Source of the DNA: an uncultured Burkholderiales bacterium
GTDB taxonomy: Bacteria > Pseudomonadota > Gammaproteobacteria > Burkholderiales > Burkholderiaceae_C
DNA length: 43,159 nucleotides
Direction of reading: 5' to 3'
Assembly (NCBI GenBank): GCA_903838355.1
Contig: CAILYC010000042.1
Location: forward strand, 1 to 43,159
Part shown: piece after piece, positions 1-43,159 of the stretch
Layout of the letters: the number at the start of each line of letters is the position of its first letter
Numbering within the stretch: position 1 is the stretch's first letter
Made by a program: the position numbers and the translations under genes
The notes under the pieces: generated by a model
What the model saw: the letters and a program-made list of their open reading frames with translations, nothing else
What the model was told of the DNA's origin: nothing
The model's database searches: none

Positions 1-39
1 CTTTACAACAGCGCTTTACAACAGCGCTTTACAACAGCG
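1..39. repeat. 13-bp tandem repeat, three copies
   Basis: Three exact head-to-tail copies of ctttacaacagcg occupy positions 1-13, 14-26 and 27-39. The array touches the window edge, so the true copy number is unknown. It lies just past the 3' end of the leftward ferredoxin-NADP reductase gene. No function can be assigned. Confidence 0.9.
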
Positions 40-53
40 AATGTGGCGTCGTT

Positions 54-827
54 TTATTGCTCAACAAAGGCGCGTTCGATCACATAGTCGCCAGGCTCGC
101 TGGTGCTGCCTTCTTTGAAGCCTTTCGTCTCCAAGATGGACTTCAAGTCTTTGAGCAACTGGGGTGAGCCACAAATCATCACGCGGTCCGTGATGGCGTT
201 CAAGTGCGGCAGGCCAAGCTCTTGCGTCAATTGGTTAGAGGTGAGCAAATCGGTGATGCGTCCTTGGTGTTTGAAAGGCTCGCGCGTGACAGTCGGGTAG
301 TAGAGCAATTGGTCTTTGATCATGTCGCCCAAGAGTTCATGCTCGGGCAACTCTTTTGTCAAATAGTCGTGGTATGCCAGTTCGGCCACTTCACGCACGC
401 CATGCACCAGGATCACTTTTTCAAACTTGTCGTAGGTCTCGGGGTCTCGAATAATGCTCATGAAGGGTGCCATGCCGGTGCCCGTTCCGAGCAAATAGAG
501 ATTTTTACCAGGCAGCAAATAGTCAATGAGCAAGGTGCCCGTGGGTTTGCGCCCCACCACAATGTCGTCTCCCACTTGAATGTGTTGGAGCTTTGAAGTG
601 AGGGGCCCGTCTTGCACCTTGATGCTCAAAAACTCCAAGTGCTCTTCATAGTTGGCGCTCACGATGCTGTAGGCGCGAAGGAGCGGTTTGTTGTTGGTCA
701 TCAAGCCAATCATGGTGAAGTGGCCGTTGGAAAACCGCAAGGCCATGTCACGCGTGGTGGTGAAACTGAACAATCGGTCGGTCCAATGGTGAACGCTTAA
801 AACTTTCTCGGTGTGGATGTTGCTCAT
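54..827 (-). CDS. fpr: Ferredoxin--NADP(+) reductase
   Basis: A 257-residue FAD- and NADP-binding oxidoreductase of the bacterial Fpr type, which moves electrons between NADPH and ferredoxin or flavodoxin in the cytoplasm. The FAD-binding motif RAYSIVS is at residues 51-57, the nucleotide-binding motif GTGTGMAPF at about 114-122 and the CGSP segment near residue 220. The protein ends YVIERAFVEQ, the C-terminal tail typical of subclass I bacterial Fpr rather than plant-type FNR. Length is normal for the family. It is transcribed leftward alone, and the gap upstream carries a 9-bp repeat. A role in oxidative stress or in feeding electrons to iron-sulfur proteins is known for the family; nothing local specifies the partner. 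Confidence 0.95.
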   Translation of the reverse strand: MSNIHTEKVLSVHHWTDRLFSFTTTRDMALRFSNGHFTMIGLMTNNKPLLRAYSIVSANYEEHLEFLSIKVQDGPLTSKLQHIQVGDDIVVGRKPTGTLLIDYLLPGKNLYLLGTGTGMAPFMSIIRDPETYDKFEKVILVHGVREVAELAYHDYLTKELPEHELLGDMIKDQLLYYPTVTREPFKHQGRITDLLTSNQLTQELGLPHLNAITDRVMICGSPQLLKDLKSILETKGFKEGSTSEPGDYVIERAFVEQ

Positions 828-881
828 GGGGCTTTGAGGGCAAATAGGGTGACAGGGTGTCAGGGTAATCGGGAAAATGAT

Positions 882-908
882 GGCAAGGAGGGCAAGGAGG
901 GCAAGAAG
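882..908. repeat. 9-bp tandem repeat, three copies
   Basis: Two exact copies of ggcaaggag (882-890, 891-899) and one variant, ggcaagaag (900-908), lie in the 190-bp gap between the fpr start and the monooxygenase stop. It belongs to a wider pattern of 9-bp repeats in this window. Confidence 0.8.
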
Positions 909-1016
909 GTGGCTTGTGTCCCTCAGAGCTTCGAAGTGGACCCTTGATCAGGTCAAGCCGTCATCATGCAAACGCATCTCTTGGGCGTCCAAACCCCATT
1001 TTACCCTTTCAGCCGT

Positions 1017-2705
1017 TCATGGCGCGATGCTTTCAAGTCCCAGCAAACGATGCCAAATGGCATCGGGCTCGTTCACAAGCGCAGGAGACGAGAGCGGGCA
1101 ACGGTAGGCCACGATCTGATCGGGTCGCACGATGACCCAGTGGGCTTGGTACAAGTCTTGGATTTCCAAGAGATCGTCTGGCGCTGGGCTCAAACACTTT
1201 AAGTCTAGGCCAGCATGGCTCGCAGCGTCTTGCAGGGTATGCTCGACATCGGGGTGTCCCGTTAAATTGAGCAGCGTCCAGTTGCGGCCGAAGTGGTCAT
1301 AAAGCGAGCTGCCGTCCTCAAGCCATGCATGGGGCGGTCTGCCCCCGGGTGTGGCCGTTGGGATGTAGTTGTTGGCCTCATCGCTGGGCGCTGTGCTGCC
1401 GTCGCCCACGATGATGGGCGAGCCGTCATAGCGCCCACCAAAGGTGACGCCAGGGATGTTGAATTCTTTTCTCACATGCGCGTTGAAGTGAATGCTCGCC
1501 AGTTCCCGCTCGGCTTGACCCGCAGGGCTGTCGGACTCGATGGCCTCAGTCACGGGGTAGAGCCCGACCGAATCGGCAAACTCTCGGGCGTAGCTTGTGT
1601 TGCGCAGGGCCAAGGGGCGGCGCTCGAGCTCATACGTTTGAAGGACAGGCGCGTGGGCAGGATTTGCAATGGCGGCGGCCAATTTCCAGCCAAGGTTGAC
1701 CGCGTCTTCAATGGCGGTGTTGTAGCCCAAGCCACCGGTGGGGGTGAACAAATGGGCCGCATCTCCCATGAGGAACACGCGCCCGCGCTGAAATTTCTCG
1801 GCCACCAAGGAGTGGCCAGCGGTCCAGGTCTGAAGCGACAAAATTTCAAAATCGACCTCGCAGCCCATGAATTCAAGCAGCAACTGGCGGGCCTCTGTTT
1901 CACCCCAGTGTTCGGGATTCTCTCCCTCGGCGACAGCACTGTGAAAGGCAAATTGTTCAAGCCCATCGACTGCGGCCAAAAAGCCGCGCCGCTTGGGGTT
2001 GACCGTCACGTACATCCAGGCTCTTGGGTGCGGGACGTGTTGGTATAGGCTCTTGGAGCGCATATAGACGGCAAACATTTGGCCACCCATATAGCTTCTC
2101 TTGACGCCGGTCTCTCCCGTGTAAGACAGTCCCAATGCGTGGCGCACCGTGCTTTTGGGGCCGTCCCCTGCCACCAAGTATTTCACCTTGACGGTTTGAA
2201 TGTCTGCGGGGCGATCAAGGGCGCAAAAATGCGCAACCACGCAGTCTGCCTGATCCTCAAAATCAAGCAAGCGGTGTGCATAGCGAATATCGTTGCAAGC
2301 ATAACGTTGAGCGTGATCTTTGAGCACGGTTTCGACAAACTTTTGCGACACGCGGTGGGGCAACTCGGCCGCACTCCAAGATCCCTTCATGGTTTTGATT
2401 CTCTCCACCGCCTCGTGGGCGGTGGGCAAGGATAAGCGCGCGAGCTCAAAGCCGTTGAGTCGGGTGAAATAAGCGATATCGGTGGGGTGGTCACCCGGCA
2501 GGCCAAGCGCACGAATTTCGTGCGCAAACCCCAAGCGGCGGTAATGCTCCATGGTTCTCGCCTGGGTGGCATTGGCCTGGGGGTTGAAGGCGGTCGAGGG
2601 CTTGGCGTCCAAGAGCAAACACCGCACGCCGCGTTGTCCGAGTTCATTGGCCAGCATCAAGCCACTGGGCCCACCGCCCACAATCAATACATCGAAATCG
2701 GTCAT
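1017..2705 (-). CDS. FAD-dependent aromatic-type monooxygenase
   Basis: A 562-residue flavoprotein hydroxylase of the PheA/TfdB/MhpA class, which uses NAD(P)H and O2 to hydroxylate a ring substrate. The N-terminal dinucleotide fold has the fingerprint GGGPSGLMLANELGQRG right after the start. A DGPKSTVR segment (DG motif) lies in the middle, and GRVFLMGDAAHLFTPTGGLGYN is the second FAD motif (GD). A C-terminal thioredoxin-like extension, usual in the phenol hydroxylase subgroup, follows. I chose ATG at 2705 because the flavin fold begins immediately after it and GAGGA lies 10-15 nt upstream; an in-frame start at 2768 would add 21 residues of no clear family match. It is divergent from a SnoaL-like gene, suggesting a catabolic role, but the substrate cannot be read from sequence. 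Confidence 0.88.
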   Translation of the reverse strand: MTDFDVLIVGGGPSGLMLANELGQRGVRCLLLDAKPSTAFNPQANATQARTMEHYRRLGFAHEIRALGLPGDHPTDIAYFTRLNGFELARLSLPTAHEAVERIKTMKGSWSAAELPHRVSQKFVETVLKDHAQRYACNDIRYAHRLLDFEDQADCVVAHFCALDRPADIQTVKVKYLVAGDGPKSTVRHALGLSYTGETGVKRSYMGGQMFAVYMRSKSLYQHVPHPRAWMYVTVNPKRRGFLAAVDGLEQFAFHSAVAEGENPEHWGETEARQLLLEFMGCEVDFEILSLQTWTAGHSLVAEKFQRGRVFLMGDAAHLFTPTGGLGYNTAIEDAVNLGWKLAAAIANPAHAPVLQTYELERRPLALRNTSYAREFADSVGLYPVTEAIESDSPAGQAERELASIHFNAHVRKEFNIPGVTFGGRYDGSPIIVGDGSTAPSDEANNYIPTATPGGRPPHAWLEDGSSLYDHFGRNWTLLNLTGHPDVEHTLQDAASHAGLDLKCLSPAPDDLLEIQDLYQAHWVIVRPDQIVAYRCPLSSPALVNEPDAIWHRLLGLESIAP

Positions 2706-2921
2706 GTCAGGATCATCCTCAGGTTTGCCGCCATTGTCCTTCAATTCACGCGTTCGCATGGCAAACAAGTCAGATTTAAGCGCTCGAGTGGGTGTTTTAC
2801 AGGAGCAGTGGGGACACTAAAAAGAGATAAGATTGTGTCCATTCGGTGTTGGAAAGAGACGTATTGATCGTCCTGTCCAAAACCGCGCACCCATTTTTTA
2901 AACTCACAGGACACTTCTGAT

Positions 2922-3527
2922 ATGGACTCTACACTCGTGCACCAATTGCGCATTCGTCAACTGGTTGAGAGCTGGGCTGTTTGGCGCGATGCGGGCGACT
3001 GGGAACGCTTCAAAACCGTTTGGCACGACGATGGGGTGATGATGGCCACTTGGTTTCAAGGGCCCTTTGAGGAATTCATCAAGGTCACCATTGAGGGCTG
3101 GAACAAAGGGGTCAGCATTTTGCATTTCTTGGGGGGGTCCTCTATCGATGTTCAAGGAACACGTGCCATTGCCCAAACGAAGATGACGATTTCGCAGCGC
3201 GGTCAAGTTCAAGATGTCCTTTGCGACGTGGTCTGCACCGGGCGGTTTTATGACTTCTTTGAAGAGCGCGCCGGAGTCTGGGGCTTGGTGCACCGTCAAC
3301 CCATTTACGAAAAAGACCGCATTGACCCGGTCGACCCCAACGCAAAGTTGGTGCTTGATCAAGCCGCGTTGGCGGCATTTCCCGAAGGCTATCGCCACTT
3401 GGCCTATATCCAAACCCGCATCGGCTACAACGTCAAGATGGACATGCCCATGCTCAAAGGCGAAAAAGTTCAGGCCCTGTATGCCCATGGCGAGCAGTGG
3501 TTGAGCGGTGGCGCTTTGGTGCGTTGA
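2922..3527 (+). CDS. SnoaL/NTF2-like protein
   Basis: A 201-residue protein whose N-terminal part (LRIRQLVESWAVWRDAGDWERFKTVWHDDG) has the usual opening of SnoaL-like NTF2-fold proteins, a family that includes small ketosteroid isomerase-like enzymes and small subunits of ring-hydroxylating dioxygenases. No dioxygenase large subunit is nearby, so a beta-subunit role is unlikely. It is divergent from the FAD monooxygenase and upstream of a Bug receptor, so it probably acts on an aromatic or polyketide-like intermediate in the same pathway. It is longer than the minimal 130-residue fold, with an extended C-terminal half. The catalytic function is inferred only from context. Confidence 0.75.
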   Translation: MDSTLVHQLRIRQLVESWAVWRDAGDWERFKTVWHDDGVMMATWFQGPFEEFIKVTIEGWNKGVSILHFLGGSSIDVQGTRAIAQTKMTISQRGQVQDVLCDVVCTGRFYDFFEERAGVWGLVHRQPIYEKDRIDPVDPNAKLVLDQAALAAFPEGYRHLAYIQTRIGYNVKMDMPMLKGEKVQALYAHGEQWLSGGALVR

Positions 3528-3614
3528 TCTCGCCCGAGTTGGGGGAATGTTCATTACACTTGGGTTAAAAGTCAGAAACTTTGAACATGGAGTGCTCTCC
3601 AGGAGAATTGAACC

Positions 3615-4610
3615 ATGCTAAGACGAGAAACCTTAAAACACTTGGGGCTGGGCGGCGCAGCACTGGCGCTAGAGGGTCAAGCGCTCACGGCCTTTTCACA
3701 AAGTGCCGAAACTTTCCCGAGTCGAAGCATCAAAGTGGTGGTGCCCCAGCCGGCTGGCGGGGGATTTGACTTTGTCGCACGGGTCTTGGCCGACAAAATG
3801 ACCCAAGGCGTGGCTGCTGGCGTGATCGTGGAAAACCGCACCGGCTCGGGCACGTTGGTGGGAACAGATTTTGTCGCCAAAGCTCCAGCCGATGGCTACA
3901 CCTTGCTCCTGGGCTCGGTGTCGAATATGGTGCTCAATGCGGGGCTTTATAAAAACTTGTCCTACGACCCGGTGAAAGACTTTGAGCCTTTGGGACTGGC
4001 GGTGGGTTACAGCTACACCTTGGTGTCTCGCTTGGACGCCAAACTCAAAACACTCAAAGACTGGTTGGATTACGCGAAGGCACACCCCGGCCAAGTGACC
4101 TATGCGTCGGCCGGTAACGGCACCGGCCAGCATGTGATTGCTGCGGCCCTTGCCCATGTGGCCGGGGTGGACCTCATCCATGTGCCTTACCGCGGTGCGC
4201 AGGCGGCCTACACCGATTTGATCGGGGGTCGGGTGGATTTGTTTTTTGATTTATCGTCCACGGCTCGTGTCCATGTGGACGCGCTTCACTTGCAGGCCTT
4301 GGCGGTGTCGGGTGCACAGCGACTGCCCATCCACCCTCAAGTGCCCACCCTCTTGGAGAGTGGCATCGAGAGCTTGGAGCTCGAGTCCTGGTTTGGACTC
4401 TTTGCGAGCTCCAAAACTCCGAGCAAAGAAATGGCTTATTTGACCGCCTTGGTCAAAGAGGCCATGCTGGCACCTGAGACCAGAGCGAGATTTGAAAAAC
4501 AAGGCGGGCGTTTGCTCGCTTGGGCTCCCCAAGAGAGCCGTCAAGCGCTCAAAAAAGATTTGGCGCGTTGGGTGCCCTTGATCCATTTGCTAGGGATTCA
4601 GCCCGAGTGA
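3615..4610 (+). CDS. Bug/TctC-family periplasmic solute-binding protein
   Basis: A 331-residue tripartite tricarboxylate transporter receptor of the Bug family, which is greatly expanded in Burkholderiales. The first 30 residues form a signal peptide with a twin-arginine-like start (RRETLK) and an alanine-rich core. The mature part opens with FPSRSIKVVVPQPAGGGFDFVAR, the standard Bug N-terminus, and carries VENRTGSGTLVGTDFVAKAPADGYTLL, the segment around the ligand carboxylate-binding loop. No TctA/TctB membrane subunits are nearby, which is normal for Bug orphans. It follows the SnoaL-like gene by 87 bp and may supply substrate, probably a carboxylate, to the neighbouring enzymes. Confidence 0.93.
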   Translation: MLRRETLKHLGLGGAALALEGQALTAFSQSAETFPSRSIKVVVPQPAGGGFDFVARVLADKMTQGVAAGVIVENRTGSGTLVGTDFVAKAPADGYTLLLGSVSNMVLNAGLYKNLSYDPVKDFEPLGLAVGYSYTLVSRLDAKLKTLKDWLDYAKAHPGQVTYASAGNGTGQHVIAAALAHVAGVDLIHVPYRGAQAAYTDLIGGRVDLFFDLSSTARVHVDALHLQALAVSGAQRLPIHPQVPTLLESGIESLELESWFGLFASSKTPSKEMAYLTALVKEAMLAPETRARFEKQGGRLLAWAPQESRQALKKDLARWVPLIHLLGIQPE

Positions 4611-4691
4611 GCTTGGGGTCTGGGCTTGGCATGAGAAGCGCCAACCCGTCCAATTATCAAAAAAACTCATTAGAATGAAAGACCTTTTGCC

Positions 4692-4994
4692 ATGATCAAA
4701 CACATCGTGATGTGGCGCGTGCGCGGAGACACCGACATCGATAAGCGGGCCAATATTGAGCGCGTGTGCTCAGGCTTTAACGCTTTGAAGGGCCATATCC
4801 CTGGCATGCTGCACCTCGAGCTCGGTGTGGATGTGAGTGGCATTGACTATGCGTGCGATGTGGTGCTCTACACCGAATTTGAGACAGCAAAGGATTTGGA
4901 GGCTTATGCCAGTCACCCCTTGCATGAGCAATTGAAGAAAGAACTCGATGGCGTGCGAAGCGCACGCCATCAAGTGGATTATGTTGTGAACTAA
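4692..4994 (+). CDS. Dabb-domain (A/B barrel) protein
   Basis: A 100-residue ferredoxin-like alpha/beta barrel of the Dabb (stress-responsive A/B barrel) family. It opens MIKHIVMWRV and ends with the typical ASHPLHEQLKKELDGVRSARHQVDYV segment, where the HP...H pattern is characteristic. Dabb proteins are usually dimeric, and some are cyclases or lyases in aromatic or polyketide chemistry. Here it lies between a Bug receptor and a RutE-like reductase, in the same direction and only 17 bp before the latter, so it probably belongs to the same small operon. Its reaction is unknown. Confidence 0.88.
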   Translation: MIKHIVMWRVRGDTDIDKRANIERVCSGFNALKGHIPGMLHLELGVDVSGIDYACDVVLYTEFETAKDLEAYASHPLHEQLKKELDGVRSARHQVDYVVN

Positions 4995-5011
4995 ATCAAA
5001 GGATACAGAAA

Positions 5012-5599
5012 ATGACGATCGACAAAGCAGCCATGCAAGCACTTTTCCATGACGCCAGAACGGCCAATGGATTTTTGGACAAACCAGTGGCCAGCCACTT
5101 GCTCCACGATATTTATGAGTTGGCCAAAATGGGCGCCACCTCCATGAACACGCAACCCACCCGCTATGTCTTCTTGACCCATGAAGCGGCCAAGGCACGC
5201 TTGTATCCCGCCTTGAGCCCAGGCAATGTGGACAAAACCAAATCCGCTCCGGTATGTGTGATTGTGGCCACCGACACCCATTTCTACGAGCACTTGCCCC
5301 AGTGTTTCCCCAACAAGCCCGATGCCAAACAGATGTTTGAAGGCAATGCCGGTTTGGCGGGCGGCACAGCCAGTCGCAACGGCACCTTGGGCGGCGCTTA
5401 TTTCATGATGGCCGCTCGGGCCTATGGGCTCGATTGCGGCCCCATGAGCGGCTTTGATGCGGCCAAGGTCAACCAAGAGTTTTTCCCAGACGGGCGTTTT
5501 ACCGCGAATTTCTTGGTGAATTTGGGCTACGGCGACAACACCAAACTCTTCCCTCGCAACCCCAGGTTGAGTTTCGAGCAAGCCTGCCAGGTCCTCTAA
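5012..5599 (+). CDS. RutE/HadB-like nitroreductase (malonic semialdehyde reductase family)
   Basis: A 195-residue FMN-dependent nitroreductase-fold protein. It closely follows the RutE pattern: LFHDARTANGF near the start, MGATSMNTQPTRYVF (FMN phosphate-binding region), LSPGNVDKTKSAPV, AYGLDCGPMSGFD and a final LGYGD...LFPRNPRLSFEQACQVL. RutE reduces malonic semialdehyde to 3-hydroxypropionate at the end of the Rut pyrimidine pathway. No rutA-D genes are visible, so the enzyme probably handles a different semialdehyde, quinone or nitro compound. Its stop codon is 1 nt from the next gene's start, implying translational coupling with the TauE-like permease. Confidence 0.85.
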   Translation: MTIDKAAMQALFHDARTANGFLDKPVASHLLHDIYELAKMGATSMNTQPTRYVFLTHEAAKARLYPALSPGNVDKTKSAPVCVIVATDTHFYEHLPQCFPNKPDAKQMFEGNAGLAGGTASRNGTLGGAYFMMAARAYGLDCGPMSGFDAAKVNQEFFPDGRFTANFLVNLGYGDNTKLFPRNPRLSFEQACQVL

Positions 5600-5600
5600 C

Positions 5601-6356
5601 TTGTTCGATTGGCCCGCGATGGACCCCCTGTTTTACGGGGTGGCCATCCCAGCCGTGCTTTTGCTGGGACTGAGCAAAAGCGGCTTTGCGTCGGGCTTTG
5701 GCTCGATGGCGGTGCCGTTGATGGCCATGGTGGTGAGTGTGCCGACAGCCGCGGCGATCTTGATGCCCATTTTGCTCGTGCTCGACATCTTGGGCCTGCG
5801 CGCCTATCGCAAAGACATCGACATGGCCTTGCTCAAGTGGCTCGTGCCGTGCTCTTTGGTGGGGGTGTTTTTGGGGTACTTGTCGTTCAAGTCGCTCGAC
5901 ACCAAAACCGTCTCGGCCATCGTGGGCGCGAGCACCCTTTTGTTTTTGGCGCAACGCATTTTTTTGCCCTCGGTGAAGCTCTTTAGCCAACCCACGCGTC
6001 CCACGGGTGTTGTTCTCTCCATTGCTTCGGGTTTTACCTCCTTCATGGCGCATGCGGGAGCACCCCCCATCAATGCCTATTTGCTCGGTTTGAACTTGCC
6101 GCCACTGCGGTTTGCATCGACTTTGGCGGTTTTGTTTTTTTGGGTCAATTTGGTCAAATGGGTCCCGTATGCGGGTCTGGGTCTCTTGCACACGGGCAAT
6201 ATGCTCACAGCCCTCACCTTGATGCCCTTCGCGCCCATAGGGGTGTATGTGGGGGTTTACCTGACTCGGCGCATGCGGCCCACAGTCTTTTATCGACTGG
6301 TCCACGGCGCCATGCTTTTGACGGGCTGCAAATTGCTCTGGGATGGTTTGTTTTGA
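5601..6356 (+). CDS. TauE/SafE-family membrane permease
   Basis: A 251-residue integral membrane protein, hydrophobic almost throughout, with the family's two-repeat organisation. The first repeat opens with LLGLSKSGFASGFGSMAVPLMAMV and the second with VVLSIASGFTSFMAHAGAPPINAYLLGLNLPP. TauE/SafE proteins export small anions such as sulfite, sulfoacetate or organic acids. I take TTG at 5601, because an AGG lies about 8 nt upstream and the gap to the RutE-like gene is 1 nt; ATG at 5619 is an alternative. Coupling to the reductase suggests export of a product or intermediate of this pathway. Confidence 0.88.
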   Translation: MFDWPAMDPLFYGVAIPAVLLLGLSKSGFASGFGSMAVPLMAMVVSVPTAAAILMPILLVLDILGLRAYRKDIDMALLKWLVPCSLVGVFLGYLSFKSLDTKTVSAIVGASTLLFLAQRIFLPSVKLFSQPTRPTGVVLSIASGFTSFMAHAGAPPINAYLLGLNLPPLRFASTLAVLFFWVNLVKWVPYAGLGLLHTGNMLTALTLMPFAPIGVYVGVYLTRRMRPTVFYRLVHGAMLLTGCKLLWDGLF

Positions 6357-6401
6357 GGGCTTTGTTGCGGATGACTTGAGCGCTTTTACTGGGCAGACGA
6401 C

Positions 6402-6869
6402 ATGAGAATTTTTAAAACCTTGGACGACCTCGCTTCTTGTGTGGGGCAGGAAGTGGGCGTGAGCCCTTGGCACACCATCACGCAGTCACAAATTGATGCG
6501 TTTGCCCTTGCGACGCTTGATTCTCAATGGATTCATGTGGATGCAGAGCGCGCCAAAGAAGGCCCCTTTGGTTCGACCATTGCCCACGGTTTTTTGACCC
6601 TGTCCTTGATGCCTTGGTGCATGGGCCAAGTGGTTCGCCTGGAAGAGGAAACGACCAGCATCAACTACGGACTCAACAAGGTGCGCTTTACCTCGGTGGT
6701 GCCCGTCAACGCTCAGCTGCGGGCCCGGTTTGTTCTCTTCGAGGCCCAGGCCTTGGCGCCCATGCAGGGCCATGGGTATGGGTTGACTTGGGATGTGGTG
6801 TTTGAGTTGTTGGGTCAAGACAAACCCGCTTGTGTGGCCCAGTGCGTCGTGAGGCATTACACCGTTTAG
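6402..6869 (+). CDS. MaoC-family (R)-specific enoyl-CoA hydratase-like dehydratase
   Basis: A 155-residue single hot-dog fold protein. The hydratase motif is intact: D40-SQWI-H45-VD, followed by GPFGSTIAHGFLTLSL, which in characterised MaoC/PhaJ enzymes supplies the catalytic Asp/His pair and the oxyanion-hole loop. Such enzymes hydrate 2-enoyl-CoA to (R)-3-hydroxyacyl-CoA. It is the last gene of the rightward accessory run and lies 46 bp after the TauE-like gene. Its presence suggests that the pathway here passes through a CoA thioester, but no CoA ligase is in the window. Confidence 0.9.
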   Translation: MRIFKTLDDLASCVGQEVGVSPWHTITQSQIDAFALATLDSQWIHVDAERAKEGPFGSTIAHGFLTLSLMPWCMGQVVRLEEETTSINYGLNKVRFTSVVPVNAQLRARFVLFEAQALAPMQGHGYGLTWDVVFELLGQDKPACVAQCVVRHYTV

Positions 6870-6914
6870 CCTCCAGGCTTGCAGCACAGCAAGCGTTGAG
6901 TTCCTTGGCCGTGG

Positions 6915-7388
6915 TCAAACAAAGCCGATTTGTCGCCAGGCTTCATAGACCACAATGGCGACGGTGTTGGAGAGGTTCAAGCTGCGCTGAGACTCGCGCA
7001 TGGTGAGTCTGAGGAGGTGGCTGTGATTAAATTGCACCCTCACCTCTTGGGGCAACCCACTCGTTTCGCTGCCAAAGACAAAATAGTCTCCCGCTTGAAA
7101 AGCCACATCGTGCGGGGATTTTTCTCCCTTGGTGGAGAAGGCAAACAGGCGCGAGGGTGGTGCTTGGCTTTGAGTCAGAAAACTCTCCCAATGGGGGTAG
7201 CGCTTGACGGTGGCGTACTCATGATAGTCCAGACCCGCGCGGCGCATGGAGCGGTCCTCCATGTCAAAACCCAGCGGTTCGATCAAATGCAATTGCACGC
7301 CCGTGTTGGCGCACAAACGGATGATGTTGCCCGTGTTGGGGGGGATTTCAGGTTGGTAGAGGACGACGTTGAACATGGCGTCGTGCAT
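6915..7388 (-). CDS. trmL: tRNA (cytidine/uridine(34)-2'-O)-methyltransferase TrmL
   Basis: A 157-residue minimal SPOUT methyltransferase. It starts MFNVVLYQPEIPPNTGNIIRLCANTG, has HLIEPLGFDMEDRSMRRAGLDY and ends with the knot region VFGSETSGLPQEV and LRLTMRESQRSLNLSNTVAIVVYEAWRQ, a full match to TrmL (formerly YibK). TrmL methylates the wobble nucleotide of tRNA-Leu isoacceptors. I prefer ATG at 7388 because a strong GGAGG lies just upstream, though the spacing is short; ATG at 7376 is the alternative. An upstream in-frame extension to 7514 overlaps the neighbouring gene and lacks family similarity. It is convergent with the MaoC gene. Confidence 0.94.
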   Translation of the reverse strand: MHDAMFNVVLYQPEIPPNTGNIIRLCANTGVQLHLIEPLGFDMEDRSMRRAGLDYHEYATVKRYPHWESFLTQSQAPPSRLFAFSTKGEKSPHDVAFQAGDYFVFGSETSGLPQEVRVQFNHSHLLRLTMRESQRSLNLSNTVAIVVYEAWRQIGFV

Positions 7389-7540
7389 TATCCTCCAGCG
7401 CTTTCTTGCAAGGTGTTGCTGGACTGCATTGTTGAATCTATTGTTCAACCCGGGCGAGCGTCTCCATGCAGTACGATGGCGGACTTGGACCCTTGTGTTG
7501 CCCCTTGTCTTCATTTGATCCGCCGCTGATACTCATCCCC

Positions 7541-8632
7541 ATGTCCTCAAACCCCAACCCCATGATCGATCCGAAGGCTGCGCGCGCGTGGCTCGAAGGC
7601 CATAAGGGTGTGCGGGGGGCTTGGGGTGATTGGGGTGATTGGGGTGATTGGAGCACTTCGGACGCTTCGGGATCCTCAAGAGTTTCACGAGCATTTCGAG
7701 CATTGCAAGCCGGCGACGAGAATTGGCTCAGAGACGAGGTGGCCCAAAGACTTTCCGAGCATTTGCAGGTGATTCGACTCAGGCCTGAGTCTTGGTTGCA
7801 TTGGCGCCCTCAACGCTCAGGCGCCAAGGGTGAAGCGTTGCTTCGTGCGCGTTATCCCCAGGCCCAAGGCTTGGCGTGGACTGGCGTCGATAGGCCCAGC
7901 AAAGTGCCGGGTCCTGCCTCGCAAGTGCCCACACGCCTGCCGCCCCCAGAGCAGCACTGGACAGGAAGCACTTGGCAACGGCTCACCGCTTGGGTGGCCG
8001 AAATGGTGCAGCCTTCGCAAGGGAGTGAGCTGGCCTTGGCTTGCCAAGTGGTGACAGATGCTGAGCCGTGGCAAACCGATTTGGTGTGGTCAAACTTGAC
8101 CTTGCACCACGAGAGCGATCCAGGCTTGGTGATGAAGACCTGGCTTGAGCGTTTAAAGCCGGGAGGGGTGGTGCTGTTTTCTTGTTTTGGTCCCGATACC
8201 TTGCAAGAGTTGCGTGAACTTTACCAAAAAAAAGGCTGGCCTACCCCCATGCACCCCATGACCGACATGCACGACTGGGGGGATCTTTTGGTGCAGTGTG
8301 GATTTTCTGAGCCGGTCATGGACATGGAGCATTTGACCCTGCATTACCGCGAGGTTGACACCTTGATTGCGGAGCTCAGGAGCTTGGGTGCCAATTTGCA
8401 CCCAGAGAGATTGCCCCATGTGCGCACCCGCTCATGGCTTAGTGAGCTCAAAGAGGCCTTGAGAATGGCAGCCTCACCCGGCGCGAATTTGGGCATCCCC
8501 TTGACCTTTGAAGTGATCTATGGCCACGCCTTCAAGCCCAGTCCCATGACACCCCATTTGGCGGTTCAACCCCAGACTGAAATCTCGCTCGACACCATGA
8601 GGGCGCAGCTTTTGGCACGCAAAAAAACCTGA
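7541..8632 (+). CDS. BioC-like methyltransferase-domain protein
   Basis: A 363-residue protein with the C-terminal half of class I methyltransferases related to BioC: TDLVWSNLTLHH (motif IV region), MKTWLERLKPGGVVLFSCFGPDTLQELRELY, and MHDWGDLLVQCGFSEPVMDMEHLTLHY...LIAELRSLGANLHPERLPH. BioC methylates malonyl-ACP at the start of biotin synthesis. The glycine-rich SAM motif I of ordinary family members (DLGCGTG) is not visible; the matching area reads ESWLHWRPQRSGAKGEALLRARYP. Cofactor binding may therefore be altered. Residues 28-36 are a GDW x3 tandem repeat. The start is chosen at MSSNPNPMIDPKAARAW; ATG at 7562 is also possible. Confidence 0.72.
   Translation: MSSNPNPMIDPKAARAWLEGHKGVRGAWGDWGDWGDWSTSDASGSSRVSRAFRALQAGDENWLRDEVAQRLSEHLQVIRLRPESWLHWRPQRSGAKGEALLRARYPQAQGLAWTGVDRPSKVPGPASQVPTRLPPPEQHWTGSTWQRLTAWVAEMVQPSQGSELALACQVVTDAEPWQTDLVWSNLTLHHESDPGLVMKTWLERLKPGGVVLFSCFGPDTLQELRELYQKKGWPTPMHPMTDMHDWGDLLVQCGFSEPVMDMEHLTLHYREVDTLIAELRSLGANLHPERLPHVRTRSWLSELKEALRMAASPGANLGIPLTFEVIYGHAFKPSPMTPHLAVQPQTEISLDTMRAQLLARKKT
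7621..7647. repeat. 9-bp in-frame tandem repeat in the BioC-like gene
   Basis: Three exact copies of ttggggtga encode a Gly-Asp-Trp repeat near the N-terminus of the BioC-like protein. The unit is a multiple of three, so copy-number change would keep the frame. Confidence 0.9.
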
Positions 8633-8810
8633 ATTTCAGGCCCTCATGGCCCCCAATCCCTTCAAGATCTGGGGTAATCCAGTGTGAAATTGTGCAGAGC
8701 AACTAAAACCCCCTCAAGGCTTGCTACAATATTGGGATTAACCATGAGAATTGAGACTCTCGGAGAACGCTTGAGTCTGTCATGGGGCCGATTTTTTTTA
8801 GGCAATTGAA

Positions 8811-9986
8811 ATGATGAAGATGAAAAATTTAATTCAAAAGCTCAGTTTGGCGATTTTGACGGTGGGCGCAATGTTCAGCTCGGCAGCATGGGCCGTGAAC
8901 GATTTGGTGGGCGGTCCCGCCAAGTGGGAGTTGAATTTGCAACCTGCGGCCACCAAAATTGCCGAAGAGCAAGCTTGGTTGCATTGGTTCATGCTCATCA
9001 TTTGTACGGTGATTTTTGTGGCTGTCTTTGGCGTGATGTTTTACTCCATTTTGAAGCACCGTAAATCTGCGGGCTTCAAGGCCTCGACCTTCCACGAGTC
9101 GCTCAAGGTGGAGTTGGCCTGGACCATTATTCCTTTCATCATTGTGATTTTGATGGCCTTGCCGGCCACCAAAGCCGTGGTGGCCTCCAAGGACACCTCC
9201 AATGCGGACTTGACCATCAAGGCCACCGGTTCACAGTGGAAGTGGACCTATGACTACTTGAAAGGCGAGGGCGAGGGTGTCTCCTTTGTCTCCACCTTGG
9301 ACACCGCTCAGCGCGAACTCTCCAACTCAGGCGCCAAGGGCGCTTCGGTCGACAATTATTTGCTCTTGGTCGACAATCCCTTGGTGGTGCCGGTGAATAA
9401 AAAGGTTCGCATCATCACCACCGCCAGCGATGTGATTCACGCTTTTGCCGTGCCCTCTTTCGGGATCAAGCAAGATGCCATCCCTGGGTTTGTTCGGGAC
9501 ACCTGGTTTAGGGCCGACAAAACGGGTGACTTCTATGGTCAATGCCAAGAGTTGTGCGGCAAAGAGCACGCCTATATGCCCATTCATGTGATCGTGATGA
9601 ATGACCAAGACTACAGCGCTTGGGTTCAAGCCGAGCAAAAGAAAATGGCAGCCTTGAACGACGACCCCTCCAAGGTTTGGACTTTGGACGAGAGCCTCAA
9701 GCGCGGTGAAAAGGTCTATGCCACCAATTGCGTGGCTTGCCACCAACCCAACGGCAAAGGTGGCGGGCCTGTCAAGCCATTGGACGCGGCTGCGGTGGTG
9801 CTCAATGCCGACAAAACCAAGCAAATTTCTGTGTTGCTTCATGGTCAAAACAATGGCGCCATGCCCTCTTGGAAGGCCCTGAGCGATACCGACTTGGCCG
9901 CTGTGATCACGTTCACGAAAAACAATTGGTCCAACAAAACCGGTCAATTGGTTCAGCCCGCAGATGTTTTGGCCCAGCGCCAGTAA
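8811..9986 (+). CDS. coxB: Cytochrome c oxidase subunit II with fused cytochrome c domain
   Basis: A 391-residue subunit II of an aa3-type oxidase, exposed to the periplasm. A signal peptide (about residues 1-28, ending AAWA) precedes two transmembrane helices (about 57-80 and 102-122). The CuA site is complete: H210, then C245-Q-E-L-C249-GKEH253 and M256. A C-terminal c-type heme domain follows, with CVACH at 307-311 and a likely axial Met at 351, making this a caa3-like subunit. Electrons pass from cytochrome c via CuA to subunit I. It is the first gene of the oxidase operon and follows a 178-bp gap, the probable site of the operon promoter. The start is ambiguous between two adjacent ATG codons. 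Confidence 0.97.
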   Translation: MMKMKNLIQKLSLAILTVGAMFSSAAWAVNDLVGGPAKWELNLQPAATKIAEEQAWLHWFMLIICTVIFVAVFGVMFYSILKHRKSAGFKASTFHESLKVELAWTIIPFIIVILMALPATKAVVASKDTSNADLTIKATGSQWKWTYDYLKGEGEGVSFVSTLDTAQRELSNSGAKGASVDNYLLLVDNPLVVPVNKKVRIITTASDVIHAFAVPSFGIKQDAIPGFVRDTWFRADKTGDFYGQCQELCGKEHAYMPIHVIVMNDQDYSAWVQAEQKKMAALNDDPSKVWTLDESLKRGEKVYATNCVACHQPNGKGGGPVKPLDAAAVVLNADKTKQISVLLHGQNNGAMPSWKALSDTDLAAVITFTKNNWSNKTGQLVQPADVLAQRQ

Positions 9987-10028
9987 TGTGTCCGCACGTA
10001 GTATCAAGTTAGAGAAAAGGAATCAACC

Positions 10029-11663
10029 ATGAGCGCAGTTATCCATCCCCATGGCCATGTGGCCGGTGATCACGACGGACACGACGAGCACCACGCGGCC
10101 CCAGCGGGTTGGCGCCGTTGGGTCTTTGCCACCAACCACAAAGACATTGGCACGCTTTATTTGTTGTTTGCTTTCACCATGTTCATGGTGGGTGGCGTTT
10201 TGGCACTGATGATTCGCGCTGAGTTGTTCCAACCTGGCTTGCAGTTCGTCAACCCTGAGCTCTTTAATCAGCTCACCACCATGCACGGCTTGATCATGGT
10301 GTTTGGCGCCATCATGCCCGCCTTTGTGGGCTTTGCCAATTGGATGGTACCCCTGCAAATTGGTGCACCCGATATGGCCTTTGCCCGTATGAACAATTTC
10401 AGCTTTTGGCTGCTCATCCCCGCTGCGCTGATGCTGGTCTCAGGCTTTTTCTTGCCTGGTGGAGCACCTTCAGGCGGTTGGACACTGTACGCCCCTTTGA
10501 CCCTACAGATGGGTCCTTCCATGGACTCCGGTATTTTCGCGCTTCACCTCCTGGGTGCTTCGTCCATCATGGGTTCGATCAACATCATCGTGACCATTTT
10601 GAACATGCGAGCGCCTGGCATGACCCTCATGAAAATGCCCATGTTTGTGTGGACTTGGTTGATCACAGCCTATTTGTTGATTGCCGTGATGCCTGTTCTT
10701 GCTGGCGCCATTACCATGACGCTCACCGATCGCCATTTTGGCACCACCTTCTTCAACCCCGCTGGTGGTGGAGACCCAGTGATGTTCCAGCACATCTTCT
10801 GGTTCTTTGGTCACCCTGAGGTGTACATCATGATTTTGCCAGCCTTTGGCATTGTGAGCCAAATCGTGCCAGCCTTTGCTCGCAAGAAGCTCTTTGGCTA
10901 CTCCTCCATGGTGTACGCGACGTCGTCCATCGCCATTTTGTCCTTCATCGTTTGGGCCCATCACATGTATGCCACTGGCATGCCTGTGACCGGACAGCTC
11001 TTTTTTATGTATGCAACGATGTTGATTTCTGTGCCCACGGGTGTGAAGGTCTTCAACTGGGTGGCCACCATGTGGAGAGGCTCCATGACCTTTGAGACCC
11101 CCATGCTGTTTGCGGTGGGTTTCATCTTTGTGTTTACCATGGGTGGATTCACGGGTTTGATCTTGTCCATGGCGCCCATTGATATTCAACTCCAAGACAC
11201 TTACTATGTGGTGGCCCATTTCCACTATGTTCTCGTGGCGGGTTCGCTCTTTAGTATGTTCGCTGGCTTTTATTATTGGTCGCCCAAATGGACGGGTGTG
11301 ATGTACAACGAAACACGCGGCAAGATTCATTTTTGGCTCACCATGATTGCCTTCAATGTCACTTTCTTTCCCATGCACTTTTTGGGCTTGGCCGGGATGC
11401 CCAGACGCTACGCCGACTATCCCATGCAGTTTGCCGACTTCAATGCCATTGCCAGCGTGGGGGCCTTTGTTTTTGGTTTGACCCAGGTGTATTTCTTCTT
11501 CTTCGTCGTTCTTCCTGTCATGCTCGGCCGTGGCGAAAAAGCCCCCCAGCTTCCTTGGGATGGTGCTCAAGGGTTGGAGTGGGAAGTGCCTTCACCTGCC
11601 CCGTTCCACACCTTTGAGACTCCTCCCAAATTGAATGCCGACGCCACCAAAGTTTTGGCTTGA
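10029..11663 (+). CDS. coxA: Cytochrome c oxidase subunit I
   Basis: A 544-residue, 12-helix catalytic subunit of a heme-copper oxidase that reduces O2 to water and pumps protons. Heme a ligand H86 is in TTMHGLIMVFG, GHPEVY (H262, E264, Y266) provides a CuB ligand, the D-channel glutamate and the cross-linked tyrosine, HH at 311-312 supplies the other CuB ligands, and AHFHYV holds H397 (heme a3) and H399 (heme a). The E in GHPEVY places it in the A1 class. The N-terminus is His-rich (residues 6-22). It follows coxB by 42 bp, and its TGA overlaps the ATG of the next small gene. Confidence 0.98.
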   Translation: MSAVIHPHGHVAGDHDGHDEHHAAPAGWRRWVFATNHKDIGTLYLLFAFTMFMVGGVLALMIRAELFQPGLQFVNPELFNQLTTMHGLIMVFGAIMPAFVGFANWMVPLQIGAPDMAFARMNNFSFWLLIPAALMLVSGFFLPGGAPSGGWTLYAPLTLQMGPSMDSGIFALHLLGASSIMGSINIIVTILNMRAPGMTLMKMPMFVWTWLITAYLLIAVMPVLAGAITMTLTDRHFGTTFFNPAGGGDPVMFQHIFWFFGHPEVYIMILPAFGIVSQIVPAFARKKLFGYSSMVYATSSIAILSFIVWAHHMYATGMPVTGQLFFMYATMLISVPTGVKVFNWVATMWRGSMTFETPMLFAVGFIFVFTMGGFTGLILSMAPIDIQLQDTYYVVAHFHYVLVAGSLFSMFAGFYYWSPKWTGVMYNETRGKIHFWLTMIAFNVTFFPMHFLGLAGMPRRYADYPMQFADFNAIASVGAFVFGLTQVYFFFFVVLPVMLGRGEKAPQLPWDGAQGLEWEVPSPAPFHTFETPPKLNADATKVLA

Positions 11664-11800
11664 TGGTCTCTGACCTTGCGATTGAAGCCATGAACGTTGA
11701 GCAGAAAAAACAAAACCGTCGTCTGGGCCTGATTTTGGCAACCGTGGCGGTGGCGTTTTTTCTGGGTTTTTTGGCCAAGATGATGCTGCTCGGAGCGTGA
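11663..11800 (+). CDS. Small cytochrome oxidase assembly membrane protein
   Basis: A 45-residue single-span protein wedged between coxA and ctaG. Its ATG shares a base with the coxA stop (TGATG) and its own stop overlaps the ctaG ATG in the same way, so it should be translated by coupling. A charged N-terminus (EQKKQNRR) is followed by one helix of about 20 residues (LGLILATVAVAFFLGFLAKM). Similar tiny proteins at this position in Burkholderiales are annotated as cytochrome oxidase small assembly proteins; their role is not well defined. ATG at 11690 is a possible shorter start. Confidence 0.8.
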   Translation: MVSDLAIEAMNVEQKKQNRRLGLILATVAVAFFLGFLAKMMLLGA

Positions 11801-12411
11801 TGCAAAACTCTCACAACGCCCTCATGCTCAAGAAATTGGGAGTGGTCGCGCTTGCGATGTTTGGCTTTGGCTACGCCTTGGTGCCGATGTACCGGGCCAT
11901 TTGTGAATTCACCGGCATCAATATTTTGGCCCTGGGAGAGAGTGACACCCCAGCGCGCCAAGAGGCCAAGCGCCGTGTGGGGACCAACTCGCAGATTGAT
12001 TTCACCCGAACCATCACCGTTGAATTCGACGCCAATGCGCGGGGTCCATGGTCATTCAAGCCAGAAAAGTCGTCGGTTTCGGTTCACCCTGGTGAGATGA
12101 CCACGATCATGTATGAGTTCCAGAATGTACAAAACCGGGTGATGTCTGCCCAGGCCATTCCGAGTTACGCCCCCAAACAAGCAGAGGCGCACTTCAATAA
12201 GCTCGAGTGTTTTTGTTTCAATCAATACACATTGGCACCTGGCGAGAAAAAATCGTGGCCAGTGGTGTTTGTCATTGATGACAAGATCTCCAAAGATGTG
12301 AACACCATCACCTTGTCCTACACTTTCTTTGAAGTGGGTGGTAAAACACCACCTGCACCCGTGTCTTGGTTGAGCATGCCGATCACGGCCCCACTGAGCG
12401 CGCGAGCATGA
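11800..12411 (+). CDS. ctaG: Cytochrome c oxidase copper chaperone CtaG (Cox11)
   Basis: A 203-residue membrane-anchored copper chaperone that delivers Cu to the CuB site of subunit I. One N-terminal helix (about residues 11-30) is followed by the conserved CEFTGI (C35) and a periplasmic immunoglobulin-like domain carrying the copper-binding CFCF motif at residues 137-140 (LECFCFNQ). Length is normal for bacterial Cox11. ATG at 11800 overlaps the stop of the small upstream gene. The stop is in turn overlapped by the ATG of the DUF2970 gene. Confidence 0.97.
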   Translation: MQNSHNALMLKKLGVVALAMFGFGYALVPMYRAICEFTGINILALGESDTPARQEAKRRVGTNSQIDFTRTITVEFDANARGPWSFKPEKSSVSVHPGEMTTIMYEFQNVQNRVMSAQAIPSYAPKQAEAHFNKLECFCFNQYTLAPGEKKSWPVVFVIDDKISKDVNTITLSYTFFEVGGKTPPAPVSWLSMPITAPLSARA

Positions 12412-12617
12412 GCGTGTTCAGTCGCCTCTCCAACAGCACCTTGTGGCGCACGGTGGTGGCGGTCTCTTGGTCATTCATTGGGCTTAGAAAAAACAGCGAA
12501 TTTGAAAAAGATATGGTGCGCATCACACCTCTGCACATTTTGGTGGTGGGTGTAATCGCAGCGTTCATGTTTGTCATCGCATTGATCGTGTTGGTCAATG
12601 TGGTGGTTGCGAAATGA
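12408..12617 (+). CDS. DUF2970 small membrane protein
   Basis: A 69-residue protein with an amphipathic N-terminal part (LWRTVVAVSWSFIGLRK) and one C-terminal transmembrane helix (ITPLHILVVGVIAAFMFVIALIVLVNVVV). It matches DUF2970, a family found almost only in beta- and gamma-proteobacterial oxidase loci. Its ATG overlaps the ctaG stop (ATGA) and it precedes coxC by 17 bp, so it is part of the oxidase operon. A structural or assembly role in the oxidase is inferred from position only. Confidence 0.85.
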   Translation: MSVFSRLSNSTLWRTVVAVSWSFIGLRKNSEFEKDMVRITPLHILVVGVIAAFMFVIALIVLVNVVVAK

Positions 12618-12634
12618 AGTAAAGGAGTTCAGTG

Positions 12635-13519
12635 ATGAGTAATATGTCTGCCCAAGGTCCAGTGCCTTATTATTTTGTGCCCGAGCCTTCTCGGCATCCG
12701 GCCATGGCCTCTTTGGGCCTGTTCTTTGTGGTCCTCGGAGCATCCCAGTGGATCAATGGCGCCGATTGGGGTCGTTACAGTTTGATCCTAGGCCTGGTCA
12801 CCTGGCTTTTTGTGCTGTACCAGTGGTTTGGTCAAGCAGTCCAAGAAAGCGAGACTGGACGCTATGGCTATAAAGTGGATTTGTCGTTTCGCTGGAGCAT
12901 GAGTTGGTTCATTTTCTCTGAAGTGATGTTCTTTGGCGCGTTTTTCTCTGCCCTTTGGTGGGCACGGGTGCACTCGGTCCCGGCCTTGGGCAATGTTGAA
13001 AATGCAGTGCTATGGCCGGACTTCAAAGCCGTCTGGCCCACCTTGCAAGCGGGTGCGACCACTTCACCGACGGGCACCATTGAGCCCTTTGGCACCATGA
13101 CTCCATTTTGGTTGCCCACCGTTAACACCGCTTTGTTGTTGTCTTCAGGGGTCACCTTGACCATTGCTCACCATGCTTTGATTGCCAATGAGCGCGCCAA
13201 GACCTTGATTTTCATGTACTTCACGGTGGCTTTGGGCATCACCTTCTTGGGGGTTCAAGGTTTTGAATACCACCACGCTTACACCGAGATGAATTTGAAA
13301 TTGAGCTCAGGCATTTACGGCTCGACCTTTTTCATGTTGACTGGCTTTCACGGCTTTCACGTCTTCATGGGCATGTTGATGTTGGTCATCATGACTCGAC
13401 GCATCCAAAAGGGCCATTTCACCCCAGCCAAGCACTTTGGTTTTGAAGGGGCGGCTTGGTATTGGCACTTCGTGGACGTGGTGTGGTTGGGACTTTATAT
13501 CCTGGTGTATTGGATGTGA
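12635..13519 (+). CDS. coxC: Cytochrome c oxidase subunit III
   Basis: A 294-residue, seven-helix subunit III, which stabilises subunit I and supports proton uptake. Recognisable segments are FRWSMSWFIFSEVMFFGAFFSALWWARV, NTALLLSSGVTLTIAHHAL, GFEYHHAYTEM and a final FEGAAWYWHFVDVVWLGLYILVYWM, the signature ending of subunit III. The start at 12635 is preceded by an AAAGGAG ribosome-binding site. It is the last gene of the structural operon, and a strong intrinsic terminator follows within 60 bp. Confidence 0.97.
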   Translation: MSNMSAQGPVPYYFVPEPSRHPAMASLGLFFVVLGASQWINGADWGRYSLILGLVTWLFVLYQWFGQAVQESETGRYGYKVDLSFRWSMSWFIFSEVMFFGAFFSALWWARVHSVPALGNVENAVLWPDFKAVWPTLQAGATTSPTGTIEPFGTMTPFWLPTVNTALLLSSGVTLTIAHHALIANERAKTLIFMYFTVALGITFLGVQGFEYHHAYTEMNLKLSSGIYGSTFFMLTGFHGFHVFMGMLMLVIMTRRIQKGHFTPAKHFGFEGAAWYWHFVDVVWLGLYILVYWM

Positions 13520-13577
13520 GTTTGGGTGGGCTGACTTGAAGCCCGCTTTACAAGGGCTTGAAGCTCGAGTTTTTGCA

Positions 13578-13617
13578 AGTGTTGCCGTGTTCTTGATGGA
13601 GTGCGGCAACACTTTTT
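13578..13617 (+). terminator. Rho-independent terminator after coxC
   Basis: A perfect 10-bp stem (AGTGTTGCCG at 13578-13587 with CGGCAACACT at 13604-13613) and a 16-nt loop are followed by a T run. It closes the coxB-coxC operon, so the downstream assembly genes (surf1 to sco) need their own promoter. Confidence 0.85.
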
Positions 13618-13696
13618 ATTTGGGGGCATGACGTGAGTGTGCTCTCCTTGAGCTTGTGTGCCCAATGGGTGGGCTCATCTGGGCCGTTCAAGGCGC

Positions 13697-13960
13697 TCAC
13701 TGACCGGGCTTGATCCCCGTGGGTTCAATCCAGCCCATTTTCCAGCTGATCAAGATGCAGACAAAGAGCAAGACCGACAGCCCCACGCGGGCGGCCAAGG
13801 CCCAGGCCATGTTGCTTGACCTCTTGGCGTTGTCTTGATCGAGGCCTTGGGGCGTTTCAGGGCTCGAGTCTTTGTCGCGTTTGCCCTTGAGCATGAAGAG
13901 CATGGCGCCCCCGAGGCTGAGCAAAATGAGCGCGAATGCAATGGATACAAAATAAGTCAT
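13697..13960 (-). CDS. Twin transmembrane protein (DUF2909 type)
   Basis: An 87-residue protein with two hydrophobic helices (about residues 3-23 and 53-73) joined by a charged linker (KGKRDKDSSPETPQGLDQDNAKR). Such twin transmembrane proteins, assigned to DUF2909, are usual between coxC and surf1 in Burkholderiales and are transcribed against the oxidase genes. Its start lies 15 bp from the GTG start of surf1, so the two share a divergent control region. No activity is known for the family. Confidence 0.82.
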   Translation of the reverse strand: MTYFVSIAFALILLSLGGAMLFMLKGKRDKDSSPETPQGLDQDNAKRSSNMAWALAARVGLSVLLFVCILISWKMGWIEPTGIKPGQ

Positions 13961-13975
13961 GATGGGGATTATCGC

Positions 13976-14761
13976 GTGAAAACACTGGAAAGATCATTTT
14001 TTGAGCGTCACCCCTGGACTTTGAAGGCCTTGGTCTGGGGAGCGTGCGCCTTCACCATGGCGACGACCTTTTCACTCGGGCAGTGGCAGTGGTCGAGAGC
14101 CGAGCAAAAATGGGCCTTGCAAGAACAAATGGCCAAGGCCAGTGCCTTGGCACCGCTGTCACAAGAGGCCTATTTGGGACTGGTCGACCCAGTCGATGCA
14201 CTTCATCGCCGTGTGGTCTTGAAGGGGCATTGGTTGGCAAAGGACACCCTCTACCTCGATAATAGGCCCTATGCAGGACGCGCGGGCTTTTGGGTGTTGA
14301 CGCCTCTGGTCTTGAGTCCCAATAGAGCTTTGCTGGTGCAGCGGGGTTGGGTGCCACGGGACGTGAGCGACCCGCTCAGACTCCAAGACGTTGCAACGCC
14401 AGAAGGGGAAGTGGAGATGCTCGCCGAGGTGAGTGCGGGTCCTTCCAAGATGTTTGAGCTCTCGTCTTCGAAGCCCCACGGGGGCGAGAGTGAAGCACCT
14501 TTATCTCGCGTGCGCTCCAATGTGGATTTGAAGGCCTTGGCCACAGAGTTGTCTTTGCCCCTGTTGGGGCATGTGATTGAGCTTGATGCAAGCGCGCCCG
14601 ATTTGATCCGAGACTGGCCCGTGGTGGCCGACACGGCGTCGCGCAATGTGGGGTATGCATTTCAGTGGTATGCGCTTTGTGCGCTTGCTTTTTTTCTTTG
14701 TGTTTGGTACCAAATTATTCAGCCCAGCCGACATGCAAAACGACTCCCATCAGACCAGTGA
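13976..14761 (+). CDS. SURF1-family oxidase assembly protein
   Basis: A 261-residue Surf1/Shy1 protein, which helps insert heme a into subunit I. It has an N-terminal helix after a short cytoplasmic tail (WTLKALVWGACAFTMATTFSLGQWQWSRAEQK), the conserved GHWLAKDTLYLDNRPYAGRAGFWVLTPL and VQRGWVPRD blocks, and a C-terminal helix (NVGYAFQWYALCALAFFLCVWYQI). I chose GTG at 13976 because the conserved N-terminus begins there; the frame remains open upstream but that part overlaps the divergent gene and is not SURF1-like. It overlaps the next gene by 29 nt. Confidence 0.92.
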   Translation: MKTLERSFFERHPWTLKALVWGACAFTMATTFSLGQWQWSRAEQKWALQEQMAKASALAPLSQEAYLGLVDPVDALHRRVVLKGHWLAKDTLYLDNRPYAGRAGFWVLTPLVLSPNRALLVQRGWVPRDVSDPLRLQDVATPEGEVEMLAEVSAGPSKMFELSSSKPHGGESEAPLSRVRSNVDLKALATELSLPLLGHVIELDASAPDLIRDWPVVADTASRNVGYAFQWYALCALAFFLCVWYQIIQPSRHAKRLPSDQ

Positions 14762-15458
14762 CCCAGCATCCAGTTCAAGCTTGAGTGACACACCGCTCGT
14801 GCTCAGTGTGCATGAGTTGCCCCATTTGTCGCAAGAGACCCCAATGAGTGGGCCGCACCCCACTGCACGACGCTCGAACTGGGTGCTTTGGCTCATGTTT
14901 GCCCTGTGCGCCTCGCCGGTGATTGCGTCTTATGTCACTTATTATTTCATTCGGCCCCAGGCCCAAAATGTGCACGGTGAGCTGATCAGCCCGAGCGTGG
15001 CCATCCCCAGTGTTCAGGCGCAAGACGAGTTCTCCAAGCCCTATCCTTTGAACTCGCTCAAAGGCCAGTGGTTGCTGATGAGTGTCGCCCCAATAGCGTG
15101 TGAGAGTGGGTGTCAGCAGCATTTGTATTTGCAGCGCCAACTCATCTCCAGTCTGGGTGCTGAGAGCGACCGCGTCGATTGGGTGTGGCTCGCCCATGGC
15201 TCAGGGGACCTTCCACCCCAAGTGCGTCCGGGGCTCAAAGAGGCGAGGGTGGTGCGCATGGACGTCAAGGCCATTGAGGATTGGCTCAAGCCTGGAGAGG
15301 GACACGCTTTGGAAGACTATTTTTATCTGGTTGACCCCCAAGGCGAGTGGATGGAGCGGTTTTTGATTGGCAAGGACGCCACGCAACTGGGCAATATCAA
15401 AAAAGATCTCGAGCGTTTGCTCAAAGCGTCGGCCTCTTGGGACCGAGCCGGAAGGTAA
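14733..15458 (+). CDS. Membrane-anchored SCO/thioredoxin-like protein with CxxxC
   Basis: A 241-residue protein with a Ser-rich cytoplasmic N-terminus, one transmembrane helix (about residues 49-70, WVLWLMFALCASPVIASYVTYYF) and a periplasmic domain. The domain has the order of an SCO/thioredoxin fold: GQWLLMSVAP, then IACESGCQQHLYLQRQ, a CxxxC pair where SCO proteins have CPDVC, and later DYFYLVDPQGEWMERF. In Burkholderiales this position usually holds an uncharacterised transmembrane protein. The CxxxC and the location between surf1 and ctaA suggest copper handling or thiol reduction for CuA assembly, distinct from the true SCO gene further downstream. The SCO histidine ligand is not evident. 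Confidence 0.75.
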   Translation: MQNDSHQTSDPASSSSLSDTPLVLSVHELPHLSQETPMSGPHPTARRSNWVLWLMFALCASPVIASYVTYYFIRPQAQNVHGELISPSVAIPSVQAQDEFSKPYPLNSLKGQWLLMSVAPIACESGCQQHLYLQRQLISSLGAESDRVDWVWLAHGSGDLPPQVRPGLKEARVVRMDVKAIEDWLKPGEGHALEDYFYLVDPQGEWMERFLIGKDATQLGNIKKDLERLLKASASWDRAGR

Positions 15459-15461
15459 ACC

Positions 15462-16676
15462 ATGATCAGCCACAGTGCCTTGGATTTGAAGCCACTGCTG
15501 CCCTTGCTGTTGACGGGGTTGAGTTTAGGTGCCGGTGTGCTCGCCTTGGCTTGGCTCAAAATGGAGAGTCGCTACAGTTTGCGTGAACGCCTGGGTGTGG
15601 TGAGTGCGGTGACTTTGTTTTTGTGCTTTGATTTGATTTTGTTTGGGTCTTATACCCGCTTGAGCGATTCGGGCTTGGGATGTCCGGACTGGCCGGGTTG
15701 CTACGGCCAAGTGTCGCCTGTGGGGGCGGGTGCTTCCATAGCGCAGGCCACACAACTCATGCCCACAGGTCCGGTGACGCTCAAGAAAGCGTGGATTGAG
15801 ATGATTCACCGCTACGCGGCCATGACCATGGGTTTGCTGATTTTGCTCATGTGTCTGGTGAGTTGGTGGGAGGTTTACCGCACTCGCTCGAGCCAGACTA
15901 CAAAAGCCCAACCCTTGGAGCCTTCACCTTCACCTTGGGCTTTGTCCACTGCTTGGTGGTGCAGCATCACACTGTGTTGGGTGATGGTTCAAGGCCTCTT
16001 TGGTGCGCTCACGGTGAGCTCGCGCCTTTTCCCCGCCATTGTGAGCTTGCATTTGCTGGGCGGCATGGTGCTGCTCACACTCCTGTGTATCCATACCTAC
16101 CAGCTGCAGGGCTACTCACGACAAGGCTGGCTATCGCGTTTGGGCTTGCTGCAAAGCGCCGCCAGCCCCGAGCACCCTGCCCGCGCACGGCCAAGGGGTG
16201 TGCTCGGTTTTGGTCTGGTGCTCATGGCGCTGCAAATGGCGCTTGGTGCCTGGGTCTCGACCAATTATGCGGTGCTCGCTTGCCAGACGTTTCCCCTGTG
16301 CCAAGGTCAGTGGTGGCCCGAGATGAACTGGGCCCAAGGCTTTGAGATTTGGCGCCCCTTGGGCCTCACGAGGGGGGGTGGCGCGATTGATTTTTCGGCG
16401 CTCACCGCCATCCATGTGGCGCATCGCTTGGGGGCGGTGTGTGTGCTGTTGGGCATGTCTTGGGTCGCTTGGCGACTGAGTCTTCAAGGTCGCCTGGCCT
16501 TGGCGCGCTTGTTGTTGCTGCTTTTGGCGCTTCAGATTCTGAGTGGCGTCTCCAATGTGGTGTTAGAGTGGCCTCTTTTGGCCGCGCTCTTGCACGTTGG
16601 GGGTGCAGCAGCCTTGGTGCTGTGCTTGACTTGGGGTTGGCTGCTGGCCCCAAGGCGCACGATGCCTGTGTATTGA
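15462..16676 (+). CDS. ctaA: Heme A synthase (COX15/CtaA)
   Basis: A 404-residue, eight-helix membrane enzyme that oxidises the C8 methyl of heme O to the formyl group of heme A. Two homologous halves are visible. The first has [24 protein letters not shown] and EMIHRYAAM with a following SLHLLGG; the second has [35 protein letters not shown] and LLHVGGAA. The histidines in these motifs are the heme ligands known from the family, and each loop has a Cys pair. It starts 3 nt after the CxxxC gene's stop. Confidence 0.95.
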
Positions 16677-16716
16677 GTCCTTTTTTGATCCCTACTCTCC
16701 TCTATCGCCAAGAACC

Positions 16717-17619
16717 ATGAGCTTGATTGCAACCGAAATTTTGCCGCGCTGGCGACAATTCAATTCCCTCACCAAGCCGCGGGTGATTCAGCTCATCGTT
16801 TTTTGTGCGCTCATTGGCATGGTGCTGGCGGTCCCGGGTGTGCCGAGTTGGGATCAAGTGGCCCTGGCCGCTTGGGGGTGTTTGGGCATTTGGTTGGTGT
16901 CGGGCGCTGCGGCGGTGTTCAATTGTTTGGTTGAAAAAACCATTGATGCCAAAATGAAGCGCACGTCTTGGCGTCCCACCGCAAGGGGGGAGCTCTCGGA
17001 CGGGGAGGCCTTGATTTTCTCTGTCGCGCTTTGTGTTTTGGGCTCCGTGGTCCTTTACGTGAAGGTCAATCCTTTGACCATGTGGCTCACCTTTGCCACC
17101 TTTGTAGGCTATGCCGTTGTCTACACCGTGATTTTGAAACCCCTCACCCCGCAAAACATCGTGATTGGCGGGGCCTCAGGCGCCATGCCGCCGCTTTTGG
17201 GCTGGGCCGCGATGCGTGGGGACGTGGGAGCCGAGGCCTATATCTTGTTCTTGATCATTTTTCTTTGGACGCCGCCGCATTTTTGGGCCCTGGCCTTGTA
17301 CCGGGTGGAGGACTACAGAAAATCGGGTTTGCCCATGCTGCCTGTGACCCACGGCAATGAGTTCACGCGTCTGCAAATTTTGCTCTACACGTTTATTCTG
17401 CTCGCCGCGTGTTTGCTGCCCTTCATGTACCAGATGAGTGGGTGGCTTTATTTGGTGAGTGCCTTGGTGTTGAGTGTCATGTTTTGTGGCTATGCGTGGA
17501 AGTTGTGGCTTCACTACTCTGATGATTTGGCCAAAAAGACCTTTCGCTTTTCATTGATTCATTTGAGCTTGCTTTTTTTGGCGATTTTGGTCGATCACTA
17601 TGTCAAGGATTGGCTCTAA
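16717..17619 (+). CDS. ctaB: Protoheme IX farnesyltransferase (heme O synthase)
   Basis: A 300-residue UbiA-family prenyltransferase that transfers farnesyl to heme B, the step before CtaA. The first Asp-rich region is [19 protein letters not shown], and the second conserved loop reads [30 protein letters not shown], both diagnostic of CtaB/Cox10. About nine hydrophobic helices cover the rest. It lies 40 bp after ctaA in the same direction, so heme O and heme A synthesis are co-transcribed. Confidence 0.97.
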
Positions 17620-17671
17620 AGGTGAGGCCCACGGGGTCTTGGTTTGTTCAAACGAAGGATAGGATTGCCAC

Positions 17672-18319
17672 ATGAAAAACACATTCAACCTACGCCGGCT
17701 CAACGCGTCAGGGGGGGGCCAAGGAATTGTTCGCCTTTTTGTGGTGTTGGCCTTGTGGGTGACGGGTTTGTCCATGGTGGCCTGCTCAGAAAAACCGATG
17801 AGCTTCAACGCCATTGACATCACCGGTGCCGATTACGCCAAGAATTTAACTTGGACTGACGCCAAATCTCAGGCACACCAACTCTCGGACTTTAAAGACC
17901 AAGTGACTTTGGTCTTCTTTGGCTACACCCAGTGCCCTGATGTGTGCCCGACCTCCATGGCCGACATGTTGGCCATCAAGGCGAGTCTGGGCGACTTGGG
18001 GTCCAAGGTGCAGGTGATTTTTGTCAGCATCGACCCCGAGCGCGATACCCCTCAAGTGCTCGACGCTTATGTGGCCAATTTTGGCGCAGACTTTTGGGGG
18101 GTGAGCCCCAAGCTGGGCGAGCTCAAAGCTTTGGCCAAAGACTTTCATGTTTTTTATCAAAAGGTCGATGGCCCCACACCGACGAGCTACACCATGGAGC
18201 ACACCGCCGGGTTTTACATCTACGACAAGAAAAGTCAGTTGAGGCTTTTCGCGCGCTTTGGCTCATCCCAAGAGGCGATGATGAACGACATCAAGGCTTT
18301 GCTCCATCAAAATGGATAG
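17672..18319 (+). CDS. SCO1/SenC/PrrC copper chaperone
   Basis: A 215-residue lipoprotein of the SCO family, which metallates the CuA centre of subunit II. The lipobox LSMVAC places the lipidated Cys at residue 38. The thioredoxin fold carries FFGYTQC88PDVC92PTSM and the third copper ligand H177 in MEHTAGFYIYD, so all three ligands are present; IDPERDTP is also typical. It is the last gene of the oxidase assembly run. The scar region begins right after its stop codon. Confidence 0.96.
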   Translation: MKNTFNLRRLNASGGGQGIVRLFVVLALWVTGLSMVACSEKPMSFNAIDITGADYAKNLTWTDAKSQAHQLSDFKDQVTLVFFGYTQCPDVCPTSMADMLAIKASLGDLGSKVQVIFVSIDPERDTPQVLDAYVANFGADFWGVSPKLGELKALAKDFHVFYQKVDGPTPTSYTMEHTAGFYIYDKKSQLRLFARFGSSQEAMMNDIKALLHQNG

Positions 18320-18364
18320 AGGCGTCGATTGCAGGGTGTCTCACAGCCCGCATGCTGGCACAGT

Positions 18365-18733
18365 TCAGAGCTTGTCTTTGAGTCCAGCCGATTTTACCAA
18401 CGATTTCCACAGGTGGATCTCTTGAGCGAGTTGGAGTTGAAACTCCTGGGCGGTGCCCGAATCAACACTGGCGCCTTCACCCACGAGACGCCCGTGCAAT
18501 GGCTCCTGAGCCGACGCGGTGTTGATGGCGGTGTTGAGCTTGTCAAGAGCGGCCGCGGGCGTTCCTTTGGGCGCCAACCCCCCCCCACCACGTCGACAAA
18601 TCCAAGTCCTTGATGCCGGCCTCAAGGCTCGTGGGCGTGTTGGGAAAAAGCGCCAAGCGCTTGGCGCCTGGCGCCTGTGACCGCAATGAGCTCGACACTG
18701 TTTTGCCGGATATAGGTTAACTTGATCAAACAA
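18365..18733 (-). pseudogene. Decayed 3' fragment of a Bug/TctC solute-binding gene
   Basis: On the minus strand the C-terminal third of a Bug protein is readable only across three frames: VELIAVTGARRQALGAF, then PNTPTSLEAGIKDLDLSTWWGG, then LAPKGTPAAALDKLNTAIN and on to GASVDSGTAQEFQLQLAQEIHLWKSLV. The first break is in a T5 tract and the second in a run of nine G (18578-18586 as C on the plus strand). The N-terminal two-thirds is missing, and the fragment ends where the tnpB remnant begins, so insertion of the mobile element probably removed it. It is not expected to make a working protein. Confidence 0.85.
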
Positions 18734-18973
18734 GAAGAGTTCTTGTGTGACGCTTGTGACTATGCAGAAAATGCCGATTTGGTCGGCGCGATCAATATTT
18801 TAGAGCGCGGGCAGCACTTCTTAGCTTGTGGAGAGGAAGGCTCTGGCCGGGGTCGTAAGACCACGACGAAACCAGCCTCAATGAAGCATGAACCCACTGA
18901 AGTGACTGCGCATGAAGTTTCTCATGCGTGGCACCGTAGGAATCCCGGTTTCTTCAGGGCCGGGAGGATGTCA
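18722..18973 (+). mobile_element. Remnant 3' end of an IS200/IS605-type tnpB element
   Basis: The plus strand encodes EEFLCDACDYAENADLVGAINILERG, the C-terminal half of the TnpB zinc ribbon (CxxC-Y-xxNAD-xxGAINIL-xRG), followed by the usual low-complexity tail. Everything upstream, including the RuvC domain, is gone. Past the tail come two hairpins: CGCATGA/TCATGCG (18909-18928) and TCCCGG/CCGGGA (18943-18965), followed by GGATGTCAAG, the layout of IS605 right ends. The element ends at the rpoH stop codon. This is a dead copy; a functional tnpA or complete tnpB is not in the window. Confidence 0.82.
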
Positions 18974-19906
18974 AGCAAACTCGAGTAGGGCGGTTTTCAT
19001 CTTTTTCATGGCCGAGGCTTCAATTTGGCGAATGCGCTCTGCGCTCACGCCAAACTCATCGGCCAAGTCGTGCAGGGTCATGCCGCCGCTGCCGTCGTCC
19101 TTGACGTTGAGCCAACGCTCTTGCACGATGCGCCTTGAACGCTCATCCAGACTATTGAGTGCCAGGCTCAAGCCATCGGTGGCCAGGACATCGCGCTGAT
19201 GAGATTCCATCACGGCGGTGGGTTCGTGGTTGGTGTCGGTGAGGTAGGCAATCGGGCCAAAGCTCTCTTCACCGTCATCATTGGGAGCGGGGTCCAAGAT
19301 CACGTCCGCACCGGACATGCGCATCTCCATCTCGATGACTTCTTCGCGCTTGACGTTGAGGTCTTTGGCGACTTGATCGATTTGTGACTCAGACAAATTG
19401 CTGCGATGCGCATTGTTGTCATCGGTCTCGGCTTTGAAGCCTTGTTTTTTGGAGCGCAAGTTAAAAAAGAGTTTGCGCTGCGACTTGGTGGTGGCGAGTT
19501 TGACCATTCTCCAGTTGCGCAAGATGTACTCATGGATCTCGGCCTTGATCCAGTGCATGGCGTAAGACACCAAGCGCACGCCTTGGGCGGGGTCAAATCG
19601 TTTGACGGCCTTCATGAGACCTACATTGCCTTCTTGAATCAAATCGGCATGGGGCAGTCCATAACCCAGGTACTGGCGCGACACACTCACCACGAGCCTC
19701 AAGTGAGACATGATGAGCTTACCGGCCGCATCCAGATCGTTGTCGTTTTTAAGTCGGCGGGCAAAGTCTTGCTCTTGCTCTAATGTGAGCATGGGCATTT
19801 TGTTCACGGCAGAAATATAGGCGTCCAAATGCCCCAGGGGAGGTATCAACCCCCAGGTGTTGGCCGGTGCCGCGAATTGTGTATTGACAGTGGCTAAAGC
19901 AGTCAT
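18971..19906 (-). CDS. rpoH: RNA polymerase sigma factor RpoH (sigma-32)
   Basis: A 311-residue heat-shock sigma factor. Region 2 carries LIQEGNVGLMKAVKRFDPAQGVRLVSYAMHWIKAEI (core and -10 recognition), the RpoH box QRKLFFNLR is at residues 143-151, which separates RpoH from other sigma-70 factors, and region 4 ends with the helix-turn-helix LHDLADEFGVSAERIRQIEASAMKKM. An AAAGGA ribosome-binding site precedes the ATG. A CIRCE element lies 31 bp upstream of the start codon, so transcription is probably repressed by HrcA. The TGA stop falls within the right end of the tnpB remnant. Confidence 0.97.
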   Translation of the reverse strand: MTALATVNTQFAAPANTWGLIPPLGHLDAYISAVNKMPMLTLEQEQDFARRLKNDNDLDAAGKLIMSHLRLVVSVSRQYLGYGLPHADLIQEGNVGLMKAVKRFDPAQGVRLVSYAMHWIKAEIHEYILRNWRMVKLATTKSQRKLFFNLRSKKQGFKAETDDNNAHRSNLSESQIDQVAKDLNVKREEVIEMEMRMSGADVILDPAPNDDGEESFGPIAYLTDTNHEPTAVMESHQRDVLATDGLSLALNSLDERSRRIVQERWLNVKDDGSGGMTLHDLADEFGVSAERIRQIEASAMKKMKTALLEFA

Positions 19907-19937
19907 GGTGCGAGTCCTTTCATGCAGAAATCTAATT

Positions 19938-19964
19938 TTAGCACTCGGCTCTTTCGAGTGCTAG
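19938..19964. promoter_or_regulatory. CIRCE operator (HrcA binding site) upstream of rpoH
   Basis: TTAGCACTC (19938-19946), nine spacer bases, then GAGTGCTAG (19956-19964). This matches the CIRCE consensus TTAGCACTC-N9-GAGTGCTAA at 17 of 18 arm positions. It ends 31 bp before the rpoH ATG, in the 5' leader or promoter, a position suited to repression. The matching repressor gene hrcA is at 40558-41565. Confidence 0.92.
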
Positions 19965-20042
19965 TAGTCCCGGGTCTTGCAGGGGAAATGTTTGCGGTGC
20001 ATCAAGGCCCCTCAAAAACTTCCTATATGAATATTTTAAGGC

Positions 20043-20070
20043 AAAACCCCGAATTTCAACAAGGGGTTTT
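20043..20070 (-). terminator. Intrinsic terminator after the MmgE/PrpD gene
   Basis: AAAACCCC (20043-20050) and GGGGTTTT (20063-20070) form an 8-bp stem with a 12-nt loop. Read leftward, it ends in a T tract and lies 25 bp past the MmgE/PrpD stop. It separates that gene from rpoH, which runs in the same direction. Confidence 0.75.
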
Positions 20071-20094
20071 AAAACTATTTTTTAGCGGTCTGTT

Positions 20095-21465
20095 TCAGGC
20101 CGGCACGCTCAGTTTTAAAAGGGCGCCTAAATCGCCAGAAGCCAGGCTCCAGCAGGCTTTGATCAACGCCGCGGTCTGGGCTTGACCGAGGACGGCATCG
20201 CTCAAATCGTGGAATTTCTTCTCCAGCATGGCGTCCGTCATCGGGTTTTCTAGTGAGCCGATCGCGTGCTCAACCCGGATGTGGATCTGCTCACCAGAAT
20301 GTAAGTGAGCAGTCACATCGGCTGATGCCTCGGCGATGCTGTCGTCCACAATGGCCACGATTTTGCGTCTGAGGGTTTGCAGGTCGTCACGGGTGACGAT
20401 GTCGTCGGCATACTCCTCTTCGCCAGCACGGCCAAAGATCAAGCCCGCGCAGCAGCCGTGGTAGACGCTGAATTTGCCTTGAAGGCCATCTTGGGGTTCT
20501 TTTTTACCGGTGAGTTCAAGCACCAAGGAGTGCACCCTGAGTTCTAAGCGATCGATGTCCTCGGGTTTCACGCCACGCTCTCTGAGTTGCACACAAGCGT
20601 CGATGCTCGGGTGAATCACGATCCCGCAGGCAAATGGCTTGAAGGTGTTGAGGCTGATTTCAAACGACTGTCCGAGATTGTGGTCAATCTCGCTCCAGTC
20701 GTATTTCGTCGAAAACACTTGAATCAAGCCCCGCGGGGCTTCCAAGGCCTTGGGGCTGGCGGTAAAGCCTTTGGAGGCCAAGAGGGCCGACATGAGGCCC
20801 GCGCGCGCCGCACCTCCGGGGTGAAACGGCTTGGTCATGGTGCCAAATTGCTCCCTGAGCCCAATGGGCTGTGAGGCCGCAATGCCAAGCGCCATTTGGG
20901 TGGCCCGGGTATCGAGCTTCAAAAGCCTGGCGCAGGCCGCGGCGGCGCCCAGCATGCCGGTGGTGCCGGTGATGTGCCAGCCCCGGTCATAGTGATCAGG
21001 ATAGACACAGTTGCCCACCCGGCAAGACACATCAACGCCCAGCACCAAGGCGTCCATGAGATCGCGGCCACTCGAGCCCAAGTGCTCGCCCAATGCCATG
21101 GCGGCAGAGGCCACGGGGCCAGCGGGGTGAATGATGGTCTTCAAATGGGTGTCATCAAAATCAAAGGTGTGGGAAGAGATGCCATTGATCAAGGCGGCCG
21201 AGGCCATGTCAACCCGCGCCTTCATGCCTGCCACCACCGCTTGGGGGGCGGGCTCGAGCATCTGCACAGCAGCGAGGGCCGCCTGGGTGGACTCGTGGTG
21301 TGCAGCGCCAACAGCGCAACCGAGCCAATTCAAAAAGGTGCGGTGGGCATCGTGCTCGACCGCATCGCTCCAACCCTGGGAGGGGTGGGTGGCGACGAAT
21401 TCGGCCAAGGTATGGGTAACGGCGGGGGCGTGCTGGTCGGCGGTGACTTGGGTATTGAGGGCCAT
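20095..21465 (-). CDS. MmgE/PrpD-family protein
   Basis: A 456-residue protein of the 2-methylcitrate dehydratase-like family. Family landmarks are LNWLGCAVGAA, HTFDFDDTH (residues 99-107), HYDRGWHITGTTG, FGTMTKPFHPGGAARAG and KPFACGIVIHPSIDA. True PrpD dehydrates 2-methylcitrate; many paralogues in Burkholderiales act on other dicarboxylates or are uncharacterised. No prpB or prpC is nearby. Instead a Bug receptor gene lies 195 bp upstream in the same direction, which suggests uptake of a carboxylate followed by isomerisation or dehydration. Confidence 0.9.
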   Translation of the reverse strand: MALNTQVTADQHAPAVTHTLAEFVATHPSQGWSDAVEHDAHRTFLNWLGCAVGAAHHESTQAALAAVQMLEPAPQAVVAGMKARVDMASAALINGISSHTFDFDDTHLKTIIHPAGPVASAAMALGEHLGSSGRDLMDALVLGVDVSCRVGNCVYPDHYDRGWHITGTTGMLGAAAACARLLKLDTRATQMALGIAASQPIGLREQFGTMTKPFHPGGAARAGLMSALLASKGFTASPKALEAPRGLIQVFSTKYDWSEIDHNLGQSFEISLNTFKPFACGIVIHPSIDACVQLRERGVKPEDIDRLELRVHSLVLELTGKKEPQDGLQGKFSVYHGCCAGLIFGRAGEEEYADDIVTRDDLQTLRRKIVAIVDDSIAEASADVTAHLHSGEQIHIRVEHAIGSLENPMTDAMLEKKFHDLSDAVLGQAQTAALIKACWSLASGDLGALLKLSVPA

Positions 21466-21660
21466 GGTGTCGGGGTCAAGGTGAAGGGATTAAAGGACAG
21501 GCGAAAGGGCAAGAAAAAAGGTAAAGAAAAAAGATCAAGGGAGATGAGAGGGAAAAACAGACATGTGATGAGGTCAAAATAGGCCCCATCAAGGTTGGAG
21601 ATCCAGCTTCGGGATCCAGCATCGGGATCAAGCCTTGAGAAAGAAGCCTCGCGCTTGAGC

Positions 21661-22647
21661 TCAGGCGTCGAGCTCAATGTGCTGCTCTTTGGCCAACTGC
21701 GTCCATCTCTCCAAGTCGTGTTTGATGAACTGGGCAAATTGCTCCGGACTCATGGGCATGGGCTCTACCGCTTCGACCGAGAGTTTTTCTCTGAACTCGG
21801 CGACTTTGAGCACGCTGTTCAAACTTTCGTTGAGGGTTTTGATGATGGCGCTGGGCATGCCCGCAGGCCCGACCACCCCGTACCACTGCAAGGCATCAAA
21901 GCCTTTGAGTCCGAGTTCTTCCAAAGTGGGGACGTCTTTGAGTTGCGGGTGACGGCTGTAGCCTGTCACCGCCAAGGGTCGCACCCGGGAGGAGTGAATG
22001 TGGGGCAAGGCCGCGGCCAGGCCTGGGAACATGGCCTGGGTTTGGTTGGCAATGAGGTCGGTGAATGCCGGGGCAATGCCCTTGTAGGGGATGTGCACCA
22101 TGGCGGTTTCGGTTTGCTTTTTGAACAGCTCCATGGTCAAGTGCGTCAAAGAGCCTTGCCCTGAGGAGCCATAGCTCACCTGGGCTGACTTGGTTTTGAG
22201 ATAAGCCAAAAATTCCTTGAAGGTTTGGACGGGCAAGAGTGAGCTCACCACCAAGACATTGGGTGTGCCCCCGATCATGCCAATTGGGCTGAAGTCCTTG
22301 ATGGGGTCATAGGTCAAGTTTTTGCGAGTCGCGGGCGATGTCCCCAGAGTCGCCACATAGCCTTGCATGAGGGTGTAGCCGTCGGGAGCGGAGCGGGCCG
22401 TGTTTTGGCAAGCGATCACGCCCCCACCCCCGCTTTGATTGTCAACCACAATGGTTTGTCCCAGCACCTTACCCCAGCGCTCACAAACGGTGCGACCAAT
22501 CATGTCGCTCCCCCCGCCAGCAGACACGGGCACAATGTATTTGATGGGCTTGCTCGGATAGGCGGCTTGTGCATTCGCACCCTCTCCCAGGGCCAGTCCC
22601 AAGGGCAATGCCGACAAAGATTTGATGAGGTCGCGTCGATTGGTCAT
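21661..22647 (-). CDS. Bug/TctC-family periplasmic solute-binding protein
   Basis: A 328-residue receptor with a twin-arginine-like signal peptide (TNRRDLIKSLSALPLGLALG, then ANAQA). The mature protein starts YPSKPIKYIVPVSAGGGSDMIGR and contains VVDNQSGGGGVIACQNTARSAPDGYTLMQG, the Bug ligand-loop signature. ATG at 22647 begins the signal peptide and has AAGGA about 11 nt upstream; an extension to 22695 adds residues unlike a signal peptide. It is the second intact Bug gene in the window and probably forms a unit with the MmgE/PrpD gene downstream. The ligand is unknown. Confidence 0.93.
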   Translation of the reverse strand: MTNRRDLIKSLSALPLGLALGEGANAQAAYPSKPIKYIVPVSAGGGSDMIGRTVCERWGKVLGQTIVVDNQSGGGGVIACQNTARSAPDGYTLMQGYVATLGTSPATRKNLTYDPIKDFSPIGMIGGTPNVLVVSSLLPVQTFKEFLAYLKTKSAQVSYGSSGQGSLTHLTMELFKKQTETAMVHIPYKGIAPAFTDLIANQTQAMFPGLAAALPHIHSSRVRPLAVTGYSRHPQLKDVPTLEELGLKGFDALQWYGVVGPAGMPSAIIKTLNESLNSVLKVAEFREKLSVEAVEPMPMSPEQFAQFIKHDLERWTQLAKEQHIELDA

Positions 22648-22915
22648 GGCGGTGGCATTCCTTGGAGGGGGGTTAAAACGTTGATCAGCATCCACTTGCG
22701 CAGGCCTGGATTGGGATAGGCGAGCTCGGGGGGGCCGATCAATTCAAAACAAGAGAGGTTGAGCCTGTGGCTTGTGATCAGGATATTTTAAGTCGATATA
22801 GGTTTGAATGGGTTTGACTGGGCTGGATTGAACTGGATTGGGGGCAGATGTGCCCACCCAAGGCCCTTGGACTCGAGCTTTCAGTCACTGGGATGGGTTT
22901 TGGTCGCTGGTTTTT

Positions 22916-24049
<1,134 letters not shown>

Positions 24050-24111
24050 CTCGTGTCTTTGTTTCTTTCTTCGCTCTGGCACAGTGGTGTCATGGACTAT
24101 TTTACGACTGC

Positions 24112-24130
24112 TCAAGGGCAGTGCCCTTGA
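24112..24130. promoter_or_regulatory. Perfect palindrome in the ftsY/M16 divergent region
   Basis: TCAAGGGC-AGT-GCCCTTGA is an 8-bp perfect inverted repeat with a 3-bp centre, 62 bp upstream of the ftsY ATG and about 100 bp upstream of the M16 gene. No T run follows on either strand, so it is more likely an operator or RNA hairpin than a terminator. Confidence 0.45.
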
Positions 24131-24233
24131 AACGCCCAGGCCCGCGACTCAATGCCTCAAGAAGAGTAAACTCAATGTGCTAGCCCGAGGGAGTTGTTTC
24201 CTCGAGGTTTAAGCTTTTCATCCTTTTTTTCTT

Positions 24234-25709
24234 ATGAACCGATCTTCTTTAAGGCGCGCTCGGGTGGTGTGCTCCATGGCGGCCTTCTTGGCCATGTTCT
24301 GTTGGACCTTTAACGCCTGGTGCCAAGCGCCTCAGACCGAATCCACCCAAGAGGTGGGCCACGGCATTTTGGTAAGCCATCTTGCCAATGGGCTCACGGT
24401 CGTTGTCAAACGCTTGCCAAGGGCCCCCACTGCTGTCCACATGCTCTGGGTTCGGGTGGGCTCGATGGACGAAGTCGATGGCTATACCGGTTTGGCCCAC
24501 ATGCTCGAGCACATGATGTTCAAGGGCACGCCAAGCGTGCCCGCGGGTGAGTTCTCAAGAAAAGTCGCGGCCCTTGGGGGCCGAGAAAACGCCTTCACAG
24601 ACCGAGATTACACCGGGTTTTTTCAGCAAATACCGTCGTCTCGCTTGAGCGACGTGATGAAGCTCGAAGCCGACCGCTTTGCCCACAACACCTGGCCCGA
24701 TGAGGAGTTCAAAAAGGAGCTTGAAGTGGTCAAAGAAGAGCGGCGCATGAGAACCGATGACCAGCCGCGCTCAGCGCTTTTCGAACAACTCGAGTCCACC
24801 CAGTGGCTGGCCTCTCCCTACCGGCGCCCCATCATTGGATGGATGAACGACCTCGACAACATGAAGCCGCAAAACGCCCGTGACTTCTACCAAGCTTGGT
24901 ACGCGCCCAACAATGCCGTCTTGGTGGTGGTCGGCGACGTCAAACCTGATGAAGTTTTGGCCAACGCGAAAAACGATTACGGCGACCTCCCACCCAAGGA
25001 GTTGCCCGTCAGAAAACCTCGCTTGGAGCCTGAGCAAAAGGGCATTCGCCGCGTGAGCTTCAAGGCCCCGGCCAAACAAGCCTATGTCGCACTGTCATGG
25101 AAGGTGCCTGGCTTCAAGGGCTTTGCCTCGGGCAGCAACCTCGACGCCGAGAGCGCGCTTGCCTCCAAAGAGGCGCTGGCCTTGACGGTTTTGTCAGCAC
25201 TCCTGGACGGCTACGAAGGCGCACGACTCGACCGCGCCTTGACCCAAGGCCCCAAGCGGGTGGCCCAAGAGGTTGGAAGCTTCTATGATTTTACCGGTCG
25301 TGGCCCCCAAGTTTTTGTGCTCGAAGGCGTGCCCAAAGAAGGCGTGAGCATGGCCCAACTCGAGGAGCAACTCAAGGCCCAACTGCAAAAAGTTGCACGC
25401 GAAGGTGTGAACGAGGCAGAACTCAAGCGCGTCAAAGCGCAGTGGCTCGCCAGTGCCGTTTATAAACGGGACTCGCTTTTCAATCAGGCGCAAGAGATCG
25501 GGGCGTTTTGGGCCAGGGGCTTGCCTTTGGACACCAATGATTTGCTCATCGACCCACTCTCCCAAGTCACCGCGCAAGAGGTGCAAGCGGTCGCGCAGAA
25601 GTATTTCTCTGACGACCAACTGACCGTGGCCTACTTGTGGCCTCAAGCCCTGGACGAGGCAGCGCTCAAGAGACAAGAAAAAGCACAAACCGCCGGAGAC
25701 TTGCGATGA
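24234..25709 (+). CDS. M16 family zinc peptidase (catalytic subunit)
   Basis: A 491-residue exported pitrilysin-type peptidase. A signal peptide covers about residues 1-30. The inverted zinc motif HMLEH is at residues 89-93 in GLAHMLEHMMFKGT, and the downstream glutamate lies in the conserved ELEVVKEERR region around residue 165. Two such genes in tandem, one catalytic and one not, are a common bacterial arrangement, and the products form a heterodimer. The stop overlaps the next gene's ATG (ATGA). The physiological substrate is unknown. Confidence 0.93.
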   Translation: MNRSSLRRARVVCSMAAFLAMFCWTFNAWCQAPQTESTQEVGHGILVSHLANGLTVVVKRLPRAPTAVHMLWVRVGSMDEVDGYTGLAHMLEHMMFKGTPSVPAGEFSRKVAALGGRENAFTDRDYTGFFQQIPSSRLSDVMKLEADRFAHNTWPDEEFKKELEVVKEERRMRTDDQPRSALFEQLESTQWLASPYRRPIIGWMNDLDNMKPQNARDFYQAWYAPNNAVLVVVGDVKPDEVLANAKNDYGDLPPKELPVRKPRLEPEQKGIRRVSFKAPAKQAYVALSWKVPGFKGFASGSNLDAESALASKEALALTVLSALLDGYEGARLDRALTQGPKRVAQEVGSFYDFTGRGPQVFVLEGVPKEGVSMAQLEEQLKAQLQKVAREGVNEAELKRVKAQWLASAVYKRDSLFNQAQEIGAFWARGLPLDTNDLLIDPLSQVTAQEVQAVAQKYFSDDQLTVAYLWPQALDEAALKRQEKAQTAGDLR

Positions 25710-27100
25710 ATACGTTTTCAATCTTCAATTCCACTTCTCTCGTTTGCCGTGCGGCCTTGTCTTTGTGCGGCTTCTTGCCGGCTCTGGGTTTTGCACTGCA
25801 GCCCATCGAGCACGTGAGACTCGATGACCGCTTGGAGGTCTACTGGGTGCTGGACCACGCTTTGCCCATGGTGGACATCCAAGTCGACTTTGATGCGGGC
25901 TCTAGGTTTGATCCCGCTCGCCTCACAGGTCTGTCGGGGGCCACTGCGCAGATGCTCTCCAAAGGGGTGCGAGGTGAGAGTGCACCGGACAAGGGCCCCG
26001 CCAAGGGACAGCGTTGGCAGCCTCTGGATGAAAACGCGTTGGGCCAAGCCTGGGCCGATCTGGGGGCGATTTTTGTGGCCTCCAGCAGCGATGACCGTTT
26101 GAGTGTTCGCATGCGCAGCCTGGTCAAGACTGACATTTTGGACAAGGCCGTGGAGCTCGCCTCCAGAGAAATCGGCACCCCCGCGTTTGATGCCACCATC
26201 TGGCGGCGCGAGCGTGCCATGAGCGTGTCCTCTATCGAGGAGAGCTTGACCCAACCCGCGCCAGTCGCGGCCAAGCTCTTTCGGGAGAATGTGTTTGGCA
26301 CCCACCCCTATGGCCAAAGTGTGACCGTGGCCTCGGTCAAAGCCATTGAGACCCAAGACCTGCAGCGTTTTCACCAGCGGTTTTTCACGCCCTGTCGGGC
26401 ACGCGTGAGCATGGTCGGGGACTTGCAGCGAGCCGACGTTGAACGCATCGCACGCACCCTTCTCAGTCGCTTGCCCAAGGCCCAGAGTTGTGCCGCTTTG
26501 GCGCCCTTGCCGACACTGCCCGCGGTCCAAGCCTTGGGCAAGGGCAAAACCGTTGCCTTGGCCTTTGCCGCATCCCAGGCCCATGTGCTCATGGGTCAAC
26601 CCGGTATTGCCAGGGACGATGCGCGCTATTTCCCGCTCACCGTTGGAAACTATATCTTGGGGGGCGGCGGCTTTGTCTCGCGCTTGACCGACCAGGTTCG
26701 CGAAAAAAGGGGCTTGAGTTACAGCGTTTACAGCTACTTTTATCCCGAACTCCAAACGGGACCTTTCACCATTGGGCTGCAAACGCGCAAAGACCAAGCC
26801 CACCAGGCCTTGGCCGTGGTGGGTGAGGTGCTGGACGACTTTGTGAGCCATGGGCCCACCCCCGCAGAGCTCCAAGCGGCCAAGGACAATTTGATTGGCG
26901 GCTTTGCCCTCAGAATTGACAACAACAAAAAGCTCCTCGACAACGTGGCCAACATCGCCTGGTATGGACTGCCCCTGGATTATTTGCAAACTTGGACCCA
27001 AGCGGTGCAAGGGGTGACGCTGGAGTCTATCCACGAGGCGTTCAAGAGCGTGCTCGACCCCAAGACCATGGTGACCGTGATCGTGGGAGAGCCGTCTTGA
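25706..27100 (+). CDS. M16 family peptidase-like protein, non-catalytic partner
   Basis: A 464-residue exported paralogue of the preceding gene. The zinc motif HxxEH is absent: the matching stretch reads LTGLSGATAQMLSKG. The substrate-binding half is retained, including ILGGGGFVSRLTDQVREKRGLSYSVYSYFYPELQTGPFTIGLQTRKDQ, with the Arg/Tyr pair typical of the beta-type subunit. By analogy with mitochondrial processing peptidase and bacterial M16B pairs, it should bind substrate for the catalytic partner. Its ATG overlaps the upstream stop and its own stop overlaps the rsmD TTG, so the three genes are translationally coupled. Confidence 0.92.
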   Translation: MNTFSIFNSTSLVCRAALSLCGFLPALGFALQPIEHVRLDDRLEVYWVLDHALPMVDIQVDFDAGSRFDPARLTGLSGATAQMLSKGVRGESAPDKGPAKGQRWQPLDENALGQAWADLGAIFVASSSDDRLSVRMRSLVKTDILDKAVELASREIGTPAFDATIWRRERAMSVSSIEESLTQPAPVAAKLFRENVFGTHPYGQSVTVASVKAIETQDLQRFHQRFFTPCRARVSMVGDLQRADVERIARTLLSRLPKAQSCAALAPLPTLPAVQALGKGKTVALAFAASQAHVLMGQPGIARDDARYFPLTVGNYILGGGGFVSRLTDQVREKRGLSYSVYSYFYPELQTGPFTIGLQTRKDQAHQALAVVGEVLDDFVSHGPTPAELQAAKDNLIGGFALRIDNNKKLLDNVANIAWYGLPLDYLQTWTQAVQGVTLESIHEAFKSVLDPKTMVTVIVGEPS

Positions 27101-27654
27101 GCGCAGAGGTGAGGATCATTGGCGGGATTTGGAAGCGCACCAAGCTCAAAGTGCTCGCTCGCCCGGGTTTGAGGCCCACGCCAGACCGGGTGCGCGAGAC
27201 GCTCTTCAATTGGCTAGGCCAAGACTTGACGAATTGGACCTGTGTCGACGCCTTTGCCGGCAGCGGTGTGCTTGGTTTTGAGAGCGCCTCGCGCGGCGCA
27301 AAAGAGGTGCTGATGATCGAGAGCGACTCGGCCCTGTGCAGCGCGATGAGCGATAAAATTCAAGCCTTGAAGGGACAAGGCTTGCGTGTGCAACGAGGCG
27401 ACGCCTTGATGGGGCTCAAGAGTTTAAAACCCGCCAGCGTGGACCTGGTCTTTCTCGACCCGCCGTTTGATCAGGTCGCTTTGCTCGAAGCGGCTGTCAA
27501 GGCGAGTTTGCACTGTCTCAAGCCTCTTGGTCACTTGTATTTAGAATGTCCCAAGGCACAAAGCGCTGAGATGCTGCTGGGCTTGGGGCTTGAGAGACGA
27601 AAATACCTCAAGGCCGGTCAGGTGCATGCCCATTTGTTGAGCAAGGTGGCTTGA
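27097..27654 (+). CDS. rsmD: 16S rRNA (guanine(966)-N2)-methyltransferase RsmD
   Basis: A 185-residue class I methyltransferase that modifies G966 of 16S rRNA in the 30S subunit. It has RIIGGIWKRTKLKV and GLRPTPDRVRETLFNWLG at the N-terminus, SAM motif I DAFAGSGVLGFESASRGA, and the catalytic VFLDPPF (DPPF). I take TTG at 27097 as start: it overlaps the M16 stop and has GGAG 7 nt upstream. GTG at 27109 is the alternative. RsmD next to coaD and ferredoxin is a very common order. Confidence 0.95.
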   Translation: MSAEVRIIGGIWKRTKLKVLARPGLRPTPDRVRETLFNWLGQDLTNWTCVDAFAGSGVLGFESASRGAKEVLMIESDSALCSAMSDKIQALKGQGLRVQRGDALMGLKSLKPASVDLVFLDPPFDQVALLEAAVKASLHCLKPLGHLYLECPKAQSAEMLLGLGLERRKYLKAGQVHAHLLSKVA

Positions 27655-27714
27655 TGCACTCTCTCCATGCGCTGCGCTGGCCCAATGGATTCACAAGCGA
27701 ATAAAGGATAGACC

Positions 27715-29120
<1,406 letters not shown>

Positions 29121-29146
29121 GGTGATCCATTTTAGGCCATTCCAAT

Positions 29147-29172
29147 GAAAACGGCCCCGAGGACGGGGCCGT
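29147..29172 (-). terminator. Intrinsic terminator after rplY
   Basis: ACGGCCCC (29151-29158) and GGGGCCGT (29165-29172) form a perfect 8-bp GC-rich stem with a 6-nt loop. Read leftward it is followed by TTTTC. It lies in the rplY-pth gap and should end most rplY transcripts. Confidence 0.85.
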
Positions 29173-29256
29173 CTAAGACTTGGGTCCTGAGGGAGTGGCC
29201 CGAGTCACTCGAAAAGGCGGTGACCTCGGGACAAGGGCTCAGACCCCAAGGACGCT

Positions 29257-29907
29257 TTATTTTTTAGCGTCTTTTTTGGCCTCGGGTTTTTTGCCTTCAG
29301 GCTTTTTGCCGGCAGCCGCCACCGCATCAGCGGGGGCTTCCACTTCGGCCACTGTGGCCACCACAGAGACGATCACGGGATTGGTTTTACCGTGGGTGAC
29401 CGGGGTGACGCCTGCGGGCAATTTGATGTCGTTCAAATGCAAGGGCATGCCCTTTTTGAGCTCGCTCAAGTCCACCGCAATGAACTCGGGCAAATCTGAG
29501 GGCAAGCAGGTGACTTCGAGCTCCATGATCAACAAGTTGACCAAGCAAGAGTCCACTTTTACAGCGGGCGAGTTTTCTTGGCCGCTGTAGTGCAGTGGCA
29601 CCTTCATGTGCATCTTGGTCTTGGCGTCCACGCGCTGAAAGTCCACGTGCATGACCATGGGCTTATAGGGATGGTACTGGACATCGCGCAAGAGCACTTT
29701 GGTCTCTTGCTTGTCGATTTCCATGTCAAGCACGGATGCGTGGAAGGCTTCTTTTTTAAGGGCATACCACAAGGCGTTTTGATCGAGTTCGATCAAGAGG
29801 GGGTCTTTTTCGCCACCGTAAACGATGCCGGGTGTGCGACCTGTGATGCGCAGACGGCGGCTCGCACCCGTCCCATGTTTTGCGCGTTCAAATGCGACAA
29901 ATTTCAT
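29257..29907 (-). CDS. rplY: 50S ribosomal protein L25/general stress protein Ctc
   Basis: A 216-residue long-form bL25 that binds 5S rRNA. The N-terminal L25 domain ([32 protein letters not shown]) is followed by the TL5/Ctc beta domain ([15 protein letters not shown]) and an Ala/Lys-rich tail ([16 protein letters not shown]). I take ATG at 29907 because the L25 domain begins there. It lies 111 bp after prs in the same direction, the standard prs-rplY-pth order. Confidence 0.97.
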
Positions 29908-29950
29908 TGCTGACTCCTTTTGAGCCCACCGCGACCAGTGTGACTCGGAC

Positions 29951-29977
29951 TTTAAAAAAAATGACGCCAATGGCGCT
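29951..29977 (-). terminator. Possible weak terminator between prs and rplY
   Basis: On the minus strand GCGCC-ATT-GGCGT is followed by CATTTTTTTT. The stem is only five pairs, including one G-U, but the T run is long. It may attenuate read-through from prs into rplY. Confidence 0.4.
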
Positions 29978-30018
29978 AAGCCATGGGTCACCGCTTGCGT
30001 GTCCTTGGACTTTGACGC

Positions 30019-30996
30019 TCAAAAGAGCTGGTCTTGGTCCGAGAACAAACTCATCACCGACTCTCCCTTGGCGATGCGCTGCATCGTCTCTGCGATCAAC
30101 GCAGCCACCGAGAGTTGGCGGATTTTCTTGCACTGAGCTGCCTCGACGCTCAGGGGGATCGTGTTGGTGATCACCACCTCATCGAGTGCCTCGCCTTTGG
30201 CGATGCGCTCCAAGGCGGGTCCGGAAAATATCGGGTGGGTGCAGTAGGCGTAGACTTTTTGTGCACCGCGCTCTTTGAGTACTTCGGCCGCTTTCACCAA
30301 GGTGCCAGCCGTGTCAATCATGTCGTCCATGATGACGCAGTTTCGTCCCTCAATGTCACCAATCACATTCATCACCTCGGACACATTGGCCTTGGGTCGG
30401 CGCTTGTCAATGATGGCCAAGTCGCAGTCGAGTTGTTTGGCCAAGGCGCGGGCACGAACCACGCCGCCCACGTCCGGGGAGACCACCATCAAGTTTTCGT
30501 AATTTTTTTGCCGCAAGTCGCCCAAAAGGACAGGAGAGGCGTAGATGTTGTCCACCGGGATATCGAAAAACCCCTGAATTTGGTCGGCGTGCAAGTCCAT
30601 GGTGAGCACGCGCGCAACCCCCACGGTTTGCAGTAGATTGGCGACCACTTTGGCGGAAATGGGCACTCGGCTGGAGCGGGGTCGGCGGTCTTGCCGGGCG
30701 TAGCCAAAGTACGGGATCACTGCACAAATTCTCTCAGCCGAGGCGCGCTTCAAGGCGTCCACCATGATCAAGAGTTCCATTAAATTTTCATTGGTTGGGG
30801 CGCAGGTGGACTGCACCACAAACACGTCCCTGGCACGAACGTTTTGCAGCAACTCCACGGTGACTTCACCGTCAGAGAAGCGACCGACATTGGCGCTTCC
30901 GAGTTCGGTGCCCAAGTCCGTCGCGATTTCTTGGGCCAACACAGGATTGGCGTTGCCTGTGAAAACCAAAAAATCGTTGTTATTAGGGGTAGACAT
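30019..30996 (-). CDS. prs: Ribose-phosphate pyrophosphokinase
   Basis: A 325-residue class I PRPP synthetase, making the precursor of nucleotides, His, Trp and NAD. It has [51 protein letters not shown] (ATP and flexible-loop region), [17 protein letters not shown], and the PRPP-binding loop [21 protein letters not shown]. Length is slightly above the usual 315. It lies downstream of tRNA-Gln and ispE, as in other Burkholderiales. Confidence 0.98.
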
Positions 30997-31123
30997 AGGG
31001 TCGCTTTGCGTTCATCAAAGAGGAGACGGTGATCCAGCCAGGAAGCAACAACGCAAAAATCGACAAGACCAAAACCTTGGGGTCTTGGGTTGAACGCTTT
31101 CGAGCGATGCCACAATCAACACA

Positions 31124-31200
31124 TGGCAGGGGAGGAAGGACTCGAACCCTCGCATGCCGGAATCAAAATCCGGTGCCTTGACCAACTTGGCGACTCCCCT
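31124..31200 (-). tRNA. tRNA-Gln(TTG)
   Basis: A complete 77-nt tRNA with encoded CCA. The acceptor stem is AGGGGAG/CTCCCCT, and the anticodon arm CCGGA-TTTTGAT-TCCGG gives anticodon TTG. The T arm is GAGGG-TTCGAGT-CCTTC, with one mismatch. The first pair is A-U, weak as in glutamine tRNAs generally. It lies between ispE and prs. Confidence 0.96.
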
Positions 31201-31209
31201 ACACGGTCC

Positions 31210-31226
31210 ATGGGCGCAAAGCCCAT
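31210..31226. other. Small inverted repeat between ispE and tRNA-Gln
   Basis: ATGGGC-GCAAA-GCCCAT, a 6-bp stem with 5-nt loop and no T run. It sits in the 32-bp gap between the ispE stop and the tRNA-Gln 5' end. It may help separate the mRNA and tRNA parts of a joint transcript. Confidence 0.35.
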
Positions 31227-31232
31227 CAACCT

Positions 31233-32081
31233 TTAATCGTCGCACAGAGCCCACCCATGAAGGGGGTGGGTCTGCAAATTGCTACAAATCTTCCACTGCC
31301 AATCGGGCGGCATTTTGGGCGCGTCTTCATGGGACTGATTTAACTTGGCGAACACTGCACTGCCTGAGCCCGTCATTCGAGGTGAGAGACCCTTGGCTTT
31401 CAAGAAAGAAAGGGCATCGCACACATCCGGACACAAGACTGCAGCCACCGGTTGCAGATCATTGTGACCGAACTCAAAGATCTGCGTAGCAAAGTCGGAT
31501 ATTGTAACAGTTTTCGTGGCCCTCTCCAATGAGGGGTCGTTAAAAATGCGCCCAGTCTCGAGGCCTTGTGGGGGTTTCACCACCAAAAATTGAGCGTTCG
31601 GGATGTCGATGGGGGTGAGCCTGTCGCCGATGCCCTCTACAAATGCATTGCGACCTCTTAGAAAAAAAGGCACATCGGCACCGAGCTTGAGCCCCAAGGG
31701 CAGCAGTTTGGAGAGCGGCCAATTCAAGCCCCACAAGCGGTTCAAAGCAAGCAAGGTGCTCGCCGCGTCAGACGACCCCCCCCCCATGCCCGCTTGGGAG
31801 GGGATGCGTTTTTCAACACTGATGGTGGCTCCCAAATTCACCTGAGCGCTTTGTTGCAGGATCCTTGCGGCGCGCAAAATCAAATCGTCAGCGGGCAAGT
31901 CTTGAATCAAATCGATGCGCTGCAAGGCCTTGGTGCTGCTCAGCTCAAAATGCAGCACATCGCACCAGTCAATGAACATGAAGACCGATTGCAAGAGGTG
32001 GTAGCCGTCTGCGCGCCTGGCATTGATGTGCAAAAACAAATTGAGTTTGGCGGGTGCCACCACGTCGCTGAGCAGTTTCAT
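31233..32081 (-). CDS. ispE: 4-diphosphocytidyl-2-C-methyl-D-erythritol kinase
   Basis: A 282-residue GHMP kinase of the MEP isoprenoid pathway. It starts VVAPAKLNLFLHINARRADGYHLLQSVF, the typical IspE opening with the substrate-binding Lys and His, and the ATP loop is IPSQAGMGGGSSDAAST. The third GHMP motif is MTGSGSAVFAKL. It starts 3 nt after the lolB stop and is followed by tRNA-Gln. Confidence 0.97.
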   Translation of the reverse strand: MKLLSDVVAPAKLNLFLHINARRADGYHLLQSVFMFIDWCDVLHFELSSTKALQRIDLIQDLPADDLILRAARILQQSAQVNLGATISVEKRIPSQAGMGGGSSDAASTLLALNRLWGLNWPLSKLLPLGLKLGADVPFFLRGRNAFVEGIGDRLTPIDIPNAQFLVVKPPQGLETGRIFNDPSLERATKTVTISDFATQIFEFGHNDLQPVAAVLCPDVCDALSFLKAKGLSPRMTGSGSAVFAKLNQSHEDAPKMPPDWQWKICSNLQTHPLHGWALCDD

Positions 32082-32084
32082 GGC

Positions 32085-32765
32085 TTAAGGTGCCGATCCA
32101 TTGGGAAAACGGGTGATTTTAAAGTCAACCCGTGGCTCGGGCTCGAAGCGTTGGGCCAAAAAGACCTCGCTCGAGGGCTGTGAAAAACGCCAACCCGCAG
32201 ACTGCACGGCTTGTCCTTGGAGCCAGGCCATGATGGTTTGGCTGGGGATGGGGGTGCCCAGCCATTGGGTCATCAAGGCGTCAAGACTGTCATAGGCCTG
32301 CACGCGGGGTTTTAACTGAGTGCTCTCGATCGTGGCAGGCCCTTCGGGGCTTGTCCAGGTGATCACGGCCAGGGTGGTCCCCAAGACCCCCAATAGCCGC
32401 AACTCACCTTCGCTCGCTTTGGCATTGCCATTGGCATTGCCATTGGCGCTGGCGCTCGCGTTGACGTTGACGTTGGCATCGAGCTCAAAGTCGTTGCTCA
32501 GGTGCACTCTTTGAGGGCCCATCACGTCTACTTGGAGTCGGCCCGACCAGTGCAGCTCGGTGGCGTCGGTGGACTTGGTGATGGCGCCGCTTTGACCGCC
32601 ACCATCACCATCACGCTCAACACCCTTATCGCTTTGTCCATGACCCCAGTTGTCGGCGTGCTCTCCATCCCTTTGCAAAGGGTGCAGCGGCGCGCAAGCC
32701 ACCACACAAGCCACGCCATAAGCCAGCGCGCTGGCGATGCCCAGAAGTCTGAGGAGTCGATACAT
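32085..32765 (-). CDS. lolB: Outer-membrane lipoprotein LolB
   Basis: A 226-residue lipoprotein that receives lipoproteins from LolA and inserts them in the outer membrane. The signal peptide ends in a lipobox (GVACVVAC), and the body has the LolB landmarks LHWSGRLQVDVM, LRLLGVLGTTLAVITW and LDALMTQWLGTPIP with WLQGQAV. Residues around the strand turn are expanded by an Asn/Ala/Val-rich repeat (NANVNVNASASANGNANGN). TTG at 32789, overlapping the upstream stop, is an alternative start; I prefer ATG at 32765 because the signal peptide begins there. It sits between the TPR gene and ispE, as is usual. Confidence 0.9.
   Translation of the reverse strand: MYRLLRLLGIASALAYGVACVVACAPLHPLQRDGEHADNWGHGQSDKGVERDGDGGGQSGAITKSTDATELHWSGRLQVDVMGPQRVHLSNDFELDANVNVNASASANGNANGNAKASEGELRLLGVLGTTLAVITWTSPEGPATIESTQLKPRVQAYDSLDALMTQWLGTPIPSQTIMAWLQGQAVQSAGWRFSQPSSEVFLAQRFEPEPRVDFKITRFPNGSAP
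32421..32479. repeat. Short in-frame tandem repeats in lolB
   Basis: Two copies of the 12-bp unit ggcattgccatt, then ggcgct twice and a gttgac-type 6-bp unit, spread over about 60 bp. All units are multiples of three and code for an Asn/Ala/Val-rich stretch. Confidence 0.8.
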
Positions 32766-32785
32766 GGAGAACCTGGGCTGGGAGC

Positions 32786-34894
32786 TCAAGGGCTTGCGTT
32801 GGGTGTTGTCAGTCGCTTAACGGTCTCTTTGAGGACTTCGCTCGTGGAGGTGATTTTTTGTGCTTCTTGCAACAAGTTCGACGCTTCTGAGTTGAGGCCG
32901 TTGGCGACCATCACGTCGGCCAAATGCGCGGCAATGTCACTGTCGGGGCGCAAGCTGTAGGCTTTTTTCAAAATCGCCAAGGCCTCCTTGAGGTGGCCTA
33001 AGCGAAACTCCACCCAGCCCAAGCTGTCCATGATGAAGGGGTCTTCGGGGGCCATCTCGAGGGCCTTCACGATCAAGTTTTTCGCTTCAAGCAGTTTGAT
33101 GGAGCGGTCTGCCCAAGAGTAGCCCAAAGCATTGTAAGCGGCGTAATAAGTCGGGCTGCGAGTGGTGATGGCTTTGAGGATTTTCTCCATCGATTCCAAG
33201 CGGTTGAGCTTTTCATAAGCCATGCCCAATTCATAGGCCAAGTCGTCGTCGAGTGGTTGCTCGCCCGAGGCTTTTTCCAAAAGCGCAAGTGCCAACTTAA
33301 AGTCCCCTTGGTCTCGCGCGACTTGAACCATGGCCATGACACGGGTGCGAGCGGCTTCGGGGGTATTGCTGGGCAAGGCCTTGACCAAATCCATGGCTTG
33401 TTGGGGGCTGCCTTTTTTGTTGAGCACCAGAGCTTTTTGAATCTCTGCGTTGACTTTTAAATTGGGGTCTTCAATCATCCCCAGCCACTTGAGGCTCTCA
33501 TCGAGTTCCCCGCGCTTGGTGGCCGATTGGGCCAGGCCCAAATAGGCCTGCGCCTTTTCCCGAGCAGACAAAGGGTTTTGCTCGGTTTCAAGGGCGAGAT
33601 AATGTTTCCAGTCGGCTTGCGCGGCGCTGTCGCGTCCTTTTTCCGCGTTGGCGCTGCCCAAAAAAAGCCAAGCTGCGGCAAAGTCGGGGTGCTCTTGGGT
33701 CAATTGCGTGAGGACCTCAACGCCCTCGTTCATTCGATCGGTTGCTAGATAGACCCGGGCGAAGGCAAACACCATTTCCTGTGGGTAGGGGCTGGGTTTT
33801 TGTTGCATCAAAGGCGTCAAGAAGTTTTCCGCCTCGATCATGCGCTGCTCCATGAGGCCCAAGGCGAGCCACAAGGGCTCGATGGCTTGGGTGTCCATGG
33901 CATGAGCTTTGATGCCCGCTTTAAGCGCTTCTTGGCGCTCCTGGGCGATGAGGTGCATTTGCCCCAAGGTCGACCAGACCGTGGCGCCCAAGGTTTTGGA
34001 GCTTTTTAAGGGCTCAAGAGCGGCTTCGAGCACCAAGGCCGCTTGATGTTTATGGGTCGCCCGGGCGAAGGACCTGGGCAGGGCTTTGAGGGTGTCGATC
34101 AAATCCTCTTTGGGTGTCAGAAGGATGAGTTTTTCCAGGATCTGCTGGGCGTCTGTTAGGCGGTTCAGGGCAATGAAGATTTGCAGACTGAATTGGTGTG
34201 CGGCCAAGGACTTGGGGTGGGCGCTGCGCCAAGACTGGGTGACCTCCAGTGCGGCTTCGGCCGAATGCGACTGAAGGGCGACTTCGACACAGTGTTCAAA
34301 GAGTTTTTCGTCTCCTGACTTCTTGGCCACGTCCAGCAGCATGGTCAGGCCTGTGAGGGGTTGGCCTTCCAGGGTGTTGATTTCGCCCAGCAATAGTTCA
34401 AACATCCACTGCGCATTCAAGTCCGAATTGGCCACCTCTTGGGCCTGGGCAAGCGGATCCTTGTCTTTGGAGCGCGCAGACTTGTTGGGCTCTTGGCCTT
34501 TGACCTGGACCCAAAAGAGTGGCCCCTTGGCCAAGGGGCTCATTGGGGGTTCCAAAGGCCCCCGAAAGGAGAGCGTGCTCAAGGGGTGCATGGTACTTGT
34601 GCCACTGCTGTCACTGCTGTCACTGCTGTCACTGCTGTCACTGCTGGCAGTGGAAGCACGCATATCACCCACGCCTGGCATGGCAACGCTGGCCGAACTG
34701 CCCATCCCTAGCGCGATTGCAAGGCCCAGGCTTAGTCCAAGCCCCACGCCAAATCCTCTTCCACTGGCCTGAGCCCTTGGGCTCTTAGGCCATAGGCCTA
34801 GGCTATTGGCAGGCAATTCCGCCGTCAATTCTGTTGCTCTGAATGGGGCAAGGCTGGAGATGAAGCGAATGGGCGTGCGTTGGAAGAGGTTCAT
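32786..34894 (-). CDS. Large TPR-repeat protein
   Basis: A 702-residue protein with a positively charged N-terminus, a hydrophobic stretch (GVGLGLSLGLAIALGMGSSASVAM, about residues 48-71), a Ser/Asp repeat (SSDSSDSSDSSDSSG), then TPR units to the end. Clear repeats include AAWLFLGSANAEKGRDSAAQADWKHYL, DDLAYELGMAYEKLNRLESMEKIL and DPFIMDSLGWVEFRLGHLKEALAILKKAYSLRPDSDIAAHLADV. The hydrophobic stretch suggests export or membrane anchoring. The gene upstream of lolB in Burkholderiales is commonly such a TPR protein; its role is unknown. The stop overlaps the possible lolB TTG. It is divergent from mutM. Confidence 0.88.
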   Translation of the reverse strand: MNLFQRTPIRFISSLAPFRATELTAELPANSLGLWPKSPRAQASGRGFGVGLGLSLGLAIALGMGSSASVAMPGVGDMRASTASSDSSDSSDSSDSSGTSTMHPLSTLSFRGPLEPPMSPLAKGPLFWVQVKGQEPNKSARSKDKDPLAQAQEVANSDLNAQWMFELLLGEINTLEGQPLTGLTMLLDVAKKSGDEKLFEHCVEVALQSHSAEAALEVTQSWRSAHPKSLAAHQFSLQIFIALNRLTDAQQILEKLILLTPKEDLIDTLKALPRSFARATHKHQAALVLEAALEPLKSSKTLGATVWSTLGQMHLIAQERQEALKAGIKAHAMDTQAIEPLWLALGLMEQRMIEAENFLTPLMQQKPSPYPQEMVFAFARVYLATDRMNEGVEVLTQLTQEHPDFAAAWLFLGSANAEKGRDSAAQADWKHYLALETEQNPLSAREKAQAYLGLAQSATKRGELDESLKWLGMIEDPNLKVNAEIQKALVLNKKGSPQQAMDLVKALPSNTPEAARTRVMAMVQVARDQGDFKLALALLEKASGEQPLDDDLAYELGMAYEKLNRLESMEKILKAITTRSPTYYAAYNALGYSWADRSIKLLEAKNLIVKALEMAPEDPFIMDSLGWVEFRLGHLKEALAILKKAYSLRPDSDIAAHLADVMVANGLNSEASNLLQEAQKITSTSEVLKETVKRLTTPNASP
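34603..34647. repeat. 9-bp in-frame tandem repeat in the TPR gene
   Basis: Four exact copies of cactgctgt (34603-34638) and a fifth variant (34639-34647). On the coding strand they encode the Ser-Asp-Ser repeat between the membrane segment and the TPR domain. Confidence 0.9.
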
Positions 34895-34934
34895 GCGTGG
34901 ATGATAATGCCAACTTTAGCGTTTTTTAAAGAAC

Positions 34935-35750
34935 ATGCCCGAATTACCCGAAGTTGAAATTACCCGACAAAGCTTTGCTTTGGCGATCACTGGCGCCAAG
35001 ATCCTTCGAGTGAATTTGGGTAAAGCTTTGCGCTGGCCCTTGGGATGCGACACCCTTGATTTGCAGGGCCTTCAAGTTTTGGGGGTGAGGCGGCGCGCCA
35101 AGTATTTGCTGATCGATTTGAGCCAAGGTTTACTGCTGGTGCATTTGGGCATGTCTGGGTCCTTGCGCTTTGACAAAAGCATGCCCGAGCGCGGTGTGCA
35201 TGAGCACTTTGAGATGCACACGAGCCAAGGGATTTTGCGGCTCAAAGACCCCAGACGTTTTGGGGCGGTGGTCTATGCGAGAACACCGTCAGACGCGCAG
35301 GCGCAAAAATTGTTAGGCCATTTGGGGCCAGAGCCCCTCGAGTCGGACTTTACGCTGGCCAATTTCAAGGCGGCCCTTCAAGGCAAAACCGCTGCCATCA
35401 AGACCGTGCTGCTTGACGCCCGGGTGGTTGTGGGGGTTGGGAATATCTATGCCAATGAGGCTTTGTTTTTGGCCGGCATCAACCCCAAATCAGCGGCGGG
35501 CAAGCTCTCCGCGCAGCGCCTCGAAAAGCTCCTGCTCGCCGTTCAGCGCGTCTTGCGGCGTGCCTTGGCGGTGGGCGGGAGCACGCTCAAAGACTTCTCC
35601 AGTGCAGAGGGTAAAGAAGGCTATTTTCAGCTCGAGATGATGGTCTATGACCGGGCTGGTGAGCCGTGCCGGGTTTGTCAAACCCCGATACGCGCCATCC
35701 GCCAAGGGCAGCGGTCCACATTTTATTGCACTCGGTGTCAAAAGCGGTGA
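34935..35750 (+). CDS. mutM: Formamidopyrimidine-DNA glycosylase
   Basis: A 271-residue base-excision enzyme that removes 8-oxoguanine and formamidopyrimidines and cleaves the abasic strand. The catalytic N-terminus is MPELPEVE, with Pro2 as nucleophile and Glu3 as acid. RRRAKYLL holds the conserved Lys, the H2TH region reads [20 protein letters not shown], and the C-terminal zinc finger is [24 protein letters not shown]. The stop codon is overlapped by the GTG start of mutY, joining two GO-system repair genes. Confidence 0.98.
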
Positions 35751-36931
35751 AGTCCAAGACCTCGCCCTCAACCGTGGCCGTGCACCCGGCATTGGCATTG
35801 GCACCTGACGCCTCCTTGCCCCTGGGCTTTGCCAAGGCCTTGGTGGCGTGGCAAAAAAAGCACGGACGGCACGATCTTCCCTGGCAAAAGACCTTGGACG
35901 CTTATCCCGTTTGGTTGTCTGAAGTGATGTTGCAGCAAACCCAGGTGAGCACAGTCAAAGCGTACTTCAATACCTTCATGGCGCGTTTTCCCAGCGTCGA
36001 GGACTTGGCCCTTGCCCCCATCGATGAAGTGCTGTCGCTTTGGTCTGGCTTGGGTTATTACACTCGAGCACGCAATTTGCACCGCTGCGCCCTGGAGGTG
36101 ACCCAGAAGTATGGGGGTGTCTTTCCAGCCGAGCTTGAAGCCTTGAAATCCCTGCCGGGTATCGGCGAATCCACGGCCGCGGCCATTGCGTCACTGTGCT
36201 TTCAAAAGCGCTGCGCCATCACCGATGGCAACGTGAGGCGAGTGCTCGCGCGCGTACTGGGTTTTGAAGGCGATATGGCGCTGGGCGCCAATGTCAAGTG
36301 GCTCTCGAGTGTTGCGCAAGATTTGTTGCCACACCAAGCCAGCAGCATGCCCACCTACACCCAAGGCATCATGGACTTGGGTGCCACAGTGTGCAAGCCC
36401 AAAAATCCTCTGTGTGAAGTCTGTCCTGTGGACAGCATGTGTGTGGCCAAAGAAAAAGGCCGCGCCCAGCTGATCCCGTTCAAGAGCAAAAAAGTCAAAA
36501 GGCGTGCGCAGCAACTCTTTTGGCTCATCGCGCAAAACCCCCAAGGGGAGGTGCTTGGACGCAAACGCCCTGAAAAAGGCATTTGGGCTGGACTTTATGG
36601 ATTTGCTGAGTTTGACAGTGAGGAGGCTTTGCTCGAGGCCACGGCCTCGTGGCTAAACCCACCCCCTGCAGACAGCACCAACACTAAACCCAAAGCCAAG
36701 GACAAGGACAAGGACAAGGACAAGGAACCATTGGCCCAGACGCTGAAAGCACCCAGACCCTTGGGTGTGGTGCGCCATGAGCTCACCCACCTCTCCTTGA
36801 GCATTCACCCCTATCATTGGCGCGCACCTCAGGGGTTCGTTTGGCCAGGGCACGAGTGGCGCGAGCCCCTGGCCTGGGCTCAAGTGGGCTTGGCCCGTCC
36901 CGTGGAGGATTTGTTGCGCGCGCTCTCCTGA
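35747..36931 (+). CDS. mutY: A/G-specific adenine glycosylase
   Basis: A 394-residue glycosylase that removes adenine opposite 8-oxoguanine. The catalytic Glu is in [12 protein letters not shown], the helix-hairpin-helix is [15 protein letters not shown] with ITDGNVRRV supplying the conserved Asp, and the 4Fe-4S cluster ligands are [17 protein letters not shown]. The C-terminal NUDIX-like domain (about residue 250 on) recognises 8-oxoG and contains a Lys/Asp repeat insert. GTG at 35747 overlaps the mutM stop; the first 27 residues are Pro/Ala-rich and variable, so a later start is possible. Confidence 0.95.
36698..36721. repeat. 6-bp in-frame tandem repeat in mutY
   Basis: Four exact copies of aaggac, followed by aaggaa, encode a Lys-Asp run in a loop of the C-terminal domain. 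Confidence 0.9.
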
Positions 36932-36989
36932 GTGTCTCTAGGCTTCAGAGAGGAATCCCCATGCCTTCATGCCTTCATGCCCCAAGCCC

Positions 36990-37916
36990 TCACAGCGTTG
37001 GGGCTTGGAGTAGCTCGAGCTCGCGGTGTCGCGTGAGGGTCACCCAGTTTTTGCTGAACAACTGACCGAGTCGCTCGACCAAATACACCGAGCGGTGTTG
37101 CCCACCTGTGCAACCGAGTGCCACGGTCACGTAGCTTCGGTGGTCCTTGCTCAATTCAATGAGCCAGTGGTTTAAAAAGGTCTGGATGTGCTGGCGCATT
37201 TGGTCCACACTGCTGTGCGCACCCAGCCAATCTGCCACAGGGGCGTCTCGCCCTGTGAGCTCTTTTAAAGCGACTTCATAGTAGGGATTGGGCAACATGC
37301 GAACGTCAAAAACATAGTCCGCATGCATGGGGATCCCCCGTTTGAATGCAAAGGACTCAAAAATCAAGGTCAGTTGGGCCGCGGGTGCAAAGACCAAAGA
37401 TTTGATAAAGCTTTGCAACTGGTTGGAGCGCAAAAGGCTGGTGTCAATGATGTGTGCCATCTCTCGAAACGGGCTCAAGAGTTCACGCTCCAAATGGATG
37501 GCTTGCACGAGGTCTCGCTCCAAATCGTTTTCGCTGCCTGCGAATTTGGACAAGGGGTGTCTGCGGCGAGACTCAGAGTAGCGTTGCACCAAGGTCTGGG
37601 TTTGGGTGTCTAAAAACAAAAGGCGAATGTCCACACCCAAGGAGCGCAAGCGCTCGAGCTGCGCGGGCACCAAGGGCAGTGAGGACGCGCTCCTGGAATC
37701 CATGGCAATGGCCACCTTGAGCTCGCTGCGATCCTTCTCGAGCTCCACAAATGGGGTGAGCATCTCAGGGGGCAAGTTGTCCACACAGTAGTAGCCCGCG
37801 TCTTCCAGGGCTCGCAAGGCCACCGATTTGCCCGAACCCGAAAGGCCGGTGATGAGGATCAGCTCCAAGGCAGGACCTGGGTGAGAGGGGGGTTGGGGTG
37901 GCAAAGCCGTGCTCAT
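36990..37916 (-). CDS. rapZ: RNase adapter protein RapZ
   Basis: A 308-residue P-loop protein that in Enterobacteria delivers the small RNA GlmZ to RNase E and senses glucosamine-6-phosphate. Walker A is [30 protein letters not shown], and the C-terminal domain has [19 protein letters not shown], the conserved ligand-binding block. No GlmZ homologue is expected in this group, so the target here is open. It overlaps the recN stop by 4 nt (ATGA), forming a nadK-recN-rapZ unit. Confidence 0.95.
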
Positions 37917-39631
37917 GGTGTTTTGCTTTTTGCTTTGTTGGGTTTTTTAACGCTTGGGGTTTTTGCAGCCAGGGCTGCGGGGTGCGTGGAATGGTGAAGC
38001 ATCTCCTTGGCGTGTGCCATGGAGGCCTCAGAAGAGGCCTCACCACCCAGCATGCGCGAGACCTCGACCTCACGCGCCACACCATCGACTTGGTGAACGC
38101 TCGACCAGGTGCAGTTTGCATCGCGTGTTTTGCTCACCACCCAGTGCTGGTCGGCGCAGGCCGCAACTTGGGGTAAATGGGTCACGGCCAGCACTTGGCG
38201 GTCCACGCCGAGTTGCTTCAAAAGTCGGCCCACCGTGTGCGCCACGGCACCCCCCACACCCGAGTCCACCTCGTCAAAAATCAAGGTCTCGGTGTTGCCC
38301 AATTGGCTGGTGGTCACCGCAATGGCCAAGGCGATGCGCGAGAGCTCGCCGCCCGAGGCCACTTTGCTCACAGGCTTGGGCGTGCTGCCCGGGTGAGCTG
38401 CCACCAAGAAGGCGACATCTTCTAAGCCGTGGGAGCTCTCAAGGGCCAAGCTTTGGAGCTCAACTTCAAAGACGCCGCCTTGCATCCCCAGGCCTTGCAT
38501 GGCCAGGGTGATGGCTTTGGCCAGTGCGGGTGCGGCTTTGGCTCTTGAGAGGCTCACCGCTTTGGCTTCTTTTAAGTAAACAGCATATTGCTCGGCCACT
38601 TTTTTTTGTAGCAGCTCCAAATCCAAAGCGTCGGAGAGCTCCGCCAACTGCTGTCTCCAATCGAGCAAGGTCGTGTGAAGTTCCTCTGGGTTCTTTTTAA
38701 AGCGCCTGGCCAGGCCCATCCAAAGCGACAAACGCGCATCGAGCTCGCCCAACCCTTCTGGGTCGAGGTCCACGCTTTTGAGCCAAGCGTTGATGCTGTG
38801 GGCCGCATCTTGGGCTTGCGCGAGGGAGCCCGCAAGGACCTCGCTCCAGGGTGCAAATTCGGGCTCAATGTGGGCGCTCGAGCTCAAGGTCTCTTGCGCT
38901 TTGAAGAGCAATGACAAGGCACCACGTTCGTCGTTTTGCAGGGCATTGAGCGCACTTTGCGCAGCCTCTAGCAAGGACTGTGCATTGGACAGGCGTTGGT
39001 GCTGTGCGTTCAGATCAGGCCACTCATCGAGGGCAGGGGAGAGCTTTTCAAGCTCAGCGATTTGCCACAAAAGTCGCTCGTGCGCTTCTTGGCGTGTCGA
39101 CTGCGCGGCTTGGGCGTCTTTGAGGGTATTGAGGTTGGCTTTCCAAAGATCCCAACTGGCTTTGAGGGGACTGGTGTCGACGCCGGCATAGGCGTCCAAG
39201 AGGCCACGGATGGCCTCGGCCTTGGTGAGGCTTTGCCAGGCGTGCTGGCCGTGGATATCAAGGAGCTGCTCGCCGATGCCTTTGAGTTGTCCTGTGGTGA
39301 TGGGAGAGCCATTGAGCCAGGCTTTGGATTTGCCTTGGGGCTCGATCACGCGTTTGATGAGCCACTCGTCTTGTCCATCAAATCCCGACTCGATGAGCCA
39401 CTGCTCTAGAGCGGCATTGGGGCTGAACTCCACGCATACCTCGGCTTTGCTGGCACCTTCGCGAACAAAGCCCGTTTCACTGCGAGAGCCCAGGGCCAAC
39501 TGCAAAGCATCGATCAAAATGGATTTGCCCGCACCCGTCTCGCCAGTCAGCACGGTAAAACCTTTAGAAAACTCGATCTCGAGCTCTTTTACAATGACAA
39601 AGTCTCTGAGGTGGATGCGACCCAGGCTCAT
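37913..39631 (-). CDS. recN: DNA repair protein RecN
   Basis: A 572-residue SMC-like ATPase involved in double-strand break repair. Walker A is [24 protein letters not shown], the middle is a coiled-coil region rich in Ala, Leu and Gln (about 150-360), and the C-terminal head has [16 protein letters not shown] (signature), [13 protein letters not shown] (Walker B) and [19 protein letters not shown]. Its ATG overlaps the nadK stop and its stop overlaps the rapZ ATG, so all three are translationally coupled. Confidence 0.97.
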
Positions 39632-40524
39632 GCGGCGTCCTCGTTCCAGTGAAGTTTTTCACGTATTGTGTCAAAAAAACTCCAACCCTTGGGGTGTAAA
39701 AAACGCACATTGTGCGGGGAGCGGCGCACCCGCACTCTGTCACCAATGAGCAAGGAGGCCAAGGACTGCATGTCAAAGTTCACGCTCGCGTCCCGCCCCG
39801 AGACAAGCTCAATGACGATCTCACCAGGACTGGCAAGCACCAAGGGGCGGTTGGACAGGGTGTGGGGAGCAATGGGCACGAGCAGCAAGCCCTCAAGCGA
39901 GGGGTAAAGCAAAGGGCCACCGGCCGACAGCGCATAGGCGGTGGAGCCCGTCGGGGTGGCGATGATGAGACCGTCTGCGCGTTGCTGGGCCACAAAATGT
40001 GAGTCAACCTCGATTTTGAGCTCGACCAAGCCCGCGGTGGAACCCCGGTGTACCACCACATCGTTCATGGCCAAGGCGTCAAAGACACAGTTGCCACCTC
40101 GAAAAACCTGGGCTTCAAGCACGGCCCTGCGGTCTTCTTCGAAGGCGCCTTGCAAAATGGGTGTTAAAGTAGACTCAATGTGATTCAAGGCAATGTCGGT
40201 GATGAAGCCCAAGCGACCTTGGTTGATCCCAATGAGGGGCACGTCATAGGGGGCGAGTTGGCGTCCAAACCCAAGCATGGTGCCGTCCCCGCCGACGACA
40301 AGAGCCAAATCACAGTTTTTTCCGATTTGGGCAATGTCCATGACGGTGTGGGTGGTCATGGCGCTGTTCATAGCGGTGTTTTTCTCGATCGCAACTTCCA
40401 AGCCCTGGGCGTATAAGAACTGGGCCACATGCTCCAAGATATCGGCCGAGGATGCTGATGCCGCCGTGTTTGGCGTGAATTGGTATTTACCCACAAGGGC
40501 AATGTGGCGGAAATGTGATTTCAT
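39628..40524 (-). CDS. nadK: NAD kinase
   Basis: A 298-residue ATP-NAD kinase, the source of NADP. The GGDGT motif is in [29 protein letters not shown] follows, and the NE/D-type and glycine-rich loops read [20 protein letters not shown] and [19 protein letters not shown]. It is the first gene of the nadK-recN-rapZ operon. Its start is only 33 bp from that of the divergent hrcA. Confidence 0.97.
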
Positions 40525-40557
40525 TGTTGAATTAAAACACTAAAATGTAAGTGGATC

Positions 40558-41565
40558 ATGACAAGCATGGACGAGCGCTCAAAGTTACTGTTGAAATCCT
40601 TGGTTGAACGCTACATCAGCGATGGTCAACCTGTGGGCTCCAGGACCTTGTCCAAAGCGTCGGGGCTTGATTTGTCGCCTGCCACCATCCGCAATGTCAT
40701 GGCCGATTTGGAGGATTTGGGGCTCATCGTGAGTCCTCACACCTCCTCAGGTCGGATCCCCACAGCCAAAGGATACAGGCTTTTTGTCGACACCATGCTC
40801 ACCGTGCAAAAACAAGCCCTGAGCACCCCGAGTTTGGCACCCGATCAGCCCCAAAAAGTCATTGCCAACGCGGCGCATTTGCTGTCCGATTTGTCGCATT
40901 TTGTGGGAGTCGTGATGGCCCCCAAGCGCAGCATGGTGTTTCGCCATTTGGAATTTTTGCGCCTCTCGGACAAGCGCTTGCTGGTGATCATCGTCTCGCC
41001 CGAAGGGGACGTACAAAATCGGGTGATTTTTCCGCCCATCGACTACACCCAAGCCGAGCTCATCGAAACGGCCAATTACCTCAACACCCATTACTCCGGC
41101 ATGAGTCTTGATGGTGTTCGGGAAAAGCTCCTCACCGAAGTGGACCGTCTGCGCGGTGAAATTGCCTCACTCATGAAGGCGGCCGTTCAAGTCGGGGAGG
41201 AGGCGATGACGACAGAAAGAGACGAGGTGGTGATCTCGGGTGAACGCAATTTACTACAAGTCAGTGACTTCTCCAGCGACATGGGGCAGATGCGGCGAGC
41301 CTTTGAGCTCTTTGAGCAAAAGGCCCAGCTCATGCGCCTACTGGACATATCGGTCAATGCGCCAGGGGTACGCATCTTCATTGGAGGCGAGAGCCAGATC
41401 GTGCCCTTTGAGGAACTCTCGATTGTCAGTGCCCCCTACCAAGTCAATGGCGAGGTGGTGGGGACCTTGGGGGTGATTGGCCCCACGCGCATGCCCTATG
41501 ACCGCATGATCCAAATTGTCGACATCACCTCCAGGCTCGTCTCCAATGCACTCAGTCATCAGTGA
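40558..41565 (+). CDS. hrcA: Heat-inducible transcription repressor HrcA
   Basis: A 335-residue repressor of heat-shock genes that binds CIRCE operators and depends on GroEL to stay folded. The N-terminal winged helix is intact: [73 protein letters not shown] (only key blocks need note: [17 protein letters not shown]). The C-terminal part has [15 protein letters not shown] and [17 protein letters not shown], typical of HrcA. No groES, dnaK or grpE is adjacent, so it stands alone here. A CIRCE site lies upstream of rpoH in the same window. It is divergent from nadK. Confidence 0.97.
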
Positions 41566-41673
41566 GCGTGGCGCCCAAGGGCTTGAGCGCTAGCAGCATT
41601 GCAGCTTTAAGGGATTGGTCTCCCCAATCAGGGCAACCGTCACCAAACCGCACCTGCTACAATCATTTTTTCA

Positions 41674-41969
41674 GGGCCTATAGCTCAGTTGGTTAGAGCA
41701 GAGGACTCATAGCGAAAGTTGTGCCTTATGTCGGGAAACTGCATAAGGGATGGTGTCAAATTCGGAGAAAGCTAAAGGCGGTTCTAATCAATTGTCCAAG
41801 CTAACGCCGAGCCAAGCTTCAGCATGAAAGTGCTGTTGAAGGTGTAGAGACTAGACGGCACCCATCTAAGTTGAGCAATCAATATGATGAAGGCATAGTC
41901 CAGGGAGTAGTGAAAGCTACACAAACCGGAATCCTTTGGTCCCAGGTTCGAGTCCTGGTGGGCCCACCA
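41674..41969 (+). tRNA. tRNA-Ile(CAU), interrupted by a group I intron
   Basis: Exons 41674-41710 and 41930-41969 join to a perfect 77-nt tRNA: acceptor GGGCCTA/TGGGCCC, D arm GCTCAGTTGGTTAGAGC, anticodon arm GAGGA-CTCATAA-TCCTT, T arm CCAGG-TTCGAGT-CCTGG, A73 and encoded CCA. The anticodon is CAT. The overall pattern matches minor isoleucine tRNA-Ile2, whose C34 is changed to lysidine by TilS, rather than a methionine tRNA. A TACAAT hexamer 20 bp upstream may be the -10 box. The gene works only if the intron is removed. Confidence 0.93.
41711..41929 (+). other. Group I self-splicing intron (IC3-like) in tRNA-Ile(CAU)
   Basis: A 219-nt intron lies between tRNA positions 36 and 37. P1 pairs exon CAT plus AGC with GTTGTG (41718-41723) over a GAAA loop, with the T-G pair at the splice site. 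P2 is CCTTATG/CATAAGG (41724-41730, 41742-41748). P3 is 41752-41757 with 41857-41862, P4 is TTCGG/CCGAG (41761-41765, 41807-41811), P7 is GACTA/TAGTC (41849-41853, 41896-41900), P8 has a GCAA loop, and P9 is GTAGT-GAAA-GCTAC (41907-41920). It ends in the required G (41929). The sequence strongly resembles the Azoarcus tRNA-Ile intron. There is no endonuclease gene inside. Confidence 0.95.
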
Positions 41970-42064
41970 AATTATTCCATTGAGCAAGCGGTGTTTAGTG
42001 TAAATTCTCACTAACATGCAACGGTTTTAGCTTGTCACACACTGCCTTCACCATCTTTAAGTGT

Positions 42065-42376
42065 TCATATGCCACTTAAAAGGCAACCCATGGCAGTTAC
42101 TATTTCGCTGGCGTGTTGATTTAAAGAGCAAACACTTTGCTTTAGATGTTTTTTATCCATTGCTTGAGCAAAAAAAGATATAAAAAGCATGTCTTCTCCC
42201 AAGACATTAAAAATAGGGGTTAAGTTTTTAGGACTATCAACTCTAGATTTATAACTCTTAAGTGGAACAGTCATTCTGGTTTTTAGAAAGCTTAACAAAT
42301 CTGACTGTACATCAATGACATAGGGATAAATATTCTTTGATTGTGGGATAGGATTCAAATAAACGTCGTATTGCAT
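42065..42376 (-). CDS. ccdB: CcdB-family gyrase-targeting toxin
   Basis: A 103-residue protein of the length and order of CcdB, which poisons DNA gyrase. It starts MQYDVYLNP, then has YPYVIDVQSDLLSFLKTRMTVPLKS, where VDVQSD and the R-x-V-I/VPL segment are shared with F-plasmid CcdB. It ends SGI, where F CcdB ends WGI; the Trp known to contact gyrase is replaced by Ser, though other CcdB proteins also lack it. The start is 4 bp after the antitoxin stop. Codon use is AT-rich, unlike the neighbours, consistent with transfer. Confidence 0.9.
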   Translation of the reverse strand: MQYDVYLNPIPQSKNIYPYVIDVQSDLLSFLKTRMTVPLKSYKSRVDSPKNLTPIFNVLGEDMLFISFFAQAMDKKHLKQSVCSLNQHASEIVTAMGCLLSGI

Positions 42377-42380
42377 TGAT

Positions 42381-42659
42381 TTACCAAATTCTTAGATCTT
42401 CGCACCAGTGACCTACGGATTCAAAATCTTGGTTCATCTCTTTAATCCAATCAGCGTATTTCTTTTCAAATTCAGATTTGTGCTTTCTCAAGTTCGAAGA
42501 CTTTCCCATCGCTTTAAGAGCTTCAAATTGATCTGCAGAAATAATTACAGTATCAATCCGACCATCCTTTTGGATGAAAACCGGTTCCTTTTTGGCGGCA
42601 CTACAAACACTGCCAAATCTATTTTTAGCTTCTGTTGCGGTAACAAGTATTTTGGTAAT
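42381..42659 (-). CDS. Putative hybrid Phd/YefM-CcdA antitoxin (apparent ATT start)
   Basis: The frame from 42659 gives 92 residues with no ATG before codon 51. Residues 4-49 read ILVTATEAKNRFGSVCSAAK...VFIQKDGRIDTVIISADQFEAL, the Phd/YefM DNA-binding fold (S/T-x-T-EAK-x-x-F, then an I-x-x-x-G-R/K strand). The tail KKYADWIKEMNQDFESVG, then HWCEDLRIW, instead matches the CcdA C-terminus (G-x-[FW]-x-[DE]-[DE]-x-R-x-W), the part that neutralises CcdB. The first codon where family alignment expects Met is ATT, right after an AAGG; ATA at 42650 is less likely. An ATT start, a mutated start or a sequence error are all possible. Confidence 0.75.
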   Translation of the reverse strand: MTKILVTATEAKNRFGSVCSAAKKEPVFIQKDGRIDTVIISADQFEALKAMGKSSNLRKHKSEFEKKYADWIKEMNQDFESVGHWCEDLRIW

Positions 42660-42667
42660 CCTTAGAA

Positions 42668-42692
42668 TATATTAGCTTTTTTAGCTAATATA
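42668..42692. promoter_or_regulatory. Perfect 10-bp inverted repeat upstream of the toxin-antitoxin genes
   Basis: TATATTAGCT (42668-42677), five T, AGCTAATATA (42683-42692), ending 8 bp from the antitoxin start. Such a site just upstream of a type II antitoxin gene is the usual place for the autoregulatory operator, and TATATT could also serve as a -10 box. Confidence 0.7.
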
Positions 42693-43042
42693 AATGTCGT
42701 GTCAAATCTAAATTTGCAAGTCAGTTGTCAATGTATGGTTGTATTTTTTAAACAATCTTCACCCCACCTAAAACGCAAGCTAAGGTGAAGGTATATTTAG
42801 CCCTAGTCTTTTTGTCACCCATTTCAATACCTCCATAACCCTATTTTCATCCAAAGTTAAGAAGTATGTTTTTCGGGGGCAAGGTCACTTTGGGTCCACT
42901 TCAGCATTGCATGGCTGCTTAAAGTAACGATTTATATGATCATAAACACCGCATTTTGGTGAAGCGCTTGGCTCAAGCGCTGTTCGCTAGGTTGAGTGCT
43001 ATGTCTTCATGTTGGGCAGTTAAACATCCAATGCATGTCGCG
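42693..43042. other. AT-rich stretch with no recognisable gene
   Basis: About 350 bp between the toxin-antitoxin operator and the tRNA-Arg promoter. I see no open frame with family similarity. It holds a perfect palindrome, AGCGCTTG-GCT-CAAGCGCT (42963-42981), and a piece (about 42865-42905) that might be a relic of a mobile element, but I cannot identify it. Confidence 0.5.
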
Positions 43043-43072
43043 TTGGATTGCTGGCGCAAAGAGTGTTATAAT
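43043..43072 (+). promoter_or_regulatory. Sigma-70 promoter of tRNA-Arg
   Basis: TTGGAT (43043-43048), an 18-bp spacer, and a consensus -10 TATAAT (43067-43072), with the mature tRNA 5' end 10 bp downstream. Spacing and position fit a strong tRNA promoter. Confidence 0.75.
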
Positions 43073-43082
43073 CTGAAACTGT

Positions 43083-43159
43083 GCGGCTGTAGCTCAGTTG
43101 GATAGAGTACTTGGCTACGAACCAAGGGGTCGTGGGTTCGAATCCTGCCAGCCGCACCA
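43083..43159 (+). tRNA. tRNA-Arg(ACG)
   Basis: A complete 77-nt tRNA with encoded CCA ending exactly at the window edge. Acceptor GCGGCTG/CAGCCGC; anticodon arm CTTGG-CTACGAA-CCAAG gives ACG, read as ICG after adenosine deamination by TadA; T arm GTGGG-TTCGAAT-CCTGC. It closes the island that starts at tRNA-Ile. Confidence 0.96.

Follow-up and report, generated by a model that had tools for sequence, protein, structure and literature searches.

A ccdB gene paired with a Phd/YefM-type antitoxin

The stretch of DNA that was analyzed, 43,159 nucleotides from an uncultured Burkholderiales bacterium (termed ‘the window’ below), carries on its minus strand a pair of small genes in which the antitoxin frame comes first and ccdB follows downstream, after a spacing of four bases (Table 1). 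The toxin had been called CcdB-like in a preliminary description of the sequence, and that assignment is borne out by a full-length match to the Pfam CcdB family (PF01845; 84.4 bits against a cut-off of 28.6, spanning profile positions 1-101 of 101); in a phmmer search of the PDB, the same protein retrieves the CcdB entries 2kmt (E 6.9e-11) and 1vub (E 0.0077).

The same description held that the partner is not a MetJ-fold CcdA, and that its first 50 or so residues are of the Phd/YefM type. Both statements agree with the profile searches: the head of the window antitoxin matches PF02604 (PhdYeFM_antitox; residues 6-50, 30.6 bits, cut-off 29.8) and TIGR01552 (26.3 bits, cut-off 20.8), and PF02604 is matched at E <= 0.001 by all 67 members of a family alignment (A2) that includes the window protein. 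The RHH head of CcdA, in turn, is absent from the window antitoxin, as judged by Pfam (no match to CcdA, PF07362, at E <= 1) and by a comparison of the head profile with a CcdA alignment (1.8%). Sequence searches of the PDB with the antitoxin returned chance hits only and no useful structure, and the PADLOC defence library gave one weak match and nothing judged meaningful. The arrangement is that of a type II system, with a small antitoxin gene directly 5′ of the toxin gene in a pair that is conserved among relatives (72 of 80 loci; see below).

Table 1. Positions of the genes and associated features in the window
Feature	Position	Strand	Remarks
ccdB toxin gene	42065..42376	(-)	complete ORF, 103 aa, Pfam CcdB match
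Antitoxin gene frame	42381..42659	(-)	92 codons (42384-42659) and stop (42381-42383)
Phd/YefM head, residues 6-50	42510..42644	(-)	PF02604 and TIGR01552 matches
CcdA-like tail, about residues 59-92	42384..42485	(-)	family-level profile comparison with CcdA
Final ten antitoxin residues	42384..42413	(-)	GHWCEDLRIW
Perfect inverted repeat TATATTAGCT-AAAAA-AGCTAATATA	42668..42692	(-)	candidate operator directly upstream of antitoxin
Candidate promoter TTGACA-16-TAAAAA	42678..42705	(-)	by eye; -10 within palindrome
Group I intron	41698..41922	(+)	Rfam Intron_gpI, 52.2 bits (cut-off 50)

The C-terminal tail and its relationship to CcdA

The preliminary description had also aligned the last ten residues of the antitoxin with the end of the F-plasmid CcdA protein. 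The sequence and the register of that alignment stand, but its significance does not when the window protein is taken by itself: against a profile built from 54 classical CcdA tails (with Phd-type sequences kept out), the window tail alone scores 5.4 bits, in the right register, with an E value of 0.84 for 1000 sequences. The argument from ten residues, insufficient on its own, was therefore replaced by a comparison of family profiles, and it is on the family that the case for the tail rests.

For that comparison, the CcdA-only tail profile was run against the 60 Phd-type antitoxins retained when 92 loci were filtered by text (the filter dropped 32 loci, some of which are no Phd-CcdB pairs, and the count of pairs given below uses a separate check on 80 loci). 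The profile matches the C-terminal end of all 60, in 44 cases at 10 bits or more (best 21.6, median 12.4, lowest 2.8). Among 12,000 shuffled tails, 1463 gave any reported match and a single one reached 10 bits, at 15.4, while 30 other Phd antitoxins, drawn from a survey of PF02604 and without CcdB in any of their loci, score -0.5 or less (19 of them with any match). When profiles were compared with each other by hhalign, the Phd-type tails matched classical CcdA at 94.7% (E 6.4e-8) over 34 columns; with a set of 24 rows the corresponding values were 95.5% and a score of 39.2, again over 34 columns, against a best score of 19.1 from 200 column shuffles. The tails of other Phd antitoxins gave 0.1% in the same comparison, and the Phd head the low value already quoted. 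The 34 columns align without gaps and stay in register to the C-terminal end.

Individual proteins differ in how far they reveal this resemblance. A Pfam CcdA match at E <= 0.001 is found in 13 of the 67 members of alignment A2, the other 54 falling short, and a Pfam run on nine proteins placed two above both cut-offs (29.8 bits for PF02604 and 22.4 for CcdA), four below the CcdA cut-off with a match, and three without any. Proteins from the loci L280 (34.2 bits for PF02604 and 24.2 for CcdA), L347 (30.7 and 25.2) and L355 (32.2 and 23.7) lie above both. In the PDB, the Phd-type tail profile found unrelated chains and no CcdA at E <= 10. The preliminary description had allowed that homologous antitoxins might expose the resemblance as chance; the homologues favour a relationship with CcdA, and over some 34 residues the likeness exceeds what shuffled and natural controls produce. 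As judged by sequence, then, the C-terminal tail of CcdA, of the type that binds CcdB, is present at the level of the family.

Conservation of the pair

A protein search returned 168 antitoxin relatives at E <= 0.001 (at least 120 of them listed; among the matches listed, most are 89 residues long) and 11 relatives of the toxin at E <= 1e-5. From a scan of genome contigs, which yielded 163 antitoxin relatives, the best 80 were kept as loci; where their titles name a genus or order it belongs to Burkholderiales, and the remaining titles read Comamonadaceae, Burkholderiaceae, beta proteobacterium or Pseudomonadota. A survey of genomes for the same pair had been proposed at the outset, and in these best 80 of 163 loci CcdB begins directly beside the antitoxin, downstream of it, in 72 (with weak partial toxins in L016, L067 and L078). 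Among the eight exceptions, four loci end 28-70 bases past the antitoxin (L015, L041, L052, L079), in L030 and L093 the CcdB hit is partial and falls outside the range that was set, and two are without a CcdB hit (L056, and L038, where the DNA still begins like a CcdB gene). A second sample, of 150 genomes from the family of the window, contains 24 full-length antitoxin matches, one being the window itself, and 22 of the other 23 loci have a CcdB hit (partial in L307 and L342; none in L351). A search of phage records gave one distant CcdB hit.

Matches confined to the N-terminal part of the antitoxin behave differently. Of 398 genomes from across the phylum, 54 have a match; it is full-length in four, all from the family of the window and including it, and elsewhere it ends by residue 75, mostly near residues 50-57. 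No CcdB hit was found in any of eleven such phylum loci that were fetched. Six N-terminal-only loci were fetched from the family sample as well: five (L358, L359, L360, L362, L363) have neither CcdB nor a match to the tail, and the sixth, L361, is the second Phd fusion described below. Together with the change of tail with toxin in Extensimonas (below), these loci make it highly improbable that the tail, conserved as it is throughout the main family, is a general extension of this branch of Phd antitoxins unrelated to the choice of CcdB.

State of the window copy and its surroundings

ATG, GTG and TTG are all absent from the usual start of the antitoxin in the window copy, which may because of this be weakly expressed or decaying. 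It could be a decaying remnant altogether, in which the toxin is intact and the antitoxin is poorly translated or represented only by a tail peptide; an internal ATG would indeed yield a tail-only product of 42 residues, and the toxins of the relatives L016, L030, L038, L056 and L093 are broken or partial. However, the frame of the head is open, with 98% identity to a relative among the matches listed, rare start codons exist, and among the close relatives fetched L015 also lacks a standard start (L003 and L016 have ATG), so that this state has persisted or works. Decay is therefore an unlikely description of the window copy, and since it concerns expression of that copy, it is compatible with the chimeric origin that is favored below for the family.

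The group I intron in the window (Table 1) splits, by eye, a tRNA with a CAT anticodon, which ARAGORN does not report. The end of the toxin gene lies about 100 bases past the 3′ end of this split tRNA. Copies of the intron, 74-86% identical, are present in other genomes of the genus; four match Intron_gpI at E <= 0.01, two of them above the cut-off. When window positions 42027-43053 are compared with locus L322 of genome G020, the distance from the region of the intron-split tRNA to a tRNA-Arg is 1025 bases in the window and 247 in G020. The antitoxin was not found in genome G020, which presents an empty site at the place occupied by the window module. In L015 (2786-2879) and L016 (2795-2879) a partial intron end and the 3′ half of the tRNA (87-88%) lie directly upstream of the antitoxin promoter, in an arrangement that differs from that of the window, and HigB-like genes seem, by eye, to be near the module.

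A palindrome that accompanies the head

Directly upstream of the window antitoxin lies an inverted repeat with arms of 10 bases, the score of which was unmatched in 60 shuffles (Table 1). A consensus promoter scan picked a different pair of boxes in the same stretch from the one chosen by eye, and the number of such pairs is no higher than in shuffles. In the family at large, the strict palindrome TRGCTAAAATRGCYA precedes 65 of 70 Phd-CcdB loci, its core ending 20-33 bases before the start codon and its TAAAAT placed like a -10 box. The loci without the strict core are the window, with its perfect repeat around an AAAAA middle, and L031, L061, L072 and L080, three of which have near variants. 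The strict form occurs in none of 155 RHH CcdA-CcdB loci and in none of 30 other Phd loci.

A relaxed form of the palindrome (background 0.04 per 70 bases) is found in 67 of the 70 Phd-CcdB loci, in 4 of the 155 RHH loci and in none of the 30 other Phd loci. It also occurs in 7 of 10 tail-less head relatives from across the phylum (L314, with an internal stop, was left out), and the genes 3′ of these relatives are, by eye, ParE/RelE toxins, a PIN protein, restriction-modification genes or nothing clear. Its presence in Phd-CcdB loci and in tail-less head relatives, and its rarity with RHH and absence with other Phd antitoxins, means that the operator-like site goes with the head; the palindrome is conserved, specific to the window type of head, and a candidate operator. 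No covariation of its halves was seen beyond that expected from column make-up.

L316 and L319, Phd-head relatives with the same palindrome, adjoin genes that look by eye like restriction-modification genes. Two contigs of the IMG/VR viral collection (L303, L304) hold the same Phd-CcdB pair together with the palindrome (CcdB 129 bits); in L305 the tail is degenerate and CcdB gave no hit.

Natural exchanges of tail, toxin and head

The module occupies the same place in Extensimonas vulgaris (L069), E. perlucida (L058) and Extensimonas sp. H3M7-6 (L089). Between L069 and L089, a stretch of 3.2 kb with 92.5% identity reaches as far as base 219 of the antitoxin gene, where the similarity ends; it resumes roughly 22 bases before the toxin gene finishes and then extends for 2.5 kb. 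The heads of L069 and L058 are 98% and 97% identical to that of L089, the tails 50% and 45%, and the toxins 46% and 44%, and L069 has about 160 extra bases between antitoxin and toxin that are absent from L058 and L089. Head and palindrome being nearly constant, it is tail and toxin that differ together: this one Extensimonas locus carries two alleles, with a break inside the antitoxin gene, at the tail.

The reverse exchange is seen in L361, from another genome of the family of the window, in which a Phd head (44.3 bits) is followed by a tail ending ...GSFADEHSTL (CcdA 16.2 bits, below cut-off). When its CcdB is ranked among 234 toxins, the eight nearest, at up to 75% identity, are partners of RHH CcdAs with the same ...GSFADEHSTL type of tail, and the first partner of a Phd-type antitoxin comes at rank 28. 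L361 is a second Phd fusion, separate from that of the main family. In L169 a DUF2281-like head (21.7 bits, below the cut-off of 26.5) stands over the ...GSFADEHSTL type of tail, and the CcdBs closest to its own again belong with RHH CcdAs that end in this type of tail, the first Phd-type toxin ranking 56th. Across 70 loci, the partial correlation of tail identity with toxin identity, given the head, is 0.72 (reached in 0 of 2000 permutations), and that of head with toxin, given the tail, is 0.55, as expected because inheritance is mostly joint.

The domain swap that the preliminary description had offered as the simplest reading is in keeping with both kinds of event, tail and toxin being exchanged under a nearly constant head in Extensimonas, and the head being exchanged while tail type and toxin clade stay constant. 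The same exchanges bear on the idea that the tail is not homologous to that of CcdA, and that a similar peptide for binding CcdB arose convergently in a Phd antitoxin that had acquired this toxin. The shortness of the similar region, the insignificance of the window tail by itself and the failure of the tail profile to retrieve CcdA from the PDB would all suit such an origin. It is nonetheless improbable in view of the ungapped columns that keep register to the last residue, of the Extensimonas exchange, and of a tail type that L361 has in common with the RHH CcdAs of its toxin’s nearest relatives. As far as sequences can establish it, tails pass down together with their toxins, and the promoter palindrome accompanies the head (‘tail follows toxin, operator follows head’).

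Other heads over CcdA-like tails

In 300 genomes of the order, CcdB was found at 67 places, of which 64 were fetched (the window’s own and two others being left out) and 63 classed by partner: 57 are RHH, 3 Phd, 2 ‘other’ and 1 none. For 84 further loci from the 398-genome phylum sample, the partners are RHH in 69, Phd in 2, ‘other’ in 11 and none in 2. These classes rest on purpose-made profiles, and ‘other’ is not a count of new heads, since RHH antitoxins or outside-family Phd heads may fall under it (by eye, it includes the RHH proteins of L243, L250, L264 and L295). Three of the Phd loci (in G167, G933 and G946) belong to the family of the window, and two (G372, G454) to another family of the order; their small number in both samples marks Phd as an infrequent partner of CcdB, met here in Burkholderiales.

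Two loci next to CcdB, L180 and L289, have a CcdA-like tail under a head that looks AbrB-like, by eye only; the heads have no match in Pfam, and a related protein (P0134) has none in NCBIfam. A protein search with the L289 antitoxin gave 1006 relatives at E <= 0.001. The CcdA tail profile matches all 120 of those listed (best 34.7, median 24.5, lowest 12.8 bits), and among the matches listed at least one is named a CcdA family antitoxin by NCBI. This type is present in 6 of the 150 family genomes. A clear CcdB lies downstream at four of the loci (77.7-98.4 bits), among them L180 and L289 again; of the other two, one has pieces of CcdB and one has none. L282 and L285 are partners of CcdB with a CcdA-like tail (13.5 and 17.6 bits) and no RHH or Phd head in the profiles used (L282 has no Pfam match at E <= 1), and are possibly tail-only or decayed antitoxins.

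Interpretation

The locus is very probably a type II toxin-antitoxin operon, the toxin of which is CcdB and the antitoxin of which is a chimera of a Phd/YefM head and a CcdA-related tail. By analogy with the known families, a dimer of the head would bind the palindrome and repress the operon, the tail would wrap CcdB and keep it off DNA gyrase, and loss of the labile antitoxin would leave free CcdB to poison gyrase. The 41 C-terminal residues of the mini-F CcdA protein are reported to be enough to antagonise CcdB (Bernard and Couturier 1991). Recombination inside the antitoxin gene, at the boundary of head and tail, would have brought a Phd head in front of a CcdA tail and ccdB, presumably in that direction, and such recombination appears to have happened more than once.

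What the hybrid suggests is that tails travel with their toxins and can be placed on different DNA-binding heads. The CcdB-binding tail and ccdB probably form one travelling cassette, from which the head is split off at a recombination point inside the antitoxin gene; the heads found over its tails likely comprise RHH, Phd (in at least two fusions), a DUF2281/VapB-like helix domain and the AbrB-looking head (in about 1000 proteins). If tail and ccdB do travel as one cassette, then cells could bring a gyrase poison under a different operator while staying immune to it. The exchange can be resolved inside one gene, where the same locus with nearly the same head has tail and toxin swapped, and the reverse case exists as well. 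That tail follows toxin and operator follows head is directly testable with natural pairs, and natural chimeras are at hand for work on CcdB neutralisation and operon control. Annotation based on the head can hide CcdB modules: among the matches listed, the antitoxin relatives are named Phd/YefM, YafN-component or prevent-host-death antitoxins.

Comparison with known systems

With CcdA-CcdB of the F plasmid (PF07362-PF01845) the module shares its toxin family, gene order and tail pattern, and presumably the gyrase target, whereas the head of CcdA is RHH and that of the window type is Phd/YefM, with another palindrome. With Phd-Doc and YefM-YoeB it shares a PF02604 head and palindromes directly upstream (as seen by eye in the 30 control Phd loci), but those systems carry toxins other than CcdB, and the tails of the 30 other Phd antitoxins are unrelated to that of the window type. 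A modular Phd repressor/antitoxin, with separate regions for DNA and toxin, was reportedly described by Smith and Magnuson in 2004; the separation is alike, while the tail of Phd is said to serve Doc. The clans CL0132 and CL0057, which matter for what follows, we take to be those of the RHH and AbrB proteins.

In the parts of the following papers that were consulted, CcdB-clan toxins are placed with antitoxins of clans CL0132 or CL0057 (PMC7354431), the CcdB cluster of TASmania is restricted to CcdA (98.79%; PMC6504116), YefM is paired with YoeB (PMC4803016), and the idea that toxin and antitoxin families mix is accepted (review, PMC3920263). No explicit name for a Phd-CcdB pair was found in the openly accessible literature searched, and no such pair was met in the consulted parts of PMC2701414, PMC6504116, PMC4226512, PMC12654330, PMC3920263, PMC7354431 and PMC4803016. 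Mixing of families is thus already known, and the Phd-CcdB pair with a CcdA tail was not met in the literature searched.

Two described systems come near it. In Alphaproteobacteria, PHD is found with SMa0917, a predicted PemK/MazF-like mRNA interferase (Makarova et al. 2009, PMC2701414), so that a Phd antitoxin adjoins a toxin of the CcdB/MazF superfamily there as well; SMa0917, however, is not CcdB, the consulted part of that paper does not mention a CcdA tail, and the partners that it names for PHD are Fic/Doc, PIN, RelE and SMa0917, CcdB not being among them. TasA-TasB, described in the consulted part of PMC1626090 as a composite mazE-doc system, likewise joins an antitoxin and a toxin of different families, and differs from the module described here in which families these are.
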